The notes under the pieces were generated by a model. It was not told where the DNA came from, did no database searches, and saw only the letters and a list, made by a program, of their open reading frames with translations. The translations under genes were made by a program, and so were the position numbers. A stretch of 64,000 nt of DNA from Desulfovibrionaceae bacterium (GTDB taxonomy: Bacteria > Desulfobacterota > Desulfovibrionia > Desulfovibrionales > Desulfovibrionaceae): NCBI GenBank assembly GCA_015709315.1, contig JACCQI010000014.1:1-64000 (forward strand). The letters run 5' to 3'. Each line of letters starts with the position of its first letter. The first letter of the stretch is position 1. Positions 1 through 64,000 of this stretch are shown here, in pieces.

Positions 1-61
1 GTTGGACGCCATGTCCTTTCATTTTGTCAAAAGTACGCTCTGGCCGGATGAACCGAAAAAG

Positions 62-94
62 AAAAGGCCGCCGCACCTCAGTGCGGCGGCCTTT
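62..94 (-). terminator. Rho-independent terminator of the PEP-CTERM gene
   Basis: A near-perfect GC-rich inverted repeat (arms AAGGCCGCCGCAC and GTGCGGCGGCCTT, loop about 4 bases) is flanked by A and T runs. It lies 23 bases beyond the stop codon of the minus-strand gene that follows. Confidence 0.8.
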
Positions 95-117
95 GGTTTT
101 CAAGGGAGTTGGGATTT

Positions 118-606
118 TTACGCGAGGAACTTCCTACGCAGCCCCACCAGGCCGATCAGGCCGGAACCGAGCAGCCATGCCGCGCCGGGGATGGGCGTGG
201 CGGCGTACCTGATGTTGTCGATGGATGTCATGCCGCCGAATTCGAATCTCAATTCTGAGAGGTTGGTCAGATTGACCAGAGTGGACAGGTTTACGTTGTT
301 TTGGGTGAAGGTTCCCAGCAATGTTCCGTCCGCATAAATAGTTGCGTCAAGGAGCATAACATCCATATTGGTGATGTTCACCGGAGTGTCGAACGTAATG
401 GTTGCTGCATCCCAGCCGAAAGAACCGGACATGGCAAAGTTGTTGGTCCCCTCGTTGACGTACCAGTTGACGAAATCAACATTGTTAATGGTGAACGAGG
501 TGCTGTCCGCCGCAGTTACGGAATCGAAGGTGATCTCGGCGGCATGCGCCGTTCCCATGCCGATGACAAAGACGAAGACGATGAGGGTCGCGAGAAATTT
601 TTTCAT
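118..606 (-). CDS. PEP-CTERM/VPxPG-type exported small protein
   Basis: A secreted protein of 162 residues with no recognised catalytic domain. The N-terminus (MKKFLATLIVFVFVIGMG followed by AHA) is a clear Sec signal peptide with a cleavage site near residue 23. The C-terminus has a short Pro-Gly motif (TPIPGAAWLLGSGLIGLVGL) followed by RRKFLA, the arrangement of PEP-CTERM sorting tails: motif, one transmembrane helix, basic end. The middle is rich in Asn, Thr and Asp, as in beta-rich surface proteins. I chose ATG 606 over longer in-frame starts because the signal peptide begins there and GGGAG lies 11 bases upstream. It is monocistronic with its own terminator. Family exosortase sorting is known; the cargo function is not. 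Confidence 0.75.
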   Translation of the reverse strand: MKKFLATLIVFVFVIGMGTAHAAEITFDSVTAADSTSFTINNVDFVNWYVNEGTNNFAMSGSFGWDAATITFDTPVNITNMDVMLLDATIYADGTLLGTFTQNNVNLSTLVNLTNLSELRFEFGGMTSIDNIRYAATPIPGAAWLLGSGLIGLVGLRRKFLA

Positions 607-823
607 GATGCCCATACTCCCTTGAAAGTGATTTTCGTACTTCCCTGCAGTCGTTATGCCAAGTTCGATAAAACATGCTATTGTCGTTAGTTGCAATGTT
701 TCGCGTGCCGATTCTAACATGGTTGGATGGAATATCCGAAAAAACCGGACAACGGGTATCCCCCTTCGGACCGATGTGTCTTGAAAACCTGGAAGCATAG
801 CCGGGCGGCGTGCGGAAAGCAGA

Positions 824-856
824 AGGGCCGCCGGGAAACATATCCCGGCGGCCCTT
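824..856 (-). terminator. Terminator downstream of phosphomannomutase
   Basis: GGGCCGCCGGGA pairs perfectly with TCCCGGCGGCCC around a six-base loop. AAG and CTT flanks extend the stem. It lies 27 bases past the stop of the minus-strand mutase gene. Confidence 0.7.
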
Positions 857-882
857 GTCGTGCAGCGTGAAATTGGGCGCGG

Positions 883-2235
883 CTAGGGAATCCACTCCCG
901 CAGCTTGTCCTCGAACATGGTGCGGATTTCCTCCAGCCGTTCCGGGGTTTCGGCCTCGAAGCGGAGCACCAGCACGGGCTGGGTGTTGGAGGCGCGGCAC
1001 AGTCCCCAGCCGTCCGGGAAGATGGCGCGCACGCCGTCGATGTCGATGGCGTCGAAACGCGAGCCGAAATAGTCCACGGCCTTGGCCACTACCTCGGCCT
1101 TGAGGGCCTCGGGGCAGTCCACGCGGATTTCCGGGGTGGAATAGGTCTTGGGCCAGTCGAGCATTTCGCTCATGGGCTTGTCGGACTTGCTCAGAATCTC
1201 CACGATGCGCAGGGCCGCGTAGGTGGCGTCGTCAAATCCGTAGTAGCGGTCGGCAAAGAACATGTGGCCGGACATCTCGCCTGCGAATTTGGCGTCGATC
1301 TCGCGCATGCGGGCCTTGATCAGCGAGTGGCCGGTCTTCCACATGATCGCATCGCCGCCGTGCCTGCGGATGTCGTCGTACATCAGGTGCGAGCACTTGA
1401 CCTCGCCGATGATGGACGCGCCGGGGAACGCCTTGAGGATGTCGCGGGCGTAGATGGCCACCAACTGGTCGCCGAACATGAGGGCGCCTTTTTCGGTAAT
1501 CACGCCGATGCGGTCGCCGTCGCCGTCCAGGCCGATGCCGATGTCGGCCTTTTCCTCAAGGACCTTGTCTCGGAGCTGGGCCATGTTCTTCTCCACCACC
1601 GGGTCGGGGTGGTGGTTGGGGAACCGGCCGTCCGGGTCGCAGAAGAGGCGGACCACCTGCGCGCCGGCCGCTTCCAGGGCGTCGGCGGTCAGGGTGCCGC
1701 CCGCGCCGTTGCCGCCGTCCACCACCACCTTGACCGGCTTGGCTAGGGTGACGTCCGAGGACAGCTCCTTGACGTAGGCGGGCAGGACGTCCTTTTCGGC
1801 GACCGAACCGGTCCCTTCGGGGAATTCGCCCTTCTTCATCAGCTTGTACAGGTCCTGGATTTCCTCGGAGTGGATGGTGGACTTGCCGAGCCAGACCTTG
1901 AAGCCGTTGTATTCCGCCGGGTTGTGGCTGGCGGTGATCATGACGCCAGCGGTCTGCTTCAGGGTGGTGACGCCGTAGTAGAAGGCGGGCGACGAGACCT
2001 GGCCGATGGCGATGACGTCCACGCCCACGCTGTTCAGCCCCTTGGACAGGGCCTTTGCATAGGCGGGCGAGGTCTGGCGGCAGTCGTGCCCGACCACGGC
2101 GGCGGTGGCCCCCGCATCCAGGAAATAGGTCCCGCATGTCTTGCCGAGCAGTTCGACCCATTCCTCGTCGAAGTCCTGATCCACGATGCCGCGGATGTCG
2201 TACGTCCGAAATACTTCCTGCGAGATCGGCTTCAT
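883..2235 (-). CDS. algC: Phosphomannomutase/phosphoglucomutase
   Basis: Interconverts hexose 1- and 6-phosphates in the cytoplasm, feeding GDP-mannose and other sugar nucleotides for surface polysaccharide. At 450 residues it has the usual AlgC/ManB length. Family landmarks are all visible: N-terminal FRTYDIRG, the phosphoserine loop TASHNPAEYNG (Ser103), the metal-binding DGDGDR near residue 235, SGHMFF in domain 3 and the phosphate-binding RASNTQP near the C-terminus. The gene stands alone with a terminator behind it. Its product would supply the ManC-type guanylyltransferase encoded at 50.7 kb. Whether mannose or glucose is the preferred substrate cannot be told from sequence. Confidence 0.92.
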   Translation of the reverse strand: MKPISQEVFRTYDIRGIVDQDFDEEWVELLGKTCGTYFLDAGATAAVVGHDCRQTSPAYAKALSKGLNSVGVDVIAIGQVSSPAFYYGVTTLKQTAGVMITASHNPAEYNGFKVWLGKSTIHSEEIQDLYKLMKKGEFPEGTGSVAEKDVLPAYVKELSSDVTLAKPVKVVVDGGNGAGGTLTADALEAAGAQVVRLFCDPDGRFPNHHPDPVVEKNMAQLRDKVLEEKADIGIGLDGDGDRIGVITEKGALMFGDQLVAIYARDILKAFPGASIIGEVKCSHLMYDDIRRHGGDAIMWKTGHSLIKARMREIDAKFAGEMSGHMFFADRYYGFDDATYAALRIVEILSKSDKPMSEMLDWPKTYSTPEIRVDCPEALKAEVVAKAVDYFGSRFDAIDIDGVRAIFPDGWGLCRASNTQPVLVLRFEAETPERLEEIRTMFEDKLREWIP

Positions 2236-2546
2236 CCTCTGTCTCCCTGATGTTTGCGTGCAGATTTCTGGCCTAAGGCAAATGCGCCGCTTAGTATCCT
2301 ACCGAAAAATAGGTAAGAAAGAAATAACCCATATGCGCCGCTTTGGTGATGGAGATCGTTTGGCGCAGCGAAAGGCCGCTTGCCGGGAGGAGAGGCGTCC
2401 TACGGAATTAGGGTGGACCGATTGGGCATTCTGCCCTATGACGGGGAAGCGGATCGTCCCCGGCTTTCGGGACCGGCTCGCTGGCTGGAGGGGCGGTTCC
2501 ACGACGGGCCGGCCCCTGGGTTTATGGACAAAAAGTGGAGACAGGT
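2236..2546. other. Intergenic region between divergent algC and the gmhB-like fusion
   Basis: It must carry the promoters of both divergent genes. I see an A-rich stretch near 2300-2330 but no convincing -35/-10 pair, operator or small gene. The short reading frames here have neither good start sites nor recognisable content. Confidence 0.5.
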
Positions 2547-3701
2547 GTGATTCGCCAAGCCGTGATTCTTGCCGGGGACGACGGAGCCCGGTCTCTAGGA
2601 ACGCTCCTTGCCGCGACCGGCGCGGACGGCGTGCCGTTCATTCATTATTTTTTGTGGAATCTGGCCCGGCACGGCGTCACCGAGGCCGTTGTTTTCGGTG
2701 GGTCGCATGGGGCGCTTGTCCGGGCCGTGGAGGCGCGCCCCGTGCCGGGCGTGTCGGTGCGGTTCGCGGCCGATTGCCTGCCCCTGCTTGATGAGCGGTT
2801 TCTTGTTCTCGACGGGCGCATCTTCCACGACGTGAATTATTTGGATTTGGCCTTGCGGGCCGGGGACGGGGCGGCCGTGGCCCTGCGCCGTGCGGACGAT
2901 GTGGCCGGGCTTGCCGGTGTCGGGCTTGCCGACGGCATGGCCGGGACGTTTCGTGCGTCGGGCGAAGCCGGGCCGGGGTTTGCCTACGGCGGAGTCTGCT
3001 GTCTGTCCAAAGACCTGGCCGAAGGGCTGTCCGGGGGCGCGGTGTTTTTGGAGCAGGACCTGTTTCCGCAATTGGCCGAAGCCGGGCGGCTGGCCGCGGG
3101 CGTGTATCCGGGTTTGTTCGTCGGCCTGTCCGACCCCGAGGCGCTGGACCGGGCCGGTGACGCCCTGGCCGGGTGGAAGCGCAGGCCGGCATTGTTTCTC
3201 GACCGGGACGGCGTGCTGAACGTCAACTACGGATACGTGCATACCCGCGACAAGTGGACCTGGTGCCCCGGCGCGCGGAAGGCCGTCAAGTTCGCCAACG
3301 ACGCCGGGTTGCTGGTCATCCTGGTCACGAACCAGTCGGGCATCGGGCGGGGATATTACGGCGAGGACGCCTTTCATGAACTCATGGCCTGGGTGCGGGA
3401 GGACCTGGCCGGGGTTGGGGCGCACCTGGACGGTGTGTATCATTGCCCGCACCATCCCACGGAAGCGGTCGGGGATTTCAGGCGGGAATGCGCGTGCCGG
3501 AAGCCCGGTCCTGGCATGCTGCTGCAGGCTCTCGACGAATGGGACATTGACGTGGCGCGCAGCGCCGTAATCGGGGATTCCGACAAGGACATCGAGGCGG
3601 GCAGACATGCCGGGATATCCCGTCTGAGGCTCTACGACCATGAGCGCGAGAGCCTGCTGGATGTTGTCCGGGACGTCTTCTCCTTCCTTTCCGACGAGTA
3701 G
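2547..3701 (+). CDS. Fusion: degenerate nucleotidyltransferase + GmhB-type HAD phosphatase
   Basis: A 384-residue two-domain protein. Residues about 1-200 resemble sugar-phosphate nucleotidyltransferases (RQAVILAG start, VPFIHYFLWNLARHGV helix). However, the GGxGTRL nucleotide loop reads GDDGAR and the following catalytic-lysine motif is missing, so this half is probably inactive. Residues about 213-380 form a HAD phosphatase of the D-glycero-D-manno-heptose-1,7-bisphosphate type: FLDRDGVLN (nucleophile Asp), TNQSGIGRGYY, the zinc ligands CPHHP plus CxC, RKPGPGML and IGDSDKD. GTG 2547 is preferred because GGAG lies six bases upstream; GTG 2535 is the alternative. Likely role is heptose or related sugar-phosphate metabolism for the cell envelope. 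Confidence 0.8.
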   Translation: MIRQAVILAGDDGARSLGTLLAATGADGVPFIHYFLWNLARHGVTEAVVFGGSHGALVRAVEARPVPGVSVRFAADCLPLLDERFLVLDGRIFHDVNYLDLALRAGDGAAVALRRADDVAGLAGVGLADGMAGTFRASGEAGPGFAYGGVCCLSKDLAEGLSGGAVFLEQDLFPQLAEAGRLAAGVYPGLFVGLSDPEALDRAGDALAGWKRRPALFLDRDGVLNVNYGYVHTRDKWTWCPGARKAVKFANDAGLLVILVTNQSGIGRGYYGEDAFHELMAWVREDLAGVGAHLDGVYHCPHHPTEAVGDFRRECACRKPGPGMLLQALDEWDIDVARSAVIGDSDKDIEAGRHAGISRLRLYDHERESLLDVVRDVFSFLSDE

Positions 3702-3819
3702 CGGGCGGTTGGGCGTCCTTTGTCCGTTTCTCCGGTTGCTTCGCCATGGGTATTGAAATTGCATCCGACGGACATTAATGAATATTGACGTCAAATAGCT
3801 GAACGCGACAGTGGGAGCC

Positions 3820-4806
3820 ATGATCGATTATCGGGTTCAATCGGATTACCTGCGCCAAGTGCAGCGCACCTTTGAAGGGGGCGGGAATTTGGACGTCCTG
3901 GGGCATCTCTACCAGGTGCTCCTGGTGGCCGCTCCGGTGCTCGCGGTCATGGTCTTGTGGCGGTATCGGCATCTGATCGCGTTCGGCGTCGGGCATGCGG
4001 TGTCCAGTGTTTTTGCCCGGCGCAACCACCGGGTCATCGAGAACTATCTGGTTTCCAAGGGAGTGCTGCTGGAGGTCTGCCTGTACACGCCCGATGGCGT
4101 GGGCATGAAGATCTGCGACGCCAGGGTGGAAAGCGTGGTGCGCGGCCGGATGAACCTGCAGTTGGTCAATGTGGTTGCCGCCACCCTGAAATTCAAGAAT
4201 TTCAGGGTGATCTGTTTTGCCAAGCCCTTTGCCTATTCCGGCAGGCGAATCAACGCCTTCATCTCCTACATCGGCCGCATGGATCGCAAGGGCGTAGTGC
4301 TGAAGCATCTGTCCCTGATGACGCCGATCCGCTACCAGTACATCATCCGCCGCCGCTACGCCCGCCGCAGGGTGGCCCGCGAGGGGGCGGTGCGCGTCAA
4401 GGCGTGGGCGGGGCGCAGGGTCAATTCCTTCTGGATGGCGAAGCCCGACATGCAGACCGTGAACAATCCTGCCGACTACGGAAAGAATACCCGGCTGGTC
4501 GTGGACAATATTTCCGCAGGGGGATTGCGCCTGTACGTGCGGCATCCCAAGCCGGGGTTGCCGCCCATGCAAAAGGGCAACCAACTCGTGCTGCGCGTTT
4601 CCATCTGGAATCCCAAGCGGAAGAAATTCGCCTATTTCACGGCGTTGGGCATTGTCCGCAGCCGGTTTTCCGGCGCTAGCAACTCCATCGGCCTGGGCAT
4701 CCAGTTCGTGGCCGAGGGAGAAAAGGCGGGGTCCGGCTACACCTGGCATCCGGTGCGGGGCGGGATCAAGACGCTGGCCAAGTTCCTCGCCCAACTGGAG
4801 GAATGA
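3820..4806 (+). CDS. Membrane-anchored PilZ-domain protein (putative c-di-GMP receptor)
   Basis: 328 residues. A single hydrophobic segment near residues 28-50 (LLVAAPVLAVMVLW) suggests an N-terminal membrane anchor. The C-terminal half carries the two PilZ signatures: an Arg-rich RRRYARRR segment near residue 190 and DNISAGGLRL near residue 230, matching RxxxR and (D/N)xSxxG. PilZ proteins bind c-di-GMP and control motility or exopolysaccharide, often after a YcgR-like N-domain, which the middle region could be. The ATG start has GGGAG only two bases away, so GTG 3811 is possible. It has no obvious operon partner. Confidence 0.65.
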   Translation: MIDYRVQSDYLRQVQRTFEGGGNLDVLGHLYQVLLVAAPVLAVMVLWRYRHLIAFGVGHAVSSVFARRNHRVIENYLVSKGVLLEVCLYTPDGVGMKICDARVESVVRGRMNLQLVNVVAATLKFKNFRVICFAKPFAYSGRRINAFISYIGRMDRKGVVLKHLSLMTPIRYQYIIRRRYARRRVAREGAVRVKAWAGRRVNSFWMAKPDMQTVNNPADYGKNTRLVVDNISAGGLRLYVRHPKPGLPPMQKGNQLVLRVSIWNPKRKKFAYFTALGIVRSRFSGASNSIGLGIQFVAEGEKAGSGYTWHPVRGGIKTLAKFLAQLEE

Positions 4807-4821
4807 TCGGGCCGGGCGGCA

Positions 4822-5253
4822 TTATTCCTTTCGGCAATCGGAGCAGATGCCGTACAGGTACATCTTGTGGCTGTTCAGGGTGAAGCCGTGCTCCTTGGCG
4901 ATGGCCTCCTGGCGGTGTTCGATGATTGCATCCAGGATTTCGATGTTCTTGCCGCATTTTTCGCAGATGAGATGGTCGTGGTGTTCCTTGCCGTAACTCG
5001 GTTCGTACCGGGTCACGCCGTCGGCGAAGTCCAGAGGCTCCACCAGCCCGGAATCGCTGAGAAGCTTGAGAGTCCTGTAGACGGTCGCCTGTCCGATGGA
5101 CGGGTCCTTTTTCTTGACGCGCGCGTACAGCTCCTCCGACGAAACATGGTCGCCCTGCTTGAGCATGGTTTCCAGGATGAGCCGCCGTTGGGGGGTCATT
5201 TTGAGATTCTCGTTGGCCAGATATTCTGAAAAGGCAACTTGCGGGCTCTTCAT
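4822..5253 (-). CDS. fur: Fur-family metal-dependent transcriptional repressor
   Basis: 143 residues, the normal size for Fur/PerR/Zur. The N-terminal winged helix contains the recognition segment QATVYRTLKLLSDSGLV. The C-terminal dimerisation domain carries the HHDHLIC metal-binding motif and two CxxC pairs (CEKC and CSDC) for structural zinc. The sequence fits Fur best, but Fur, PerR and Zur cannot be separated reliably by eye. A perfect GTTGA-N9-TCAAC palindrome lies 32 bases upstream of the start, consistent with autoregulation. It is transcribed convergently with the PilZ gene. Confidence 0.85.
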   Translation of the reverse strand: MKSPQVAFSEYLANENLKMTPQRRLILETMLKQGDHVSSEELYARVKKKDPSIGQATVYRTLKLLSDSGLVEPLDFADGVTRYEPSYGKEHHDHLICEKCGKNIEILDAIIEHRQEAIAKEHGFTLNSHKMYLYGICSDCRKE

Positions 5254-5284
5254 GGCATATCCCGTCGTTTTGACATTGAATTTC

Positions 5285-5303
5285 GTTGATACCTATTCTC
5301 AAC
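5285..5303 (-). promoter_or_regulatory. Candidate Fur-type operator upstream of fur
   Basis: GTTGA and TCAAC arms separated by nine bases form a perfect inverted repeat just upstream of the repressor gene. The overall form (TTGAGAAT then ATCAA on the minus strand) resembles Fur/PerR boxes. Assignment is by position and symmetry only. Confidence 0.45.
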
Positions 5304-5437
5304 TCATACGGGAAGCGAGAAAGGGTGTCAAATACCATGCAGGGTATTTGTCCGGCGGTTTCCGTCTTGACAATACGGAGCCGGGTTTCTACAACCATTT
5401 TCCCGTATTTCACAAGTAGGAATACGGCCTTCCCCGC

Positions 5438-5529
5438 GGAGAGGTGGCAGAGTTCGGTTTAATGCGCTGGTCTTGAAAACCAGAGGCGGGGCAACCCGTC
5501 CGGGGGTTCGAATCCCTCCCTCTCCGCCA
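5438..5529 (+). tRNA. tRNA-Ser (anticodon TGA)
   Basis: The acceptor arms GGAGAGG and CCTCTCC pair perfectly, with discriminator G and an encoded CCA at 5527-5529. The anticodon arm CTGGT-CTTGAAA-ACCAG shows anticodon TGA, reading UCA-type serine codons. A long variable arm (GGCGGGG and paired bases) and the TTCGAAT T-loop complete a class II tRNA of 92 bases. Confidence 0.97.
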
Positions 5530-5542
5530 TATTTCTATTTAA

Positions 5543-5612
5543 AGTCCGGGTGGTTAGCGATTCAGGGTAGTGAAAATTTACTGCCCGGCTACTACCCGGA
5601 CTGGTCTTTTTT
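5543..5612 (+). terminator. Terminator of tRNA-Ser with a second internal stem
   Basis: AGTCCGGGT (5543-5551) pairs with ACCCGGACT (5594-5602) and is followed by a run of six T. Inside it a second hairpin (GGGTAGT with ACTGCCC, one wobble pair) gives a branched structure. It starts 13 bases after the tRNA. Confidence 0.75.
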
Positions 5613-5865
5613 GAGGTGGGTGACTTGGGCGGGCTTCCCGCTCCTTTTCCGCAGAGACTGGATGATGAGAAGAAAAGCGCTCTCAAAAACAGGAACGGTT
5701 CGCATCCTGTAATTCCGCCTTGACACCGGAACTGGCCCCGATTATGTCGATGGGCTGTTTTTTTGAACCTGCCTTTCATGAGCCTCCAGACATGGCCCGA
5801 CCTCAGAGTCGGATCGGCCGGACCTGCCTGTGCCCATCGGCGAAAAAGTGCCATTGGGGACGTTT
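5613..5865 (+). other. Intergenic leader before the SulP gene
   Basis: No gene is supported here. An imperfect hairpin (GGCCCCGA with TCGATGGGC) followed by seven T at 5734-5764 could be a second weak terminator. No clear promoter boxes were found. Confidence 0.4.
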
Positions 5866-7590
5866 ATGTCGTTTGCAAAATTCGTTAGCGTGGATCTCAC
5901 TCCCGCTCTGTGGTCTTTCCTTCGGAAAGGCTATTCCATCAATAATCTGGTCCGGGATCTGGGTTCCGGCGTAACCGTGGGCATAGTGGCCCTGCCGCTG
6001 GCAATGGCGTTCGCCATTGCTTCCGGAGCAACCCCTGAACAGGGGCTGTTCACCTCCATTGTGGCAGGCTTCCTCATTTCCGCCTTCGGCGGCTCGCGCT
6101 TCCAGATCGGCGGCCCCACCGGCGCTTTCGTGGTCATCGTGGCAAGCGTCATCGCCCGGCACGGATACGAAGGGCTGGTCGTGACCATGCTCATGGCGGG
6201 CGTCCTGCTGGTGCTCATGGGCATTTTCAATTTCGGGCAGTTCCTCCGGTTTATCCCCTATCCGGTCGTCACCGGATTCACGACCGGCATCGCGCTGCTC
6301 ATCGTGACCACCCAGTTCAAGGACTTCTTCGGCCTCGGCCTCGCCTCGGTGCCGTCCGGGTTCATCGACAGGGTCGCCGCATGCGTCCACGCGCTCCCGA
6401 CCTTCAGCGGGGCCGCCCTGGGTGTCAGTCTCGGCACTCTTGCGATCATGATTTTTGTGCGGCAGTTCGTTCCCCGGCTTCCGGCACATATCGTGGGCAT
6501 TTTCTTTGCCACCCTCGCCACCTGGGTCCTGCACCTGCCCATCGAGACCATCGGGTCCCATTTCGGCGGCATTCCCGCCGAACTGCCCCACCTGCAATAT
6601 CCCGCGTTCAGCCTCGAGTCCATCCGCGTGCTGTTGCCGGAATCCCTGACCATCGCGCTGCTGGCGGGCATCGAGTCCCTGCTCAGCGCGGTCGTGGCGG
6701 ACGGCATGACCGGAAAGCGGCACAATCCTTCGATGGAACTGGTGGCCCAGGGCCTCGCCAACATCGGTTCGGCAATGTTCGGCGGCATCCCCGCCACCGG
6801 CGCCATAGCCCGTACCGCCACCAACATTCGCGCGGGAGCCTCTTCCCCGGTCTCGGGCCTCATCCACGTCGTTACCCTGGTGATTATCCTGATGTTCTGC
6901 TCCAAGCTGCTGTACCACATTCCGCTCGCGAGCCTGGCCGCCATCCTGACCTTCGTCGCCTGGGACATGAGCGAACTGCACCGCTTCAAGCGCCTGCTGC
7001 ACGCTCCGAAGGCCGACTCCCTGGTTCTGCTGATCACCTTTTCACTGACGGTGTTCGTTGACTTGACGGTCGCGGTTCAGGTCGGCGTGGTGCTTGCCGC
7101 TCTGCTGTTCATGAAGCGCATGAGCGAGGTGGGCAGCGTCTGCGAAGTCCCCATGGAGAAGGAATCTCACACCGTTCCCAATTCCAACTATCATGGCCAG
7201 ATCGCCAGCTACGAAGTCGAAGGTCCGTTTTTCTTCGGCATGGCCCAGCGGTTCATCGACATCATGCAATTCACCCGGACGCCGCCCAAGGTGCTCATCA
7301 TCAAGTTGAGCCACGTCAACCACATCGACGCCACAGCCATCGAAGCGTTGGAAAATGTCATTCACAAGGCGCATCGGACCGGCACTACCGTGGTTCTCGC
7401 GGACATCAACAAAGGCGTGCGGCGTGTTCTCCGCGCCATGGGAACCAAGGCTCTTGTCGGCACCGAAAACGTCTGTGCGGATTACCCGTCAGCGCTGTTC
7501 CGCGCAAAATGCCTCGTCGAGGAATCGGCGGACACGGAAACGCGTATCGCGCCCGGAGCCGGGCAAGCCGCCCCGGGGCTGCCCCTGTAG
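5866..7590 (+). CDS. SulP-family anion transporter with STAS domain
   Basis: 574-residue inner-membrane permease of the SulP/SLC26 family, which move sulfate, bicarbonate or carboxylates. The N-terminal part shows the family signature (ALPLAMAFAIASG, GGSRFQIGGPTGAFVVIV) and about ten to twelve hydrophobic helices, including GGIPATGAIARTATN. A cytoplasmic STAS domain follows from about residue 440 to 545. ATG 5866 is chosen because GGGGA lies five bases upstream and the family N-terminus begins there; the in-frame GTG at 5830 has no ribosome-binding site. In a sulfate reducer sulfate uptake is an attractive guess, but bicarbonate is equally possible. It is monocistronic, with a strong terminator. 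Confidence 0.88.
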   Translation: MSFAKFVSVDLTPALWSFLRKGYSINNLVRDLGSGVTVGIVALPLAMAFAIASGATPEQGLFTSIVAGFLISAFGGSRFQIGGPTGAFVVIVASVIARHGYEGLVVTMLMAGVLLVLMGIFNFGQFLRFIPYPVVTGFTTGIALLIVTTQFKDFFGLGLASVPSGFIDRVAACVHALPTFSGAALGVSLGTLAIMIFVRQFVPRLPAHIVGIFFATLATWVLHLPIETIGSHFGGIPAELPHLQYPAFSLESIRVLLPESLTIALLAGIESLLSAVVADGMTGKRHNPSMELVAQGLANIGSAMFGGIPATGAIARTATNIRAGASSPVSGLIHVVTLVIILMFCSKLLYHIPLASLAAILTFVAWDMSELHRFKRLLHAPKADSLVLLITFSLTVFVDLTVAVQVGVVLAALLFMKRMSEVGSVCEVPMEKESHTVPNSNYHGQIASYEVEGPFFFGMAQRFIDIMQFTRTPPKVLIIKLSHVNHIDATAIEALENVIHKAHRTGTTVVLADINKGVRRVLRAMGTKALVGTENVCADYPSALFRAKCLVEESADTETRIAPGAGQAAPGLPL

Positions 7591-7644
7591 CGGTTGCAAC
7601 CCGGACCGGAAACCGACCCCGAACGCTTCATCAAAACGATCATC

Positions 7645-7676
7645 AAAAAGGCGGCCTTTGACAGGCCGCCTTTTTT
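7645..7676 (+). terminator. Rho-independent terminator of the SulP gene
   Basis: AAGGCGGCCT pairs with AGGCCGCCTT around a five-base loop, preceded by A and followed by six T. Confidence 0.88.
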
Positions 7677-7944
7677 GGGTCCATCCGAACGAACTCCGCT
7701 TAGCCATGTGGTTTATGATTTCGGACTTGAAGAACTCGACGTCTCGGGTGGCGGAGGTTGTTGCCGCAGATTCCTTCCAAAATTTTTGGAATCAGCGGCC
7801 AGAACCGGCCGGGTATTATGCTGAAATTGGAAAACAACAAGGCGCTTTGAACGGTGTTTAGGGTCTAATATATTGAATTAATAGTATATTAATCTCCCGG
7901 TTCAATACTTGCTTAAGCGCCATCCTTTCCCACAGGAGGTTACA
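7677..7944 (+). other. Intergenic leader before the FmdE gene
   Basis: No gene is supported. The last 80 bases are AT-rich against the GC-rich background, contain the palindrome annotated at 7875-7891, and presumably hold the promoter of the FmdE gene. Confidence 0.5.
7875..7891 (+). promoter_or_regulatory. Palindromic operator candidate upstream of the FmdE gene
   Basis: ATTAATA and TATTAAT flank a three-base centre as a perfect inverted repeat, 54 bases before the start codon. It suggests a regulator-binding site; the regulator is unknown. Confidence 0.45.
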
Positions 7945-9609
7945 ATGGGACACGAAAATATTGTCATCAAGGGCGATGAACTGCCCATCGGTGAATATTC
8001 GTATGAAGAATACAAGGACATGGCCACGCTGTTTCACAACTATCCGGCTCCCGGCCTGATGCTGGGCGGCTACATGGTGGAGGCGGCCAGGGAATTGATG
8101 CCCGAGGGCGTCCTCTACGAAGTGCTGGCCGAAACCCCGTGGTGCCTGCCCGATGCCGCGCAGATGCTGACCCCGTGTACCATCGGCAATGGCTGGCTCA
8201 AGGTGGTCAACCTCGGCCGTTATGCGGTGTCGCTGTATGACAAGAACACCGGCAAAGGCGTGCGCGTGAGCGTGAATCCAAAAAAGTTGGAAGCGTACGA
8301 CGAGTTTCGGACCTGGCTGTACAAGTCCAAGCCCAAGCAGGAGCAGGACACCCCGAAATTGCAGCGCCAGATCGCGCTGGCCGGTGCATCGGTCTGCAAT
8401 ATCGAACGCATCACGGTCACGGACGCCGTCCTGCAGAAGCGCACCAAGGGCGGCATAGCCGATTGCCCGGTGTGCGGCGAACCGTACCCGACCATGCACG
8501 GGGCCATCTGCCGCGCCTGCCAGGGCGAAAGCCCGTATGTCGAACCGCTGACCTCGCGCCCCGGTCGGGAGTTGCCGGACGCGGTCAAGGCGGTGCCCAT
8601 TGAAAAGGCCGTGGGCAAGCGGGCCATGCACGACATGACCCGGATTGAACCGGGCAAGAGCAAGGGGCCGGCCTTCAAGAAGAATCACACATTCGAAGTG
8701 GGCGATCTGTGCCGCTTGCAGCGGATCGGCAAGAATTCCGTGTACGTGGCCGAAGGCGACATCGGCGACGAATGGGTGCATAAGAACGATTGCGCCCATA
8801 ATTTCGCCAAGGCGATGTGCGGCGAGAACGTGGTGCCCCAGGCCGAGGCCAACGAAGGCAAGGTCGAGCTGGTTTCCCGGGTCTCCGGCCTGCTGGCCGT
8901 GGACGCCCGCCGCCTGGAAGCCTTCAACATGGTCCCCGGCGTCATGGCCGCCTGCCGCAAGGGCTTCACCCTGGTCAAGGACGGCGTCGGCATTGCGGGA
9001 ACGCGCGCCATTCCGCTCTATTTGTCGAGAAAGGATTTCGACGGCGCCATGCGGATTCTGTCCGAAGGCCCGATCTTTTCGGTCAAGCCGCTCCGTTCCG
9101 CCAAGGCAGGTGTGCTGATCACCGGCAATGAAGTGTTCCACGGCCTGATTCAGGATCGTTTTGAAGGCATCATAGAGATCAAGCTCGCTTCCCTGGGCAG
9201 TGAGATCGCCAAGACCATTTTTTGCCCGGATGACCGGAAGATGATTGCCGCCGCCGCGAAAAAGCTCGTGGCCGAGGGATGCGACCTGATCATCACCACG
9301 GCCGGTCTCTCCGTGGACCCCGACGACGTGACCCGCCTGGGGCTGGTGGACGCGGGGCTGAAGAACGTGTTGCACGGCATGCCCATCCTGCCGGGCGCCA
9401 TGACTTTGCTCGGTGAGATCGACGGCGTGCAAACCCTTGGCGTGCCCGCCTGCGCCCTGTTCTACAAGCATACCAGCATGGACTTGCTGTTGCCCAGGCT
9501 CCTGGCCGGGGTGGACGTGGACCGGCGTGATCTGGCCCGCATGGGCAATGGCGGCATGTGCATGAACTGCAACCACTGCTCCTTCCCGAAATGCCCGTTC
9601 GGAAAGTAG
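7945..9609 (+). CDS. FmdE-family protein fused to a molybdopterin-binding (MoCF/MoaB-like) domain
   Basis: A 554-residue cytoplasmic protein. The N-terminal third matches FmdE (PNYPAPGLMLGGYM-type segment, the VLAETPWCLPDAAQMLTPCT metal/thiol site, GNGWLKV). It continues with a zinc-ribbon-like CPVC...CRAC near residues 175-195. The last third (AGVLITGNEVFHGLIQDRF, TTAGLSVDPDD, LPGAMTLLGEI) is the MoCF domain that binds molybdopterin or adenylylates it. The C-terminus adds a Cys-rich tail (CMNCNHCSFPKCP). AGGAGG sits five bases before ATG. FmdE genes travel with molybdenum or tungsten enzymes, so a role in cofactor delivery to the Dms or Tor reductases nearby is reasonable but inferred. Confidence 0.85.
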   Translation: MGHENIVIKGDELPIGEYSYEEYKDMATLFHNYPAPGLMLGGYMVEAARELMPEGVLYEVLAETPWCLPDAAQMLTPCTIGNGWLKVVNLGRYAVSLYDKNTGKGVRVSVNPKKLEAYDEFRTWLYKSKPKQEQDTPKLQRQIALAGASVCNIERITVTDAVLQKRTKGGIADCPVCGEPYPTMHGAICRACQGESPYVEPLTSRPGRELPDAVKAVPIEKAVGKRAMHDMTRIEPGKSKGPAFKKNHTFEVGDLCRLQRIGKNSVYVAEGDIGDEWVHKNDCAHNFAKAMCGENVVPQAEANEGKVELVSRVSGLLAVDARRLEAFNMVPGVMAACRKGFTLVKDGVGIAGTRAIPLYLSRKDFDGAMRILSEGPIFSVKPLRSAKAGVLITGNEVFHGLIQDRFEGIIEIKLASLGSEIAKTIFCPDDRKMIAAAAKKLVAEGCDLIITTAGLSVDPDDVTRLGLVDAGLKNVLHGMPILPGAMTLLGEIDGVQTLGVPACALFYKHTSMDLLLPRLLAGVDVDRRDLARMGNGGMCMNCNHCSFPKCPFGK

Positions 9610-9735
9610 GCGGCAACAAGGACTTCAGGGCGATCCCGGCAAAAGCATACCCCCCTGTCGGGTCGCCTTTTTGGGGGATGACGCACCCCCGTTTCCTGAT
9701 GACTCGGTCGTGAATGCGGCCGAAACCAACTGATG

Positions 9736-9779
9736 CCGGGCCTGTCCATGATTCATGGACAGGCCCGGCGATTCTTTTT
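9736..9779. terminator. Strong bidirectional-looking terminator between convergent genes
   Basis: A perfect 15-base-pair stem (arms CCGGGCCTGTCCATG and its complement) closes on a three-base loop and is followed by ATTCTTTTTG on the plus strand. It lies between the convergent FmdE and ferredoxin genes. Confidence 0.85.
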
Positions 9780-9821
9780 GGGGTGCCCGCAATGCGGCGG
9801 GCGGGAATTGTTCGGGATTGG

Positions 9822-10841
9822 CTAGATGCCGAGTATTTCCGCGCATACCGGGCAGTAGCCTTCGCGGAGCATGGCGGATGGCGCTTCACATCGTTTGCAT
9901 CGCATCAGGCGGCCGGACGCCGGTTCCGACTCCTCGTCGGCAAGGAAGCGGTCGATGGACGGGGGCGATCGATGGAGGCTGCCGGGCAGGCAGACCTTTT
10001 CGCACAGTCCGCAGTCCACGCATTCTCGGGCATTGAAGCGGATGGAAAAAAGCTTGCCGCGCTGGCGGAAATTCAGCGCTCCGGTGGGGCAGGCTCTGGC
10101 GCAGGCGGCGCATCCCGTGCAGGTTTCCCCGATGGCGACCACGGCGTTGGGGATGTGCGCCAGCAGCCGTTCCGGCTCCGGGACGGAGCGCAGGTCGCGG
10201 GCGAGCTGTTTCCTGGTCGGCGGTAGGCGCTTTGCGGGCGCGGAGGCGGCGGGGGACGGCGAGGATGCATCCGCCGAGGGCCGCCGGGCGCTGAACAGGT
10301 TGAACAGGCCCCGCCGGGACATGGTGTTGCGGTCCGCCGCGCGCGCGGATTTGCGCCCGGCGGTTTTGATCTTGCCGCCGATTTCGGGCATGGCCTCGCG
10401 CAGTGCGGCCAGGGCCGCGCGAAAGGAGCGGCAATGGTCGCCCTTGCCGCATCGGGCGCAGTCGCCATGCACGAACGTGATGGTGCCGACTTCGGCAAAG
10501 GCCGTCAGGGCCAGCGCTTCCAGGCCCATGGCCGACAGGCAGCCGTCGAGCAGGACGGCGTCCCGCGAGGTGAATGGAGTGGCATGGCACTCCAAGGTCA
10601 CATCGGCGTTTTTCGGAAGGTTCCTGACGTACGCGGCGGCTTTTTCCGCCACGGGATGGGTGATGGCGCCGACCGGGCAGACCCCGGCGCAGGTGCCGCA
10701 CAGGATGCATTTGAGGGGATCGGCGGCGAGCCCCTTGGAGAGGTCTATGGCCTGGCCTGGGCAGGCGTCCGCGCACAGGGTGCAGGAGCCGCCCGTGCGC
10801 CGCAGGCACCGGGTTTCGATGTGGTTCGGATGATAGGGCAT
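9822..10841 (-). CDS. Multi-cluster 4Fe-4S ferredoxin-type protein of the Dms-like operon
   Basis: 339 residues and probably an electron carrier for the molybdoenzyme encoded upstream. Two ferredoxin pairs are visible: CTLCADACP and CILCGTCAGVCP near residues 20-55, and CTGCAACARACP and CVDCGLCEKVC near residues 240-285. The middle holds a second Cys group (CARCGKGDHC) and a Ser/Pro/Arg-rich linker. The C-terminus carries a zinc-ribbon-like pair, CKRC and CPVC. No signal peptide or membrane helix is seen, so it is probably cytoplasmic. It is the last gene of the run dmsA-like, dmsB-like, small ORF, this gene. Its place is where a DmsC membrane anchor or DmsD chaperone might be expected, but it resembles neither. 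Confidence 0.75.
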   Translation of the reverse strand: MPYHPNHIETRCLRRTGGSCTLCADACPGQAIDLSKGLAADPLKCILCGTCAGVCPVGAITHPVAEKAAAYVRNLPKNADVTLECHATPFTSRDAVLLDGCLSAMGLEALALTAFAEVGTITFVHGDCARCGKGDHCRSFRAALAALREAMPEIGGKIKTAGRKSARAADRNTMSRRGLFNLFSARRPSADASSPSPAASAPAKRLPPTRKQLARDLRSVPEPERLLAHIPNAVVAIGETCTGCAACARACPTGALNFRQRGKLFSIRFNARECVDCGLCEKVCLPGSLHRSPPSIDRFLADEESEPASGRLMRCKRCEAPSAMLREGYCPVCAEILGI

Positions 10842-10859
10842 GGGATTCGCGGTCGGAGG

Positions 10860-10988
10860 TTATGCCGGCAGGCGGGAGAGGCTGTTGACGGTCTGCATGC
10901 ACGGGCGCGAGGCCGTCGCATGGTGGTTGGTTTCCGCCTTGTAGGCCATGGCGTCGCGGCAGGCTCGGTGCCGGTCGGCAGTGGGCAT
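10860..10988 (-). CDS. Possible 42-residue small protein between dmsB-like and ferredoxin genes
   Basis: An ATG at 10988 has GAGGAG eight bases upstream, overlapping the end of the dmsB-like gene, and an open frame of 42 codons ends at 10860, 18 bases before the next gene. The product is hydrophilic, has two Cys (residues 10 and 31) and an NHHATA segment, and resembles nothing I recognise. Without it there would be a 149-base gap in a tightly packed operon. Length and lack of homology make this only a plausible gene. Confidence 0.4.
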   Translation of the reverse strand: MPTADRHRACRDAMAYKAETNHHATASRPCMQTVNSLSRLPA

Positions 10989-10990
10989 GG

Positions 10991-11611
10991 CTACAGCTCC
11001 TCGGGGTTGCCGACCCTGCCGTCCTTGGAACCGGCGGGCCGGGCCTTTCGGTGAGGGCGGATCAGCAGGTTGGGGCGGGTTATGGAGGTATCGGGCAGCG
11101 GTGCGATGATGTCGGTCTTGCCGTACCTGGCCACCAACTCGTCGTATTCGCCGAAGTGGAGCGCCCTGTTCGGGCAGGCGGCGACGCATGCCGGGGGCTT
11201 GCCTTCCAGCAGGTAGTCGCGGCAGAAGTCGCATTTGGTCATCTTGCCCAGTTCCGGGTCGTACTGTGGGGCGCGGTAGGGGCAGCTCCATTCGCAGTAG
11301 CGGCAGCCAACGCACTTGTCGTAGTCCACGGAAACGATGCCGTTCTCATCCTTGTGCATGGCCGTGGTCGGGCACGAGCGGATGCAGATCGGGTTCTCGC
11401 AGTGGTTGCACGAGATGGAGACATAGTAGGCGAACACGTCCTGCTCGCAGGTGCCGTCGGGATTGGTGACCCATTCTCCCCCGGTGTATTCGGTGACGCG
11501 CCTGAACAGGATATTGACCGGCAGGTCGTTTTTGTCCATGCAGGCGACCATGCACGTCTTGCAGCCGGTGCAGATGTCGATGTCGATGTGGAATGCGGGG
11601 CGTTTCAGCAT
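10991..11611 (-). CDS. dmsB: DmsB-type four-cluster iron-sulfur subunit
   Basis: Electron-transfer subunit of 206 residues partnering the molybdopterin subunit encoded immediately upstream. It shows the four ferredoxin motifs of the DmsB/PhsB/NrfC family: CTGCKTCMVAC near residue 15, CNHCENPICIRSCP, CVGCRYCEWSCP, and CDFC followed by CVAACP near residues 140-165. There is no signal peptide; such subunits are exported with their Tat partner. ATG 11611 has GGGAG seven bases upstream and directly precedes the conserved LKRPAFHIDIDICTGC; the longer frame to 11677 lies inside the preceding gene and is not used. Operon order is A, B, small ORF, ferredoxin. Confidence 0.88.
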   Translation of the reverse strand: MLKRPAFHIDIDICTGCKTCMVACMDKNDLPVNILFRRVTEYTGGEWVTNPDGTCEQDVFAYYVSISCNHCENPICIRSCPTTAMHKDENGIVSVDYDKCVGCRYCEWSCPYRAPQYDPELGKMTKCDFCRDYLLEGKPPACVAACPNRALHFGEYDELVARYGKTDIIAPLPDTSITRPNLLIRPHRKARPAGSKDGRVGNPEEL

Positions 11612-11624
11612 TGATCCACTCCCT

Positions 11625-14060
11625 TCAGACCTTGACGACCTGGACGAGGTTCGTGTGCTGGGGGTTTCCCTTGGCAAAGGGGGAAGGGCGCTGGGAGGTC
11701 AGCACGTTGATGCAGCCGCCGTGGTCCGTTCCGTCGGGGTCTGGGGTGTACCAGGCCCCTTCGGGCAGGGTTGCCACGCCGGGCATGATTCGGGGCGTCA
11801 CCTTGACTCTGACTTCGACTTCGCCCCGGCCGTTGAAGACCTTGGCCCTGTCGCCGTGGCGTATGCCGCGGGCCTCGGCGTCTTCGGTGTTGAGCCACAA
11901 CTCATGCGCGGCGACCCTCTTGAGCCAGTCCACGTTGCCGTATGTGGAGTGGGTGCGCTGCTTGGAGTGGTGCCCGATCAGTTGGATGGGAAATTCCGCC
12001 CTGAGCGGATCACGTGCGCCTTCCCAGGTGTCCAGGAATTCGGGGACGCCCGGAATCCGGTCGCCTGCGGCCAGTTCCCACTCCCGTCCGCATTCCCACA
12101 TGTACCGGCTGAATATCTCGATTTTGCCGGAGGGCGTCTTCAGCGGATTCTTTTCGGGGTCCTTGCGGAACGACTCGAAGGGCACGAATGGTTCCCCCTG
12201 GGCGGGGCGGCGGTAGATGCCCATCCCGAAGGCTTCTTCCACGGTGGGCGGCAGGTCGGGCAGTATGATGCGGGCCTGTGCGTAGAGGTAGTGTATCCAT
12301 TCATCGCGGGTCCTGCCTTCGGAGTATTGCTCCCAGACGCCCATTCGTTTGGCGATGTCGCTGCAGATGTCGTACACGGAACGGCATTCCCACATGGGAT
12401 CGACGACCTTGCCCGCGAAGATGGCATACTGCTGCGCCGCAGTGTTGTCGTGGCAGACCAGGTCGGCTTCCTCGAGGTTGGAGACGCACGGCAGCAGGAT
12501 GTCCGCATAGCGGGCGCTTGAGGTCATGAAGTTGTCCATGACCACGATGGTCTCGCATCGGGTTTCATCCTGAAGGATCGCCTGCGTTTTATTGCAGTCC
12601 GAGTGCTGGTTGACGATGCAGTTTCCCGCATAGTTCCAAAGGAATTTGATGGGGGATTTCAACTGGTCCGCGCCGCGGATTCCGTCCCGTTTCGCCGTCA
12701 TTTCGGGACCGCGAACAATGGCGTCGGTCCACAGAAACATCGGGATGGACGCCTTGACCGGGTTGGAGAGCGTGGGAAAGCGGACGAACGGCATGTGAGA
12801 GCAATCGGGAAGCGCTCCGGTGCCGCCGCCGTGAATGCCGACGTTGCCGGTCAGGCAGGCGATTGCGGCGATGGACCGACAGCTTTGTTCCCCATTCGCC
12901 TGGCGTTGCGGGCCCCAGCCCTGGGCGATGCAGCACGGCTTGGCGGTGCCGATCTCATGGGCGAGCCGCGTGATGCGGTGTTCGGGGATGCCGCAGATTT
13001 CGGCGGCCCATTTGGGGGTCTTGGGCGTCCTGTCCCTGCCGTGGCCCAGAATGTAGGACTTGTAGGAGTTGCCGCCGGGAACGCCTCGGGGCATTCCGGC
13101 CTCGTCATAGCCCACGGTGAACCTATGCATGAAATCTTCGTCCGCGAGATTGTTCGTGACGATCTCGTATGCCAGGGCGGAGCACAGGGCGGCATCGGTG
13201 CCCGGGCGGATGGGAATCCACTCGTCGGCGACGGATACCGCCGTATCCGTGAAGCAGGGGTCGATGATGATGATCCTGAGGCCGCTTTTCGCGCGCGCCG
13301 TCAGCAGGTCGTGCATGAAGGCGCTGCCGCCCGCGGCCGTTTCGCCGGGGTTCCAGCCGAAAAACACGGCGAGCTTGGAATAGGCCATGTCGTTGACGCC
13401 GTTGCTGCCGATTCCGCCGTCGCCGTACGTCCGCATCATGGCTTCGCGGATCATTGCCGAGGAGTAGGTGCCGTACTGGTCCAGGAAGCCGCCGAGGCAG
13501 TTCATCAGCCGGGCGATGACCGTTCCGGACGGAGGCCAGGATTTGGACAGGGTGGAACCGACTTGGCCGGTGGCGTAGTTGATGTACACGGATTCGTTGC
13601 CGTGTTCCCGGATGGCCTTTCTGAGGCGGGCGGCGATTTCGTTGATCGCTTCGTGCCAGGTGATGCGCTCGAATTTTCCTTCACCGCGTTTGCCGACCCG
13701 CTTCATGGGGTACTTGAGCCGATCGGGCGCATAGACGAGATGGCGCATGGACCGGCCGCGCAGGCAGGCGCGGATCTGGTGGCCGCCGTATGCGTCGTCG
13801 CCGGCGTTGTCCGTTTCGATGCGGGTGATCACGCCGTCCTTCACGTGGGCGCGAAGGGCGCAGCGGCTGCTGCAGTTGACGTTGCAGGAGGTCCAGATGA
13901 TGTCGTCAGCTTCGGGCTTGCGGCGTTCCGCGGCCTTGAGTCCGTAAAAGACGCCGGTGCCGCACAGGGCCGTGGCCCCGCCAAGAGCGGAACTCCATTT
14001 CATGAAGCTTCGCCGTCCGGATTTTCCGGCCGAAGGGGTGCGCTTTGACTTCTTCTTCAT
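11625..14060 (-). CDS. dmsA: Tat-exported DMSO-reductase-family molybdopterin subunit (DmsA-like)
   Basis: 811-residue catalytic subunit, probably periplasmic, with a Tat signal (GRRSFMKWSSALGGA, twin Arg near residues 16-17). A 4Fe-4S motif CNVNCSSRC plus a downstream ACLRGRS Cys follows at about residues 57-100, as in DmsA. The segment YGTYSSAM near residue 187 supplies the likely Ser ligand to Mo. Other family marks are WGPQRQANGE, the cofactor-binding IGHHSKQRTHS and the C-terminal EGAWYTPD. GAGG lies about six bases before ATG. DMSO is the default substrate, but selenate, chlorate or other oxyanion reductases look similar. No DmsC-type anchor gene is present, so the quinol connection is unclear. 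Confidence 0.85.
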   Translation of the reverse strand: MKKKSKRTPSAGKSGRRSFMKWSSALGGATALCGTGVFYGLKAAERRKPEADDIIWTSCNVNCSSRCALRAHVKDGVITRIETDNAGDDAYGGHQIRACLRGRSMRHLVYAPDRLKYPMKRVGKRGEGKFERITWHEAINEIAARLRKAIREHGNESVYINYATGQVGSTLSKSWPPSGTVIARLMNCLGGFLDQYGTYSSAMIREAMMRTYGDGGIGSNGVNDMAYSKLAVFFGWNPGETAAGGSAFMHDLLTARAKSGLRIIIIDPCFTDTAVSVADEWIPIRPGTDAALCSALAYEIVTNNLADEDFMHRFTVGYDEAGMPRGVPGGNSYKSYILGHGRDRTPKTPKWAAEICGIPEHRITRLAHEIGTAKPCCIAQGWGPQRQANGEQSCRSIAAIACLTGNVGIHGGGTGALPDCSHMPFVRFPTLSNPVKASIPMFLWTDAIVRGPEMTAKRDGIRGADQLKSPIKFLWNYAGNCIVNQHSDCNKTQAILQDETRCETIVVMDNFMTSSARYADILLPCVSNLEEADLVCHDNTAAQQYAIFAGKVVDPMWECRSVYDICSDIAKRMGVWEQYSEGRTRDEWIHYLYAQARIILPDLPPTVEEAFGMGIYRRPAQGEPFVPFESFRKDPEKNPLKTPSGKIEIFSRYMWECGREWELAAGDRIPGVPEFLDTWEGARDPLRAEFPIQLIGHHSKQRTHSTYGNVDWLKRVAAHELWLNTEDAEARGIRHGDRAKVFNGRGEVEVRVKVTPRIMPGVATLPEGAWYTPDPDGTDHGGCINVLTSQRPSPFAKGNPQHTNLVQVVKV

Positions 14061-14225
14061 AGAGACCTCTGTTGGTTTGGCTGCACAGGCACAGCGGGCC
14101 TTGTTGACGGAAAGGCGTTTGCCGACAACCGTGTCACTGGATCAACTGCTTGAAATATCGTTTGTGTTCTATATGACGAGTATGAATTGTCCTTTGTTTG
14201 GCTTATGCCGGGCGGCGTGCGGAAC

Positions 14226-15638
14226 TCAGTTCTTTTCGATGCCGCATTGTTTGAGCTGGCCGTAAACCCGGCTTTTGCACAGGCCGGACAGGGCGCACGC
14301 CTGCTCGATGTCGCCGTCGGCGGCCTCCATGAGTTGGGCGAAGTATTGCCGGTCCGCCTGTTGCAGGACATGGTTGCGGTATTCCTTGTAGCTCATGATG
14401 GTGCCGGTCCCGGCCGGGTAGGCGGCAGGCGGTTCGTGACACATTCCGCCGTGTTTCGGGCCGAGGGATTCCTTGAGCATGGTGATGCGGAGCTGTTCCG
14501 GCAGATGGGTCGTGTACAGCTCGGTATGCTCGTAGGCTCGGGCGATGGACGTTTCCAGCACGTTGGTCAGCTCGCGGATGTTGCCGGGCCAGTCGTAGTT
14601 GCGCAGGGCCTCGATGAAGTCCGGGGGAATCGCCTTGGGCGGCACGTTGTTTTTGCGGCAGATGCGGCCGACGAAGTGGTGCGCAAGCTCTTCGATGTCT
14701 TCCTTGCGTTCCCGCAGGGGCGGCAGGGCGATGGTCATGGCGCCCAGGCGGTAGAGCAGGTCGTGGCGGAAGGTGCCGTCCTGCACCATCTCGTGCAGAT
14801 CGCGGTGCGTGGCCGCCACCAGCCTGAAGTCGCTGGACACTTCCCGGCTGCCGCCCACCGGGCGGTAGGTGCGCTCCTGCAACACGCGGAGCAGCTTTTT
14901 TTGCAGCGGCAGGGGCATTTCGCCGATCTCGTCCAGGAAGAGCGTGCCGCCGTCGGCGCTGAGGATGAGTCCGCCCGAGGCGTGGTCCGCGCCGGTGAAC
15001 GCGCCCTTCACATGCCCGAACAGCGTGCTTTCCAGCAGGTTGGAGGGGATGGACGCGCAGTCCACGACCACGAAGGGGCCGTTGCGGCGTTTGCTGTTTT
15101 TGTGCAGGGCGTGGGCAAAGAGTTCCTTGCCGGTGCCGGTTTCGCCGTTGAGCAGGAGGCTCGCGTCGATCCGGGTGGCCATGCCCAGCCGTTTCAGCGC
15201 GTGCCGGATGGGGCCGCTGTGGCCGATGATGCCGCAGCGGTCGATGGTCACGGTCTGGTCCGCATTGTTCAGGTGATCGCGGTATTTCAGCACCCGTTCC
15301 AGGGGCAGCAGCACTTTCTGGGGATAGACCGGCTTTTGCAGGTAGTCCCAGGCGCCGTTGCGGATGGCGAGTTCCGCGCCGTCCGGGTCGCCGAAGCCGG
15401 TGAGGATGATCACCTCGGGCGCGGACGGGAGTTCGCGGAGTTGAGGCAGGATGTCGAGGCCGTTGCCGTCCGGCAGGCTGATGTCCAAAAACACCACGTC
15501 ATAGTCCGCCTGCGCGGTGCGGCGTCGGCTTTCGCCGATGGAGAGCGCGTAGTCGGCTTCGTGGCCGATGTGGCGGACCAGCTCGGTCAGGATTTCGCAG
15601 GTGGGGCGATCGTCGTCGATAACCAGTACTTTGGCCAT
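14226..15638 (-). CDS. NtrC-family sigma-54 response regulator, partner of the upstream kinase
   Basis: 470 residues: receiver (phosphoacceptor Asp52 in FLDISLPDG, acidic pocket at residues 8-10, Lys in LQKPV), AAA+ sigma-54 domain (GETGTGKE Walker A, intact GAFTGA loop, GGTLFLDEIGEM Walker B, FRHDLLYRL) and a Fis-type helix-turn-helix at the end (IEQACALSGLCKSRVYGQL). All catalytic residues look functional. The start codon shares its first base with the kinase stop codon, so the two are translationally coupled. TTTCC-N9-GGAA palindromes upstream of the kinase gene and of torC, each placed before a sigma-54 promoter, are the likely targets, implying control of TMAO respiration plus autoregulation. 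Confidence 0.9.
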   Translation of the reverse strand: MAKVLVIDDDRPTCEILTELVRHIGHEADYALSIGESRRRTAQADYDVVFLDISLPDGNGLDILPQLRELPSAPEVIILTGFGDPDGAELAIRNGAWDYLQKPVYPQKVLLPLERVLKYRDHLNNADQTVTIDRCGIIGHSGPIRHALKRLGMATRIDASLLLNGETGTGKELFAHALHKNSKRRNGPFVVVDCASIPSNLLESTLFGHVKGAFTGADHASGGLILSADGGTLFLDEIGEMPLPLQKKLLRVLQERTYRPVGGSREVSSDFRLVAATHRDLHEMVQDGTFRHDLLYRLGAMTIALPPLRERKEDIEELAHHFVGRICRKNNVPPKAIPPDFIEALRNYDWPGNIRELTNVLETSIARAYEHTELYTTHLPEQLRITMLKESLGPKHGGMCHEPPAAYPAGTGTIMSYKEYRNHVLQQADRQYFAQLMEAADGDIEQACALSGLCKSRVYGQLKQCGIEKN

Positions 15639-18226
15639 TATTCGGTTCCCTTTTGCATGACGGTGAATTCGCTTTGCGACAGGTCGGGCCGCAGGTATTT
15701 GCGGACGGTCAGGGCCAGCTTGCGGAGGCTGATGGGTTTCTTCAGGTATTCGCGGATGCCGAGGGATGCGGCGTCGTCCATGTCAAAGGAGTGGCTGTAG
15801 CCGCTGCACATGACGATCGGGACGCATGGCTTTTCCGCCAGGATCTGTTCGGCCAGCCGGTCGCCGCTCAGGCCCGGCATGTTGTAGTCGGTGATGATGA
15901 GGTCGAAGTCGTCCGGGTGGTGCCGGAAGAGTTCGAGTGCGGCCCGGCTGTCGGTCCGCCCGCTGACCTTGTAGCCGACGCTGCCCAGGAAATCACAGCA
16001 GGAGCGGGTCAGTTCCGCCTCGTCGTCGATGAACAGGATGCGTCCGGCGCCTTGGGCGATCAGCTCGTCTTTGTTGTTGGCCGCCACGGGTTCTTCATCG
16101 CGCGGCAGGGCGGGCAGGAAAACGCGGAAGAGCGTGCCTTCGCCCGGTTCGCTGTGGACCTCGATGTTGCCGTCCAGGGTTTGCACGATGCGCTGGACCA
16201 TGGCGAGGCCCATGCCGGTTCCCTTGGAAGGCCCCTTGGTGGTGAAGAACGGATCGAAGATGCGGTGGAGGATTTCGGGCGGTATGCCCACGCCGGTGTC
16301 CCGCACTTCGAGGGTGAGGTACTCGCCGTCCTCCAACGTGCCGGCGCCGATGTAGTCCTGGCGGATTTCTTCCGTCCGCAACGCCAGGAACAGGGTGCCG
16401 CCGTGCTCCTCCATGGCCTGCGCCGCATTGGTGCAGAGGTTCATGAGCACCTGGTGCATCTGGGTGGGGTCCGCCTTGATGGGCGGCTCGGCCGTGGTGA
16501 TGCTGTACTCGATGGTGATGGAGGCGGGTAGTGACGCCTGCAGGAAGTTGACCGTTTCCTTGAGGATCGGGCTTATGAGCAGCGGGGCCGCCTTTTTCGG
16601 GTTGTTGCGGGTGAAGGTCTGTATCTGGCTGACCAGATCCCGGCCGCGATTGGCGGCGGCGAGGATGGCCCCGATCTTGTTGGCGTGGGCCTCGTCGTCG
16701 TGAACGTGGAACATGTTGACCATTTCCGCGTTGGCCACGATGACGCCGAGGATGTTGTTGAAGTCGTGGGCAATGCCGCCGGCCAGCGTGCCGAGCGCGT
16801 CCATGCGCTGGACCCGTTGCAGTTGGCGTTCCTTTTCATACAGGGAAATTTCAGTCTGCTTGCGTTCCAGGGCCTCTTCAAAGGCGTAGAACACCTCGGT
16901 CAGCAGATTGATTTCGCACGGCGTGTAGCAGCGCCCCCATCGGGCCACGGCGATGACGCGGGAAACGTTTTTCATCAGGGGGTGCAGCGGGGCGATGACA
17001 AGCTGGACGCCGTCGCGCCCCTGCTCGATGTCCAGGACGACCACTTCGCCGGACCGCAGTTGTTCCATGTCCGGCTTGTCGAGCATGATGCTCTGAAAGG
17101 TCGAGAGATTCTCGGGGTCGCCGCCTTCGACCGCATCGGCGATGAGCGTGATCTGGAGTTCGCCGTTTGCCGAGACCACGCCCCAGAAGGCGGTGTCGCT
17201 GGGCGAGATGCGGCGCGCTTCCCGCAGGCAGCGGAGCATGACCTCCTTGACCGTGGGGCAGGCCAGGGAACCGAACAGGACCTTGTTGATGGCGCTCAGG
17301 GCCAGTGTGCGCTGGGCCACCTGCCGCTGGAGGCTTCGGTTCCAGAAGAGCACGAGCACGATGATCCCGGTCCCGATGCCCAGAACCACGAGCAGGCCCG
17401 CCCAGAATTTCCAGCTTGTCCAGAATGACTGGTAGTGGAGCGAAAGCCATTCCTCTTCGATCACTTTGCGTTCATGCGGCATGATCATGGCCAGCCCCTT
17501 GCGGAGGACATGGCCGAGGACCGGGTCCCGCTTCAGGGAGGCGATGCGCAGGTCGATGGTGTAGTTGGTGATGCCCGCGATGCGGAGGTTGGAGATGCGG
17601 GCGTTGGCGATGTAGCGCGAGGCGAGCGCCATGTCGCAGATGAGCGCGTCGATGTCGCCGACCGCCAGGGAGCGGAGGCCGCCGATGTACCCGCCCGCCG
17701 TGGGCACGATGGTGTAGCTGCCGGGATAGCGTTTCTCCATGTAGCGGGTGAATTCCGGCGAGACCGTGACGCCGATGCGCATGCCGTTCAGGTTTTCCAG
17801 GGTCAGGTCGTCCTTGAATTCCTTTCGGGTGATGATGGCGGCGGGCACATTGACGTACGGCTGGGTGAAGTCGAGATATTCGCGCCGCGTGTCGGTCATC
17901 TCCACGGCGGCGACAACGCTGATGCGTCCTTCCTTCAACGCGCGCATCACCTCGTGCCGGTTCCTGAATCGGACCGGAATGAAGTTGAGGCCGGTTTTTT
18001 CATTGATCAGCCGTATGTAATCGGCGCTCAACCCCTGGTAATCATCCTTCAACCCGTACATCTCATACGGCGGATAATGCAGGGAGACGCCGAGCCGAAC
18101 GTCTTCATGTCCGGCGATCCAATTGATTTCCTCTTTGGTCAGGGTCGTCTGCTGGTCGTATCGGGAACAGGATGCGGACAGGGCGAGCAGAATAATGCAC
18201 AAAGCTATATGAAATATTCTTTTCAT
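15638..18226 (-). CDS. Hybrid sensor histidine kinase with periplasmic SBP3 sensor domain
   Basis: 862-residue membrane kinase. The N-terminus is a lipoprotein-like signal (LLALSASC), followed by a periplasmic bacterial solute-binding family 3 domain at about residues 35-255 (RLGVSLHYPPYEM, FTQPYVNVPAAIITRK). One transmembrane helix lies near residues 270-295 and a GAF-like linker follows. The HisKA box GGIAHDFNN has its phospho-His near residue 487; ATPase boxes MNLCTNAAQAM, DTGVGIPPE and GTGMGLAMV follow. A C-terminal receiver (ITDYNMPGLSGD) makes it a hybrid kinase. It probably binds a small organic or N/S-oxide-related ligand directly. It is co-transcribed with its regulator from a sigma-54 promoter at 18276-18291. 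Confidence 0.9.
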   Translation of the reverse strand: MKRIFHIALCIILLALSASCSRYDQQTTLTKEEINWIAGHEDVRLGVSLHYPPYEMYGLKDDYQGLSADYIRLINEKTGLNFIPVRFRNRHEVMRALKEGRISVVAAVEMTDTRREYLDFTQPYVNVPAAIITRKEFKDDLTLENLNGMRIGVTVSPEFTRYMEKRYPGSYTIVPTAGGYIGGLRSLAVGDIDALICDMALASRYIANARISNLRIAGITNYTIDLRIASLKRDPVLGHVLRKGLAMIMPHERKVIEEEWLSLHYQSFWTSWKFWAGLLVVLGIGTGIIVLVLFWNRSLQRQVAQRTLALSAINKVLFGSLACPTVKEVMLRCLREARRISPSDTAFWGVVSANGELQITLIADAVEGGDPENLSTFQSIMLDKPDMEQLRSGEVVVLDIEQGRDGVQLVIAPLHPLMKNVSRVIAVARWGRCYTPCEINLLTEVFYAFEEALERKQTEISLYEKERQLQRVQRMDALGTLAGGIAHDFNNILGVIVANAEMVNMFHVHDDEAHANKIGAILAAANRGRDLVSQIQTFTRNNPKKAAPLLISPILKETVNFLQASLPASITIEYSITTAEPPIKADPTQMHQVLMNLCTNAAQAMEEHGGTLFLALRTEEIRQDYIGAGTLEDGEYLTLEVRDTGVGIPPEILHRIFDPFFTTKGPSKGTGMGLAMVQRIVQTLDGNIEVHSEPGEGTLFRVFLPALPRDEEPVAANNKDELIAQGAGRILFIDDEAELTRSCCDFLGSVGYKVSGRTDSRAALELFRHHPDDFDLIITDYNMPGLSGDRLAEQILAEKPCVPIVMCSGYSHSFDMDDAASLGIREYLKKPISLRKLALTVRKYLRPDLSQSEFTVMQKGTE

Positions 18227-18275
18227 TCTTTTGTGTCGCAGGGCGGGTTGGCGTCAAATCCGTTCCATTCGGCGG

Positions 18276-18291
18276 AGCAAGTTACATACCA
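18276..18291 (-). promoter_or_regulatory. Sigma-54 promoter of the kinase/regulator operon
   Basis: On the minus strand the sequence is TGGTAT-GTAAC-TTGCT, with the invariant GG and GC ten bases apart as in TGGCAC-N5-TTGCW. The predicted start site is about 18265, giving a 39-base leader before the kinase ATG. Confidence 0.7.
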
Positions 18292-18361
18292 TGCCGATTC
18301 TACTGAATTTATAGTAAAATAAGTACGTTGCGCACTGGTGACGTGTGAGCCTGTGCCGCCG

Positions 18362-18379
18362 TTTCCAATGAAATCGGAA
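18362..18379 (-). promoter_or_regulatory. Upstream activator site copy 1 (TTTCC-N9-GGAA)
   Basis: TTTCC and GGAA half-sites separated by nine bases, about 70 bases upstream of the sigma-54 -24 element. The same form occurs at 18403 and before torC. Confidence 0.55.
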
Positions 18380-18401
18380 GGAGTCTACGCCTGGGGATGG
18401 A

Positions 18402-18424
18402 GTTTTCCAAAGGAAATGGAAAAT
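18402..18424 (-). promoter_or_regulatory. Upstream activator site copy 2 (best palindrome)
   Basis: TTTTCCA and TGGAAAA form a perfect seven-base inverted repeat around seven bases. It begins 41 bases from copy 1, close to four helical turns, as expected for enhancer sites bound on one face of the DNA. Confidence 0.6.
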
Positions 18425-18451
18425 TGGACTGACAAAGTATGGAATTGACGT

Positions 18452-18483
18452 AAAATACCCGCCCCGGGGGTGCGGGGCGGGCC
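18452..18483 (-). terminator. Terminator of the torCDA operon
   Basis: CCCGCCCC pairs with GGGGCGGG; on the minus strand the stem is followed by TATTTTA. It lies about 70 bases past the torA stop codon. Confidence 0.75.
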
Positions 18484-18550
18484 AGGAGGTGACGGCCTGT
18501 TCTGGTCGATCAGGTCATCGCATTGAGGTCAGTGTTATCAAGCCACGCGG

Positions 18551-20995
18551 CTATTGGGCGCTCTTGGGGGCCTCGAACACGGAGACCGCGGGCAGCTTGC
18601 CGGTGTACTTTTCGATCTGCACGAGGCTGGTGTTGCCGACCACGGCCTGTGCCAGCTTGGAGCTGCCGATGTCCAGGGTCAGGACGTTGGCGCTGCCGTA
18701 GGCGCACAGGGACTTGGGATTTCCCGGCTCGACGGGGTCGTACCAACCGCCTTCGCACAGGCGGACAACGCCGCTGCGGATGTTGTCGGTGACCATGGCG
18801 CCGGCCAGGACCGAGCCGCGTTCATTGTAGACGCGGACCACGTCGCCGTCCTTGATGCCGCGTGCCTTGGCGTCTTCCGTGCTGATCCAGATCGGTTCGC
18901 GATCCTTGACGGTGTAGAGCTTGCGCAGAGCCTGCACGTGGTTGTTCTGGGAGTGGAGACGATGTCTCGGGTGCGAGGTCAGCATGTGCAGCGGATAGGC
19001 CTTGGCCTTTTCGCTGCCCAGCCACTCGGCCGGTTCGATCCAGGAGGGGTACGCCTTGCAGTCGTCGTAGCCCATCTTCTCGATGGTCTTGGAGTAGATT
19101 TCGATCTTGCCGGAAGGAGTTCCCAGGGGTTCCAGCAGCGGATCTTCGCGGTAGTCGCTGTAGCGGACCCAGCTCTGGGATTTTTCGGGCACCTTGAATT
19201 CGAGGGCTTTGCCCTTGTCCCAGAATTCCTTGAAGGAGGGCATGCCGATGCCCTTGCGCTTTCCGTCGGCCACGGCCTGGTTGTAGAAGGACTCGAGCCA
19301 CTGTTCGCCGGTCTTGCCTTCGGTGTACTTGTCGCCGATGCCGAGCTTGTCTGCCACAAAGGCGAAAGCGTCGTACGTGGGCTTGGATTCGTACTGGGGC
19401 TCGATGCACGGCTTCAGCGGGATGATGAACCGGCCGTCTTCACTGGTGGTGATGTCCGCGCACTCCGCCATGGTGGAGATGGGCAGGACGATGTCGGCCA
19501 TGCGGGCGGTCGGGGTCCAGAACATTTCGTGGACCACGATGCACTCGGGCTTTTTCCAGGCGCGGACGGCGGATTCGCGCTGGGGCTGGCGGGTGTGGGA
19601 GTTGGAGAACCCGTTGTAGAGCATCTTGATGTCCGGGTAGGTGACCTTGCGTCCGTTGTAGTCGATGGTCTTGCCCGGGTTGAGCAGCATGTCGATGTTA
19701 CGGGCGGTCGGGATCGGAGCCGGAGCGGTGGAAGGCGTCTTGCCGCCGGACATGCCCGGTACGCTGGGAGCATCGGCGAACGGGGTACCCTGGTTGGAGT
19801 ACATGTGGCCGATGCTGAAGCCGCCGCCGGGCAGGCCGATCTGGCCGAGCATGCAGGCCAGGGTGACCAGCATCCAGTGGGGCTGCTCGCCGTGGTCGGC
19901 GCGCTGGATGCCCCAGCCGCTGAAGAGCATGGAGCGGTTCTTGGCGATGGTGTCGGCCAGATCGCGGATGGTCTTGGCCGGAACGCCGCAGACGGATTCC
20001 GCCCATTCGGGGGTCTTGGGCTGGCCGTCGGACTTGCCCATCAGGTAGGGCAGGAACTTGTCGAAGCCGGTGGTGTAGTCCTCCAGGAAGGTTTGGTCGG
20101 TCAGGCCCTTTTCCTGGATGGTGTAGGCCACGCCGAGCATCATGGCGACGTCGGTGTTCGGCTTCGGAGCGATCCATTCGCCGCCGAGTTCCTGGACGGA
20201 CTCGCTGCGGGTCGGGTCGATGAAGATGAGGCGGGTGCCGCGCTTCTTCAGTTCCTTGAGGTACTCGATGCCCTTATGGGTGGGAGCGGGCCAGGAGATG
20301 CGCAGGGTGTTCATGGGGTTGCCGCCCCAGAAGACCACGACCTTGGAGTTGTCCAGGATCACGGGCCAGGAGGTCTGCCGGCTGTAGACTTCCATGTTGC
20401 CGAGCACGTGGGGCATGATGACCTGGGTTGCGCCGGTGGAGTAGTCGCCCATGGCGCGGACGAACCCGCCCATCAGGTTGGAGAGGCGGCTCGTGCAGGC
20501 GCCTGCGGCGTGGACCTTGCCGAGGTTGTACCAACCGCTGGGGGTGGCGTACACGGCGTCCTGGCCGTAGGTCTTGATGACGCGCTTGAGGTTGTCGGCG
20601 ATCAGTTCGGCGGCCTTGTCCCAACTGACGCGGACGAATTCGCCCTTGCCGCGCTCGGAGGTGTCGGACTTGTAGCCGTCCTTCAGGAAGCCCTTGCGTA
20701 CCATGGGGTATTTGATGCGGGCCGGGGAGTGGACGAAGCCGGGCATGTTGGTGGTCATTTCGTTGACCGAGCTGTCGTGGGCAAAAGGCTCGGCCTTGAC
20801 GACCTGGCCGTTCTTTGCCTGAAGCTTGCAGATACCCCAGAAAGTGGCGCAGGAACCGGCGTTCGTCGCGGGTGCGGCGGCCTGTGCCGTTCCGAGCATG
20901 GACGGACCGAACAGCGACGCGGCCACGCCTGCCGCTGCGGTGTAGCCCATGAATTCTCGACGAGTCAGTTCATGGTTGGTTTTGGGATCTTTCAC
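18551..20995 (-). CDS. torA: Trimethylamine-N-oxide reductase catalytic subunit
   Basis: Periplasmic molybdoenzyme reducing TMAO (and perhaps DMSO) with electrons from the pentahaem cytochrome TorC. 814 residues with a Tat signal (TRREFMGYTAAAGVAASLFG). It lacks the N-terminal 4Fe-4S motif of DmsA, as TorA/BisC-type enzymes do. The likely Mo-Ser lies in MGDYSTGATQVIMPH near residue 190. Other family segments are FSGWGIQRADHGEQPHWM, TSHPRHRLHSQ and the C-terminal EGGWYDP. Its ATG overlaps the torD stop as ATGA, so translation is coupled. The operon order torC, torD, torA and the upstream sigma-54 promoter support the assignment. Confidence 0.92.
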   Translation of the reverse strand: MKDPKTNHELTRREFMGYTAAAGVAASLFGPSMLGTAQAAAPATNAGSCATFWGICKLQAKNGQVVKAEPFAHDSSVNEMTTNMPGFVHSPARIKYPMVRKGFLKDGYKSDTSERGKGEFVRVSWDKAAELIADNLKRVIKTYGQDAVYATPSGWYNLGKVHAAGACTSRLSNLMGGFVRAMGDYSTGATQVIMPHVLGNMEVYSRQTSWPVILDNSKVVVFWGGNPMNTLRISWPAPTHKGIEYLKELKKRGTRLIFIDPTRSESVQELGGEWIAPKPNTDVAMMLGVAYTIQEKGLTDQTFLEDYTTGFDKFLPYLMGKSDGQPKTPEWAESVCGVPAKTIRDLADTIAKNRSMLFSGWGIQRADHGEQPHWMLVTLACMLGQIGLPGGGFSIGHMYSNQGTPFADAPSVPGMSGGKTPSTAPAPIPTARNIDMLLNPGKTIDYNGRKVTYPDIKMLYNGFSNSHTRQPQRESAVRAWKKPECIVVHEMFWTPTARMADIVLPISTMAECADITTSEDGRFIIPLKPCIEPQYESKPTYDAFAFVADKLGIGDKYTEGKTGEQWLESFYNQAVADGKRKGIGMPSFKEFWDKGKALEFKVPEKSQSWVRYSDYREDPLLEPLGTPSGKIEIYSKTIEKMGYDDCKAYPSWIEPAEWLGSEKAKAYPLHMLTSHPRHRLHSQNNHVQALRKLYTVKDREPIWISTEDAKARGIKDGDVVRVYNERGSVLAGAMVTDNIRSGVVRLCEGGWYDPVEPGNPKSLCAYGSANVLTLDIGSSKLAQAVVGNTSLVQIEKYTGKLPAVSVFEAPKSAQ

Positions 20996-21669
20996 GATTC
21001 CTCCTCTGTAGGTTGTTGGCCGATATTGGCTGCGAGCCTGCGGACCGATGCCTTGGACAGCGCACCGTCCAGAAGCCGTCCGGCCAGCTCTGCCACGGCG
21101 GCATAAAAGCCGTTGCGGTCGTTGTTTTCACAGGCGTCCAGGAAAAGGGGCAGCCACTTGTCCAGGTGCTCCCGGATCAGGGTGTCCCGATATTCGTTCC
21201 ACGGCCCGTTCGGGTCGGCAACCGCCTGTTCTTCCAGATATCCCAGTAATTCCAACTGGGTGCCGACGTGGTCCACGGTTTCGCCGCTCTCGGGCGAGGG
21301 GCCGAGGCCGCACTTGCCCATGAGCGAAAGGCACTGGTCGATGCATTCCATCTGGGTGCCGTCGGAGGCTTCGGACCAGTCGTGCTCGTGGGGCGGGGCC
21401 GAACGGGGGCCGCCCACGCCATGGAAGAGCCAGGCAAAGTCCCCGGCCAGGTCCAGGGCGGTGTCGCTTGCGGGTTGTGAATCGTTCAGGCGGCTGCGGA
21501 TCGGCTCGACGGCCTCGCCGCAGTCCAGTTCGCTTTGCAAGGTATCGAGCAGTGTTTCGCCGTCGCCGGAGCGATAGCTCTCCACATCGTCGGCCGTGAG
21601 TTCCCTGGCAAAGAGCGCCGAGATCCACCTGAGCGCCATCTGTCGTGTTGCGGGTGAGTTAGGAGTCAT
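20992..21669 (-). CDS. torD: TorD-family Tat proofreading chaperone
   Basis: Cytoplasmic chaperone that holds the TorA signal peptide and apoenzyme until molybdenum cofactor insertion. 225 residues, the usual TorD/DmsD size, all-helical in character, with the family signature APPHEHDW (usual form E-PxDH) near residue 91 and QxxFLxxHLxxW reflected in IREHLDKWLPLF near residue 166. ATG 21669 is preceded by GAGGAAACA; the much longer frame reaching 22191 overlaps torC and is not coding. The stop codon overlaps the torA start. Its location between torC and torA fits a dedicated TorA chaperone. Confidence 0.9.
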   Translation of the reverse strand: MTPNSPATRQMALRWISALFARELTADDVESYRSGDGETLLDTLQSELDCGEAVEPIRSRLNDSQPASDTALDLAGDFAWLFHGVGGPRSAPPHEHDWSEASDGTQMECIDQCLSLMGKCGLGPSPESGETVDHVGTQLELLGYLEEQAVADPNGPWNEYRDTLIREHLDKWLPLFLDACENNDRNGFYAAVAELAGRLLDGALSKASVRRLAANIGQQPTEEES

Positions 21670-21680
21670 TGTTTCCTCGT

Positions 21681-22835
21681 TTACGAATGATTGTCCCCGA
21701 CCACGTCCGAAGCGCGCAGTTGGAGGTATTTCAACAGAAAACGGCCGTTGTTCTTGTCCAACGTCACGCGGGTCCCCATGGACTTGATGCCGCCTATCCA
21801 CTGGTTGGCGGAGAAGTGGATGCTCGGGGTCTGGGCATGGCATCCGCCGCAGGTGGCGGCATGCAACTCGCTGCCGTAGGTGTTGAGCAGGGTTTCGTCG
21901 GCCAGGAAATCGCCCTTCTTGATCCAGCACTCGAACCGGGCGGGCCGCCAGGAGAGTTCCGTATCCGGGTCGAGGATCGGTTCGCCGTGGGTCACGGCGT
22001 CGAGCGCGCCCTTGCTGAGTGCGGCGGAGAAGATGCGGCGGCCCTGCATTTCGCAGATGACCCGTTCCGCACCGATCTGCTGCCAGCCCTTGACGCGGAC
22101 CTTGGCCCAGTCGCCGGAGCTTTCGAGCACTTCCAGCCGGGTCAGGGGGAGCAGGCGGCCGGCCTTTTGGCCGTCCTTTTCCAGGTAGCAATAGGTAATG
22201 CGGATGGGATAGACCGCAGGAGCGTCAAAGCCGCTTTCCTTGGCCTGCCGGTCCATTTCCTCATAAAGCATGCGGAACCCGGCGGAGAGGTCGGGCATGG
22301 TATGGGCGATGCCCTTGTGGCAGTCGATGCAGGTCTGGCCTTCCTGCAGACCCTTCTGCATGGCCTTGACGGATTCGGGCTTTTTGAACGCCGCGAAGTC
22401 GAACGCCTCCATGTCGTGGCATGTCTTGCATTCGCGGGAATCGGTGGCCTTCATGTCGGCCCAGACCTTCTTGGCCATCCGCAGCCGGTTGTCTTCGAAT
22501 TTTTCCTGCGTATCGATGGTGCCGCGCGCCCAGCTGATCACTTCGTGAACCGAGGCCGCCTTGCGCTGCATCATGGGGAACAGCTCCTGCGGCACGTGGC
22601 AGGACGAGCATTTGGCGCGTACGCCGGATGGATTGACGAAATGCTTCGTCTTCTTGAATTCCTGAAATACGGTTTGCTCCATGACGTGGCAGGACAGGCA
22701 CAGCCCGTTGCCGCCACGCTCCTCGCTCGCCGCACTGCTCCAGATCAGCCCGGAGACAAGCAGCAGGCCCAAGCACAGGCCGCCCAGCAGTATGAAACGG
22801 CGCTTGACGGTCCGTGCTCCCTTTGAATTATCCAT
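21681..22835 (-). CDS. torC: Pentahaem membrane-anchored c-type cytochrome TorC
   Basis: Quinol-oxidising cytochrome that passes electrons to periplasmic TorA. 384 residues with one N-terminal membrane anchor (FILLGGLCLGLLLVSGLIW) and no cleavage needed. Four CxxCH haem motifs in the NapC/NirT domain are visible (CLSCH, CSSCH, CKTCH, CIDCH), and a fifth (CGGCH) in the C-terminal TorC domain near residue 335. Five haems and about 390 residues are exactly the TorC layout. GGAGGG lies five bases before ATG. It is first in the operon and is transcribed from a textbook sigma-54 promoter 58-73 bases upstream of the start codon. Confidence 0.92.
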   Translation of the reverse strand: MDNSKGARTVKRRFILLGGLCLGLLLVSGLIWSSAASEERGGNGLCLSCHVMEQTVFQEFKKTKHFVNPSGVRAKCSSCHVPQELFPMMQRKAASVHEVISWARGTIDTQEKFEDNRLRMAKKVWADMKATDSRECKTCHDMEAFDFAAFKKPESVKAMQKGLQEGQTCIDCHKGIAHTMPDLSAGFRMLYEEMDRQAKESGFDAPAVYPIRITYCYLEKDGQKAGRLLPLTRLEVLESSGDWAKVRVKGWQQIGAERVICEMQGRRIFSAALSKGALDAVTHGEPILDPDTELSWRPARFECWIKKGDFLADETLLNTYGSELHAATCGGCHAQTPSIHFSANQWIGGIKSMGTRVTLDKNNGRFLLKYLQLRASDVVGDNHS

Positions 22836-22892
22836 TAGTACCCTCCAAGTTTATTTCCCGAGTAATGGGATGGCCTTGCAAAACTCCCGCAA

Positions 22893-22908
22893 AGCAAGGA
22901 GGGTGCCA
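22893..22908 (-). promoter_or_regulatory. Sigma-54 promoter of torCDA
   Basis: On the minus strand TGGCAC-CCTCC-TTGCT matches the sigma-54 consensus TGGCAC-N5-TTGCW at every defined position. The predicted start is near 22882, a 47-base leader. Confidence 0.88.
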
Positions 22909-22992
22909 TATGTCTGTATGATTGTGCTGTATGTAATATCAGTATGTTACATGCAATTCTTTCTTCAAAAAAGTATGGAATTCCCGGCCGTC

Positions 22993-23030
22993 TTTCCAAG
23001 CGAAATGGAATAGTTCCTATTCCGTTGGAG
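22993..23030 (-). promoter_or_regulatory. Tandem upstream activator sites for torC
   Basis: TTTCC-N9-GGAA at 22993-23010 is followed at 23014 by TTCC-N9-GGA, about 20 bases or two helical turns on. They lie about 85-120 bases upstream of the -24 element, ideal for a sigma-54 activator. A perfect GGAATAG-TTC-CTATTCC repeat spans the junction (23007-23023). Confidence 0.6.
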
Positions 23031-23120
23031 AGTTATCCCGGCGTGGTGAAATGCTCTCGTAATTTTCCATGAGGATGGGCAGGGGGCCGCCCCTTCATGC
23101 GGGCTGCGTCCAAGGACGGG

Positions 23121-23141
23121 AAAAGGGAGCGGGACCGCTCC
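23121..23141 (-). terminator. Terminator overlapping the end of the ECF operon
   Basis: GGAGCG and CGCTCC arms around a four-base loop; on the minus strand CTTTTCCC follows. It touches the stop codon of the last ATPase gene. Confidence 0.55.
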
Positions 23142-23980
23142 TAGGGAGATGTGGCCGGATGATCCCCGGACGGGGATGGGCGTTTTTCCGACAGCCCAGC
23201 CGCGACGGCTTCGGGAGTCAGGCGATCCGGTGAAAGCCCGAGACGGGAACCCACCTGCACGGTCTGCGGAAGGACCAGGCCGCATCGCTTGAGAAGCGCC
23301 GGGTCCCCGAACAGGCCGGGAAGGCCTCCGTCGTATTGCTTGCGCCCTTGGCCGAGGCAGATGGCGCGGGTCATGTTTTCGGCCACGAAGTCCATGTCGT
23401 GACTGATGACCAGCACGGTCCTGCCGTGGTCACGCAGTCCGCGCAGCACGGCTTCCAGCAGTTTGATTTCGCCGGAATCGAGACCGGCCGTCGGTTCGTC
23501 CAGGACCACGGCCTCGGTGTTCATGGCCAGGATCGAGGCGATGGCCAGCCGTTTGCGCTCGCTGAATCCCAGGTCGTGGGGATTGCGGTCCCGCATTTCC
23601 GTGAGGCCCAGGGCGGCCAGGGAATCCGAGGCCAAGTCCCTGATTTTCTCTTCCGGGTAGCCGAGGTTTTTCGGCCCGAAGACCGTTTCCTCCCAGACCG
23701 TGCCCTTGCATATCTGGTTGTCGGGGTTCTGGAAGAGCAGGGCCACGCGGCGGGCTATTTGGGCCACCCGTAGGTCGGCGGTGGGCTTGCCGTCGATCAG
23801 CACCTCTCCGGCGTCGGGCCTGAGCAGGCCGTTGAGATGCTTGACCAGGGTGGATTTGCCCGAGCCGTTGTGGCCCACCAGGGCCACGGTCTCGCCCCGG
23901 CCCGTCGTGAGCGAAACGCCCGCCAGCGCCTGAACGCCGGATTCGTAGCTGAAGTGGAGGTCGCGTATCTCGATGTCCAT
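23141..23980 (-). CDS. ECF transporter ATPase subunit (EcfA/CbiO type), second copy
   Basis: 279-residue cytoplasmic ATPase energising an ECF-type vitamin or metal importer. Walker A GHNGSGKST near residue 38, Q-loop FQNPDNQI, Walker B VVLDEPTAGLD and switch His in ISHDMDF are intact. The ABC signature reads LGFSERKRL instead of LSGGQ; ECF ATPases commonly have an LSxGxK/R-type variant, but Phe-Ser-Glu is unusual. It forms a pair with the next ATPase, nine bases upstream, in an operon PPC protein, S component, T component, A1, A2. Confidence 0.88.
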   Translation of the reverse strand: MDIEIRDLHFSYESGVQALAGVSLTTGRGETVALVGHNGSGKSTLVKHLNGLLRPDAGEVLIDGKPTADLRVAQIARRVALLFQNPDNQICKGTVWEETVFGPKNLGYPEEKIRDLASDSLAALGLTEMRDRNPHDLGFSERKRLAIASILAMNTEAVVLDEPTAGLDSGEIKLLEAVLRGLRDHGRTVLVISHDMDFVAENMTRAICLGQGRKQYDGGLPGLFGDPALLKRCGLVLPQTVQVGSRLGLSPDRLTPEAVAAGLSEKRPSPSGDHPATSP

Positions 23981-23989
23981 GGCGTGTCC

Positions 23990-24835
23990 TCAGTTTTTCG
24001 CCAGTCCGTTCAGCGTGCCTTCCAGGGTGGCGGGCAAGGGGGCGTCCTTTTGCCACAGCCCCTTGTCGCGGGCCAGGGCGGCAATGCGGGTGAACCGCGT
24101 CCAGTCCAGCCCGATTTCCCGGAGGGCGGGGGAAACCAGCACTTCTTCCGGGGGGCCGTCCAGGGCCAGCCGTCCCTGGTGCAGGCCGAGGACCCGGTCC
24201 GCGTGCAGGGCGACCGAATCCAGCCGCTGCTCGGCGACCACGATGGTCTTGCCGTTTTGCTTCAGCCGCCGGAGTATGGCGAAGATTTCCGTTGCAGAGG
24301 CCGGGTCGAGAAAGGTGGTGGGTTCGTCCAGGATCAGGACCGGGGTGTCCACGGCAATGGCGGCGGCCAGGGCCACTTTTTGCAACTGACCGCCGGAGAG
24401 GTGGTGCGGCGAGCGGTCCGCCAGGTCGGCCAGGCCGGTCGATTCCAGGGCGCGGTCCACGCGGCGGAGCATTTCCGGGCGGTCCACTCCCTGGTTTTCC
24501 AGACCGAAGGCGATTTCGTCGCGCACCGTGAACCGGATGCCCGAGAGTTGGCTTTCGGGGTTCTGCATGACAAAGGCCACGGACAGTGCCAGCTTTGAAA
24601 TGGGCGTTTCGGCGATGTCGTTTCCGCAGATGCGGACCCGTCCTTCGAAGGTACCGGGAAAAAGGTGCGGGATTACCCCCGACAAGGCGTGGCAGAGGGT
24701 GGTTTTCCCGGCGTTGTTCGCTCCGATGACGGCCGTGAACCGGCCCGGCTCGATCGTCAGCGACAGGGAGTCAAGGGCCGGGCGTTTTCCGGCGGGATGC
24801 GTGAAGGAGAGGTTGCGGATGTCGATGGCGGGCAT
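23990..24835 (-). CDS. ECF transporter ATPase subunit (EcfA/CbiO type), first copy
   Basis: 281 residues. Walker A is GANNAGKTT near residue 37, the Q-loop is MQNPESQL, the signature HLSGGQLQK is canonical, and Walker B LILDEPTTFLD is followed by the switch His replaced by Glu-Gln in VVAEQRLD, as often seen in one ATPase of an ECF pair. It would dimerise with the second ATPase, giving a heterodimer with one more canonical and one less canonical signature. The gene starts three bases after the EcfT stop. Confidence 0.88.
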   Translation of the reverse strand: MPAIDIRNLSFTHPAGKRPALDSLSLTIEPGRFTAVIGANNAGKTTLCHALSGVIPHLFPGTFEGRVRICGNDIAETPISKLALSVAFVMQNPESQLSGIRFTVRDEIAFGLENQGVDRPEMLRRVDRALESTGLADLADRSPHHLSGGQLQKVALAAAIAVDTPVLILDEPTTFLDPASATEIFAILRRLKQNGKTIVVAEQRLDSVALHADRVLGLHQGRLALDGPPEEVLVSPALREIGLDWTRFTRIAALARDKGLWQKDAPLPATLEGTLNGLAKN

Positions 24836-24838
24836 TGT

Positions 24839-25618
24839 TCAGATCATGATCCTGTAGAGGATGAGAAAGACCGTGGCGACCAGAAACAGTCGGCGGACGA
24901 GACGCTGTGCCGTGGAGTCCGGCACCCGGCGCAGGGAGGTCTTGGAGGCCGAGGAGTGGAAGCCGCGCAGTTCCAGGGCGATGGCCCGCTGTTCGATTTC
25001 CGCGAACGCGCCGAGCACCAGGGGGGCGACCAGGGGGGGCAGCGAGCGGATTCGGCCGAGGATGTTCGCCCCGGAGTCCAGCCCGCGCGCCTGTTGCGCG
25101 GCCCGGATGACGCCGGTTCGGTCGCGCATGGCGGGGAGCATGAGCAGGGGACTGCCCAGGAGGTAGGCTATGGAAGACGGCCATCCCGCCTTGGTCAGGG
25201 CCGCGATGAGGTCCGCGGGATGGGTGGTGAGCACGAAGAGCAGGGAGGCGGAGAGCACGGCCGCCAGTTGCGCGAGTATGGTTCCGGCGAACCGCAGCCC
25301 CTCGGCATAAAGGGTCAGCCCTTGCCGGGAAAACAGCGGGGTGTGGTTGCCGGGATACAGGAATCCGTGGATGGGCAGCATAAACAGGGCCAGAGGCAGA
25401 AGCGTGCGCCAGGTGATCTTCCAGGCCGTCGGAAGCACTCCCGCAGCCGCCGCCAGGGTCATGTTCAGGACGATCAGGAAGACGGCCGCCTGAACGGTGC
25501 CCGGTTCGACGTAGGCGGCCACCCCTGTCAGCGGAATGAAGAACAGCTTGCTGAAGGGGTGGCAGCCGTGCAGCCGGGATTGCCCCTCGACGAAGAGGGT
25601 GGTGCCTGATGCGCGCAA
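24839..25618 (-). CDS. ECF transporter transmembrane subunit EcfT (CbiQ-like)
   Basis: 259-residue integral membrane protein with about five to six helices (SKLFFIPLTGVAAYV, AAVFLIVLNMTLAAA, LLPLALFMLPIHGF, AVLSASLLFVLT). The C-terminal cytoplasmic region carries the Ala-Arg-Gly coupling motif AQQARGLDSG near residue 180 and a second one, ALELRGFHSS, that contact the two ATPases. It lies between the S-component and ATPase genes, as in typical ECF operons. Confidence 0.85.
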   Translation of the reverse strand: MRASGTTLFVEGQSRLHGCHPFSKLFFIPLTGVAAYVEPGTVQAAVFLIVLNMTLAAAAGVLPTAWKITWRTLLPLALFMLPIHGFLYPGNHTPLFSRQGLTLYAEGLRFAGTILAQLAAVLSASLLFVLTTHPADLIAALTKAGWPSSIAYLLGSPLLMLPAMRDRTGVIRAAQQARGLDSGANILGRIRSLPPLVAPLVLGAFAEIEQRAIALELRGFHSSASKTSLRRVPDSTAQRLVRRLFLVATVFLILYRIMI

Positions 25619-25648
25619 CGGGCCGGTCCGTCGTTCGTGCGGGTGCGA

Positions 25649-26242
25649 TCAGCCTGCGGTCGCCAGCCTGGGGAAGCGGGCTGCGAACCGCTGGGGCAGG
25701 GCCTTGACGATGACCCAGACCAGGAGGGCGGTGACGACCTTGTCCACCACGTTGGACGTGAACACGGTGACCACGACGGAGCCGAAGAGGTCCTTGCCCA
25801 GAGCGAGCATGTAGGCCGTGACGAAGTCGGCCCCGCTGCCGGTGATGCCGCCGAACATGTACAGGCGGATGGGGACGGCCACCACGGCGTTGAACACGGT
25901 GATGATCAGGCCCGCGATGATGACCAGCCACCAGTTTCTGAAAAGTCCGTACTTGGCGCAGAATCCGGCGGCGATGCCGATGACCATGGCCACGGGGGCA
26001 AAGGCCGCGGCCACCGGGGAGGTGATGGCGCCCCAGATCAGGTTGGTGAGTAGTCCGGCCAGGCCGCCCGCCCACGGACCCGCCAGGACGGCCACCAGGA
26101 TGGTGCCGATGGAATCCAGGAAGATGGGGAGCTTGAGGAGCGAAACGAGTTGCCCGACGACGATGTTGAGCGCGATGGCCACCGCGATCAGGACCCAGGT
26201 GAACGTGGTGAAGTCCTTTTTAAGCTGTTCACTGAAACTCAT
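25649..26242 (-). CDS. ECF transporter substrate-specificity (S) component, substrate unknown
   Basis: 197 residues with about five hydrophobic helices (VLIAVAIALNIVVGQLV, GTILVAVLAGPWAGGLAGLLTNL, AAFAPVAMVIGIAAGF, LVIIAGLIITVFNAVV, VVDKVVTALLVWVIV). Size, the LPIFLDSIGTILVAVLAGP segment and its place beside EcfT and two ATPases identify an S component. I cannot name the ligand: no riboswitch and no biosynthetic gene sits alongside to betray it. It is 12 bases downstream of the PPC-domain gene. Confidence 0.75.
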   Translation of the reverse strand: MSFSEQLKKDFTTFTWVLIAVAIALNIVVGQLVSLLKLPIFLDSIGTILVAVLAGPWAGGLAGLLTNLIWGAITSPVAAAFAPVAMVIGIAAGFCAKYGLFRNWWLVIIAGLIITVFNAVVAVPIRLYMFGGITGSGADFVTAYMLALGKDLFGSVVVTVFTSNVVDKVVTALLVWVIVKALPQRFAARFPRLATAG

Positions 26243-26254
26243 GCTGTCTACTCC

Positions 26255-26659
26255 TTACTCATAGGTTGCGGATTGTATGTCCAGTTCCGGGTATCCGGTC
26301 TCCGGGTCCAGGGTTCGCAGGAAACGGCATTCGGGAAGGATGCCGAGGACGATTTCGGCCGTGGTGTATACCCGGCAGCCGGGCAGCAGGTGCGCGCCCA
26401 CGGTTCGGCCGTCGCCGTCGGAGATGGCGATGTGGCAGTGGGAGCCGTGCCGGGAAAGGGCCCCGGTCAGGGAAACGATTTCGAAGTGCCCCTCAAGGGA
26501 CGTGGATTCGGGGCTGTTGGCCATGCGGAGGACCGCGGTGGTCAGGCTGCCTACGCAGGTCAGGATGCAGGCGGCTTCCCAATCCCGCTCGACGGCGAGC
26601 CGGTCCAGCTCGGCAAGAAGGTCGTCTCCGGGGCGCAGGCGAATGGCCAATGTTTGCAT
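26255..26659 (-). CDS. PPC-domain (DUF296) protein heading the ECF operon
   Basis: 134 residues covering a complete PPC (plant and prokaryote conserved) domain: CILTCVGSLTTAVLRMA, EIVSLTGALS and the metal-binding-like HxHIAISDGDG near residue 75, then VGAHLLPGCRVYTTAEIVL. PPC proteins form trimers; plant members bind AT-rich DNA, while the role of bacterial members is largely unknown. As first gene of an ECF transporter operon it may sense the imported ligand or metal and regulate the operon. The candidate operator at 26730-26746 lies 71 bases upstream. Confidence 0.75.
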   Translation of the reverse strand: MQTLAIRLRPGDDLLAELDRLAVERDWEAACILTCVGSLTTAVLRMANSPESTSLEGHFEIVSLTGALSRHGSHCHIAISDGDGRTVGAHLLPGCRVYTTAEIVLGILPECRFLRTLDPETGYPELDIQSATYE

Positions 26660-26729
26660 GGGGGATTCCGCGTTGTTTTTATTGTGTATTTCTTAGCACA
26701 TTGGAATTCTTATTCTTTGCCATCAATAG

Positions 26730-26746
26730 TATTGTTGAGTTCAATA
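26730..26746 (-). promoter_or_regulatory. Palindrome upstream of the PPC-ECF operon
   Basis: TATTG-N7-CAATA is a perfect inverted repeat in a locally AT-rich stretch. CAATAGTA occurs twice within 25 bases. It is a candidate operator; no clear -35/-10 could be assigned. Confidence 0.4.
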
Positions 26747-26910
26747 GTACAAATAGTTTTTTTGAATGATTTTCCGCGCCATGAAACGAATGCGGCTATA
26801 TGGAAGCCGATAAGTCCGTGCCGGTCCGCGGGAACGGCGGCCGCACGCATGCCGCTGGCCGGAGGCGGGGGATCGGGCGTTCCCTTCCTCCGCATCCGGT
26901 CATGGGCGCA

Positions 26911-27891
26911 TCAGTCGAAGAGTTCCGGGTTGAGGCCGGTTTCCGGTTTCTGGCCCTTGAGCATGGCCGCGAGGTTGCGGGCCGCCAGGGTCGCCATGCC
27001 GGCTCGGGCGGCCCTGGTGGCGGACCCGATGTGGGGCAGGACCACCACGTTGTCCAGTTCGGCCAGGCCGGGAGCCATGGTCGGCTCGTTTTCGTAGACG
27101 TCCAGGCCCGCTCCGGCGATCTCGCCCTTTTTCAGGGCCGCGACCAGGGCGTTTTCGTCGATGACCGGCCCGCGCGCGGTGTTGATGATGTAGGCCGTGT
27201 CCTTCATGCGGGCGAACTGTTCCGCGCCGAACAGGTGGCGGGTTTGCGGGGTGAGCGGCGTGTGCAGGGAGATGAAGTCGGCCTGGGCCAGCAATTCGTC
27301 GAAGGACACCAACCGGGCGTTCAGTTCCGTTTCGAGCACGCCGTTTTTTCGCCCCGAGGCGTTGGAGTAGATGACCGGCATGTCGAATCCGCGCCCCATG
27401 AGGGCCATGGCCGTGCCGATGCGGCCCGCGCCCACGATGCCGAGCGTCTTGCCCCGGACGGTGCCGCCGATGAACTGGAGCGGTCCCCACCATTTCCACC
27501 GGCCCGAGCGCATGATGCCGTCGGCCTCCACCACGCGCCTGGCCACGGCGAAAAGGAGCGCCCAGGCGCATTCGGCCGTGGCGTCGGTGAGCACGCCGGG
27601 CGTGTTGGACACGGGCAGCCCGCGCCGGGTGGCCTCAGGCACGTCGATGTTGTCGAAGCCCACGGCGTAGTTGGCGTAGCCCTTGAGGCTTTCGGCGGCG
27701 TCCATGAATTCCGCGTCGATCCGGTCGGTCATGGTGCCCAGAATGCCGTGGTATGAGGGCGCGGCGGCCAGCAGTTTCTTCCGCTCCAGGGGGCCGTCCT
27801 GCGGGCTGACGTCCACGTCCGCCACGCGGCGCAGCAGATCGATGCCTTCTCTGGGGATACGGCGGGTGACGAATATCTTGAGCCTGTCCAT
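26911..27891 (-). CDS. D-isomer-specific 2-hydroxyacid dehydrogenase (glyoxylate/hydroxypyruvate reductase-like)
   Basis: 326-residue NAD(P)H-dependent oxidoreductase. The nucleotide-binding GxGxxG segment is LGIVGAGRIGTAMA near residue 153. Active-site residues typical of the family are present: Arg in INTARGPVIDE, Glu in LDVYENEP, His in VVVLPHIGSATR. ATG 27891 with GAGGAACCC upstream is the start; the longer frame to 28092 is low-complexity noise. The closest family type is GyaR/GhrB, acting on glyoxylate or hydroxypyruvate, but 2-ketogluconate and others are possible. A terminator at 28035-28066 separates it from the operon upstream. Confidence 0.85.
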   Translation of the reverse strand: MDRLKIFVTRRIPREGIDLLRRVADVDVSPQDGPLERKKLLAAAPSYHGILGTMTDRIDAEFMDAAESLKGYANYAVGFDNIDVPEATRRGLPVSNTPGVLTDATAECAWALLFAVARRVVEADGIMRSGRWKWWGPLQFIGGTVRGKTLGIVGAGRIGTAMALMGRGFDMPVIYSNASGRKNGVLETELNARLVSFDELLAQADFISLHTPLTPQTRHLFGAEQFARMKDTAYIINTARGPVIDENALVAALKKGEIAGAGLDVYENEPTMAPGLAELDNVVVLPHIGSATRAARAGMATLAARNLAAMLKGQKPETGLNPELFD

Positions 27892-28034
27892 GGGTTCCTC
27901 CGGGTGTGATTGCGGTTGGCGTCCACAGCGGGGCACAACGCCCCGCGTCCGAAATAATACACCCGGCATGCTCCGGCTGTCACTCGTCAATGTCCATACC
28001 GGCTCCGAGAGGCGAAACGGGGAGGGCGTAAAAG

Positions 28035-28066
28035 GAAAAGGCCCGTCCCTTGCAGGGCGGGCTTTT
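28035..28066 (-). terminator. Terminator of the NifX/NifU-type operon
   Basis: GCCCGTCCC and GGGCGGGC arms with one mismatch, loop of five bases. On the minus strand it is followed by CCTTTTCC. It lies 23 bases beyond the stop codon of the last gene. Confidence 0.7.
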
Positions 28067-28088
28067 GCGGCGTTCGTCGGTTGCGGCG

Positions 28089-28514
28089 TCAATGTTCCTG
28101 GGAGGCCGCCTCACAGGCGGTGGCCAGGCGGTCCTTGACGTAATTGAGCATGATGTCGTCGGATTCGTACATGTCGAAACACTTGGCGTCCTCGCCCATC
28201 AGCCCTTCGGGGACCTCGTCCCCCAGGCCGTCCGGGTCGTCCACCAGTTCCCGGTAGAAGCAGACCGAGAGCCAGCGGTCTTCGGGATCGTCGTCGATGA
28301 CGTCCACCATGGCGAACAAGCCGCGTTTCTTCTGGTTGGCGTGGGCCGCGCGCAGGGAGTAGGTGATGCCGGGCCTCGCCACGAAGTCGAATCGCACGCC
28401 GTCCATGGTTTCGAGGTGTTTCTTGAGTTGGAGAAAGCAGTACTTTGTCAGGTTCGGGTCCGTTGACCATGCGTCGATAAAGGACGTCAGGTCAACGCTC
28501 GGGGGCGTTTCCAT
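28089..28514 (-). CDS. Hypothetical acidic protein, last gene of the NifX/NifU operon
   Basis: 141 residues, strongly acidic, without signal peptide or membrane helix. I do not recognise a family. Visible features are a KKHLETMDGVRFDFVARPGITYSLRAAH core, a DVIDDDPEDRWLSVCFYRELVDDPDGLGD stretch broken by acidic turns, two Cys in the second half and a MLNYVKDRL helix at the end. Its position 41 bases after the PocR gene suggests a shared function in thiol or metal-cluster chemistry. ATG 28514 is chosen over an upstream TTG. Confidence 0.6.
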   Translation of the reverse strand: METPPSVDLTSFIDAWSTDPNLTKYCFLQLKKHLETMDGVRFDFVARPGITYSLRAAHANQKKRGLFAMVDVIDDDPEDRWLSVCFYRELVDDPDGLGDEVPEGLMGEDAKCFDMYESDDIMLNYVKDRLATACEAASQEH

Positions 28515-28555
28515 TGGCGGGTGTGCTCCTTGTAGCAATATGTCGCTTCAGCGGT

Positions 28556-29047
28556 TTAATGGATGGCGGCCACGAATTCTTCGAGGAAAGCGCCCATTTC
28601 CCGCGCCCTTTCCATGGTGATGGTCGGCACTTCTCCGGCCAGCGATTCCACGGTTTCCAGAGGGATGTTGATGGCCTTGTGTACGTTGAAGGTGTCCACT
28701 TCGGAGCCTTCGGGCACCCGGCCGCAGCCGCCCACGATGCCGACGAACTCACCGTTGCGGAACACGGGGGTACAGATTTTGAGCAGCCCGGCGTCGCACT
28801 GCTCGATGACGGTCTTGCCGGACGATTTGGCCAGTTGGGCCATATGCTGGTGGGCCACCGAGCAGATGGCCTGGATGCCCTCGGGGTGGGACTTGATCTC
28901 GGCGCACAGCGGGTTCACGAAATTCTTGAATCCGGTGAAGGTCATGCCGTCGGCGTTGTAGGCGCAGGCGTTGACCCCCCAGTCGTTGTGCAGGGCATGT
29001 TCCAGTTCCAGCCATTTTTCCTTGGGCAACAGGTCTGTCATAAGCAT
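28556..29047 (-). CDS. Stand-alone PocR sensory-domain protein
   Basis: 163 residues forming one PocR ligand-binding domain, known from regulators of propanediol and other small-molecule metabolism. It has the family Cys positions (NPLCAEI, IQAICSVAH, VIEQCDAGLLKICTPVF) and the VGIVGGCGRVPEGSEVD strand-turn. No DNA-binding or kinase domain is attached, so it may be a sensor or metabolite-binding partner acting on another protein. GAGG lies eight bases before ATG 29047. It lies in the operon between the CGGC gene and the hypothetical. Confidence 0.8.
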   Translation of the reverse strand: MLMTDLLPKEKWLELEHALHNDWGVNACAYNADGMTFTGFKNFVNPLCAEIKSHPEGIQAICSVAHQHMAQLAKSSGKTVIEQCDAGLLKICTPVFRNGEFVGIVGGCGRVPEGSEVDTFNVHKAINIPLETVESLAGEVPTITMERAREMGAFLEEFVAAIH

Positions 29048-29080
29048 GGCAATATCCTCGGGTTGGAATGTTGAAAAGGT

Positions 29081-29455
29081 TCAGATTTCGGGAACGTATC
29101 CTTCGGGCAGGTGGGCCGTGCCCTGGACGCAGGGCAGGCCGGACGCCGCCCGGATGCGGTCGGTCAGGGTTTCGAGCCGGTCGCACAGGCCGCCCCCCTT
29201 GAGCGTCCACTTGCCGTCGGTCTTGTTGGCGAACAGGCAGGTGGGAACGTGGATGGCCTCGACCCCCTTTGCCTTCAGTATCTTGGCCATGTTCGCGGCG
29301 TCGTCCATGTCGCACCGGCAGGTGAAGACGCCTGCGAGCCGGGTTTTGTCATAGGAATCAAAGCCCTGGGTCTGCTGCCCGAGACAGGTGATGCACCCGG
29401 TGAGCGGGCAATTCTTTTCGTTCTTCTCACAGCGAATGATGCCGATCTTGGTCAT
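29081..29455 (-). CDS. CGGC-domain protein (Cys-rich, putative metal-binding)
   Basis: 124 residues matching the CGGC domain family, named for a conserved Cys pattern: IRCEKNEKNCPLTGCITC at the N-terminus, FTCRCDMDD near residue 45, VPTCLFANKTDG near residue 72 and a late Cys. Function of the family is unproven; the Cys arrangement suggests zinc or iron-sulfur binding. The ATG overlaps the stop of the upstream NifU-like gene, so translation is coupled. The much longer minus-strand frame to 29839 is a shadow of the NifU gene. Confidence 0.8.
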   Translation of the reverse strand: MTKIGIIRCEKNEKNCPLTGCITCLGQQTQGFDSYDKTRLAGVFTCRCDMDDAANMAKILKAKGVEAIHVPTCLFANKTDGKWTLKGGGLCDRLETLTDRIRAASGLPCVQGTAHLPEGYVPEI

Positions 29456-29928
29456 GGTGTCTCCGGCGGAAGCGTCTGCTTCCGCGAGTTGTCGGTCCGG
29501 CGCAGGGCGCGCTTGTAGTAATCTCCCACCGCGTCGTGCAGGGCGTTGGCCGCCAACCAGGCGCAGTGCTCGTCTTCCTCGAGCAGGCCGCCCAGCCGGT
29601 CCCGGACGACCTCGCCGGTGATGTCGGTCAGGTCTTCGCACCGCTTGCCGATGGCCAGTTCCGCCGCCATGGAGCCGCTGATCTGGCTGGACCCGCAGCC
29701 GTCGGTTGCAAAGCCCGCGTCGCACACGGTGTCGTCCTCGATGGTAAGGAAGATGGTGATGGTGTCGCCGCAGGTGCCGGTGGAGGCTCCCCGGCAGTTC
29801 GCCGAGGCCGGTTCGCCCCGGTGGGGCAGCGTGCGCCACCGTTCATACGCCTCCTCGCCGTAAGCGGCCTTCACCCGCTCGATCAGGGTGTGTTGCAGCT
29901 CGTTTACGAAATTATCGAATTCCGCCAT
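29452..29928 (-). CDS. NifU/IscU-like iron-sulfur scaffold protein
   Basis: 158 residues resembling the IscU/NifU N-terminal scaffold domain on which 2Fe-2S clusters are assembled. The pattern is CRGASTGTCGDT with the second Cys before Gly-Asp, then DGCGSSQISGSMAAELAIG and a late Cys in EHCAWLAANAL. These supply the expected cluster ligands, with an additional Cys. The usual Asp after the first Cys region is altered. It has no cysteine desulfurase neighbour, so it may serve a specialised cofactor with the NifX-like protein rather than general assembly. Confidence 0.78.
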   Translation of the reverse strand: MAEFDNFVNELQHTLIERVKAAYGEEAYERWRTLPHRGEPASANCRGASTGTCGDTITIFLTIEDDTVCDAGFATDGCGSSQISGSMAAELAIGKRCEDLTDITGEVVRDRLGGLLEEDEHCAWLAANALHDAVGDYYKRALRRTDNSRKQTLPPETP

Positions 29929-29950
29929 GTTGTCGTCCGTATGGTTGCAC

Positions 29951-29980
29951 GGCGGCCGGGGACAACCTGTCCCCGCCGCC
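29951..29980. other. Intercistronic hairpin
   Basis: GGCGG-C-CGGGGACA pairs with TGTCCCC-GCCGCC around three bases. There is no T run, so an mRNA-processing or stability element is more likely than a terminator. Confidence 0.4.
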
Positions 29981-30008
29981 GCATTGGATCATGGTTTGAT
30001 GTCCGGGG

Positions 30009-30356
30009 CTACCCGGCGTTTTCCTGTTCCATGGTTTCCATGCGCCGCTTCACCTCGGCCAGTTCGGCCTCGAGCATGGCGGCGCGTTCCGCCAGGGTTT
30101 CGCTGGTCTCGACGTATCCCGCGGCGTATCCTGCGGCCTGGCCTAGCCAGCCTCGGCCGCCCCAGTTTCCGCGTCCGCCCCGGAATCCGGGGCCGAAGCC
30201 GTTGCCGAGGCCGTTGCGGGCGCGCAGGCCACCCCGTCCGTATCCCGCGCCCAGGCCCTGTCCGAAGAAGGGCGCATTGACGCCGGTACACGCTCCGAGG
30301 CCGCGGCCGGTGCGCGAGCCCATGCCGTTGGGTCCGGTACCATCTCTGCGTGGCAT
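30009..30356 (-). CDS. DUF5320-type Gly/Arg-rich protein with C-terminal coiled coil
   Basis: 115 residues. The first two thirds are Gly-, Arg- and Asn-rich (GLGACTGVNAPFFGQGLGAG and similar), and the end is a heptad-rich helix (SETLAERAAMLEAELAEVKR) likely to be a coiled coil. This layout is that of the DUF5320 family, which sits beside NifX/NifB-type and Mrp-type genes in anaerobes. One Cys only. Function is unknown; an oligomeric partner of the neighbouring cluster-binding protein is possible. Confidence 0.75.
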   Translation of the reverse strand: MPRRDGTGPNGMGSRTGRGLGACTGVNAPFFGQGLGAGYGRGGLRARNGLGNGFGPGFRGGRGNWGGRGWLGQAAGYAAGYVETSETLAERAAMLEAELAEVKRRMETMEQENAG

Positions 30357-30377
30357 GTCTGCCTCCTTGTTGTTGCG

Positions 30378-30911
30378 TTACGCCCGCACCATGGGTGCGT
30401 GGCAATCGGGGCATCGGTAGCTGGAGCAGGGCACGCCGGGCTCGTGCAGGATCTCGCGTCCGCAGTGCGGGCAGCGGCAGATGGCCTGGCCGTCGGGAAC
30501 GGCGGGTGTGCCGTAGGGGGCGTGGACCATGTTCGTCCTGCCGCCCCGCCGGCGCTTGCGCCTCCATCCGCCGGACGTCTGGCCGCAGCCGGGCATGCGG
30601 AACTCGTCCTCGTGCAGGCGGCCCGTCTTCCAGGCCTTGACCACGTTGTCCAGGGTGCCCGTGACAAAGGGATGAATCTCGATGTTCCGGGCCGCGATGG
30701 CGTCGTGGATGGGCCGGGAAATGGCCCCGCAAACCAGGGTCGCCACGTGCCTTTCCAGCAGGATGGCGATAATCACGGCGGGCGAGGCGGACGGCGTCGA
30801 CAACAGGGTGGTCGCGCCGCCCCCGCGCGCTCCGGGCACGATGGCCAGTTGGGGCGCGGTGTCGAATACCGGGGCGATGCGATCTTCCCATATGCTGAAG
30901 GCGGCGTTCAT
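30378..30911 (-). CDS. NifX/NafY-family (FeMo-cofactor-binding-like) protein with zinc-ribbon tail
   Basis: 177 residues. The N-terminal 110 residues match the dinitrogenase iron-molybdenum cofactor-binding domain (VFDTAPQLAIV, LLERHVATLVCGAISRPIHDAIAARNIEI, VVKAWKTGRL), seen in NifX, NafY, the NifB tail and the orange protein. A basic linker (RRKRRRGGR) leads to a rubredoxin-like knuckle pair, CPHCG and CPDCH. First gene of the operon, behind a sigma-54-like promoter. No nitrogenase genes are present here, so binding of another Mo, Cu or Fe-S cluster is likely, as for the ORP complex of sulfate reducers. Confidence 0.82.
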   Translation of the reverse strand: MNAAFSIWEDRIAPVFDTAPQLAIVPGARGGGATTLLSTPSASPAVIIAILLERHVATLVCGAISRPIHDAIAARNIEIHPFVTGTLDNVVKAWKTGRLHEDEFRMPGCGQTSGGWRRKRRRGGRTNMVHAPYGTPAVPDGQAICRCPHCGREILHEPGVPCSSYRCPDCHAPMVRA

Positions 30912-30938
30912 GTCGGCTCTGCTCCTTGTGTATGGAAA

Positions 30939-30954
30939 AGCATCAACCGTGCCA
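30939..30954 (-). promoter_or_regulatory. Sigma-54 promoter of the NifX/NifU-type operon
   Basis: On the minus strand TGGCAC-GGTTG-ATGCT keeps GG and GC ten bases apart, one mismatch from the consensus. The predicted start near 30928 leaves only a 17-base leader that still contains AAGGAG. The -24 GTGCCA also forms a palindrome with TGGCAC at 30966-30971. Confidence 0.55.
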
Positions 30955-31084
30955 GGAATCGCCTATGGCACGCGATTGTTCAACAGCCCGCCGTTATTAG
31001 CAAAGTCGTTGGATGAGGAAAAGACGTTGTTGGGATGGGGTCGCGTAGATAAGACTCAACCGGCGAACAAGAGTCGCTGAATCG

Positions 31085-32482
31085 CTACTCCTTGTCCGGC
31101 TCGTCCGGTGCGGAACGGCCATCCCTGGCCGGAAGGGCGATGCCCAGTTGGCGGATTTTTCGGAACAGGGTGCTTTTGTGGATGCCCAGTTCTTTGGCCG
31201 CGGCCAGGCGGTTGCCGCCGCAGCGCACGACGGCGTTGAGAATAAGCTGTTTTTCCAGGCTGTTGACAGCATCCTCCAGGGTGTTCCCGGTGGCCTGTTC
31301 CCTCTGGCCGTTCGGTCCGGGGAAGTCCGGCGGCAGGTGGCCGGGCAGGATGGATCCCTCAAAGCAGGTAATGAAGGCCCGCTCGATGACGTTGCGCAGT
31401 TCCCGCACGTTGCCGGGCCAGGAATGGAGCATGAGCAGGGATAGAGTCTCGGATGTAAGACCCTCCACCTGTTTCCCTTGCAAGGCGTTGAAATGCTGGA
31501 TGAAGTCCATGCACAGCAGGGGGATGTCTTCCTTGCGCTGCCTCAGCGGTGGCAACTCCACGCGGGCGATGTTGATGCGGTAGTAGAGGTCCTCACGGAA
31601 GGTCCCCTGCCGGACCATGTCCGCGAGGTCGCTGTTGGTGGCGGCGATGATCCGCACGTCGGCCCGCTCCGGCCCGGTGCCGCCCAGGGGGTCGTAGACG
31701 TGTTCCTGGAGGACGCGGAGCAGCCGCATCTGCATGGCCGGGCTGATGTTGCCGATTTCGTCCAGGAACAGGACCCCGCCCGCAGCCAGGGCGAAGCGGC
31801 CGGGCTTGTCCCGGTTGGCCCCGGTAAAGGCCCCGGCCTTGTAGCCGAAGAGTTCCGATTCCAGCAGGGTTTCGGGCAGGGCGCCGCAGTTGACCGCAAC
31901 AAAAGGGCCGTTCTTTCGCGGGCCGAGCGCGTGGATGGTGCGGGCGATGAGTTCCTTGCCGGTGCCGGTCTCGCCGAGGATGAGCACCGTGCTCGAACTG
32001 GCGGCCACGGGCTCCAGGGTGGAGAAGACGCGCTGCATAAGCGGGCTGCGGCTGACCATCTCTCCCAGGCGGAACCGGCCGTCCAGCTCGCTCCGCAATG
32101 CCTCCACCTCGCTCAGGTCGCGGAAGGTTTCGGCCCCGCCGATGACCGTGCCGTCGGCGTCGCGCAGCACGGCCGTGGACAGGCTGATGGGAATGCGGTT
32201 TCCCTGGGCGTCGATGATGTAGCCCGTGCGCCCGACCAGTGGCCTGCCCGTGCGCTGCGTCTCGCGCAGGCAGCACTGGTCGTTGCACATGGTGGAGCGG
32301 AAGACCTCGGAGCACCGCTTGCCCAGCGCCTCCTTTCGGGAGATGCCGGTGATCTCCTCGGCGGCCCGGTTGAACGACGTGATCCGCCATTCGTTGTCCA
32401 CGGTGAACACGCCGTCGGAAATGGATTCCAGAATGGCCCGATACTGGGCCGAGGATGGCTCGTCGTGCGGGGAGCGGTGCAT
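31085..32482 (-). CDS. PAS-domain sigma-54-dependent activator
   Basis: 465 residues: a PAS domain at about 10-130, AAA+ sigma-54 domain at about 143-370 (GETGTGKE, intact GAFTGA, GGVLFLDEIGNI, FREDLYYRI) and a Fis-type helix-turn-helix at the end (GNRLAAAKELGIHKSTLFRKI). The PAS domain has a Cys cluster, CNDQCC, near residue 66, suggesting redox, metal or cluster sensing rather than phosphorylation. It is immediately upstream of the sigma-54 promoter for the NifX/NifU operon and is the obvious activator. The arrangement parallels the ORP locus regulator of Desulfovibrio. It is coupled to the small gene upstream by a 22-base gap. Confidence 0.9.
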   Translation of the reverse strand: MHRSPHDEPSSAQYRAILESISDGVFTVDNEWRITSFNRAAEEITGISRKEALGKRCSEVFRSTMCNDQCCLRETQRTGRPLVGRTGYIIDAQGNRIPISLSTAVLRDADGTVIGGAETFRDLSEVEALRSELDGRFRLGEMVSRSPLMQRVFSTLEPVAASSSTVLILGETGTGKELIARTIHALGPRKNGPFVAVNCGALPETLLESELFGYKAGAFTGANRDKPGRFALAAGGVLFLDEIGNISPAMQMRLLRVLQEHVYDPLGGTGPERADVRIIAATNSDLADMVRQGTFREDLYYRINIARVELPPLRQRKEDIPLLCMDFIQHFNALQGKQVEGLTSETLSLLMLHSWPGNVRELRNVIERAFITCFEGSILPGHLPPDFPGPNGQREQATGNTLEDAVNSLEKQLILNAVVRCGGNRLAAAKELGIHKSTLFRKIRQLGIALPARDGRSAPDEPDKE

Positions 32483-32504
32483 GGCTGGTGGCTCCGGCGG
32501 CCGT

Positions 32505-32798
32505 CTAGGCGCTCTCGTTCGTTTCCAGGGCGGCTGCGGCGGCCGCGCAGATGGCCACGGCCGGACGGGAATCCTCGGCCGCGAATTCCGTGCCTTCGGC
32601 GGCGAAGACCGCCCGCCATAGGCACTGGTTCAGGCTCTTGGGGCACATGTCCTGCATCTTGAAGGAATAGCCCTTGGCTTCCATGAAGTCCGCCACCTTG
32701 AGAGCCGCGCTGAGGTCCGCGGTGGGGCGTTCCGGTAACGTCTGGCCGAGAAATTCCTCGATCCGCCGATCGAGTTCCCCGGTGTCGTGCTGGTCCAT
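32505..32798 (-). CDS. Hypothetical small helical protein upstream of the PAS activator
   Basis: 97 residues, Ala-rich and helical, without signal peptide or membrane segment. I recognise no family. It contains VADFMEAKGYSFKMQDMCPK, an LNQCLWRAVF stretch and a C-terminal Ala run. ATG 32798 is preceded by AGGAGG at six bases, so translation is likely. It is probably co-transcribed with the activator and could modulate it. Confidence 0.6.
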   Translation of the reverse strand: MDQHDTGELDRRIEEFLGQTLPERPTADLSAALKVADFMEAKGYSFKMQDMCPKSLNQCLWRAVFAAEGTEFAAEDSRPAVAICAAAAAALETNESA

Positions 32799-32914
32799 TG
32801 GGTGCCTCCTGGGGTTTGGGTAACGCGTATCGCATGAACATGTCGATGGATATGGCGGCCATTCAATCATTGATGCAAGGCGGAGTCAATTTCCAACCCG
32901 CGCGGCCGGGACCG

Positions 32915-34324
32915 TTATTTGAGGCGTTGAATGCCGTATTGCTTGAGCAGCGCGTAGAGGCGGGCGCGGGACAGGCCGGACAGGGCGCACGACCGGCCGA
33001 TGTCGCCGCCGGAAATCTCCATGAGGGTCCGCAGGTACCGCTCCTCGCTTACGGCGATCTGGTTGTCCCGGTAGGTCTTCAGGTCCGGGAAGTCTTCCGA
33101 GAACACGATGGAGGGCGTCTGGGGCTGTGGCTTGGGTACGTCTTTTTCCAGGTCGCGCCGTGCCACTTGGGCACGGATCGCCTTGGGCAGGTGGCGGGGG
33201 TAGAGGATGGCGTCGTTTCCGGCCCGGGACAGGGCCTGCTCGATGGTGTTTATCAGTTCGCGGATATTGCCCGGCCAGTCGTAGTTCATGAGCGCGTCCA
33301 GGAAGTCCGGGGAAAACCCCTTGGACGACATCTTGAAGCGTTTGGAGTGGCGCTGGATGAACTTGCAGGTCAGCTCGTTGATGTCTTCGGAGATGAGCCT
33401 GAGCGGCGGGAGCTGGATGCGGATGCCGCGCAGCCGGTAGAAGAGGTCCCGACGGAATTCGCCGTCGTTGACCATGGTTTCGAGGTCGCGGTTGGTGGCC
33501 GCCAGCAGGCGGAAGTCGCTGGTGATCTCCTTGACTCCGCCCACGGGCCGGAAGCTCCGGCCTTCGAGCACCCGGAGAAAAACCTTTTGCAGGCCGAGCG
33601 GCAGCTCGCCCACCTCGTCCAGGAACAGGGTGCCGCCGTCCGCCTGCTTGACCAGGCCCACCGAGGTGGAGTCCGCGCTGGTGTACGCGCCCCGTTCGTG
33701 GCCGAAAAGCAGGTTTTCGGCCAGGGTGTCGGGCAGGGCGGCGCAGTCCACGACCACGAACGGTTTCTTGCCGCGCGGCGAGTTCTTGTGGATGGCCCGG
33801 GCGAAAAGCTCTTTGCCCGTGCCTGTTTCGCCCACGAGCAGGACGTTGTTTTCGCTGGCCGCGGCCCTGGCCACGGAGTCCAGGCAGGAGAGCAGCGGGC
33901 GGCTGCTGCCGATGATGCCTTCGCGTCTGAGCGAAACGGGACATTGCCCTGAGTGGCGCTCGATGTGGTATTCGATGACCCGTTCGAGCAGTACCAGGAG
34001 CCGCTGGATGTTGGGCGGTTTGGTGACGTAGTTCCAGGCCCCGCTCTGGATGGCCCGTTCGGCCGTGTCCGGGTTCCGGCTGCGTGAGATGACGATGACT
34101 TCGGGGAAGGAGGGGATGGCGCGGATGGTGGCCAGATACTCCAGGCTGTCGCCGTCGGTGAGGTCGTCGCCGAGCAGGACCGCCTTGTAGTCGCCGGTAT
34201 GCAGAAGTCCCATGGCCCGCGTCAGTGTTTCGCAGCAGGCCGTTTCCAGCCCGTGGTCCGCAAGGTCTCGTGACAGCCCGGCCGAAAAATCGGGACTTCC
34301 GTCGATAATCAATATGTCAGCCAT
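32915..34324 (-). CDS. NtrC-like regulator with degenerate receiver and altered GAFTGA loop
   Basis: 469 residues, aligned residue for residue with the response regulator at 14.2-15.6 kb. The receiver lacks the phosphoacceptor: position 52 is Gly (LLGDDLTDG) where the relative has Asp, and the acidic pocket reads DGS instead of DDD; Lys in VTKPP remains. The AAA+ domain keeps Walker A GETGTGKE and Walker B GGTLFLDEVGEL, but the sigma-54 contact loop reads GAYTSA rather than GAFTGA. A Fis-type helix-turn-helix ends it (IGRSCALSGLSRARLYALL). No kinase gene is adjacent. It lies divergent to the Hdr locus and is its likely regulator. ATG 34324 has GGAG six bases upstream. Confidence 0.85.
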   Translation of the reverse strand: MADILIIDGSPDFSAGLSRDLADHGLETACCETLTRAMGLLHTGDYKAVLLGDDLTDGDSLEYLATIRAIPSFPEVIVISRSRNPDTAERAIQSGAWNYVTKPPNIQRLLVLLERVIEYHIERHSGQCPVSLRREGIIGSSRPLLSCLDSVARAAASENNVLLVGETGTGKELFARAIHKNSPRGKKPFVVVDCAALPDTLAENLLFGHERGAYTSADSTSVGLVKQADGGTLFLDEVGELPLGLQKVFLRVLEGRSFRPVGGVKEITSDFRLLAATNRDLETMVNDGEFRRDLFYRLRGIRIQLPPLRLISEDINELTCKFIQRHSKRFKMSSKGFSPDFLDALMNYDWPGNIRELINTIEQALSRAGNDAILYPRHLPKAIRAQVARRDLEKDVPKPQPQTPSIVFSEDFPDLKTYRDNQIAVSEERYLRTLMEISGGDIGRSCALSGLSRARLYALLKQYGIQRLK

Positions 34325-34452
34325 AGGGCACTCCCCCCTGTAGGGTTCCCTCGAATAGACCATAGCACTATTTTACAACAATGTGCAATCAGCGTAACTT
34401 GTTGATATTACAGCACTAATAAAGAAAAATGTCCGTCTTTTCCGGTGTGGAA

Positions 34453-34467
34453 TCTTGTTCGGCAAGA
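34453..34467. promoter_or_regulatory. Palindromic site 1, TCTTG-N5-CAAGA
   Basis: TCTTGTTCGGCAAGA is a perfect five-base inverted repeat with spacer TTCGG. It is the copy nearest the divergent regulator gene and could serve its own control. Confidence 0.5.
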
Positions 34468-34574
34468 CGATTTTTCGATTTTGCCCGTTTGGAGACTTTG
34501 AGAGTGGGGCGGGTAATAACTCCCCGATTTATCATTCACGGGTGGCACAAATACTCTCCTATCGGTTCAAGCAT

Positions 34575-34609
34575 GTCTTGCGCGGCAAGACTCGTCTTGT
34601 CCTGCGAGA
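34575..34609 (+). promoter_or_regulatory. Palindromic sites 2 and 3, tandem TCTTG-N5-CAAGA
   Basis: TCTTGCGCGGCAAGA (34576-34590, part of a perfect seven-base inverted repeat from 34575 to 34591) is followed 19 bases later by TCTTGTCCTGCGAGA, which has one mismatch. They sit about 90-125 bases upstream of the sigma-54-like promoter, as enhancer sites do. Confidence 0.55.
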
Positions 34610-34699
34610 TGAAAAAAGGCCGAAAAACGGGCGGTTGTGGCGGCCCCTCTCTCTATTCGCATTGGTTATCATCTTTATATCACTCACATATGAACACTT

Positions 34700-34715
34700 C
34701 GGCACGCATCTTGTC
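34700..34715 (+). promoter_or_regulatory. Sigma-54-like promoter of the Hdr locus
   Basis: CGGCAC-GCATC-TTGTC keeps the -24 GG and spacing but has GT instead of GC at -12. The predicted start is near 34726, a leader of about 190 bases before the first gene. Confidence 0.4.
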
Positions 34716-34913
34716 TTAGGGGAGAAAGAGAGCTGGTCGAACGCATGCGGGCCGAACCTGTGAAATGAAGTTTTGAACATCGAATTCAGCCAGTTGCCTG
34801 TGGTCGCGGCAAGAAGACCGGAAACAATGGGCGCCGGCGGCGGGTCTCCTGCTCTCTTAGACGGAACCACCCGCCTGGCGAGACAGGGGAAGACCGGCAA
34901 GGAGGTTCGGCTG

Positions 34914-35183
34914 ATGAGGCGAAAATGGGATGCGAAGACCAAGGCGAAGATCGTGTTGGAGGGGCTGATGGGGGGCTGTGTCAATGACCTTTGTCGGACA
35001 CACGACCTGCGGCCCGGCCAATACTACAAGTGGCGGGGGCATTTCCTCGACAACTGCCACAAGATTTTCGAGCGGGTTCCGGGCAATCCGACCGAAACGG
35101 AGCTGGCTGCCGAGAACGAGGAACTCAAGAAGCTGGTGGGCGAGCTGACGCTGGAATTGACCAGCGGGAAACCCGTCCGGTGA
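34914..35183 (+). CDS. Transposase-OrfA-like helix-turn-helix protein heading the Hdr locus
   Basis: 89 residues closely resembling IS3-family OrfA (transposase_8): KWDAKTKAKIVLEGLMGG, a helix-turn-helix around VNDLCRTHDLRPGQYYKWR, and a short C-terminal leucine/glutamate helix (TELAAENEELKKLVGELTLE) like the OrfA leucine zipper. No OrfB, inverted repeats or target duplications are seen. AGGAGG lies eight bases before ATG, and the stop is only 23 bases from hdrA. It is either a relic of an insertion or a domesticated DNA-binding protein co-expressed with the Hdr genes. Confidence 0.75.
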   Translation: MRRKWDAKTKAKIVLEGLMGGCVNDLCRTHDLRPGQYYKWRGHFLDNCHKIFERVPGNPTETELAAENEELKKLVGELTLELTSGKPVR

Positions 35184-35206
35184 CCGCCGTGTAAGGAGGG
35201 ACGAAC

Positions 35207-37243
35207 ATGGCAAGGAAGATCGGTGTTTACGTCTGTCACTGCGGTTCCAATATCGCGGGCAAGGTCGATTGCGCGAACGTTGCCGAGTTTGCGGGCAACA
35301 TCAAGGACGTGGTGGTGTCCAGGGATTATCAGTTCATGTGCTCCGACCCGGGGCAGGAGATGATCATCCGGGACATCCGCCAATACGGCCTGGACCGCGT
35401 GGTGGTGGCCTCCTGTTCGCCCAGGCTGCATGAAAAGACGTTTCAGAAGGCGTGCGCCCGGGCCGGGCTGAATCCCTATCTCATGCAGCATTGCTGCATC
35501 CGCGAGCACTGCTCCTGGACCACGGCCGATCCCGACGAGGCCACGGCCAAGGCGCGGCACATCGTGGAGGCGGCGGTGGAGCGCGTGGGCGAGCACGGCG
35601 AGCTGTTCTCCCGCGAGGTCGAGGTCCTGCCGGACGTGATGGTTGTGGGCGCGGGCATCGCGGGCATTCAGGCCGCGCTGGACATCGCCAAGTCGGGCCA
35701 CACGGTCCACCTGGTGGAGCAGAGCCCGTCCATCGGCGGGCACATGGCCCAGTTCGACAAGACCTTTCCCACGCTCGACTGCGCGGCCTGCATTTCCACG
35801 CCCAAGATGGTGGCCGTGTCCCAGGAGCCGAACATCAATCTCCTGACCTGGTCCGAGGTGGAGGAAGTGACCGGCTTCGTGGGCAACTACACGGTCACGG
35901 TCCTTCGCAAGCCGCGATACGTCAACGAGACCGTCTGCACCGGCTGCGGCGCGTGCCTGGAAAAGTGCCCGACCAAGGCCATCAGCGAGTTCAACGAGGG
36001 GCTGGGCAAGCGCAAGGCCATCTACCGCAACTCGCCCCAGGCCGTGCCCAACACCCCGGTCATCGACGGGACCATCTGCAAGAAGATCACCAAGGACAAG
36101 TGCGGCATCTGCGCCACCATCTGTCCCACCGGAGCCATCGACTACGAGATGAAGGAGCGGCGCGAGGTCTTCCACGTGGGATCCATCGTCCTGGCCACCG
36201 GGTACGACGCCATGGACCCGACCCCGCTGCGGGAATACGGCTTCGGCAAGTACGACAACGTCTACACCGCGCTTCAGTTCGAGCGGCTGAACAACGCGGT
36301 CGGCCCCACCGAGGGGCGGATCGTGCTCAAGAACGGGGAAAAGCCCGAGTCCGTGGCCATCATCCACTGCGTGGGCAGCCGCGACAAGAACTACCACGAG
36401 TACTGCTCGCGCACCTGCTGCATGTACGCGCTGAAGTACGACCACCTCATCAAGGACAAGGTGGGCCACGATACCAAGGTTTACAATTTCTACATCGACA
36501 TGCGGTGTTTCGGTAAGGGCTACGAGGAATTCTACAAGCGGGTCCAGGAGGAGGGCGTGACCTTCATCCGGGGCCGCCCCTCCGAGATCGTTCAGGAGGA
36601 CGGCAGGCTCGTGGTGGTGGGCGAGGACACCCTGCTCGGCATGAACGTGCGCCTGCCCGTGGACATGGTCATCCTGTGTACGGCCATGGAGCCGCGCAAG
36701 GACGTCACCGAGGTGGCCCGCGTCTTCGGCGTGGCCCAGGGCCAGGACGGCTTCTTCCTGGAAGAGCATCCCAAGCTCGGCCCGGTGTCCACGGCCACGG
36801 ACGGCGTGTTCCTGGCCGGGACCTGCCAGGGGCCCAAGGACATCCCGGACGCGGTGTCGCACGCCTCGGGCGGCGCGGCCCAGGCCATCGCACTGGCGGC
36901 CAAGGGAACGGTCTCCATCTCGCCGACCACCTCCTGGATCAATCCGGACGTGTGCGTAGGCTGCCAAGTCTGCGTGGGCCTGTGCGCCTACTCGGCCATC
37001 GAGTTCGACGAGCGGCGCAACATCGCGGTCATCAACGAGGCCATGTGCAAGGGGTGCGGCTCCTGCGCCGGGTACTGCCCGAGCGGCGCGGCCCAGATCA
37101 AGCATTTCAAGGAAACCCAGATATTCAACGAGATCGACGGGCTGCTCGGCATGATTCCCGACTGGCGGCCTCCCATGGAGGAGCCGGACGCCGAACCCGT
37201 GAGGATACCCGTACAAACCGACCAACCCGAGAAGCGGGCGTGA
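35207..37243 (+). CDS. hdrA: Heterodisulfide reductase subunit A (HdrA-like flavoprotein)
   Basis: 678-residue cytoplasmic FAD/Fe-S protein, the electron-bifurcating core in Hdr complexes. It begins with the HdrA N-terminal domain (GVYVCHCGSNI). FAD-binding GAGIAGIQAALDIAKSG is near residue 145, and the HdrA-specific TLDCAACISTPKM follows near residue 187. 4Fe-4S motifs are CTGCGACLEKCP near 245, CGICATICP near 304, CVGCQVCVGLC at about 583 and CKGCGSCAGYCP at about 614. AGGAGG sits about seven bases before ATG. It is followed by mvhD at 10 bases, the standard arrangement for transferring electrons into HdrA. Confidence 0.93.
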   Translation: MARKIGVYVCHCGSNIAGKVDCANVAEFAGNIKDVVVSRDYQFMCSDPGQEMIIRDIRQYGLDRVVVASCSPRLHEKTFQKACARAGLNPYLMQHCCIREHCSWTTADPDEATAKARHIVEAAVERVGEHGELFSREVEVLPDVMVVGAGIAGIQAALDIAKSGHTVHLVEQSPSIGGHMAQFDKTFPTLDCAACISTPKMVAVSQEPNINLLTWSEVEEVTGFVGNYTVTVLRKPRYVNETVCTGCGACLEKCPTKAISEFNEGLGKRKAIYRNSPQAVPNTPVIDGTICKKITKDKCGICATICPTGAIDYEMKERREVFHVGSIVLATGYDAMDPTPLREYGFGKYDNVYTALQFERLNNAVGPTEGRIVLKNGEKPESVAIIHCVGSRDKNYHEYCSRTCCMYALKYDHLIKDKVGHDTKVYNFYIDMRCFGKGYEEFYKRVQEEGVTFIRGRPSEIVQEDGRLVVVGEDTLLGMNVRLPVDMVILCTAMEPRKDVTEVARVFGVAQGQDGFFLEEHPKLGPVSTATDGVFLAGTCQGPKDIPDAVSHASGGAAQAIALAAKGTVSISPTTSWINPDVCVGCQVCVGLCAYSAIEFDERRNIAVINEAMCKGCGSCAGYCPSGAAQIKHFKETQIFNEIDGLLGMIPDWRPPMEEPDAEPVRIPVQTDQPEKRA

Positions 37244-37253
37244 GGAGGCGACC

Positions 37254-37679
37254 ATGTCCCAGGAATTCGAACCGACCATTCTGGCCTTTGTCTGCAACTG
37301 GTGTACCTACACTGCCGCCGACCTGGCCGGGACCTCGCGGATGGTGCAGCAGCCCAACCTCAGGCTGGTACGCATGATGTGTACCGGCATGGTGGACCCC
37401 AAGTACATCGTCAAGTCGCTCCTGTCCGGGGCGGACGGCGTGCTGGTGTCCGGCTGCCATCCCGGCGACTGCCACTACATCAACGGCAACTACAAGGCGC
37501 GGCGCAGGGTCAAGCTCCTGAACGAGATCCTGCCCCAGTTCGGCATCGAGAAGGAGCGGGTCAAGCTGACCTGGGTGGGGGCCAGCGAGGGCAACGAGTT
37601 TGCCGCAACGGTCAACAACTTCATCAATGAAATCAGAGAGCTCGGCCCCATGGAAGCGCGTTCCATGGCCGTGGTCTAG
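37254..37679 (+). CDS. mvhD: MvhD/FlpD-type 2Fe-2S electron-transfer subunit
   Basis: 141 residues, the full length of MvhD. It connects a dehydrogenase (hydrogenase, formate dehydrogenase or FlxABCD) to HdrA. Five Cys of the 2Fe-2S fold are visible in CNWCTYTAAD, MCTGMVDP and SGCHPGDCHY. It lies between hdrA and an FrhB/FdhB-like gene, so the probable electron flow is FrhB-like flavoprotein to MvhD to HdrA or the reverse. Confidence 0.93.
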   Translation: MSQEFEPTILAFVCNWCTYTAADLAGTSRMVQQPNLRLVRMMCTGMVDPKYIVKSLLSGADGVLVSGCHPGDCHYINGNYKARRRVKLLNEILPQFGIEKERVKLTWVGASEGNEFAATVNNFINEIRELGPMEARSMAVV

Positions 37680-37697
37680 CCGCAAGGAGGGCGTGTC

Positions 37698-38825
37698 ATG
37701 GCGACCACCGCAAAGATACAGATCGACGGCTCCGGCCCGATCCCGGCCCTGCAGGGGTTCCTGCGCGGGCTGCTTGAGAACGAGACCCTCGGCGGGATCA
37801 TGGTCCCGGTCCACCTGTTCGGCAAGGGGCTGCCTATGCCGACCCTGGTGACGGACCCGGAGCAGCTTTCGGGCGCGGACCCGCTGGCTCCCGCCTTTCC
37901 CATGAATTCGGCCAAGCTTCTGTCCCGGCTGACGCGCGGGCAGTCCGGCGAGCGCATTGCCGCGGTCATGCGGCCGTGCGAGATTCGGGCGTTCGTGGAG
38001 TTGGTCAAGCTCAACCAGGGGTCCATGGACGACATCATCCTGGTGGGCATGGACTGCATGGGCGCGTTCGACAACGTTGCCTACAAGCAGTTCCTGGGGG
38101 ACGACGAGCCTTTTGAGAAGACCATGGAATTCTACAAGATGTCCGCCAACGGCGGCGTGGACATAGCGCCCGCCTGCAAGGCGTGCGAGTATCCCGCTCC
38201 CGCCAACGCGGACATCGTCATCGGCGTGGCCGGGGCGGACCTGTCCGACCATATTCCGGTCATGGCCACCAGCCCGCGCGGCGAATCCCTGCTCAACGGG
38301 CTGGGGCTGCCCGAGACCTCCGCCGCCGGGCGGGACGAGGCTCTCGAGGCCATGGTCGCCAAGCGCACGGCCACCCGCGACGAGATGTTCGAGCGGACCA
38401 GGGCCGCGACCGGCACCCTGTCCGACCTGTCCGAGTACCTGTCGGCCTGCGTCAACTGCTACAACTGCCGGGTGGCCTGCCCGGTCTGCTACTGCAAGGA
38501 GTGCGTCTTCAACACCGACGTCTTCGAGCACAAGCCGTGGCAGTACATGGGCTGGGCCAAGCGCAAGGGCAGCCTGAAGATGCCCACGGACACCGTGTTC
38601 TACCACCTGACGCGCATGGCGCACATGTCCATGGCCTGCGTGGGCTGCGGGCAGTGCTCCAACGCCTGTCCCAACGACATCCCGGTCATGGAGCTGTTCC
38701 GCACCGTGGCCGCGCGCACCCAGGAGAGCTTCGACTACGTGCCGGGCCGCAGCCTGGACGAGGCGCCGCCCCTGTCGGTGTTCAAGGAAGACGAGTTCCA
38801 GGAAACGGTTTCGCACATGGTATAA
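37698..38825 (+). CDS. FrhB/FdhB-like flavin and iron-sulfur subunit
   Basis: 375 residues of the coenzyme F420 hydrogenase/formate dehydrogenase beta family. Visible features are RPCEIRAFVELVKLNQG near residue 90, the Cys-rich CVNCYNCRVACPVCYCKEC near residue 252 and a second 4Fe-4S motif CVGCGQCSNACPNDIP near residue 314. Such proteins carry FAD and transfer electrons between a nicotinamide-like or deazaflavin cofactor, or a formate dehydrogenase, and ferredoxin-type carriers. No catalytic formate dehydrogenase gene is nearby; sulfate reducers are not known for F420, so the electron donor is open. Confidence 0.85.
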   Translation: MATTAKIQIDGSGPIPALQGFLRGLLENETLGGIMVPVHLFGKGLPMPTLVTDPEQLSGADPLAPAFPMNSAKLLSRLTRGQSGERIAAVMRPCEIRAFVELVKLNQGSMDDIILVGMDCMGAFDNVAYKQFLGDDEPFEKTMEFYKMSANGGVDIAPACKACEYPAPANADIVIGVAGADLSDHIPVMATSPRGESLLNGLGLPETSAAGRDEALEAMVAKRTATRDEMFERTRAATGTLSDLSEYLSACVNCYNCRVACPVCYCKECVFNTDVFEHKPWQYMGWAKRKGSLKMPTDTVFYHLTRMAHMSMACVGCGQCSNACPNDIPVMELFRTVAARTQESFDYVPGRSLDEAPPLSVFKEDEFQETVSHMV

Positions 38826-38849
38826 CACGCGGCTTCCCAGGAGGACGTC

Positions 38850-41800
38850 ATGAGAAAGCAATACGGCGCATTGGTGGTCGGAGCGGGCATCGGAGGCATC
38901 CGGGCGGCGCTCGACCTGGCGGTCACGGGCCACAAGGTGGCGCTCATCGACCGTCGGCCCAGCCATGGCGGGATTCTCGCCCAGCTCGATCACCAGTTTC
39001 CGACCGACCACTGCGGCATGTGCAGGATGCTGCCGCTCATGTCGCGGGACTCGTCCAGCCAGTTCTGCCTGCGCAAGGGACTGTTCCACGACAATATCGA
39101 TATCTACCTGTCCACCGAGGTCGGGGAGATGGAGGGCGAGCCGGGCAAGTACCTGGTTTCGCTCAAGCGCAAGTCCACCCTGATCGACCCGACCAAGTGC
39201 GTGAGCTGCGGCCTGTGTTCCGAGGTCTGCCCGGTGCGGGTGCCCAGCGAGTTCAACGCGGGCCTGACCGAGCGGGCCGCCGTGTATCTGCCCGTGCCCT
39301 ACGCCATCCCCAACCACTACGTGATCGACCTGGACAACTGCCAGCGCTGCTGGAAGTGCCATGAGGCGTGCCCCACCGGGGCCATCGACTTCAAGTTCGA
39401 GGAGCGCAAGGACTTCCACATCCTGGTGGCGGACCGCGACCCGGAACTGGCGGAATTCATGCGCGGCGAACTCGAAGAGCAGAACTTCCCGCTTCATTTC
39501 GCCGCTTCCGGCCAGGAGGCGGTGGACGCCCTGGCCTCGGACGAATCCTTCGGGCTGCTTATGATCGGCATGAATCTCAACGACATGGACGCGGAGAGGC
39601 TGCTGACCCGAAGCCGGGAGCTGCGGCCCGATCTGGCCGTGGTCGTCATGGCGGACAAGGGGAGCGAAGGGGCCGCCTCGGACCTGGTCATGCAGGGCGC
39701 GCGCGAATATCTGGTCAAGCCCTTCAAGGGCAAGCGGTTCGTGGCCTGGCTGGACAAGCTCTACATGCGCATCCTGTCCGACACCACTGAGGAGCTTGAG
39801 GTGGGCGCCGTGGTCCTGGCGGGCGGTTTCGACTGCTACTCTCCGGCCATGGACCCGGAGGGCGGCAACGACATCTGGGCCTACGACCATCCCGGCGTGC
39901 TGACCGCCGTGGAGTTCGAGCGGCTCATGTCCGGCACCGGACCAACCGGCGGCATGCTGGTGCGGCCCGGCGACGGCCGGCCCGTCAAGCGCATCGCCTG
40001 GATACAGTGCGTCGGCTCGCGCGACGCGCAGAAGAACGCGGATTTCTGTTCCGGCATCTGCTGCATGTTTTCCATCAAGGAGGCCCTGCTCGCCAAGCGG
40101 CTTACGGGCGGCGAGGTGGAGACCTCCATCTTCTATATGGACATGCGTGCCTCCGGGAAGGGGTACCAGCGCTACCGCATGAACGCGGAAAAGGAAAAGG
40201 GCGTGCGTTTCGTCCGCAGCCGCCCGCACACCATCATGCCCATGGACGACGGCCACACGCTCAGGTTGGACTACCTGTCCGACGCGGGCGAACTGTTGTC
40301 CGAGGAGTTCGACATGGTCGTGCTGGCCGCCGGAGCGCGGCCGCCCAAGGAAACCGACAGGTTCGCCCTGACCATGGGCGTGGACCTCAACCAGTGGGGG
40401 TTCGTGGACACCCAGCCGTATTCCCCGGAAAAGACCAGCAAGGTCGGCGTGTTCGCCGCCGGGGCCTTTGGCGAGCCAAGGGACATCTCCGAATCGGTCA
40501 TCCAGGCCGGAGCCGCGGCCCAGGCCGCCTCGCGCATCATCAAGGCGTACGACGTGCTGGCCGGCATCGAGACCGAGCCGGAACCGGAGTACCCGGACGT
40601 ATCCCGCGAACCGGCCCGGACCCTGGTGGCCCTGTGCGCCTCCTGTCCCACCCTGGAGCAGGCCGTGGACATCGAGACCGTGAGCCGCCGCATGGGCGAC
40701 GTCCACTCGGTGTGCCGGGTCGTGCCCGTGGGCGGGGCCTGCACCCCGCAGGGGTGGAAGGACATCGAGGAGGCCGCCCTGGAATTCAAGCCCAACCGGG
40801 TGCTCATCGGGGCGTGCATGCCCTACGCCTACATCCCGCGTCTCAAGGAGCTGGGCCGGACCATCGGCCTGAACCCCGCCCTGATGGACGTGGTGGACAT
40901 CTACACGGCCTCCTTCAACACCGCCTGCGGCATCGGCGACGCCGACTGCAAGGAGAAGGCGGAGAAGGAAGTCTACTCCAACCTGTCCACGGCGGTGGCC
41001 CGGCTGCAGGGCGCTGACCCGTCCGGCCCGGCCGTGACCGTGGACGTGGCCCGCTCCGCGCTCGTGGTGGGCGGCGGCCTGGCGGGCATGACCGCGGCCA
41101 TGGCCATCGCGGACCAGGGCTACGGCGTCTGCCTGGTGGAGACCGAGGAAGCGCTCGGCGGTACGGCCATGCGGCTGCACACCCAGCTCGACGGCTCCGA
41201 CCCGCGCAAGTTCATGGAGGAACTCATCGCCCAGGTGGAGAAGCACCCCAACATCAAGGTCTTCACGGACTCCCGCGTGGTGCTGTCGCGCGGCAGCGCC
41301 GGGCGGTTCCGGTCCGCCATCGCCAGCCCGCGCGGCGTGTTCCAGCTGGAGCACGGCGTGTCCGTCCTGGCCACCGGCGGGCACGAGGCCAAGGTCTACG
41401 AGTCCGGCCTGTGCGTCCACAAGACCGTCATGACCCATCTCGCCTTGGAGGAGCAGCTCGCCACCGGCCAGTTGGACGCCGGGGCGATCAAGTCCGTGGC
41501 CATGATCCAGTGCTGGCGCAACGAGGGCGAGGAGCGCACCTTCTGCAGCAAGGTCTGCTGCCCCGAGATGCTCAAGAACGTGCTCAACCTGAAGCAGCGC
41601 AACCCGGATATCGACATCTACGTCTTTTACCGGGACATCATGACCCAGGGTTTCCTGGAGACGTACTACACCCAGGCCCGGCAGGCGGGGGCCATCTTCA
41701 TCCGCTACGACGACGAGACCGCGCCCAAGGTGACCTTCGGGGAGGACCACCAGCCGGTGATCGCCGGATTCGATCCGATTCTCAATCGCAGGATCGAGAT

Positions 41801-42305
41801 CCGGCCCGACATCCTTTCCCTGTCCAGCGGCATCGAGCCCAACGACGTGGAGGAGTTGCAGGAGGTCTTCGACGTGGCCGTGGACGAGGACGGCTTCTAC
41901 CAGGAGGCGGACTTCAAGTGGCGGCCCGTGGACTTCCTCAAGCAGGGCGTGTTCGCCTGCGGCATCGGCCTGGCGCCCCGGCGCATGGACGAGACCATCA
42001 GTTCGGCCAAGGCCGCGGCCCAGCGGGCCCTGCGCATCCTGAACGCCGAGACCATCGCCCGCGAAACCGTGGTGGCCACGGTGCGCCACTCCCTGTGTTC
42101 GCTCTGCCAGGCGTGCATCGCGGCCTGCCCGTACGGCGCGCGCGTGCTGGACATGGACCAGGAAAAGATCGTGGTGGACGAGATACTCTGCCAGGGATGC
42201 GGGTCGTGCGCGGCCGTCTGCCCCAACAGCGCCACCGTGCTTACGGGGTTCCACGACGCGCCCATGATGTCCGTGATCGACGCGGCATTGGAAGAACCGG
42301 CCTAG
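38850..42305 (+). CDS. Double-length HdrA-like protein with embedded pseudo-receiver domain
   Basis: 1151 residues. The first half is an HdrA-like flavoprotein: GAGIGGIRAALDLAVTG near residue 12, CVSCGLCSEVCP at about 117 and CQRCWKCHEACP at about 165. It is interrupted at about residues 190-308 by a response-regulator receiver fold (FHILVADRDPELAEFM to AREYLVKPFKGKR). That fold keeps the Lys but has Gly240 at the phosphoacceptor position (MIGMNLNDMD). The HdrA fold then resumes (WIQCVGSRD, GKGYQRYR). A second HdrA copy starts near residue 600 with its own FAD loop GGGLAGMTAAMAI at about 737 and ends with CSLCQACIAACP and CQGCGSCAAVCP at about 1083 and 1114. Gene order suggests it joins HdrC-HdrB. 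Confidence 0.9.
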   Translation: MRKQYGALVVGAGIGGIRAALDLAVTGHKVALIDRRPSHGGILAQLDHQFPTDHCGMCRMLPLMSRDSSSQFCLRKGLFHDNIDIYLSTEVGEMEGEPGKYLVSLKRKSTLIDPTKCVSCGLCSEVCPVRVPSEFNAGLTERAAVYLPVPYAIPNHYVIDLDNCQRCWKCHEACPTGAIDFKFEERKDFHILVADRDPELAEFMRGELEEQNFPLHFAASGQEAVDALASDESFGLLMIGMNLNDMDAERLLTRSRELRPDLAVVVMADKGSEGAASDLVMQGAREYLVKPFKGKRFVAWLDKLYMRILSDTTEELEVGAVVLAGGFDCYSPAMDPEGGNDIWAYDHPGVLTAVEFERLMSGTGPTGGMLVRPGDGRPVKRIAWIQCVGSRDAQKNADFCSGICCMFSIKEALLAKRLTGGEVETSIFYMDMRASGKGYQRYRMNAEKEKGVRFVRSRPHTIMPMDDGHTLRLDYLSDAGELLSEEFDMVVLAAGARPPKETDRFALTMGVDLNQWGFVDTQPYSPEKTSKVGVFAAGAFGEPRDISESVIQAGAAAQAASRIIKAYDVLAGIETEPEPEYPDVSREPARTLVALCASCPTLEQAVDIETVSRRMGDVHSVCRVVPVGGACTPQGWKDIEEAALEFKPNRVLIGACMPYAYIPRLKELGRTIGLNPALMDVVDIYTASFNTACGIGDADCKEKAEKEVYSNLSTAVARLQGADPSGPAVTVDVARSALVVGGGLAGMTAAMAIADQGYGVCLVETEEALGGTAMRLHTQLDGSDPRKFMEELIAQVEKHPNIKVFTDSRVVLSRGSAGRFRSAIASPRGVFQLEHGVSVLATGGHEAKVYESGLCVHKTVMTHLALEEQLATGQLDAGAIKSVAMIQCWRNEGEERTFCSKVCCPEMLKNVLNLKQRNPDIDIYVFYRDIMTQGFLETYYTQARQAGAIFIRYDDETAPKVTFGEDHQPVIAGFDPILNRRIEIRPDILSLSSGIEPNDVEELQEVFDVAVDEDGFYQEADFKWRPVDFLKQGVFACGIGLAPRRMDETISSAKAAAQRALRILNAETIARETVVATVRHSLCSLCQACIAACPYGARVLDMDQEKIVVDEILCQGCGSCAAVCPNSATVLTGFHDAPMMSVIDAALEEPA

Positions 42306-42349
42306 GCCCTGCCTGAAGAACGGAAGAGAAGAGTGCAAGGAGAAACGGC

Positions 42350-42919
42350 ATGAGTGGAGCAGTCAGGAAGACATGGAGTCCGGCTTCGGAGGAATACCAG
42401 GCCATTCTGGGGGGGCTTCGGGAAACCGTGGGCGCGTGCATGCAGTGCGGCACCTGCACGGCTTCCTGCCCCAACTGGCACGCCATGGACGTGACCCCTC
42501 GGGCCATGTGGCGGATGATCCAGTTCGGCATGCTCGACGAAATACTGGCGAGCCGGACCTTCTGGATGTGTTCGGCATGCTACATGTGCACCCTGCGGTG
42601 CCCGCGCGGTCTGAAGCTCACCTCGGCCATGGCCGCCCTGAAGCGGCTGGCCAGGGTGGACGGAAACGCCGAGGCCCGCAGGAGCGGCGCGTTTTACGAG
42701 GCGTTCATGGACGATGTCGAGGCCCACGGCCGGGTGCAGGAAACGGGTATAATGCAGCGCTACTTCCTCAAACGGAAGAATCCGGCCCTGCCGCTTTCCT
42801 TCCTGCCCCTGGGCGTGAAGATGCTGCGAAAGGGCAAGATCCACCTGCCGTCCAAGGGACAGGGCGGGGTGCTCATGCCGATGTTCGCCAAGGCGCGTGA
42901 AATGGAGGGCTGGACATGA
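42350..42919 (+). CDS. hdrC: Heterodisulfide reductase subunit C
   Basis: 189-residue ferredoxin-type subunit linking HdrA to HdrB. Two 4Fe-4S motifs are present: CMQCGTCTASCP near residue 30 and CSACYMCTLRCPRG near residue 74, matching HdrC in spacing. No membrane segment. The stop overlaps the hdrB start by four bases (ATGA), so the two are coupled. A 44-base gap separates it from the large HdrA-like gene. Confidence 0.92.
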   Translation: MSGAVRKTWSPASEEYQAILGGLRETVGACMQCGTCTASCPNWHAMDVTPRAMWRMIQFGMLDEILASRTFWMCSACYMCTLRCPRGLKLTSAMAALKRLARVDGNAEARRSGAFYEAFMDDVEAHGRVQETGIMQRYFLKRKNPALPLSFLPLGVKMLRKGKIHLPSKGQGGVLMPMFAKAREMEGWT

Positions 42920-43836
42920 GGTACGCATATTATCCCGGATGCTCGCTGACCGAGAGCGCACGCGAGTACGACGTTTCAACCAGGGCGGTCATGCAGCGGC
43001 TCGGTGCGGAACTGGTCGAGATACCCGACTGGACCTGCTGCGGGGCCAGCGCGGCCGAGCCGGTGAGCAAGCTGATGAACTACGCCTTGCCCGCCCGCAA
43101 CCTGGCCATCGTGGAAAAGGAAATGGACGGGATCGACGTCCTGGTCCCCTGCGCGGCCTGCTACCTGAACCTGCTCAAGGTCAACCGCGAGGTGGTGGGC
43201 GACCGCCACCTGCACGGCCAACTCAACGAGGTGCTGGCGGCATCGGGCCTCTCCTACCGTGGGGACGTCCGGGTGCGCCACCTGATCGACGTGCTCAAGA
43301 ACGACGTGGGCGCGAAGATCGTGGAGCAGAAGGTCACGGACGGGCTCCAGGGCATGAAGCTCGCGCCCTATTACGGGTGCCAGATCCTGCGGCCCTATCC
43401 GGTCTTCGACGAACCCGGCAAGCCCGTGTCCATGGAGCCGTTCATCAAGGCCATGGGCGGCGAGGTGTTCGACTGGTCCATGAGAAACCGGTGCTGCGGG
43501 GCCTCGCTGATGGTGGGGCACCCGGAGGTCGCGGTCAAGTCCGTGGCCGCCATACTGGCTGACGCCGAGGGCGCGGACGCCATCGTCACGGTATGCCCGT
43601 TGTGCCAGATGAACCTGGAGGCATACCAGGGCAGGGCCGTCAGGGAAGGGGGCAAATTCGTGCCCGTGCTCTACCTGACCCAACTGCTCGGCCTGGCGCT
43701 CGGCCTGGACCAGGAGTCCATGCAACTCGACAAGAATTTAACCCTGACGCCTGCGGCCAGGAGGGACATAGCTGCAAGGGCATGGGCGGAGCCTGTGCCG
43801 GAAAGCGAGACGGAAACGGCAGGAGCGAAGGGATAA
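42916..43836 (+). CDS. hdrB: Heterodisulfide reductase subunit B
   Basis: 306 residues with two CCG domains that bind the unusual non-cubane 4Fe-4S clusters which reduce disulfides: YYPGCSL, WTCCGASAAEP and VPCAACYLN in the first, then YYGCQI, NRCCGASLM and VCPLCQMN in the second. All Cys of the CX(n)CCGX(n)CXXC pattern are present, so the active site is probably functional. The physiological disulfide in sulfate reducers is unknown; DsrC trisulfide or a small thiol has been proposed for related Hdr proteins. Confidence 0.92.
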   Translation: MRYAYYPGCSLTESAREYDVSTRAVMQRLGAELVEIPDWTCCGASAAEPVSKLMNYALPARNLAIVEKEMDGIDVLVPCAACYLNLLKVNREVVGDRHLHGQLNEVLAASGLSYRGDVRVRHLIDVLKNDVGAKIVEQKVTDGLQGMKLAPYYGCQILRPYPVFDEPGKPVSMEPFIKAMGGEVFDWSMRNRCCGASLMVGHPEVAVKSVAAILADAEGADAIVTVCPLCQMNLEAYQGRAVREGGKFVPVLYLTQLLGLALGLDQESMQLDKNLTLTPAARRDIAARAWAEPVPESETETAGAKG

Positions 43837-43862
43837 ACCTCTAGTAAGAAAGGGGGCAAGTC

Positions 43863-44774
43863 ATGTTTAAGGACATCATTGTGGGAATCACGCCCACCGG
43901 AATCGATGAATGCGCGGTCAAGGCCGCGGCGGAATTTGCCGCCAAGTTCGAGTCCAAGCTGTATCTGACCCACGTGGCGGGCATGGAGCAGGGCTGGGGC
44001 TCCATCGAGACCCTGGAGCCGTCCGGCGAGACCGGCCAGCTTCAGGAACGGATGACCAAGATGTACGGCAAGTACTTGGAATCCATTCCCGAATCCCAGA
44101 TCAAGGTGGTGCCGGGCATCCCGCACAACGAGCTTCTGCGCCTGGCCCGACAGAAGAATACGGACCTCATCGTCATGGGGCCGCATACCAAGGAGTACGA
44201 GGAAAAGCGCTCCAAGATGTGGGGCATGGCGGGGTCCACCCTTGAGCGCGTCAGCCAGCGCGCCCGGTGCCCGGTCATGATCGTGTGCAAGGACGTGGAC
44301 TGCAAGGACCCGCTGTTCCAGAAGATCGTGGTGGCCACGGACTTCTCGGACCAGGCCGAGTGCGCCGTGTCCTACGGCGGCCAGATGGCCCGCCAGTACA
44401 AGGCCGGGTTGGTCGTCATGCACGTCTCCGAACCCGGCGGGCCGGGCAAGAGCGAATGCGCGGCGCGGCTGGAAAAGGAATACGGGGTCCGCATGGACGG
44501 CATCCCGGAATGTTCCTACAGGGTCGAGGTCGGCGAGCCGGCCATGGAGATCCTGCGCCTGGTTCGCCAGGAGGACGCGGACCTGCTCATCATGGCGCAC
44601 CACTCCAGGGAAAGCGATCCCGAGAAGGCGTTCCTCGGTTCCACCGTCACCCAGGTGGCGCTCAATTCTCCGTGCCCGACCATGAGCGTCAACCGCTTCT
44701 TCGATCTGCGGTGCGGGCTGATGTACGACCAGACCGGCAAGGTGGTCGAGGTCGAGGCCGAAGCGGCGGTCTGA
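43863..44774 (+). CDS. Tandem universal stress protein (two Usp domains)
   Basis: 303 residues: Usp domain 1 at about 1-145 (FKDIIVGITPTGIDECAVKA, DLIVMGPHTK, STLERVSQRARCPVMIV) and Usp domain 2 at about 155-285 (IVVATDFSDQAECAVSYGG, DLLIMAHHSRE, STVTQVALNSPCPTMSV). The ATP-binding G-x2-G-x9-G(S/T) loop is only partial in both. Its location inside a redox operon, 26 bases after hdrB, suggests it modulates or stabilises the Hdr complex under stress; this is inference. Confidence 0.88.
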   Translation: MFKDIIVGITPTGIDECAVKAAAEFAAKFESKLYLTHVAGMEQGWGSIETLEPSGETGQLQERMTKMYGKYLESIPESQIKVVPGIPHNELLRLARQKNTDLIVMGPHTKEYEEKRSKMWGMAGSTLERVSQRARCPVMIVCKDVDCKDPLFQKIVVATDFSDQAECAVSYGGQMARQYKAGLVVMHVSEPGGPGKSECAARLEKEYGVRMDGIPECSYRVEVGEPAMEILRLVRQEDADLLIMAHHSRESDPEKAFLGSTVTQVALNSPCPTMSVNRFFDLRCGLMYDQTGKVVEVEAEAAV

Positions 44775-44775
44775 T

Positions 44776-44850
44776 TCGGGTCGCCTGCCGGACCCGACGA
44801 CTGGCCCTGAACAGATACCAACGGTTCCGGGGACGGAAGGCCGTCCCCGG
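44776..44850 (+). other. Two intercistronic hairpins between usp and the selenoprotein gene
   Basis: TCGGGTC/GACCCGA (44776-44797) and CCGGGGACGG/CCGTCCCCGG with a four-base loop (44827-44850). Neither is followed by a T run, so mRNA processing or stabilisation rather than termination is likely. Confidence 0.5.
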
Positions 44851-44886
44851 GCCATGCGGCGGCAAATGACGCGCAAGGAGTAAGCC

Positions 44887-46182
44887 ATGGGCGAAGCAGC
44901 GGAACTGCTGATCGAACCGAAGCAATCGGAACTGGTGGACAAGGTCAAGGAGATGCTGCCGGAGGGCAACCTGAACATGTGTCTCACCTGCGGCGCGTGT
45001 TCCTCGGGCTGTCCGGCCACGGGCATGCATGGCATGGACCCGCGCAAATTCCTGCGCCTGGCCCTTCTGGGGCAGGAGGAGGAAATCCGGTCCACGCCGT
45101 GGGTCTGGCTCTGCACCATGTGCAGGCGGTGCGTTCACGCCTGCCCCATGGGGGTGGAAATTCCCCAGTTGGTCTACCACTGCCGCCAGTCCTGGCCCAG
45201 AGAGGAGCGTCCCAAGGGCATCCTGGGTTCCTGCGAGCAGGCCCTGAACACGGCGGGCAACAGCGCCATGGGCGCGTCCAGCGAGGACTTCAAGTTCGTG
45301 GTCGAGGACGTGGCCGAGGAAGTGCGCGAGATGCAGCCGGGCTTCGAGAACCTGGAAGTGCCCATCGACAAGAAGGGCGCGTACTATTTCCTGAACCAGA
45401 ATTCCCGCGAGCCCGTCACCGAGCCGGACGAGATGATTCCGCTGTGGAAAATCCTCAACCTGGTCGGGGCGGACTGGACCTATTCCACCAAGGGGTGGGC
45501 GGCCGAGAACTATTGCATGTTCCTGGCCGACGACGATTCCTGGGAAAAGGTGGTCCGCAACAAGGCGCAGGCCGTGGAGGACCTGGGGTGCAAGGTCTGG
45601 CTCAATACGGAGTGAGGACACGAGTTCTACGCAGTCCGGGCTGGACTGCAACGGTTCAACGTGGAGCACAGCTTCGAGATGGAGTCGATCATCCGCCTGT
45701 ACGCGAAGTGGATTCGCGAGGGCAAGCTGCCGGTCAATTCGGACTGGAACAAGGACCTGGGCGTGACCTTCACGGTCCAGGACCCCTGCCAACTGGTCCG
45801 CAAATCCCTGAGAGACCCGGTGGCCGAGGATCTGCGGTTCGTGGTCAAGTCGGTTGTCGGTGAGGAAAACTTCATCGACATGTGGCCCAACAAGTCGAAC
45901 AACTATTGCTGCGGCGGCGGCGGAGGGTTCCTCCAGTCCGGTTTCGCCGAGGAAAGGAGGGCGTACGGCAAGGTCAAGCTCGAGCAGATACTTCGTACCA
46001 AGGCGGATTACTGCATTGCGCCGTGCCACAACTGCCACTCCCAGATTCATGATTTGAGCGAGCATTACGAGGCCGGGTTCCCCGTGGTCCATCTGTGGAC
46101 GCTCATTTGCCTCTCCCTCGGCATCCTGGGGGAAAACGAGCGGGAATATCTCGGCGAGGATTTGAAGAACGTAGGGTTGTGA
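44887..46182 (+). CDS. HdrD-like selenoprotein (TGA at codon 243 read as selenocysteine)
   Basis: 431 residues if TGA 45613-45615 is decoded as selenocysteine. Reading continues in the same frame with full family similarity on both sides. Before it are CLTCGACSSGCP near residue 36, CTMCRRCVHACP near 78 and a first CCG-like domain ending CKVWLNTE-U-GHEFYAVRAG. After it is a complete second CCG domain (VQDPCQL, NYCCGGGGG, APCHNCHSQ). In the paralogue encoded just downstream the same position is Cys233 (PDCGGGSYGCRKG). A hairpin 16-34 bases after the TGA fits a bacterial SECIS. A nonsense mutation or sequencing error is the alternative, but frame, paralogue and hairpin all favour Sec. Confidence 0.85.
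45631..45649 (+). promoter_or_regulatory. SECIS-like hairpin of the HdrD selenoprotein
   Basis: GCAGTCC and GGACTGC form a perfect seven-base-pair stem with loop GGGCT. The loop starts 22 bases after the TGA with G in its first two positions, within the range known for bacterial SECIS elements and close to the GGUCU-type apical loop. Confidence 0.8.
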
Positions 46183-46316
46183 CCGTCCCGGGGCGGCGGT
46201 CATGTCCGGGTCGCACGGCGGCCCGGACCGGCCCTGCCCGTAGGGAACCTTTCCCGGGGCCGTCTTTGCGGCCTTCGGGGAACCGAACGGCGCGCAACGC
46301 GCCCAGGGAGAGCGTA

Positions 46317-47633
46317 ATGACGGTCACGCCCAAGCATTTGAACCCCGACGTAAGAAATTTCCTGGACAAATTCGACTTCAGCGCCTGCATGGCCTGCGGA
46401 ACCTGCTCCAACGGGTGCCCGGTTTCCGGCACGCCCGGCATGGAGGGATGGGACACGCGCACGGTCATGCGCATGCTCGCCTTCGGCATGGTGGACGAGG
46501 TGGTGGAGTCCGATTTCCCGTGGCTGTGTACCGGCTGCGGACGGTGCGCCTATTCCTGCCCCATGGGCATCGACATTCCGGCGGTCATGGCGCACATGAA
46601 ATCCCTGCGCGACCGCGACAAGGTGCCGGGCAGCCTGCACCGGGGCATGCAGAACAACGTGGACACCGGCAACAACCTGGCCATTCCCATGGACGAGTAC
46701 CTGGAGGGAATGGCCGACCTGGGGGCGGATTTGGCCGAGGAGTGCCCCGGATTCTACGTGCCCGTGGACAAGATGGACGCCAGGATCCTGTTTTTCCCCA
46801 ACTCCAAGGAGGTCTACGGCGATTTCGAGGACCAGTTCTGGTGGTGGAGGATATTCTACGCGGCCCGCGAGGACTGGACCGTGCCCAGCGAGGGCTGGGA
46901 GGCCGTGGACTGGGCGCTGTTCACCGGCAACTACGAGGCCAACAGGTTTCTGGCCAAGCGCAAGATGGATTTCATGCGCCGGCAGAACATCGAGCGCATG
47001 ATCATGCCGGATTGCGGCGGCGGGTCCTACGGCTGCCGCAAGGGCATGGAGACCTGCGTTATGGAGGATCCGGGCAACGAAGTCGGCTTCATCTACCTCT
47101 ACGATTATCTCATTCAGGTCATCCGGGAGGGGCGCATCCGGCTCGACAAGTCGGTCAATGCGGGCAAGCGGTTCACCTGGCACGACTCCTGTAAGCACGG
47201 CCGCGAACTGGCCCGCCATTTCGGCAAGGGGTACTACGAGGAGCCCCGCTGGATCATAGGGCAGTGCGTGGACGATTTCGTGGACATGACGCCCAACCGG
47301 GGACTCAATTACTGCTGCGGCGCGGGCGGCGGCATGTGGCCCGCGCCGTTCGAGGACGAGTCCGCGCATCATGCCCGGCACAAGTACGAGCAGATCAGGC
47401 GCACGGGCGCGGACGTGGTGGTCGTGGGCTGTTCCAACTGCCGCGACCAGATAATGAAGCGCATTCCCCGCTACTATACGGACTATCGCTACGAGGTGAA
47501 GTACATCTGGCAACTGGTGGCCGAGACATTGATCCTGGAGCCGTGGGAGGAGGAGATGGTCGCCCGGGCGGGCGAACTGGCCGACGCCCAGTGGAAGCGG
47601 TTCGGCGTGAACCCGGCCTCCACGGGGTATTGA
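46317..47633 (+). CDS. HdrD-like protein, Cys paralogue of the selenoprotein
   Basis: 438 residues with the same layout as the preceding gene: CMACGTCSNGCP near residue 25, CTGCGRCAYSCP near residue 66, a first CCG-like domain containing MPDCGGGSYGCRKGMETC at Cys233, and a complete second CCG domain (WHDSCKHG, NYCCGAGGGM, VGCSNCRDQ). ATG 46317 has GGGAG six bases upstream; the longer frame to 46095 overlaps the previous gene. Probably forms a complex with the selenoprotein, together giving two non-cubane cluster proteins. It ends the operon at a strong terminator. Confidence 0.9.
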   Translation: MTVTPKHLNPDVRNFLDKFDFSACMACGTCSNGCPVSGTPGMEGWDTRTVMRMLAFGMVDEVVESDFPWLCTGCGRCAYSCPMGIDIPAVMAHMKSLRDRDKVPGSLHRGMQNNVDTGNNLAIPMDEYLEGMADLGADLAEECPGFYVPVDKMDARILFFPNSKEVYGDFEDQFWWWRIFYAAREDWTVPSEGWEAVDWALFTGNYEANRFLAKRKMDFMRRQNIERMIMPDCGGGSYGCRKGMETCVMEDPGNEVGFIYLYDYLIQVIREGRIRLDKSVNAGKRFTWHDSCKHGRELARHFGKGYYEEPRWIIGQCVDDFVDMTPNRGLNYCCGAGGGMWPAPFEDESAHHARHKYEQIRRTGADVVVVGCSNCRDQIMKRIPRYYTDYRYEVKYIWQLVAETLILEPWEEEMVARAGELADAQWKRFGVNPASTGY

Positions 47634-47657
47634 GGCCGGGAATCGGGAAAAAAGTAG

Positions 47658-47694
47658 CCCCGCTCCTCCGTGGAGGAGCGGGGTTTCCTTTTTC
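47658..47694 (+). terminator. Terminator of the Hdr operon
   Basis: A perfect 12-base-pair stem (CCCCGCTCCTCC with its complement) closes on GT and is followed by TTTCCTTTTTC. Confidence 0.88.
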
Positions 47695-47713
47695 GGGCGT
47701 TATCTCCGGCGGG

Positions 47714-48031
47714 TCAGATGCTGGCGTCGAAGACCATGCCAATTCCGTTGCCTTCGAGGCTCTTGCTCGCAGCGTGGCCGCTCAGGACGTTTTTGACGAA
47801 GTCATAGCTTTGAGCCATGCCGGTCTTGTCGTTCGACGGGGAACTCGAGTTCATGTAGTCTAAGGTTTTTGAAGCCACCGCCGCGCCGAAGGACGCTTTG
47901 TCCGTCACGGCGTAGCCGGTGTTGCCTGCTGAATCATTCATGTAATCCAAGGTCTTGGAGACCACGGCGGCACCGAATGTATCCTGGTCGAAGGCCGTGG
48001 TGCCTCCAAGACTGCCGATTCCCATGGTCAT
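47714..48031 (-). CDS. Repeat protein of the putative-motility type, FliA-controlled
   Basis: 105 residues, no signal peptide. Two near-identical units, FGAAVVSKTLDYMN and FGAAVASKTLDYMN, begin at residues 19 and 48, and a third degenerate one (YDFVKNVLSGHAASKSLEGN) follows. I do not recognise a named family with certainty; small repeat proteins with KxLD helices resemble YjfB-type putative motility proteins. The upstream flagellar sigma-28 promoter supports a flagellar or chemotaxis role. ATG 48031 has GGAGGG eight bases upstream. Confidence 0.7.
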   Translation of the reverse strand: MTMGIGSLGGTTAFDQDTFGAAVVSKTLDYMNDSAGNTGYAVTDKASFGAAVASKTLDYMNSSSPSNDKTGMAQSYDFVKNVLSGHAASKSLEGNGIGMVFDASI

Positions 48032-48078
48032 AAGATATACCCTCCCTGGCCTTAGGCCGGAAATAACGCCTATCAGCC

Positions 48079-48105
48079 GTATCGGCCGGTTACGCCATGT
48101 CTTTA
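48079..48105 (-). promoter_or_regulatory. Sigma-28 (FliA) flagellar promoter
   Basis: On the minus strand TAAA-N15-GCCGATAC matches the FliA consensus TAAA-N15-GCCGATAA at all but the last base. The leader to the start codon is about 37 bases. Confidence 0.75.
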
Positions 48106-48161
48106 GAGGGAATGTTGAGAAAAGAGATGGTCCGGGTTATGGAAGAGGCGAGGGAGGCCGT

Positions 48162-48350
48162 ATGTTGTTCGAGATCGGGTATTTCCTGCTGGCGGTGGTC
48201 ATCAGCATCGGGGTGGGTGTCCTGCTGTACCTGTGGCAACGGCCGAAGCTGTCCATGCACTATCTCGTTCTGACCGTGGCCGGGGCCGTTTTTGCGATCT
48301 ACTACATCCTGCACGTGGTCTTCGGCAGCGGCCGGACGGGGTGGCCATGA
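48162..48350 (+). CDS. Small two-helix membrane protein
   Basis: 62 residues: helix 1 IGYFLLAVVISIGVGVLLYLW, a short basic loop QRPKLSMHY, helix 2 LVLTVAGAVFAIYYILHVVF and a hydrophilic end. GGGAGG lies four bases before ATG 48162. The stop overlaps the start of the next gene as ATGA, so they form a translationally coupled pair. I recognise no family. Both products are tiny helical hairpins, suggesting a heteromeric membrane complex. Confidence 0.65.
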   Translation: MLFEIGYFLLAVVISIGVGVLLYLWQRPKLSMHYLVLTVAGAVFAIYYILHVVFGSGRTGWP

Positions 48351-48511
48351 GTGAAACGGTCATGCTGATCATATCCGTGGCCGCCGGTGCCGGTGTGGCC
48401 GGGCTGCTGGCCTGGAAGCTGAAGAAAAGCTGCGTGCCGTGAATTCTGATTTATAGCGGAATCGGCGCGGGCATCGCCGTGTTCTATTTCTTGAAATACC
48501 TGTTCGGCTAG
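48347..48511 (+). CDS. Candidate novel small membrane selenoprotein with a CxxU motif
   Basis: 54 residues if TGA 48440-48442 encodes selenocysteine. Codons 1-31 give MSETVMLIISVAAGAGVAGL and a basic turn LLAWKLKKSCVP. The TGA follows, and the same frame continues for 22 codons as a second hydrophobic helix (ILIYSGIGAGIAVFYFLKY) to a TAG. The TGA therefore creates Cys29-x-x-Sec32, a thiol-redox motif, in the loop between two helices. A SECIS-like hairpin is centred 28 bases downstream. Without readthrough the protein would be a 31-residue peptide and the second helix would be unexplained. The alternative is a decayed gene. Confidence 0.55.
48463..48479 (+). promoter_or_regulatory. SECIS-like hairpin of the small membrane selenoprotein
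   Basis: CGGCG pairs with CGCCG around the seven-base loop CGGGCAT; a further GAA/TTC pairing extends it across a small internal loop. The loop begins 25 bases after the TGA with G at its second position, within the bacterial SECIS rules. Confidence 0.5.
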
Positions 48512-49314
48512 GATTCGTCGCCGTCGGCCTTCACCTCGTCCCAGAGCGCGTTCATGGCGTCCAGGTCCAGGTCGGGCAGGGCCAGGCCGCGTGATTCGGC
48601 CAGTTCTTCCATCTTTCCGAAACGGTTGAGGAACTTCTGGTTGGCAAAGTCCAGGGCCGAGTTGGCCTTGATGCCCTTGCGCCGTCCCAGCTCCACCAGG
48701 GTGAACAGGTAGTCGCCGAATTCCTGCTCCGAGGCGGCGGCGTCGCCTGAATCCAGCGCTTCCCGCCATTCCCGCCACTCGTCCGCAAGCTGCGCCTCCA
48801 GGGCCTCGTCCGAGTCCCAGGTGAACGTGTTGCGGGCGGCCTTGGAGTTGATCCGGTACGCCTTGAGCAGGGGAGGCAGTCCCTTGGGCAGGGAGTCGAA
48901 GACGCGCTTTCGGCCGACTTTCTTGTTTTCCTTGCGCTTGATGGCCTCCCAGGTGTCCAGGATGGCGTTCACGTCCTTGGTCTGGGAATCGCCGAACACG
49001 TGGGGATGGCGGCTGATCATCTTGGCCGTGCTGTAGCGGGCGGATTCGGCCAGGGTGTGCGTTCCCGCCCGTTGGTACAGGGTGGCGATGAACAGGACGA
49101 TGAACAAGACGTCGCCCAGTTCCTCCATGGCCTCGCGGTCGTTGTCCGAGCGGATGCCCTCCACCAACTCGAAGGCTTCCTCGATCAGGTAGTCGCACAT
49201 GGACACGGGAGTCTGTTCCTTGTCCCACGGGCAGCCGTCCGGGGCGAGCAGGGCGTCGATGACGCCGAGAAGTTCCTGCATGGCCGCTGCTGCGGCATCA
49301 TGGTTGTCGCTCAT
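48508..49314 (-). CDS. mazG: Nucleoside triphosphate pyrophosphohydrolase MazG
   Basis: 268 residues containing two MazG domains, hydrolysing (d)NTPs to NMP and pyrophosphate for nucleotide pool cleaning. The first domain has CPWDKEQT near residue 28, the metal-binding helices EEAFELVEGI and EELGDVLFIVLF near 45-75 and HPHVFGD near 103. The second has EEFGDYLFTLVELGR-type residues near 195. Length is typical. Its stop codon overlaps the stop of the convergent small membrane protein gene. Confidence 0.93.
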   Translation of the reverse strand: MSDNHDAAAAAMQELLGVIDALLAPDGCPWDKEQTPVSMCDYLIEEAFELVEGIRSDNDREAMEELGDVLFIVLFIATLYQRAGTHTLAESARYSTAKMISRHPHVFGDSQTKDVNAILDTWEAIKRKENKKVGRKRVFDSLPKGLPPLLKAYRINSKAARNTFTWDSDEALEAQLADEWREWREALDSGDAAASEQEFGDYLFTLVELGRRKGIKANSALDFANQKFLNRFGKMEELAESRGLALPDLDLDAMNALWDEVKADGDES

Positions 49315-49360
49315 GGCGAGGTCTCCTTGGAAAGATGGGAAAACGCCGGTTCGGCCCGGA

Positions 49361-49891
49361 TTATTCCTCGGTTTCGCCCTGGTCGATGCCCAAGGCGTCC
49401 TTGGCGTTGTTCAGGGCTTCCTGCGGGCTGGGAATGTCTATGTATTCCTCAAGCTTGTCAAGAACGTACCGGGCGCGCGGGGCGATGGCGGACTGGGTGA
49501 GGACATCCGCGTTCGGGGCGAAGGTGTGGAGAAACATGAGCCCGATCAGGGCGATGAGCACGCCTTCCAGCAGGCCGAACAGCGCGCCCGCCGTGCGGTC
49601 CACCCAGCCGAGAAGGGAGACGTCGAGCATGGTTCGGATGAGTTTGGCCACGGCCCAGAAGAGCGCCAGGGTGCCCACGAAAATGATGGTGTAGGACAGT
49701 ACGTCCACGGTCATTTCGCTGTCGATGTAGCGCGCCAGGTGCGGCTGGAGAAGGTGGTTGAAGTTGGAGGCCAGGACAATGGCCAGGATCACGGCGACCA
49801 GGGAGACCACTTCCTGGACCAGGCCGCGGAAGAAGCCGCGCAGGAGAAACAGGGCAACGATGCAGATGAGGATGATGTCGAGAAAATTCAT
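49361..49891 (-). CDS. cvpA: CvpA-family inner-membrane protein
   Basis: 176 residues. Four hydrophobic helices are visible in the first 130 residues (IILICIVALFLLRGFF, LVAVILAIVLAS, LSYTIIFVGTLALFWAV, LFGLLEGVLIALIGLMFLH), with the family segment GWVDRTAGALFGLLEG. CvpA proteins are needed for colicin V production in E. coli and for envelope stress tolerance elsewhere. The gene sits directly downstream of the rmlC-manC pair in divergent orientation and upstream of mazG. Confidence 0.85.
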   Translation of the reverse strand: MNFLDIILICIVALFLLRGFFRGLVQEVVSLVAVILAIVLASNFNHLLQPHLARYIDSEMTVDVLSYTIIFVGTLALFWAVAKLIRTMLDVSLLGWVDRTAGALFGLLEGVLIALIGLMFLHTFAPNADVLTQSAIAPRARYVLDKLEEYIDIPSPQEALNNAKDALGIDQGETEE

Positions 49892-50079
49892 TCAGGTTTG
49901 TCCTTCCGGTAATGTGGTTGGCCCTCTGGGGAATGACCTAGCAAACTGGCGTGGAAATGTGAACCGGCCGGCCTGCTTTTTTTGCGTTCGGACATGGTCG
50001 GAACGGACGCGGGCTTGTGCCTCGGGCGGAACTCGGATACATGAACAGCAGTCACCTGTTATTTCACAAGGAGCGGCGA

Positions 50080-50649
50080 ATGCAGGTCCATGAAACGGAG
50101 TTTCCCGGCCTTCTCGTGTTGAAGCCGAAGGTGTTCCAGGACGAGCGGGGTTTTTTTCTGGAAAGCTACAACAGGGAACTGTTCGGGCAACTCGGCATCG
50201 ACTGCGAGTTCATCCAGGATAATCATGCATACTCAAAGGATGTCGGCGTGTTGCGCGGCTTCCATTTTCAACGGCCCCCGGCGGCCCAGGCCAAGTTGGT
50301 CTGGGTGACGCGCGGGGCGGTCCTGGACGTGGCCGTGGACCTGAGAAAGGGGTCCCCGTCCTTCGGCAAGTGGCAGCACGTCATCCTGAGCGCCGCCAAC
50401 TTCAAGCGGATGTTCATCCCGCGCGGCTTCGCGCACGCCTACGTGACCCTCATGCCGGACTCCGAGTTCCAGTACAAGGTGGACGCGCCGTACGCTCCCG
50501 GGCAGGAGGACGGCATTGCCTGGGACGATCCCGACATCGCCATGGACTGGGGCGTGGCCCTCAAGGGGCGCGAACCCATCCTGTCCGAGAAGGACAGGCG
50601 GCTTTCCCGGCTGGCCGATTTCGACTCTCCCTTCATCTACGAGGATTGA
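50080..50649 (+). CDS. rmlC: dTDP-4-dehydrorhamnose 3,5-epimerase
   Basis: 189-residue cupin enzyme in dTDP-L-rhamnose synthesis. Signatures are the N-terminal FPGLLVLKPKVFQDERGFFLES, substrate-binding QDNHAYSKDVGVLRGFHFQ with the catalytic His near residue 62, LDVAVDLRKGSPSFGKW and PRGFAHAYVTL. ATG 50080 with AAGGAG six bases upstream is preferred over a GTG 63 bases earlier. The rest of the rhamnose pathway (rmlABD) is not in the window. The following manC starts four bases after its stop. Confidence 0.93.
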   Translation: MQVHETEFPGLLVLKPKVFQDERGFFLESYNRELFGQLGIDCEFIQDNHAYSKDVGVLRGFHFQRPPAAQAKLVWVTRGAVLDVAVDLRKGSPSFGKWQHVILSAANFKRMFIPRGFAHAYVTLMPDSEFQYKVDAPYAPGQEDGIAWDDPDIAMDWGVALKGREPILSEKDRRLSRLADFDSPFIYED

Positions 50650-50653
50650 TTAC

Positions 50654-52084
50654 ATGACTGAACCCGATACGGACCGGGACGGTTTCGCCGTCTCCTGCCA
50701 CGCCATTATCCTGGCCGGAGGGTCCGGCACCCGCCTGTGGCCCCTTTCCCGCAACCTGATGCCCAAGCAGCTGTTGGTTCTGGGCGGGGAAAAGACCCTG
50801 CTGCAACAGACGGTCGGCCGCGTGATGGAGGCGTTTGCGCCATCCCATATTTGGATCGTCACCAACGAGGAGCACGTTTTCGAGGTCCGCAAGCAGGTCT
50901 CGGTTATGGACCCGGCCCTGGAAACGCAGGTCCTGGCCGAGCCGCTGGGCAGGAACACGCTCCCCGCCATCATGCTCGGCCTGGACAGGGTGGTGGATGA
51001 GGACGAGACCGCCCTGGCCGCGGTCTTTCCGTCCGATCATCTGGTTCGGGATTCCGGGGCCTGGGTGAACGACCTGCGCCGCGCGTTCCGGCTGGCCGCC
51101 GAAAAGAAATTCGTCACCTTCGGCGTCGAGCCGCACAAGGCCGAGACCGGCTACGGCTACATCACTCTCGGCGCGGAGCTGGGGGAAAGGGCCTACGAGG
51201 TGGACGGTTTTGTGGAGAAGCCCGATTACCTGACCGCCGCCAAATTGCTCATGGACGGGAAGCATCTCTGGAATTCCGGCATGTTCCTGTTCTCGGCCCG
51301 TCATTTCCTGACCCAGGTGGCCCGGTGCGAGCCGTTGCTGTGGGACTGGTGGATGGCACGCGGTGAAAGGCCGCTGGTGGAGGGATACCGCGACATTCCC
51401 AATATTTCCGTGGACTACGGCGTGGTCGAGAAGATCGACAACATCTCCGTGGTCCGGGCCGGGTTCGACTGGGACGACCTGGGCAGTTGGGAGGCCATGT
51501 ACCGGCTCGGGGACAAGGACGAGGCGGGCAACGTGATCAGGGGCGACGTGCTCGCCATCGACTGCGCCGATTCCCTGCTCATCAGCGAGGGCGGCAAGCT
51601 GGCCGCCGTGGGCCTATCCAATATGATAATGGTTCAGACGCGTGATGCCACGCTGACCTGTCCCATGAAGAGCGTCCAGGCCGTGCGGGACGTGGTGTCG
51701 GCCCTCAAGGCCCAGGGCAGCCGGCTCGTGGAGAGCCATGTGACGGTCTACCGCCCCTGGGGCAATTACACGGTGCTGGAAGAGGGCGACCATTACAAGA
51801 TCAAACGCATCCAGGTGAACCCCGGCGCGCGACTCAGTTCCCAAATGCACCATCACCGCAGCGAGCATTGGGTGGTGGTTTCGGGCACGGCCGAGGTGGA
51901 GGTGGACAACACGCCGCGAATTCTGGTGGAGAATCAGTTCGTGGATATTCCCAAGGCGTCGCAGCACCGCCTGGCCAATCCGGGCAAGGTGCTCCTGGAC
52001 ATCATAGAGATTCAGAGCGGGCCGTATCTGGAGGAGGACGATATTGTCCGATTTGACGACGTTTACGGTAGGGTACAGAAATAA
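50654..52084 (+). CDS. manC: Mannose-1-phosphate guanylyltransferase / mannose-6-phosphate isomerase (bifunctional)
   Basis: 476 residues, standard length for the fused type-II enzyme. The N-terminal GMP domain has HAIILAGGSGTRLWPLSR with MPKQLL near residues 15-37, the FVEKPDYLTAAKLL site near 190 and WNSGMF near 217. The C-terminal cupin PMI domain has RPWGNYTVLEEG, the metal site QMHHHRSEHW near residue 398 and IPKASQHRLANPG. It makes GDP-mannose from mannose 6-phosphate with the mutase at 0.9-2.2 kb. It forms an operon with rmlC. Confidence 0.94.
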   Translation: MTEPDTDRDGFAVSCHAIILAGGSGTRLWPLSRNLMPKQLLVLGGEKTLLQQTVGRVMEAFAPSHIWIVTNEEHVFEVRKQVSVMDPALETQVLAEPLGRNTLPAIMLGLDRVVDEDETALAAVFPSDHLVRDSGAWVNDLRRAFRLAAEKKFVTFGVEPHKAETGYGYITLGAELGERAYEVDGFVEKPDYLTAAKLLMDGKHLWNSGMFLFSARHFLTQVARCEPLLWDWWMARGERPLVEGYRDIPNISVDYGVVEKIDNISVVRAGFDWDDLGSWEAMYRLGDKDEAGNVIRGDVLAIDCADSLLISEGGKLAAVGLSNMIMVQTRDATLTCPMKSVQAVRDVVSALKAQGSRLVESHVTVYRPWGNYTVLEEGDHYKIKRIQVNPGARLSSQMHHHRSEHWVVVSGTAEVEVDNTPRILVENQFVDIPKASQHRLANPGKVLLDIIEIQSGPYLEEDDIVRFDDVYGRVQK

Positions 52085-52150
52085 TCGCACGTCGGAATGT
52101 TGGGACATATTTAACTGATATGACAGTTGTTTTTAGGTTCTTGGAGTTCG

Positions 52151-52199
52151 TGAAAATTTTCATATTGTCTTGACACGAAAACGATTGGTGCCGTATGGA
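52151..52199 (+). promoter_or_regulatory. Candidate sigma-70 promoter and palindrome for qrcABCD
   Basis: The palindrome TGAAAATTTTCA (52151-52162) precedes TTGACA at 52170-52175, and TATGGA follows 18 bases later at 52194. The -35 is perfect and the -10 is weak. It lies 57 bases before the qrcA start. Confidence 0.5.
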
Positions 52200-52215
52200 A
52201 ATGTAGTTCAATTGG

Positions 52216-52228
52216 TGTGATTTTCACA
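52216..52228 (+). promoter_or_regulatory. Palindromic operator candidate in the qrc leader
   Basis: TGTGA-TTT-TCACA is a perfect inverted repeat downstream of the putative -10, where a bound repressor would block transcription. Half-sites resemble CRP/FNR-family boxes, but the three-base spacer does not. Confidence 0.45.
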
Positions 52229-52255
52229 TTAACTTTAGAGTGATGGGGCAAGGTT

Positions 52256-53008
52256 ATGGAGGAAAGAAGAGCATCGAAACGGTGTGGAGGGGTGCTTCCC
52301 TTTATCATCGGCTTCCTGGCCACCTGCGTACTGGGGTGGGCTGTAATCCCCGGTCTGTTCTTCGACAAGGTCGAACAGCCTGTTTGGTTCAGCCACGCCG
52401 TTCACGTGGACGGCCAGGGGATGGATTGCGAAAGCTGTCACTATTTCCGGGATGACGGTTCCTATGCCGGCTTCCCGACCAACGAGGTGTGTGCCGAGTG
52501 TCACGCCGTCGATCCGGAGGAGGCGATGGAAGCCATTGCCGAAGCGGGCATCGATCCGTCCGACTACGACGCCATCATGAAGGCCGAGATCGGCGCCATC
52601 GAAGACAACCTGGCTTCCGGTGACGACGACATGATGGCCGCCGAACGCGAGTACGTGGTCAAGTATCTCATTCAGGGCAAGGAAGTTCCCTGGCTGAACT
52701 ATCAGTTCCAGCCGGACAACGTCTATTTCTCGCATGCCGCTCACAAGGACATGACTATCGAGGATATGGCCGAGTTGAAGAAGGAACTGTCCGACGTGGT
52801 GGATCCGTCCGTGTTCGAGGCGGAGGAATTCCCCGAGCAGAACTGCAATCTGTGCCACATGAAGGACATCCATCTGAATGATGTGCCTCCGGCGTTCCAG
52901 CGGAATATCCTTTCCGGATACAGCAAGATGACCATGAAGATGTGGAAGTGCGAACGGTGTCACGCCCTCAAGGGCCAGCCCAACGCCTGCTACACCTGCC
53001 ACAAGTAA
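52256..53008 (+). CDS. qrcA: Quinone reductase complex cytochrome subunit QrcA
   Basis: 250-residue multihaem cytochrome c that collects electrons from periplasmic type I cytochrome c3 and passes them into the Qrc complex. One N-terminal membrane anchor (LPFIIGFLATCVLGWAVIPGLFF) is present. Five CxxCH motifs are visible: CESCH, CAECH, CNLCH, CERCH and CYTCH; QrcA of D. vulgaris is described as hexahaem, so one site may be atypical or absent. His residues for distal ligation occur in WFSHAVHVD and YFSHAAHKD. First of four tightly linked genes in the known qrc order. Confidence 0.9.
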   Translation: MEERRASKRCGGVLPFIIGFLATCVLGWAVIPGLFFDKVEQPVWFSHAVHVDGQGMDCESCHYFRDDGSYAGFPTNEVCAECHAVDPEEAMEAIAEAGIDPSDYDAIMKAEIGAIEDNLASGDDDMMAAEREYVVKYLIQGKEVPWLNYQFQPDNVYFSHAAHKDMTIEDMAELKKELSDVVDPSVFEAEEFPEQNCNLCHMKDIHLNDVPPAFQRNILSGYSKMTMKMWKCERCHALKGQPNACYTCHK

Positions 53009-53021
53009 AGGGGTACTGGAA

Positions 53022-54968
53022 ATGAGCGTAGCACGCAGAGCTTTTATTCAGATGAGTGTGGGCGCCACCGTCGGTATCCTTTTTACTCCGACGGTTTGGG
53101 TCGCCCTTGACGACGTCTCCATCTGGACGCAGAACTGGCCTTGGATTCCCCGCCTGAAATACGGCGAGGTCAAGTCCGTTCCCACCGTGTCCAAGATGTG
53201 CGACTCCGGTTGCGCCGTGAAGGTCCGCACCTGTGCGGGCGAAGCCTTCGCGGTCGCCGGCAACGAAGACAACCCGCTGTCCGGCGGCGGAGTTTGTCCC
53301 CTGTGCGCCAACAGCGCCCAGGTCAAGAATTCTCCCAACCGGATCAAGACTCCCATGTTGAATGGCGAGGAGATATCTTGGGACAAGGCCAAGGAAGTGG
53401 TGGCCGAGAAACTCGACGCCGCCGGTTCCAGCGTCGCCGTGATTTCCGGCGACCAGAACGGCACCGTCAACGAGGTCTTCTCCGCGCTGCTGGCCGATAA
53501 GGGCAGCGACGCCTTCTACATGATGCCCTGCGACATGCAGGCCGCCGACAAGGCGTGGACCGGCCTGATGGGCGGTTACGGGCAGATCGGCTATGATCTG
53601 GAAGGCGCGGACGTGGTCCTGCTGGCCGGTGCCGACGCACTGGAATCCTGGGGTCCGACGGTTGCCAACCTCAAGGCTTTCGCAGCCAACGGCTCCGGCA
53701 AGTTCCTGTTTGCCGGTCCCATGCAGACCAAGACGGCGGCCGTGGCCGACAAATGGGTGCCGGTCCCGGCAGAGGGCATGGCCGCCTTCACCCTGGGCGT
53801 CGCCTACTACGTCCTCCAGGCCGGAATGACCGTGGACGTCGCCGACTTCGCGCCGTTCAGGGCCATGGTCATGAATGACTACAGCCCGGCCAAGGTCGAG
53901 GCCGCCACCGGCGTCAAGGCCGACCGGATGGCCGCCATTGCCAAGCAGCTTCTGGCCGCTTCCAATCCCGTGGTCGTGCCCGGAGGTTCCGTGGCCGCCC
54001 ATGGCGCGGCATTTGCGCTGAACCTGCTGCTCGGCGGCGCCATGAAGGCAGTGCCCGAGTTCGGCAAGGCGGTTTCCACCGCCATGAGCCGTTCCGAGAT
54101 GCTCAACAAGGACATCCTGGAAGGCGTCAACGCCGATCTTCTGTTCGTCTACGAGGCCAACCCCGCCTACGCCCTGCCCGAGCAGGTCAAGGCCGGGTTC
54201 ACCGTGGCCTTCGACTCCGTGAATACCGAAACCACCGCCTCCGCCGACCTGGTGCTGCCCACCCTGCACGGCTTCGAGCGGTTCGACGATCTGGCAAGCC
54301 CCTACGGCGTGGCCGATGCCACCTACTCGTTGGGCGTTCCGGTCTCCAAGCCGTCCGTGAACGCGGCCTGCGCGGCGACCTTTGTCCTCGGTCTGGCCGA
54401 TCTCGGCTTCGAGACCTTCGAGGAAGTGCTGGAAGCCAAGGCCGAGGCCGTCGGCGCCGACATGGACGCCCTGGCCGAAGGCGGCGCATACGTGGCTCCC
54501 GGCGAGACTCCGGTCGCGGCCGGACTGGCCGCCAACGTTCTGGGCAAGGCCGCCGTTCCCGTCAAGGGTTCCGGTGCCTTGGGGCTCGTTCCCTACACCC
54601 TGCTCAACGTCGGCACCGCCAACCGGGCCACTACTCCCAACGCTCCCTGCACCATCAGCAACAACCAGTTGCTGGGCGACAAAATGGTCGTGATGATGAA
54701 CTCCGCCACCGCCAAGCAGCTTGGCGTGGGCGTCGGTTCCAAGGTGAAGCTCTCGGGCGGCAACGGCGAGTGCGAGGCCCTGGTCCAGGTATTCGAGGGC
54801 GTCCTGACCGGCGCCGTGGCCGCTCCGCTCGGAATGGGCCACACCGTCGGCGACGAGTTCTCGAAGGGCAAGGGCGATAATGTCTACAAGATTCTCACGG
54901 TGAGCTCCGAGGCGGCCGCAGGCGCCTCGACATGGGCCGGTTCCACTGTGAATGTCGCCAAAATCTAG
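53022..54968 (+). CDS. qrcB: QrcB, molybdopterin-oxidoreductase-like subunit without cofactor
   Basis: 648 residues of the molybdopterin oxidoreductase fold. The start MSVARRAFIQMSVGATVG is a twin-Arg export signal/anchor. An Fe-S-type Cys motif is CDSGCAVKVRTC near residue 60 and CPLCANSA near residue 90. Later regions are short for a true molybdoenzyme and rich in Ala, consistent with the known QrcB, which binds no molybdenum. It scaffolds the periplasmic arm of Qrc. GGTACTGGA precedes ATG at 53022, 13 bases after qrcA. Confidence 0.9.
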   Translation: MSVARRAFIQMSVGATVGILFTPTVWVALDDVSIWTQNWPWIPRLKYGEVKSVPTVSKMCDSGCAVKVRTCAGEAFAVAGNEDNPLSGGGVCPLCANSAQVKNSPNRIKTPMLNGEEISWDKAKEVVAEKLDAAGSSVAVISGDQNGTVNEVFSALLADKGSDAFYMMPCDMQAADKAWTGLMGGYGQIGYDLEGADVVLLAGADALESWGPTVANLKAFAANGSGKFLFAGPMQTKTAAVADKWVPVPAEGMAAFTLGVAYYVLQAGMTVDVADFAPFRAMVMNDYSPAKVEAATGVKADRMAAIAKQLLAASNPVVVPGGSVAAHGAAFALNLLLGGAMKAVPEFGKAVSTAMSRSEMLNKDILEGVNADLLFVYEANPAYALPEQVKAGFTVAFDSVNTETTASADLVLPTLHGFERFDDLASPYGVADATYSLGVPVSKPSVNAACAATFVLGLADLGFETFEEVLEAKAEAVGADMDALAEGGAYVAPGETPVAAGLAANVLGKAAVPVKGSGALGLVPYTLLNVGTANRATTPNAPCTISNNQLLGDKMVVMMNSATAKQLGVGVGSKVKLSGGNGECEALVQVFEGVLTGAVAAPLGMGHTVGDEFSKGKGDNVYKILTVSSEAAAGASTWAGSTVNVAKI

Positions 54969-54979
54969 GGGGAACCGAC

Positions 54980-55789
54980 ATGCACGTTAAAGAATTCAAA
55001 ATCAAGTGGGGCATGGTCATTGATATTGACAAGTGCACCGGCTGCGGCGCCTGCATGGTCGGCTGCCAGGTGGAGAACAATATCGCTCCCATGACCAAAT
55101 CCGACCCCTACAACTATGCTCAGGCCCTGACCAAGGACCGCGACGACGCGTCCAACAAGCTCAGGACCCTGACCTGGATGAACGTCTACGAATTGTCCAA
55201 CGGCAAGGCTTTCCCGGAACACGAGACCGCCTATCTGCCCAGGCCCTGCATGCAGTGCGGCAACCCCGCCTGCGTGCCCGTCTGCCCGGTCGTGGCCACG
55301 GACAAGAACGAGGAGGGCGGCATCGTCTCGCAGATCTATCCCCGTTGCATCGGGTGCCGGTACTGCATGGCCGCCTGCCCCTACCATGCCCGCTACTTCA
55401 ACTGGTGGGATCCGCTTTGGCCCGAAGGCATGGACAAGGGGCTGTCCCCGGCCGCTTCGGTTCGTCCCCGCGGCGTGGTCGAGAAGTGCAACTTCTGCCA
55501 TAGCCGCTACATGGAAGCCAAAAACCAGGCCCGCATGGACGGCGAGGACCCGATGAACCTGTCCGAGGGCGCGTACACCACGGCCTGCCAGGAAATCTGT
55601 CCCACCGGCGCCATCCACTTCGGCGACTTGAACAATCCCGAGCATGCGGTCCACGAACTGCACAAGAGCCCGAATGCATTCCGTCTGCTCGAGAAGCTCG
55701 GCCTGTCTCCGCAGGTCTACTACATGTCCGAGCGCGAGTGGGTCCGCAAGCAGGGCGATAACTACAACGCCGGTGGCAGCGGTCACTAA
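54980..55789 (+). CDS. qrcC: QrcC, periplasmic iron-sulfur subunit
   Basis: 269-residue four-cluster ferredoxin-like subunit of the DmsB/NrfC family. Motifs are CTGCGACMVGC near residue 19, CMQCGNPACVPVCP near 94, CIGCRYCMAACP near 130 and CNFCHSRYM followed by CQEICPTGA near 170-205. It carries electrons from QrcA/QrcB to the membrane subunit QrcD. It lacks its own signal peptide, so it is probably co-exported with QrcB. ATG 54980 lies 11 bases after qrcB; the longer frame to 54932 is inside qrcB. Confidence 0.93.
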   Translation: MHVKEFKIKWGMVIDIDKCTGCGACMVGCQVENNIAPMTKSDPYNYAQALTKDRDDASNKLRTLTWMNVYELSNGKAFPEHETAYLPRPCMQCGNPACVPVCPVVATDKNEEGGIVSQIYPRCIGCRYCMAACPYHARYFNWWDPLWPEGMDKGLSPAASVRPRGVVEKCNFCHSRYMEAKNQARMDGEDPMNLSEGAYTTACQEICPTGAIHFGDLNNPEHAVHELHKSPNAFRLLEKLGLSPQVYYMSEREWVRKQGDNYNAGGSGH

Positions 55790-55801
55790 GGGAGGCTGAA
55801 A

Positions 55802-57028
55802 ATGGATAGCAAACTCTTCCCCGAAGGGGTACAGCGTTGCGGTTTTGGCCAGTTCCTCATTTGGACAGCCGTCATTCTCGGCTTCTTCACCTGGGGTCTC
55901 TATTCCGCCGTCCTGGTACTCTACAACGGCATCGGCACCACCGGCCTGGACAACTACTTCGGGTTCGGTGCCTGGATCACCTTTGACCTTGCGGTCATCG
56001 CGTTGGGCGCGGGCGCGTTCTTCACCGGCCTGCTCAAGTACATCCTCAAGATCAAACAGCTTGAGAAAATCATCAACCTGACCGTCGTGGTCGGTTTCAT
56101 CTGCTACTCCGGCGCCATGCTGGTGCTGACGCTCGACATCGGCCAGCCGGGCCGCGCATGGTTCGGCTACTGGCACCCGAACGTCCACTCCATGCTGACC
56201 GAAGTTATCTTCTGCATCACCTGCTACTGCACCGTCCTGATCATCGAGTTCATCCCGCTGGTCCTGGAGCAGAAGCAGTGGAACAAGATTCCCTTCATCC
56301 ACGCCCTGGCGCACAACATGCATATCAACATGGCGCTGTTCGCGGGTCTGGGCGCGTTCCTGTCCACCTTCCACCAGGGGTCCCTGGGCGGCATGTACGG
56401 CGTCCTGATCGGCCGTCCCTTTGCCTTCCGCGAGGGCTTCTTCATCTGGCCGTGGACCTTCTTCCTGTTCATCCTTTCCGCCGTCGGTTCCGGCCCGGTC
56501 TTCACCGTCCTGGTCTGCGGCTTCATGGAAAAGCTGACCGGAAAGAAACTGGTCGATTTCAAGACCAAGGCCTTGATGGGCAAGATTGCGGGCACCATGC
56601 TCTGCGTCTACATGTTCTTCAAGATCCTCGACACCTGGGCATGGGCCAACGGCTACCTGCCCTCCGTCGGCCTGACCTTCGACCAGATGTTCTACGGCGT
56701 GATTTACGGCAAATGGCTACTCTGGACCGAGATCGTCCTGTGCGGCGTGGTCCCGGCCATCATGCTCATCACTCCGGCCATCCGCAATCGTCCGGCCCTG
56801 CTGTACACGGCGGCCCTTCTGGATTGCTTCGGCGTATGTGTGAACAGGTACATCTTCACTGTCCAGACCATCGCCTTCCCGGTCATGCCGTTCGACGCTT
56901 GGCAGACCTACGCACCGAACTGGGTCGAGTACGCCTCCTCCATCATGATCGTGGCGTACGGCTTCCTGGTGCTCACTCTGGTCTACCGCTACCTCCCGCT
57001 CTTCCCGCAGGAGCGCGAGCTGAATTAG
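55802..57028 (+). CDS. qrcD: QrcD, NrfD-type integral membrane quinone-reducing subunit
   Basis: 408 residues with about ten hydrophobic helices (FLIWTAVILGFFTWGLYSAVL, LAVIALGAGAFFTGLL, ILITPAIRNRPALLY-type segments). NrfD-family residues in helices IV-VI (LDIGQPGRAWFGYWHPN, STFHQGSLGG, SGPVFTVLVCGF) form the quinone site. QrcD reduces menaquinone with electrons arriving from periplasmic hydrogen or formate oxidation, linking them to the quinone pool used by QmoABC. Fourth and last gene of the operon, followed by a strong terminator. Confidence 0.93.
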   Translation: MDSKLFPEGVQRCGFGQFLIWTAVILGFFTWGLYSAVLVLYNGIGTTGLDNYFGFGAWITFDLAVIALGAGAFFTGLLKYILKIKQLEKIINLTVVVGFICYSGAMLVLTLDIGQPGRAWFGYWHPNVHSMLTEVIFCITCYCTVLIIEFIPLVLEQKQWNKIPFIHALAHNMHINMALFAGLGAFLSTFHQGSLGGMYGVLIGRPFAFREGFFIWPWTFFLFILSAVGSGPVFTVLVCGFMEKLTGKKLVDFKTKALMGKIAGTMLCVYMFFKILDTWAWANGYLPSVGLTFDQMFYGVIYGKWLLWTEIVLCGVVPAIMLITPAIRNRPALLYTAALLDCFGVCVNRYIFTVQTIAFPVMPFDAWQTYAPNWVEYASSIMIVAYGFLVLTLVYRYLPLFPQERELN

Positions 57029-57053
57029 CCGTTTAGATCCCCCATCACCAATT

Positions 57054-57082
57054 AAAGGCCCCGTGCGATGCACGGGGCCTTT
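57054..57082 (+). terminator. Terminator of qrcABCD
   Basis: AAAGGCCCCGTGC pairs perfectly with GCACGGGGCCTTT over a three-base loop, 26 bases past the qrcD stop. Confidence 0.92.
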
Positions 57083-57541
57083 CTTATGCGGCCCCATGTC
57101 AAGGATTCCCGGATATCTTGGTTTCACTGGTGTTGTTGCCGGCAAAACTCAGGAGTGTTGACATGGTATTTTGCGTGGGAGCCTGCTGGTCGGCAGAAAA
57201 ACTTCGTATGGCGATCTGGATTTATGCCGATGAAACGGTTTGGATGCCGTCGAATATCGGTTTATTCGTCGCGAAAATGTGCTTGAAGACGAAAATCGGT
57301 CGTGGAAAAGCTGATTTTTTCATCAAAAATATGGTTAGGGGGCGTTCCATGGGCTGAATCGCCGGAATATGACATTTATTGTTGACTAGTCGGCAAAAAT
57401 ATAACTGTTCCTTGACTTTTTTCCTTTTTCAGACAATGATTCCAGTCTGTTTTTAGAGCTTTGTCCGCCTGTCGGAACGTATGACTATCAACTGAATTTT
57501 TCATCTTTTTTTCTATTCTATATGATCGGAGTACACGTCAA
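57083..57541 (+). other. AT-rich intergenic region before the amino-acid ABC operon
   Basis: About 460 bases with no convincing gene; a 79-codon frame at 57118-57357 lacks a ribosome-binding site and conserved content. The base composition is markedly AT-rich. TTGACT (57413) with AATGAT 16 bases on is a possible promoter, and GACTAGTC (57385-57392) is an eight-base palindrome. Transferred or degraded DNA is possible. Confidence 0.5.
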
Positions 57542-58270
57542 ATGGCAATGATCGAAGTGCAGAAGCTGCACAAGTGGTATGGTGATTTTCACGTTCTTCA
57601 AGGAATTACCGAATCGGTCGACAAGGGAGAGGTGCTGGTCATCTGCGGGCCGTCCGGTTCCGGCAAGTCCACCTTCATCCGCTGCATCAACCGGCTCGAA
57701 GAGTACCAGAAGGGACAAATTCTCTTCGACGGCAAGGACATTCTGGACAAGAGTGTCAACATCAACGACCTCCGCGCCGAAATCGGCATCGTCTTCCAGC
57801 AATTCAATCTGTATCCCCACTTGTCGGTTCTCAAGAACGTCACCCTGGCCCCGATCAAGGTCAAGAACGTGCCCAAGGAGGAGGCCGAGGAACTCGCTTT
57901 GGGCCTTCTGGAGCGCGTGGGCATCCACGACCAGGCGCACAAGTACCCGGCCGAGCTTTCCGGCGGCCAGCAGCAGCGCGTGGCCATTGCCCGGTCCCTG
58001 GCCATGAAGCCCAAGGTCATGCTCTTCGACGAGCCGACCTCGGCCCTTGACCCGGAAATGATCAACGAAGTCCTCAACGTAATGAAAGACTTGGCCCGCG
58101 AGGGCATGACCATGCTCTGCGTCACCCACGAGATGGGGTTTGCCCGCGAGGTGTGCGACCGCGTCCTGTTCATGGACGGCGGCATCGTGGTGGAGCAGGC
58201 TCCGCCGGACGAATTCTTCAAGAATCCGCAGCATCAGCGTACAAAGAACTTCCTCAAGGAAATTCTTTAG
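57542..58270 (+). CDS. glnQ: Polar amino-acid ABC transporter ATPase (GlnQ type)
   Basis: 242-residue ATPase of a polar amino-acid uptake system. Walker [10 protein letters not shown] near residue 35, Q-loop [10 protein letters not shown], signature [12 protein letters not shown] near residue 140, Walker [15 protein letters not shown] and the switch VTHEMGF are all intact. It starts an operon with a binding protein and two permeases, ending at 60.7 kb. Substrate is probably glutamate, glutamine, aspartate or another polar amino acid. Confidence 0.92.
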
Positions 58271-58311
58271 TTGGGATACAATTGAGTAACTCTAAGTAGA
58301 GGAGAGGTATT

Positions 58312-59118
58312 ATGAAACGTTTGGTACTCGTTCTGGCGTTGGTCCTATCCTTCGTCTTTGCCGCGAGCATCGCCTCCGCCGGTAAGATCGAAGACGTGAA
58401 AGCCAAGGGCACCCTGGTCTGTGGCGTCAAGGACTCCGTCTACCTGTTCGGCTTCATCGATCCCGAGACCAAGGAACTGGCCGGTCTGGACATCGACATC
58501 TGCAAGTACATCGCCGACAAGCTGGGCGTGAAGGTCGAGTTCAAGACCGTCACTTCCAAGAACCGCATCCCCATGCTGGTCCAGGGTTCCGTTGACATGC
58601 TGGCCGCCACCATGACCCACAAGTTCTCCCGCGACGAGCAGATCGACTTCTCCATCACCTACTTCATGGACGGCCAGAAGCTCCTCGTGAAGAAGGGCTC
58701 CGGCATCATGTCCGCCGACGATCTGGCCAACAAGAAGGTCGGCACCGTCAAGGGGTCCACCTCCGAAAAGAACATCAAGGCCGCCCAGCCCAAGGCCCAG
58801 GTCATCTCCTTTGACGAATACCCGCAGGCTTTCATGGCTCTGAAGCAGGGCAAGGTCAAGGCCGTGACCACCGACTCCGGCATCCTCGCCGGCCTGAAGG
58901 CTTCCGACGACAATCCCGACGATTGGGCGATCGTGGGCGACTTCATCGCCTCCGAGCCGTACGGCCTCGGCGTGCCCGAAAACGATTCCAAGTTCCGCGA
59001 TTTCGTCAACAAGTGCCTCAACGAGATGTGGCTCGACGGCACCTATCAGAAGGTGTTCAAGAAGTGGATGGGTTACGACCTGCCCGCCGGCTGGCAGATC
59101 GAACTGTGGCCCATGTAG
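58312..59118 (+). CDS. Periplasmic amino-acid-binding protein (SBP family 3)
   Basis: 268 residues. Sec signal peptide MKRLVLVLALVLSFVFAASI with cleavage after ASA near residue 23. The mature protein is a complete SBP_bac_3 domain with the PEB1/GlnH-type segments VCGVKDSVYLFGFID, LAGLDIDICKYIADKLGV, DMLAATMTHKFSRDEQIDFS and VKGSTSEKN. GGAGAGG is seven bases before ATG. The hairpin after the gene probably protects its abundant mRNA. Confidence 0.92.
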   Translation: MKRLVLVLALVLSFVFAASIASAGKIEDVKAKGTLVCGVKDSVYLFGFIDPETKELAGLDIDICKYIADKLGVKVEFKTVTSKNRIPMLVQGSVDMLAATMTHKFSRDEQIDFSITYFMDGQKLLVKKGSGIMSADDLANKKVGTVKGSTSEKNIKAAQPKAQVISFDEYPQAFMALKQGKVKAVTTDSGILAGLKASDDNPDDWAIVGDFIASEPYGLGVPENDSKFRDFVNKCLNEMWLDGTYQKVFKKWMGYDLPAGWQIELWPM

Positions 59119-59141
59119 GCCCCGCATAGACTGATTGTACC

Positions 59142-59161
59142 GGGGGCGCTTCTGCGCCCCC
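59142..59161 (+). other. Intercistronic hairpin after the binding-protein gene
   Basis: GGGGGCGC and GCGCCCCC form a perfect eight-base-pair stem with loop TTCT. It probably lets the binding-protein mRNA outlast or outnumber the downstream permease mRNA. Confidence 0.55.
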
Positions 59162-59206
59162 TGTTTCCTCCGTTCCCCGGAGCCAACCCAACTGACGGAA
59201 TTCATT

Positions 59207-59974
59207 TTGCAATACAATTTTCAATGGGCGAAAATGTTCTCCGGCGAACCCGCTGAGTGGATGTGGGAAGGGTTCGTCACCACGCTCCAGATTTCGAGCA
59301 TCTCCCTGGTCTGCGCCATGTTGCTCGGCATCGTCATCTGCGTCATGCGCATGACGCCGTTCAAGCCGCTCCAGTGGTTCAGCCTCGCGTATACCGAGTT
59401 CTTTCGCAACACGCCGCTTCTGATACAAATCTTTTTTTGGTACAACGCATCGCACGTGGTTATCCCCGAGGTCATCAACCAATGGATGAACGACCTCTAC
59501 TACTGGTTTCCCGGTCCCTTCACCATGTTCGGGCACCAGTTCGTGGGCGAATGGGTCCTGTTCAACGTTGAGCTGATCACCGGCGTCATCGCCCTGACCG
59601 TGTACACCTCGGCCTTCATCGCCGAGGAGATCCGGGCGGGCATTTTCTCCATCCCCAAGAACCAGCTTGAGGCGTCCCGCGCCGTGGGCCTTTCCTTCCT
59701 GCAAGGGTATCGCTACGTCATCCTGCCCCAGGCCCTGCGCATCGTCATTCCGCCGCTGATTTCCCAGGCGCTCAACCTGATCAAGAACTCTTCCCTGTGC
59801 ATGGTCATCGGCGTGGGCGAGATGATGTTCCAGGCCACCCAGATCGAATCCTATCACTCCATCCCGTTCGAGGCGTTTTCCGTCGCATTGATGATCTACC
59901 TGATGATATCCCTGATAGTCTCCTTCTGCATCAACATGTACAACAAGCACTTCATGATTCAGGTCATGTACTAG
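59207..59974 (+). CDS. Polar amino-acid ABC permease subunit 1
   Basis: 255 residues from TTG 59207; no ATG precedes the conserved QYNFQWAKM, and the first ATG is nine codons in at 59234, so the start is uncertain and only a weak ACGGAA lies upstream. Hydrophobic helices and the HisM-type motif EAFRAVGLS-like (EASRAVGLSFLQGYRYVILPQALRIVIPP) near residue 175 mark it as the inner-membrane permease contacting the ATPase. An extra extracytoplasmic insert (residues about 85-115) is unusual and resembles that of Glt/Pat-type permeases. Confidence 0.88.
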   Translation: MQYNFQWAKMFSGEPAEWMWEGFVTTLQISSISLVCAMLLGIVICVMRMTPFKPLQWFSLAYTEFFRNTPLLIQIFFWYNASHVVIPEVINQWMNDLYYWFPGPFTMFGHQFVGEWVLFNVELITGVIALTVYTSAFIAEEIRAGIFSIPKNQLEASRAVGLSFLQGYRYVILPQALRIVIPPLISQALNLIKNSSLCMVIGVGEMMFQATQIESYHSIPFEAFSVALMIYLMISLIVSFCINMYNKHFMIQVMY

Positions 59975-59985
59975 GGAGATTCGGA

Positions 59986-60702
59986 ATGCATTGGGATATC
60001 GTCATAGACAATTTCGACTACTTCATTATCGGACAGACCAAGTTCGACGGGGTGTTTCCGTTCATCCATGACCCGGGCGGCCTCCTGGCCGCCATCATTC
60101 TGGCCGCGGTGGGCATTTTCGGCGCGTTTTGGCTCGGCCTGGCCGCGGGCCTCATGCGGCTGTCCCAGCGGTGGTGGCTCAAACTGCCCGCCGTCTGCTA
60201 CATTGAGATGATTCGCGGCATGCCGCTTTTGCTGCTCATCTTCTGGTTCTTTTTCCTGGCTCCGGTGCTCATCGGGCAGACGCTGCCCGCCTTCACCACG
60301 ACCATGTTCTGCTTCATGATCTTCACCGGCGCATACGTCGCCGAGATCGTGCGCGCGGGCGTCATGGCCCTGCCCAAGGGCCAGATGGAGGCGGCGCGCG
60401 GCTCGGGCCTGTCCCAGGGCCAGGCCATGCGTTTCGTCATCCTGCCCCAGGCGCTCAGGAACATGATCCCGTCCTTCGTGAACCAGTTCGTTTCCCTGAT
60501 CAAGGACACTTCCCTGGCCGCCATTCTCGGCGTGGGCGAACTGACCCGCACCGGCGTCCAGGTGGACAACCGCGAGATGGTCGCATCCTTTGAGATATGG
60601 ATCGCCATCGCCTGTCTGTACTTCATGATCTGTTACGTTTTGACTTCCTACAGTCGCCGTCTGGAGGCCCAGCTTTCCCGCTACCAGGCCAGGGATCGCT
60701 AG
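59986..60702 (+). CDS. Polar amino-acid ABC permease subunit 2
   Basis: 238 residues with about five helices and the HisM/GlnP ATPase-contact loop MEAARGSGLSQGQAMRFVILPQALRNMIP near residue 137. It partners the first permease, 11 bases upstream, as a heterodimer. GGGAG is seven bases before ATG 59986. The operon ends in a terminator. Confidence 0.9.
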   Translation: MHWDIVIDNFDYFIIGQTKFDGVFPFIHDPGGLLAAIILAAVGIFGAFWLGLAAGLMRLSQRWWLKLPAVCYIEMIRGMPLLLLIFWFFFLAPVLIGQTLPAFTTTMFCFMIFTGAYVAEIVRAGVMALPKGQMEAARGSGLSQGQAMRFVILPQALRNMIPSFVNQFVSLIKDTSLAAILGVGELTRTGVQVDNREMVASFEIWIAIACLYFMICYVLTSYSRRLEAQLSRYQARDR

Positions 60703-60752
60703 GGGAGCTACAGGGCACCGGTCGGGAAAAGGCCTGAAAATTGGTACCCACG

Positions 60753-60796
60753 CGGTCCGGGAATGGTGTAACACATTCCCGGATCGTTTGGTTTTG
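60753..60796 (+). terminator. Terminator of the amino-acid ABC operon
   Basis: A stem of about 13 pairs (CGGTCCGGGAATG with CATTCCCGGATCG, one G-T pair) over an eight-base loop is followed by TTTGGTTTT. Confidence 0.65.
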
Positions 60797-60848
60797 ACAA
60801 AAAAACCATGTAAAAAATGCAAAAATGTGTTCCTTGCGGGAGGCGATT

Positions 60849-61487
60849 TTGAGCGAAATACGCTTTGGAAATTTTCAAAAACCCGAAGAGATCGAATCGG
60901 AATCCTTTCGCATCATTGATTCCGAGGTGCCTGAACCCCGGCCGTACAGCGGTTCCGCATGGCAGATCGTCCGGCGGATGATTCATACCACAGCCGATTT
61001 CGAGCTGCTCGACCTGGTCCGTTTTTCGGCAAATGCCGTGGAAAACGGCATCAATGCCCTCAAGGCCGGGGCCGTGATCGTCACGGATACGGAGATGGCC
61101 CGGCGCGGCATGCCGGTCCGGCGGCTCGATCCGCTGGGCTGCACGGTCCATTGCCTGATGAACGACCCCCGTGTGATGGAGCGGGCCGCGGCCGAGGGCA
61201 TCACCCGGGCCAAGGCAGCGGTGGACGTGGCCGCCGACGAACTGAGGCCGGACATATGGGTGGTGGGAAACGCGCCCACCGCGCTCATGCGGCTGGTGGA
61301 GCGCGTGGATTCGGGCATGCCCGCGCCCGCGCTGGTGGTGGGCATGCCGGTGGGCTTCGTGAACGCGGCCGAGTCCAAGGCCCTGCTCATGGACCGGGAA
61401 ATGGAGTATATTTCCATTGAAGGAAGGAAAGGCGGCAGCGCATTGGCGGCCAGCGTGGTCAATGCACTGGCCGTGCTGAGTGCCTGA
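60849..61487 (+). CDS. cbiC: Precorrin-8X methylmutase (cobalt-precorrin-8 methylmutase)
   Basis: Moves a methyl group from C-11 to C-12 in the cobalamin pathway. About 212 residues from TTG 60849, which has GGGAGG five bases upstream; ATG 60825 is an alternative eight codons longer without a clear site. Family motifs are IESESFRIIDSE near the start, RMIHTTADFEL with the catalytic His near residue 46, AVIVTDTEMARRG and VGMPVGFVNAAESK. It is a lone gene here, with no cobalamin riboswitch visible. Confidence 0.88.
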   Translation: MSEIRFGNFQKPEEIESESFRIIDSEVPEPRPYSGSAWQIVRRMIHTTADFELLDLVRFSANAVENGINALKAGAVIVTDTEMARRGMPVRRLDPLGCTVHCLMNDPRVMERAAAEGITRAKAAVDVAADELRPDIWVVGNAPTALMRLVERVDSGMPAPALVVGMPVGFVNAAESKALLMDREMEYISIEGRKGGSALAASVVNALAVLSA

Positions 61488-61507
61488 TCCATGTTTTTTG
61501 GAATGGG

Positions 61508-61545
61508 AAAAAGCGTCTGAAAAGATTTTTTTCAGGCGCTTTTTC
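61508..61545 (+). terminator. Terminator of cbiC
   Basis: AAAAGCGTCTGAAAA pairs with TTTTCAGGCGCTTTT across a four-base loop with one G-T pair, followed by a T run. Confidence 0.85.
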
Positions 61546-61727
61546 CGTTTTTTTGTCTCCGGTTTTGACAGGCGGAGCAAAATAATTCCTAAATTGTTGG
61601 ATTTGAGAAAATAACCTGTTAGGAGTTCAGCAGAGTATCGCCTTGAGGGGGTGCTCAATCGGTTGTTTTTCTGCCTGTTATTTCGGGCAGCCGCGTTGAA
61701 GAAACCTTTCAGTTGCCGGAAGGAGCT

Positions 61728-62021
61728 ATGGCCAGGAAAAGCAAAGGGAACAATTCGGTCACCATTTACCCGGACTGGTGCAAGGGCTGCGGTATTTGCG
61801 TGGAGTTCTGTCCGCAGAAGGTGCTCGGGTTGAACGATCAGGGGAAGGCTACCGTGGTTCGTGAAGCGAACTGTATCCGATGCGGTTTTTGCGAACTGCA
61901 TTGTCCCGATTTCGCCATTGTGGTCAAGAACAAGGAAGAGCCGGTCGAGGTCGAGATGGAAAACGGCACGCCGAAGCCGAAAGCAAAGGCAAAGCCGAAA
62001 GCAAAGGGGAAGGGGGCCTAG
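61728..62021 (+). CDS. korD: Ferredoxin subunit of 2-oxoacid:acceptor oxidoreductase
   Basis: 97 residues: two 4Fe-4S motifs, CKGCGICVEFCPQ near residue 18 and CIRCGFCELHCPD near residue 46, then an unusual Lys/Pro/Ala repeat tail (KPKAKAKPKAK). Delta subunit passing electrons from the thiamine enzyme to ferredoxin. GGAAGGAG precedes ATG 61728. It is followed by the alpha subunit at three bases. Confidence 0.88.
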   Translation: MARKSKGNNSVTIYPDWCKGCGICVEFCPQKVLGLNDQGKATVVREANCIRCGFCELHCPDFAIVVKNKEEPVEVEMENGTPKPKAKAKPKAKGKGA

Positions 62022-62024
62022 CTC

Positions 62025-63170
62025 ATGCCCAGACGCAAGAAACGCAAGGAAATTTTCGCGCTCGGCAACGAGGCTGTTGTCGAGGGCGCGCTGTTGGCGG
62101 GGTGCTCGTTCTACGGCGGGTACCCCATTACCCCGTCCTCGGAGATCATGGAAATCATGGCCGCCCGGCTGCCCAAGATCGAGGGCGGCGTCTTCCTCCA
62201 GCTCGAGGACGAAATCGCCTCCATGGGAGCGATCATCGGCGCGTCCCTGGCCGGGCGCAAGGCCATGACCGCCACCTCCGGCCCCGGCTTCTCGCTTATG
62301 CAGGAAAATCTCGGCTACGCCATCATGGCCGAGGCGCCGTTGGTACTGGTCAACGTCATGCGCGGCGGGCCGTCCACCGGGCTACCCACCAGCCCGGCCC
62401 AGGCCGACGTGCAGCAGGCCCGCTGGGGCACTCACGGCGACCATCCCATCATCGTCCTGTCCGCCTCCAACGTGCAGGAGTGCCTGGATATGACCATCAC
62501 CGCCTTCAACATGGCCGAGAAGTACCGCACTCCGGTCATTCTCCTGCTGGACGAGGTCACGTCACACACCCGCGAAAAGATCGAGATTCCCAACGCGGGC
62601 GAGTACGAGGTCTTTTCCCGCACCGTGCCCTCCATGCCGCCGGAATGGTACAAGCCCTATGAGGAGACCGTGCGCGGCGTGCCGCCCATGCCGCCCGTCG
62701 GCTCGGGCTACCGCTTCCACGTCACCGGCCTGACCCACGACCGCAACGGTTTCCCCACCCAGCGGCCCGAGGAGATCGTGGAGCTGCTGGAACGCATCCA
62801 TCGCAAGATCGACCAGTTCTTCTACGACATCCAATTGGTGGAGGAGATTCGGACCGAGGACGCCGAGGTCTGCGTCATCGCCTACGGGTCGGTGGCCCGT
62901 TCGGCGGAACTGGCCGTGCAGCAGGCGCGGGACAACGGCGTCAAGGCGGGCCTTTTGAAGCTGAAGACCCTGTTCCCGTACCCCCGGCGGCACCAGGAGA
63001 AGATCCTGGCCAAGGCCAGGACGATCATTGTCCCGGAAATGAACATGGGGCAGATATCCCGCGAGGTGAAGCGCGTGAACATGGGCCGGGCGTCCGTCCG
63101 AACCATCAACCGCATCGACGGCCGGATCGTCGCGCCCTCGGAAATACTCAAGGTCATCATGCAAGGGTAG
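62025..63170 (+). CDS. korA: 2-oxoacid:acceptor oxidoreductase alpha subunit
   Basis: 381-residue catalytic subunit of a 2-oxoglutarate- or branched-chain-type oxoacid:ferredoxin oxidoreductase. Visible are EGALLAGCSFYGGYPITPSSEIMEIMA near residue 20, EDEIASMGAIIGASLAG near 60, TSGPGFSLMQENLGYA near 83 and the second pyrimidine-binding-type domain (VCVIAYGSVARSA, LKLKTLFPYP). It lacks the fused gamma domain, which should be encoded downstream, outside the window. The exact oxoacid cannot be inferred. Confidence 0.9.
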   Translation: MPRRKKRKEIFALGNEAVVEGALLAGCSFYGGYPITPSSEIMEIMAARLPKIEGGVFLQLEDEIASMGAIIGASLAGRKAMTATSGPGFSLMQENLGYAIMAEAPLVLVNVMRGGPSTGLPTSPAQADVQQARWGTHGDHPIIVLSASNVQECLDMTITAFNMAEKYRTPVILLLDEVTSHTREKIEIPNAGEYEVFSRTVPSMPPEWYKPYEETVRGVPPMPPVGSGYRFHVTGLTHDRNGFPTQRPEEIVELLERIHRKIDQFFYDIQLVEEIRTEDAEVCVIAYGSVARSAELAVQQARDNGVKAGLLKLKTLFPYPRRHQEKILAKARTIIVPEMNMGQISREVKRVNMGRASVRTINRIDGRIVAPSEILKVIMQG

Positions 63171-63174
63171 CCAC

Positions 63175-64000
63175 ATGAGCAAATTCGCTGGAAACGAGAT
63201 CATTCATCAGTATTTGAGGCACAACAAGAAGTTCCCGCACGTTTTGTGCGCCGGATGCGGCCACGGCATCGTGCTCGGCACCCTGATCCGCTCCATCCAC
63301 TCCCTGGGGATTCCCAAGGACGACGTGGTCGTGGTGGCGGGCATCGGCTGTTCCGGGCGGCTCGCCGTGTACGTGGACTTCAATACCATCCACACCACCC
63401 ACGGCCGCGCCCTGAGCTTCGCCACGGGCATCAAGATGGCCAATCCCCGGCTCAACGTCATCTGTCTCATGGGCGACGGCGACGCCCTGTCCATCGGCGG
63501 CAACCACCTGATCCACGCGGCCCGCCGCAACATCGGGGTGACCGCATTGGTGCTCAACAACAACATCTACGGCATGACCGGCGGTCAGAGTTCCCCGGCC
63601 ACGCCCGAAGGGGCCACCACCATGACCAACCCCTACGGCCAGCTCGACAAGAGCTTCGACACCGTGGAACTGGCCAGGGGCGCGGGGGCCAACTTCGTGG
63701 CGCGGGGCACGGTCTTTCATGTGAACCGGCTGGAAAAGATCATGGTCCAGGCCATAGAGCGGCCCGGCTTCAGCCTGGTGGAGGCGATCACGCCGTGCCA
63801 CACCCAGTTCGGGCGCAAGAACAAGTACAAGAGTCCCGTGGACATGTACAACTGGCTGAAAAAGACCGCCATCACTGTGGAACGCTACAACGAGTTGCCT
63901 GAAAACAAGCGCGAAGGGCGCTTGCCCATCGGCGTGTTCGTGGAGCGCGACCGGATCGGATTCGAGGAGCAGTACTACGCCATGCAGCGGCAGCTTCTCA
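63175..64000 (+). CDS. korB: 2-oxoacid:acceptor oxidoreductase beta subunit (3' end beyond window)
   Basis: Thiamine-diphosphate-binding subunit, 275 codons visible and nearly complete. Motifs are CAGCGHGIVLG near residue 24, AGIGCSGR near residue 57, and the ThDP/Mg site GDGDALSIGGNH continuing to LVLNNNIYGMTGGQSSP at residues about 100-140. It starts four bases after the alpha gene. The frame runs off the right edge without a stop. The usual length of 270-290 residues means only the end is missing. Confidence 0.9.
   Translation, partial: MSKFAGNEIIHQYLRHNKKFPHVLCAGCGHGIVLGTLIRSIHSLGIPKDDVVVVAGIGCSGRLAVYVDFNTIHTTHGRALSFATGIKMANPRLNVICLMGDGDALSIGGNHLIHAARRNIGVTALVLNNNIYGMTGGQSSPATPEGATTMTNPYGQLDKSFDTVELARGAGANFVARGTVFHVNRLEKIMVQAIERPGFSLVEAITPCHTQFGRKNKYKSPVDMYNWLKKTAITVERYNELPENKREGRLPIGVFVERDRIGFEEQYYAMQRQLL

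Follow-up and report, generated by a model that had tools for sequence, protein, structure and literature searches.

Selenoproteins with a CxxU motif, in which selenocysteine (Sec, U) follows a cysteine, include glycine reductase protein A and the SelW-like and AhpD-like proteins (PMC13188914, Table 1), and the motif is named in the same work as redox-related. These three are soluble domains. Among membrane proteins, the eukaryotic SelK and SelS carry a single Sec near the C terminus. The FeoB-associated Cys-rich membrane protein (PF12669) is small, with one helix, a basic stretch and cysteines, and is not known to contain Sec or a second helix. SelB and tRNA-Sec are signatures of Sec decoding (PMC1273633), and the model of the bacterial SECIS element places its apical loop 16 to 37 nt downstream, with a G at the loop (PMC13188914). 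According to the authors of deep-Sep, almost all selenoproteins have numerous Cys homologues, and their method discards any candidate that has neither a homologue known to contain Sec nor two or more Cys homologues among the top ten hits; its test set includes two Desulfobulbia genomes (PMC12013277).

The gene considered here lies in the window (the whole stretch of DNA that was analysed, 64,000 nucleotides). What would pass for a 31-residue gene fragment is very probably a complete membrane protein of 54 residues that bears Sec, a reading that rests on computation, since no selenium was measured. The frame is MSETVMLIISVAAGAGVAGLLAWKLKKSCVP-[TGA]-ILIYSGIGAGIAVFYFLKYLFG-TAG, with 31 sense codons, the TGA, 22 further codons and the TAG at 48509-48511. 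Its product, which begins with MSETV and ends with YLFG, is laid out as helix 1, a basic loop, C-V-P-[TGA]-I-L-I-Y and helix 2 (Table 1). The original prediction, made from sequence alone, had given these coordinates, this frame and these codon counts, all of which held exactly. It had also described a hairpin with a G-containing loop downstream of the TGA, which is present, with its stem starting at base 20 and its loop at base 25 after the TGA. The translational coupling that it proposed with a tiny two-helix protein is physically plausible, given that the stop of the 62-aa upstream ORF overlaps the selenoprotein start as ATGA. At the other end, the stop of mazG overlaps that of the selenoprotein gene, and mazG is likely to be a neighbor without a functional link to it.

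Table 1. Features of the selenoprotein locus, in window coordinates.
Feature	Position	Strand	Description	Basis
Selenoprotein gene	48347..48511	+	54 aa, stop TAG	Reading frame and homologues
In-frame TGA, putative Sec codon (residue 32)	48440..48442	+		TGA within homologue matches
C-V-P-U motif codons (family consensus C-x-P-U)	48431..48442	+		Frame and family conservation
Putative bacterial SECIS hairpin	48463..48479	+	5-bp stem, 48463-48467 with 48475-48479	
SECIS hairpin loop	48468-48474	+	CGGGCAT	
Predicted transmembrane helix 1	48359..48418	+	About residues 5-24	AlphaFold helix 3-24 (low confidence), hydropathy
Predicted transmembrane helix 2	48443..48505	+	About residues 33-53	AlphaFold helix 30-53 (low confidence), hydropathy
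Upstream two-helix protein	48162..48350	+	62 aa, C-terminus GSGRTGWP	ORF
Convergent mazG	48508..49314	-		PF03819, E 7e-26

The family is far larger than the original prediction supposed. A first scan of genome contigs with the single protein as query gave no match. Searching 149 genomes of the window's taxonomic family with one sequence as query gave matches in 106 at a loose E of ≤10, mostly noise. The C..U...Y motif around an in-frame TGA was kept in 23 loci, and only these 23 members, chosen with Cys and Tyr in view, were used; one locus with a TGA and no motif (L028) was set aside, as was every match that yielded no locus. Profile A1 was built from them with Cys in the Sec column so as to favor Cys forms. 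Across 395 phylum-wide genomes it matched 45 at E ≤ 0.05, including 16 strong matches (E < 2e-8) with one TGA each, 14 of them outside the window's taxonomic family. The other 29 genomes matched weakly (E ≥ 0.003), and no homologue was found among the 14 of these that were inspected. With a 32-row profile, 49 of 288 genomes of the window's taxonomic family matched at E < 1e-5. The match contains a single TGA in 48 of them and two in G635; five more genomes at E 1e-3 to 6e-3 were left out. An 89-row profile matched 203 of 242 genomes of a second order (that of G234, which we take to be probably Desulfobulbales) at E ≤ 1e-3, including 136 of the 148 of good quality. Every row examined for this order, a part of the total, has one TGA, and seven loci were inspected. 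In the 33 further loci obtained from the family and second-order searches the motif was kept throughout; the script required Cys and Tyr, yet all 33 supplied loci matched.

Since the TGA is common to many separately sequenced genomes, it is not a base error, and the doubt raised with the original prediction, that a resequenced base might remove it, is not borne out. Two other outcomes that would have refuted it, homologues that end at the TGA or lack the second helix, were also assessed. None of the homologues inspected stops there, as they continue for 19 to 25 residues, and the segment after Sec is hydrophobic above threshold in 76 of 104 members (the segment before Cys, at the same threshold, in 104 of 104).

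The species collection was also scanned with a DNA pattern (C-x-P-TGA-x3-Tyr plus a few small or hydrophobic residues), which found at least 118 stretches. Loci were obtained for 80, and 76 of these resemble family members, seven repeating contigs already in the set. Three loci (L080, L125 and L126) were chance matches and were dropped, as were one cut by a contig end (L137) and the seven duplicates; one without a full N terminus (L092) was kept apart. The commonest label among pattern-found members is Desulfobulbus or Desulfobulbaceae, others being Desulfocapsa, Desulfofustis, Desulforhopalus, Desulfonatronovibrio and Pseudodesulfovibrio, together with unspecific labels of metagenome-assembled genomes such as Deltaproteobacteria and Proteobacteria. 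Carriers with a species name that also have SelA include Desulfoprunum benzoelyticum, Desulfogranum mediterraneum, Desulfopila aestuarii and Desulforhopalus singaporensis. Plasmids and phages, searched with one member as query, gave no match.

Some records stand apart. The locus kept aside comes from a Clostridiales record (L092:5769-5885) and encodes MKEILKSFLTHCPPUIMIYLLLGAGFGIYFLVKNFLLR, which has the motif, as C-P-P-U-I-M-I-Y, and a second helix, without helix 1. Its start overlaps the stop of the preceding ORF as ATGA, a hairpin with a GGG loop follows the TGA, and its genome has a SelA fragment at a contig end; it could be a distant short form in Firmicutes. Moreover, two genomes gave more than one strong row (three in G853, locus L230, and two in G716), for which gene duplication or redundant assembly is conceivable.

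It is important to consider that the DNA pattern itself fixes Cys, Pro, Tyr, the TGA and small residues, so that earlier counts including pattern-found loci were biased. For this reason, the figures for conservation, codon position and dN/dS rest on 60 distinct profile-derived members. In these, Cys is found at -3 in 60 and Pro at -1 in 57; after Sec, Tyr is found at +4 in 60 and Gly at +8 in 54 (Ala in 6), and further along helix 2 position +10 is Gly in 59 members and position +14 is Tyr or Phe in all 60. Members are 50 to 58 residues long. Over the 19 codons after the TGA, differences in 86 close pairs are distributed as 0.32/0.19/0.49 on codon positions 1/2/3, whereas beyond the final stop the three positions share them about equally (0.33/0.32/0.35). 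The median dN/dS after the TGA is 0.39 (77 pairs) and lies below 1 in 94% of pairs; adding pattern-found members gives 0.31 (277 pairs), a value lowered by the pattern. Thus, in the profile-derived members, the codons past the TGA evolve as coding sequence, and the in-frame UGA is flanked on either side by conserved codons, as is required of a bacterial selenoprotein. TGA is the terminal stop in 22 of the 60 genes, and it therefore also terminates translation in these organisms.

The fit of the hairpin to bacterial SECIS rules, claimed in the original prediction, is true but weak on its own. At -7.5 kcal/mol, generic rules are passed by 34 of 37 members, by 82% of synonymous recodings and by 66% of sampled random TGAs; for the last reason we rejected them as proof. 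Folding energies taken by themselves lie only slightly below expectation (mean z -0.77, negative in 28 of 37). The comparative evidence raises the hairpin above chance. Members were split by eye and post hoc into two groups by hairpin register, a caveat that weighs above all on the small one. Group one (21 profile-derived members) combines an 8-bp stem with a 4-nt loop, in most cases [N]GG[T/C], at 20 nt downstream of the TGA, and group two (16, the window included) a 5-bp stem with a 7-nt loop at 25 nt. Pairing in the best register reached 0.798 in group one, against a maximum of 0.708 in 300 synonymous recodings, and 0.850 in the window's group, against 0.775 in 300, where the recodings followed each gene's own codon usage and each was allowed its best register. 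Double changes that keep pairing occupied 17 cells in group one versus 3.1 +/- 2.3 expected from shuffles (0 of 500 reached this) and, more modestly, 3 versus 0.5 in the window's group (1 of 500). When pattern-found members were included, pairing was 0.868 for the 87 members of group one, where 200 recodings gave at most 0.723, and 0.867 for the 18 of group two, where they gave at most 0.811; double-change cells then numbered 64 versus 19.4 +/- 3.2.

For the Gly beneath the loop, 59 of 87 members of group one use GGT (at +8; background 25%), as do 11 of 18 of group two (at +10; background 16%). The loop Gly codon thus differs by group, and the hairpin lies over one of two neighboring Gly codons of the same helix, an apparent natural shift of a SECIS element within coding sequence. 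The first G is at position 2 of the 7-nt loop as drawn for the window, and at position 3 in many others of its group (CAGG...) unless an inner pair forms. RNAalifold gave no structure for the window's group, and Rfam no match in 47600-49400. On the evidence of synonymous recoding and covariation, with groups set by eye, a SECIS-type hairpin has been selected beyond the needs of the protein, and the family satisfies the SECIS criterion for a bacterial selenoprotein.

The absence of Sec machinery would also have refuted the original prediction, and it was not seen. The window's genome has SelA (E 6e-161), SelB (E 9.5e-115, above the curated cut-off) and a tRNA-Sec above the gathering score with anticodon TCA. 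In the second order, the gene and SelA occur together in 180 genomes, the gene alone in 23, SelA alone in 23 and neither in 16 (p 3e-5); in the window's taxonomic family, SelA occurs in 47 of 49 carriers versus 182 of 239 non-carriers (p 8e-4). These p values carry no correction for kinship, and the 47 were counted by eye. The two carriers without a SelA match in the taxonomic family are genomes 73% and 67% complete. From the 23 of 203 such carriers in the second order, six were retested, and SelB and tRNA-Sec were found in five, G798 having neither. Three gene-less genomes of one genus showed no SelA, SelB or tRNA-Sec either, at the limits that were applied. Because 23 non-carriers in the second order and 182 of 239 in the taxonomic family possess SelA, the selenoprotein is not indispensable. 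Two near-complete genomes (G693 and G700, loci L225 and L226) have SelB, tRNA-Sec and the selenoprotein gene with no SelA match at E ≤ 1e-20; their SelA may have been missed, broken or replaced.

No Cys homologue was found among 288, 395 and 242 genomes with profiles carrying Cys in the Sec column, and a motif scan of the fetched loci, which looked at the Sec position for Cys, Ser, Thr, Gly, Arg or Trp, was empty. The samples overlap, the rows of the 242 genomes were covered only in part, and only first-look candidates were scored. Twenty weak matches without the motif, inspected as possible Cys homologues, were rejected: the 14 weak phylum-wide matches, out of 29, and six non-TGA family loci were unrelated protein pieces or short chance stretches. 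The remaining 15 weakly matching phylum-wide genomes yielded no locus and stand outside this reading. Consequently, the family does not meet the usual, though not defining, discovery criterion of Cys at the Sec position in homologues. Sec-only families are easily missed, because a filter of the deep-Sep type needs known Sec or Cys homologues. The family thus exposes a blind spot of such methods, and its Sec-only occurrence makes the question of why selenium is used over sulfur testable in a protein of 54 residues.

With respect to topology, the mean number of K+R is 2.49 in the loop, 0.56 in the N-terminal part and 0.33 in the C-terminal part. Under the positive-inside rule, positively charged residues tend to lie on the cytoplasmic side, and their concentration in the loop thus suggests that the Cys-Sec loop is cytoplasmic. 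The AlphaFold model is of low confidence (pLDDT 67.9, pTM 0.35). On an ideal helix 2, U32, Y36 and G40 share one face. The fold search of the PDB gave no match at E ≤ 0.001 and a single, meaningless one at E 9. Membership of the thioredoxin fold is not met, the predicted structure being a low-confidence two-helix hairpin without a PDB fold match.

In the gene neighborhood, no fixed partner gene was seen beside the selenoprotein, and the neighbors point to no common redox pathway. The gene most often found directly upstream is TypA/BipA, which the motif recognized in 48 of 105 loci; it missed one further case (L106). TypA was rejected as a functional partner and taken as the gene order of one lineage, and no link between TypA/BipA and a selenoprotein was found in the open-access literature searched. 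An initiation factor 2B-like gene, read as MtnA, follows the selenoprotein gene on the same strand in 18 of 114 loci, a count that includes duplicates. In one locus (L009), a rubredoxin-like ORF, recognized by motif without a profile run, ends directly before the gene, and relatives of the same genus share the upstream C terminus. The upstream two-helix protein with the conserved C-terminus SGRTGWP was seen in 11 genomes including the window's, all of the window's genus. Among the loci scanned, it is not part of the family core and occurs in part of one genus; the loci were fetched around the selenoprotein gene, so that co-occurrence is established only there and exclusivity is not shown.

Two other features of the surroundings were recorded. 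On the minus strand at 47714-48031, a 105-aa ORF with repeated KTLDYMN units has no Pfam match, and its cluster is near the gene in 4 of 114 loci. Further upstream, at 44887-47633, ORFs carry cysteine-rich and CCG motifs that by eye resemble heterodisulfide reductase-type subunits.

Taken as a selenoprotein, the reading of the original prediction is strongly supported, and its thiol-redox function remains an inference. It is very likely that UGA32 is decoded as Sec, with the reservation that the support is computational and neither selenium nor a full-length product was measured. A selenol/thiol redox role at the membrane is inferred and only slightly favored, and the same cautious preference applies to Sec decoding and this role taken jointly. 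In the proposed mechanism, whose first step has strong computational support, UGA32 is decoded by the SelA, SelB and tRNA-Sec of the genome, directed by the SECIS-type hairpin in the codons of helix 2. By inference, the product would insert as a hairpin of two helices, with its basic loop cytoplasmic and its two termini on the outer side. Cys29 would then belong to the loop, and Sec32, within the first turn of helix 2, would lie where that helix meets the cytoplasmic face of the membrane. A Cys29-Sec32 selenenyl-sulfide bond would probably form and break, with Tyr36 one turn below Sec. Such a membrane-anchored redox site might relay electrons, with a soluble thiol or a rubredoxin-type protein as the donor and, on the other side, a partner in the membrane or a hydroperoxide substrate.

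Two alternatives accept the selenoprotein and dispute its role, and both appear unlikely. Cys29 and Sec32 could hold soft metals or metalloids (Cu, Cd, Hg or As) or hand them on, the protein acting as a minimal metallochaperone or transporter accessory at the membrane surface instead of in thiol redox. C-x-P-U does resemble metal-binding sites of the Cys-Pro-Cys type. Furthermore, selenium-containing transporters have been listed, including a mercuric transport protein with C/SxxU, and about 70% of predicted Sec-ligand interactions involve metals (PMC13188914). Against this, the mercuric transport family was not matched in the Pfam scans, the occurrence in 136 of 148 good second-order genomes, with no plasmid or phage match of the one member searched, suggests housekeeping rather than resistance, and the recurrent neighbors identified are typA and the initiation factor 2B-like gene, not metal genes. 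The protein could otherwise belong to a larger membrane complex as a small subunit with a structural or regulatory role, its Sec tuning the stability or assembly of the complex rather than catalysis. About 54 residues with two helices resemble many accessory subunits, and the conserved Gly +8, Gly +10 and Tyr/Phe +14 suit helix packing against a partner. However, no fixed partner gene is adjacent, and an invariant Cys and Sec without a Cys form point to chemistry at Sec.

The remaining alternatives deny Sec altogether and are close to being ruled out. If the TGA were a true stop, the product would be a 31-residue, one-helix peptide and the downstream frame decay or coincidence; standard gene finding yields this peptide, which has one good helix. 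It is contradicted by the codon-position signal and dN/dS after the TGA, the loss of the signal past the final stop, the Tyr at +4 in every profile-derived member and the TGA in every strong match. The TGA could also be read as another residue, e.g., Trp, through reassignment or leaky termination, and the frame is open under any such reading. Nevertheless, TGA serves as a terminal stop in 22 of 60 members, the Sec machinery co-occurs with the gene, the SECIS-type hairpin is under selection that exceeds protein needs, and none of C, S, T, G, R or W stands at that position in the fetched loci. The membrane redox selenoprotein remains our preferred reading. A bolder version of it, to which we give rather less than even credence, is a Sec-only membrane family near-universal in one order of Sec-decoding sulfur-cycle bacteria, with Cys-Pro-Sec-x3-Tyr as a minimal, undescribed selenol-tyrosine redox center in which Cys is no substitute.

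As far as our searches reach, this is very probably a real, large and uncatalogued selenoprotein family. Neither Pfam nor NCBIfam release 20.0 nor the 2026 catalogue overturns the claim that no described family has this form. The window protein gave no match at E ≤ 0.1 to Pfam or NCBIfam, NCBI selenoprotein models included. Among 89 members searched against Pfam and NCBIfam release 20.0, no family matched more than 10 at E ≤ 0.1, the best single matches being to DUF3918 (E 0.0013, two members) and CoxD_Bacillus (E 0.00066, two members). Nothing like it by name, motif or domain is among the 119 families and subfamilies catalogued in 2026 (PMC13188914), and no report of it was found in the open-access literature searched, subscription papers and preprints being largely outside that search. 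The family is easily overlooked because software reads its internal codon as a stop, and gene finders would truncate this large group to 31 residues or skip it.

Among described proteins, PF12669 shares the small size and a helix that leads into a basic stretch and cysteines, and a match to it was obtained for 3 of 89 members (best E 0.056). SelK and SelS are not known to be related in sequence or topology, the window family having its Sec between two helices. With the listed CxxU selenoproteins, the family shares a UGA-coded Sec with a downstream in-frame SECIS element, a Cys three residues before Sec and, probably, selenenyl-sulfide chemistry; it differs from them in being a membrane hairpin of 54 residues for which no Cys form was found. 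Like the putative mercuric transport selenoprotein (PF02411, C/SxxU), it is a membrane protein with Sec in a CxxU context. In contrast to that protein, it has no PF02411 match in the Pfam scans and no mercury gene among the recurrent neighbors identified, and it is near-ubiquitous in one order.
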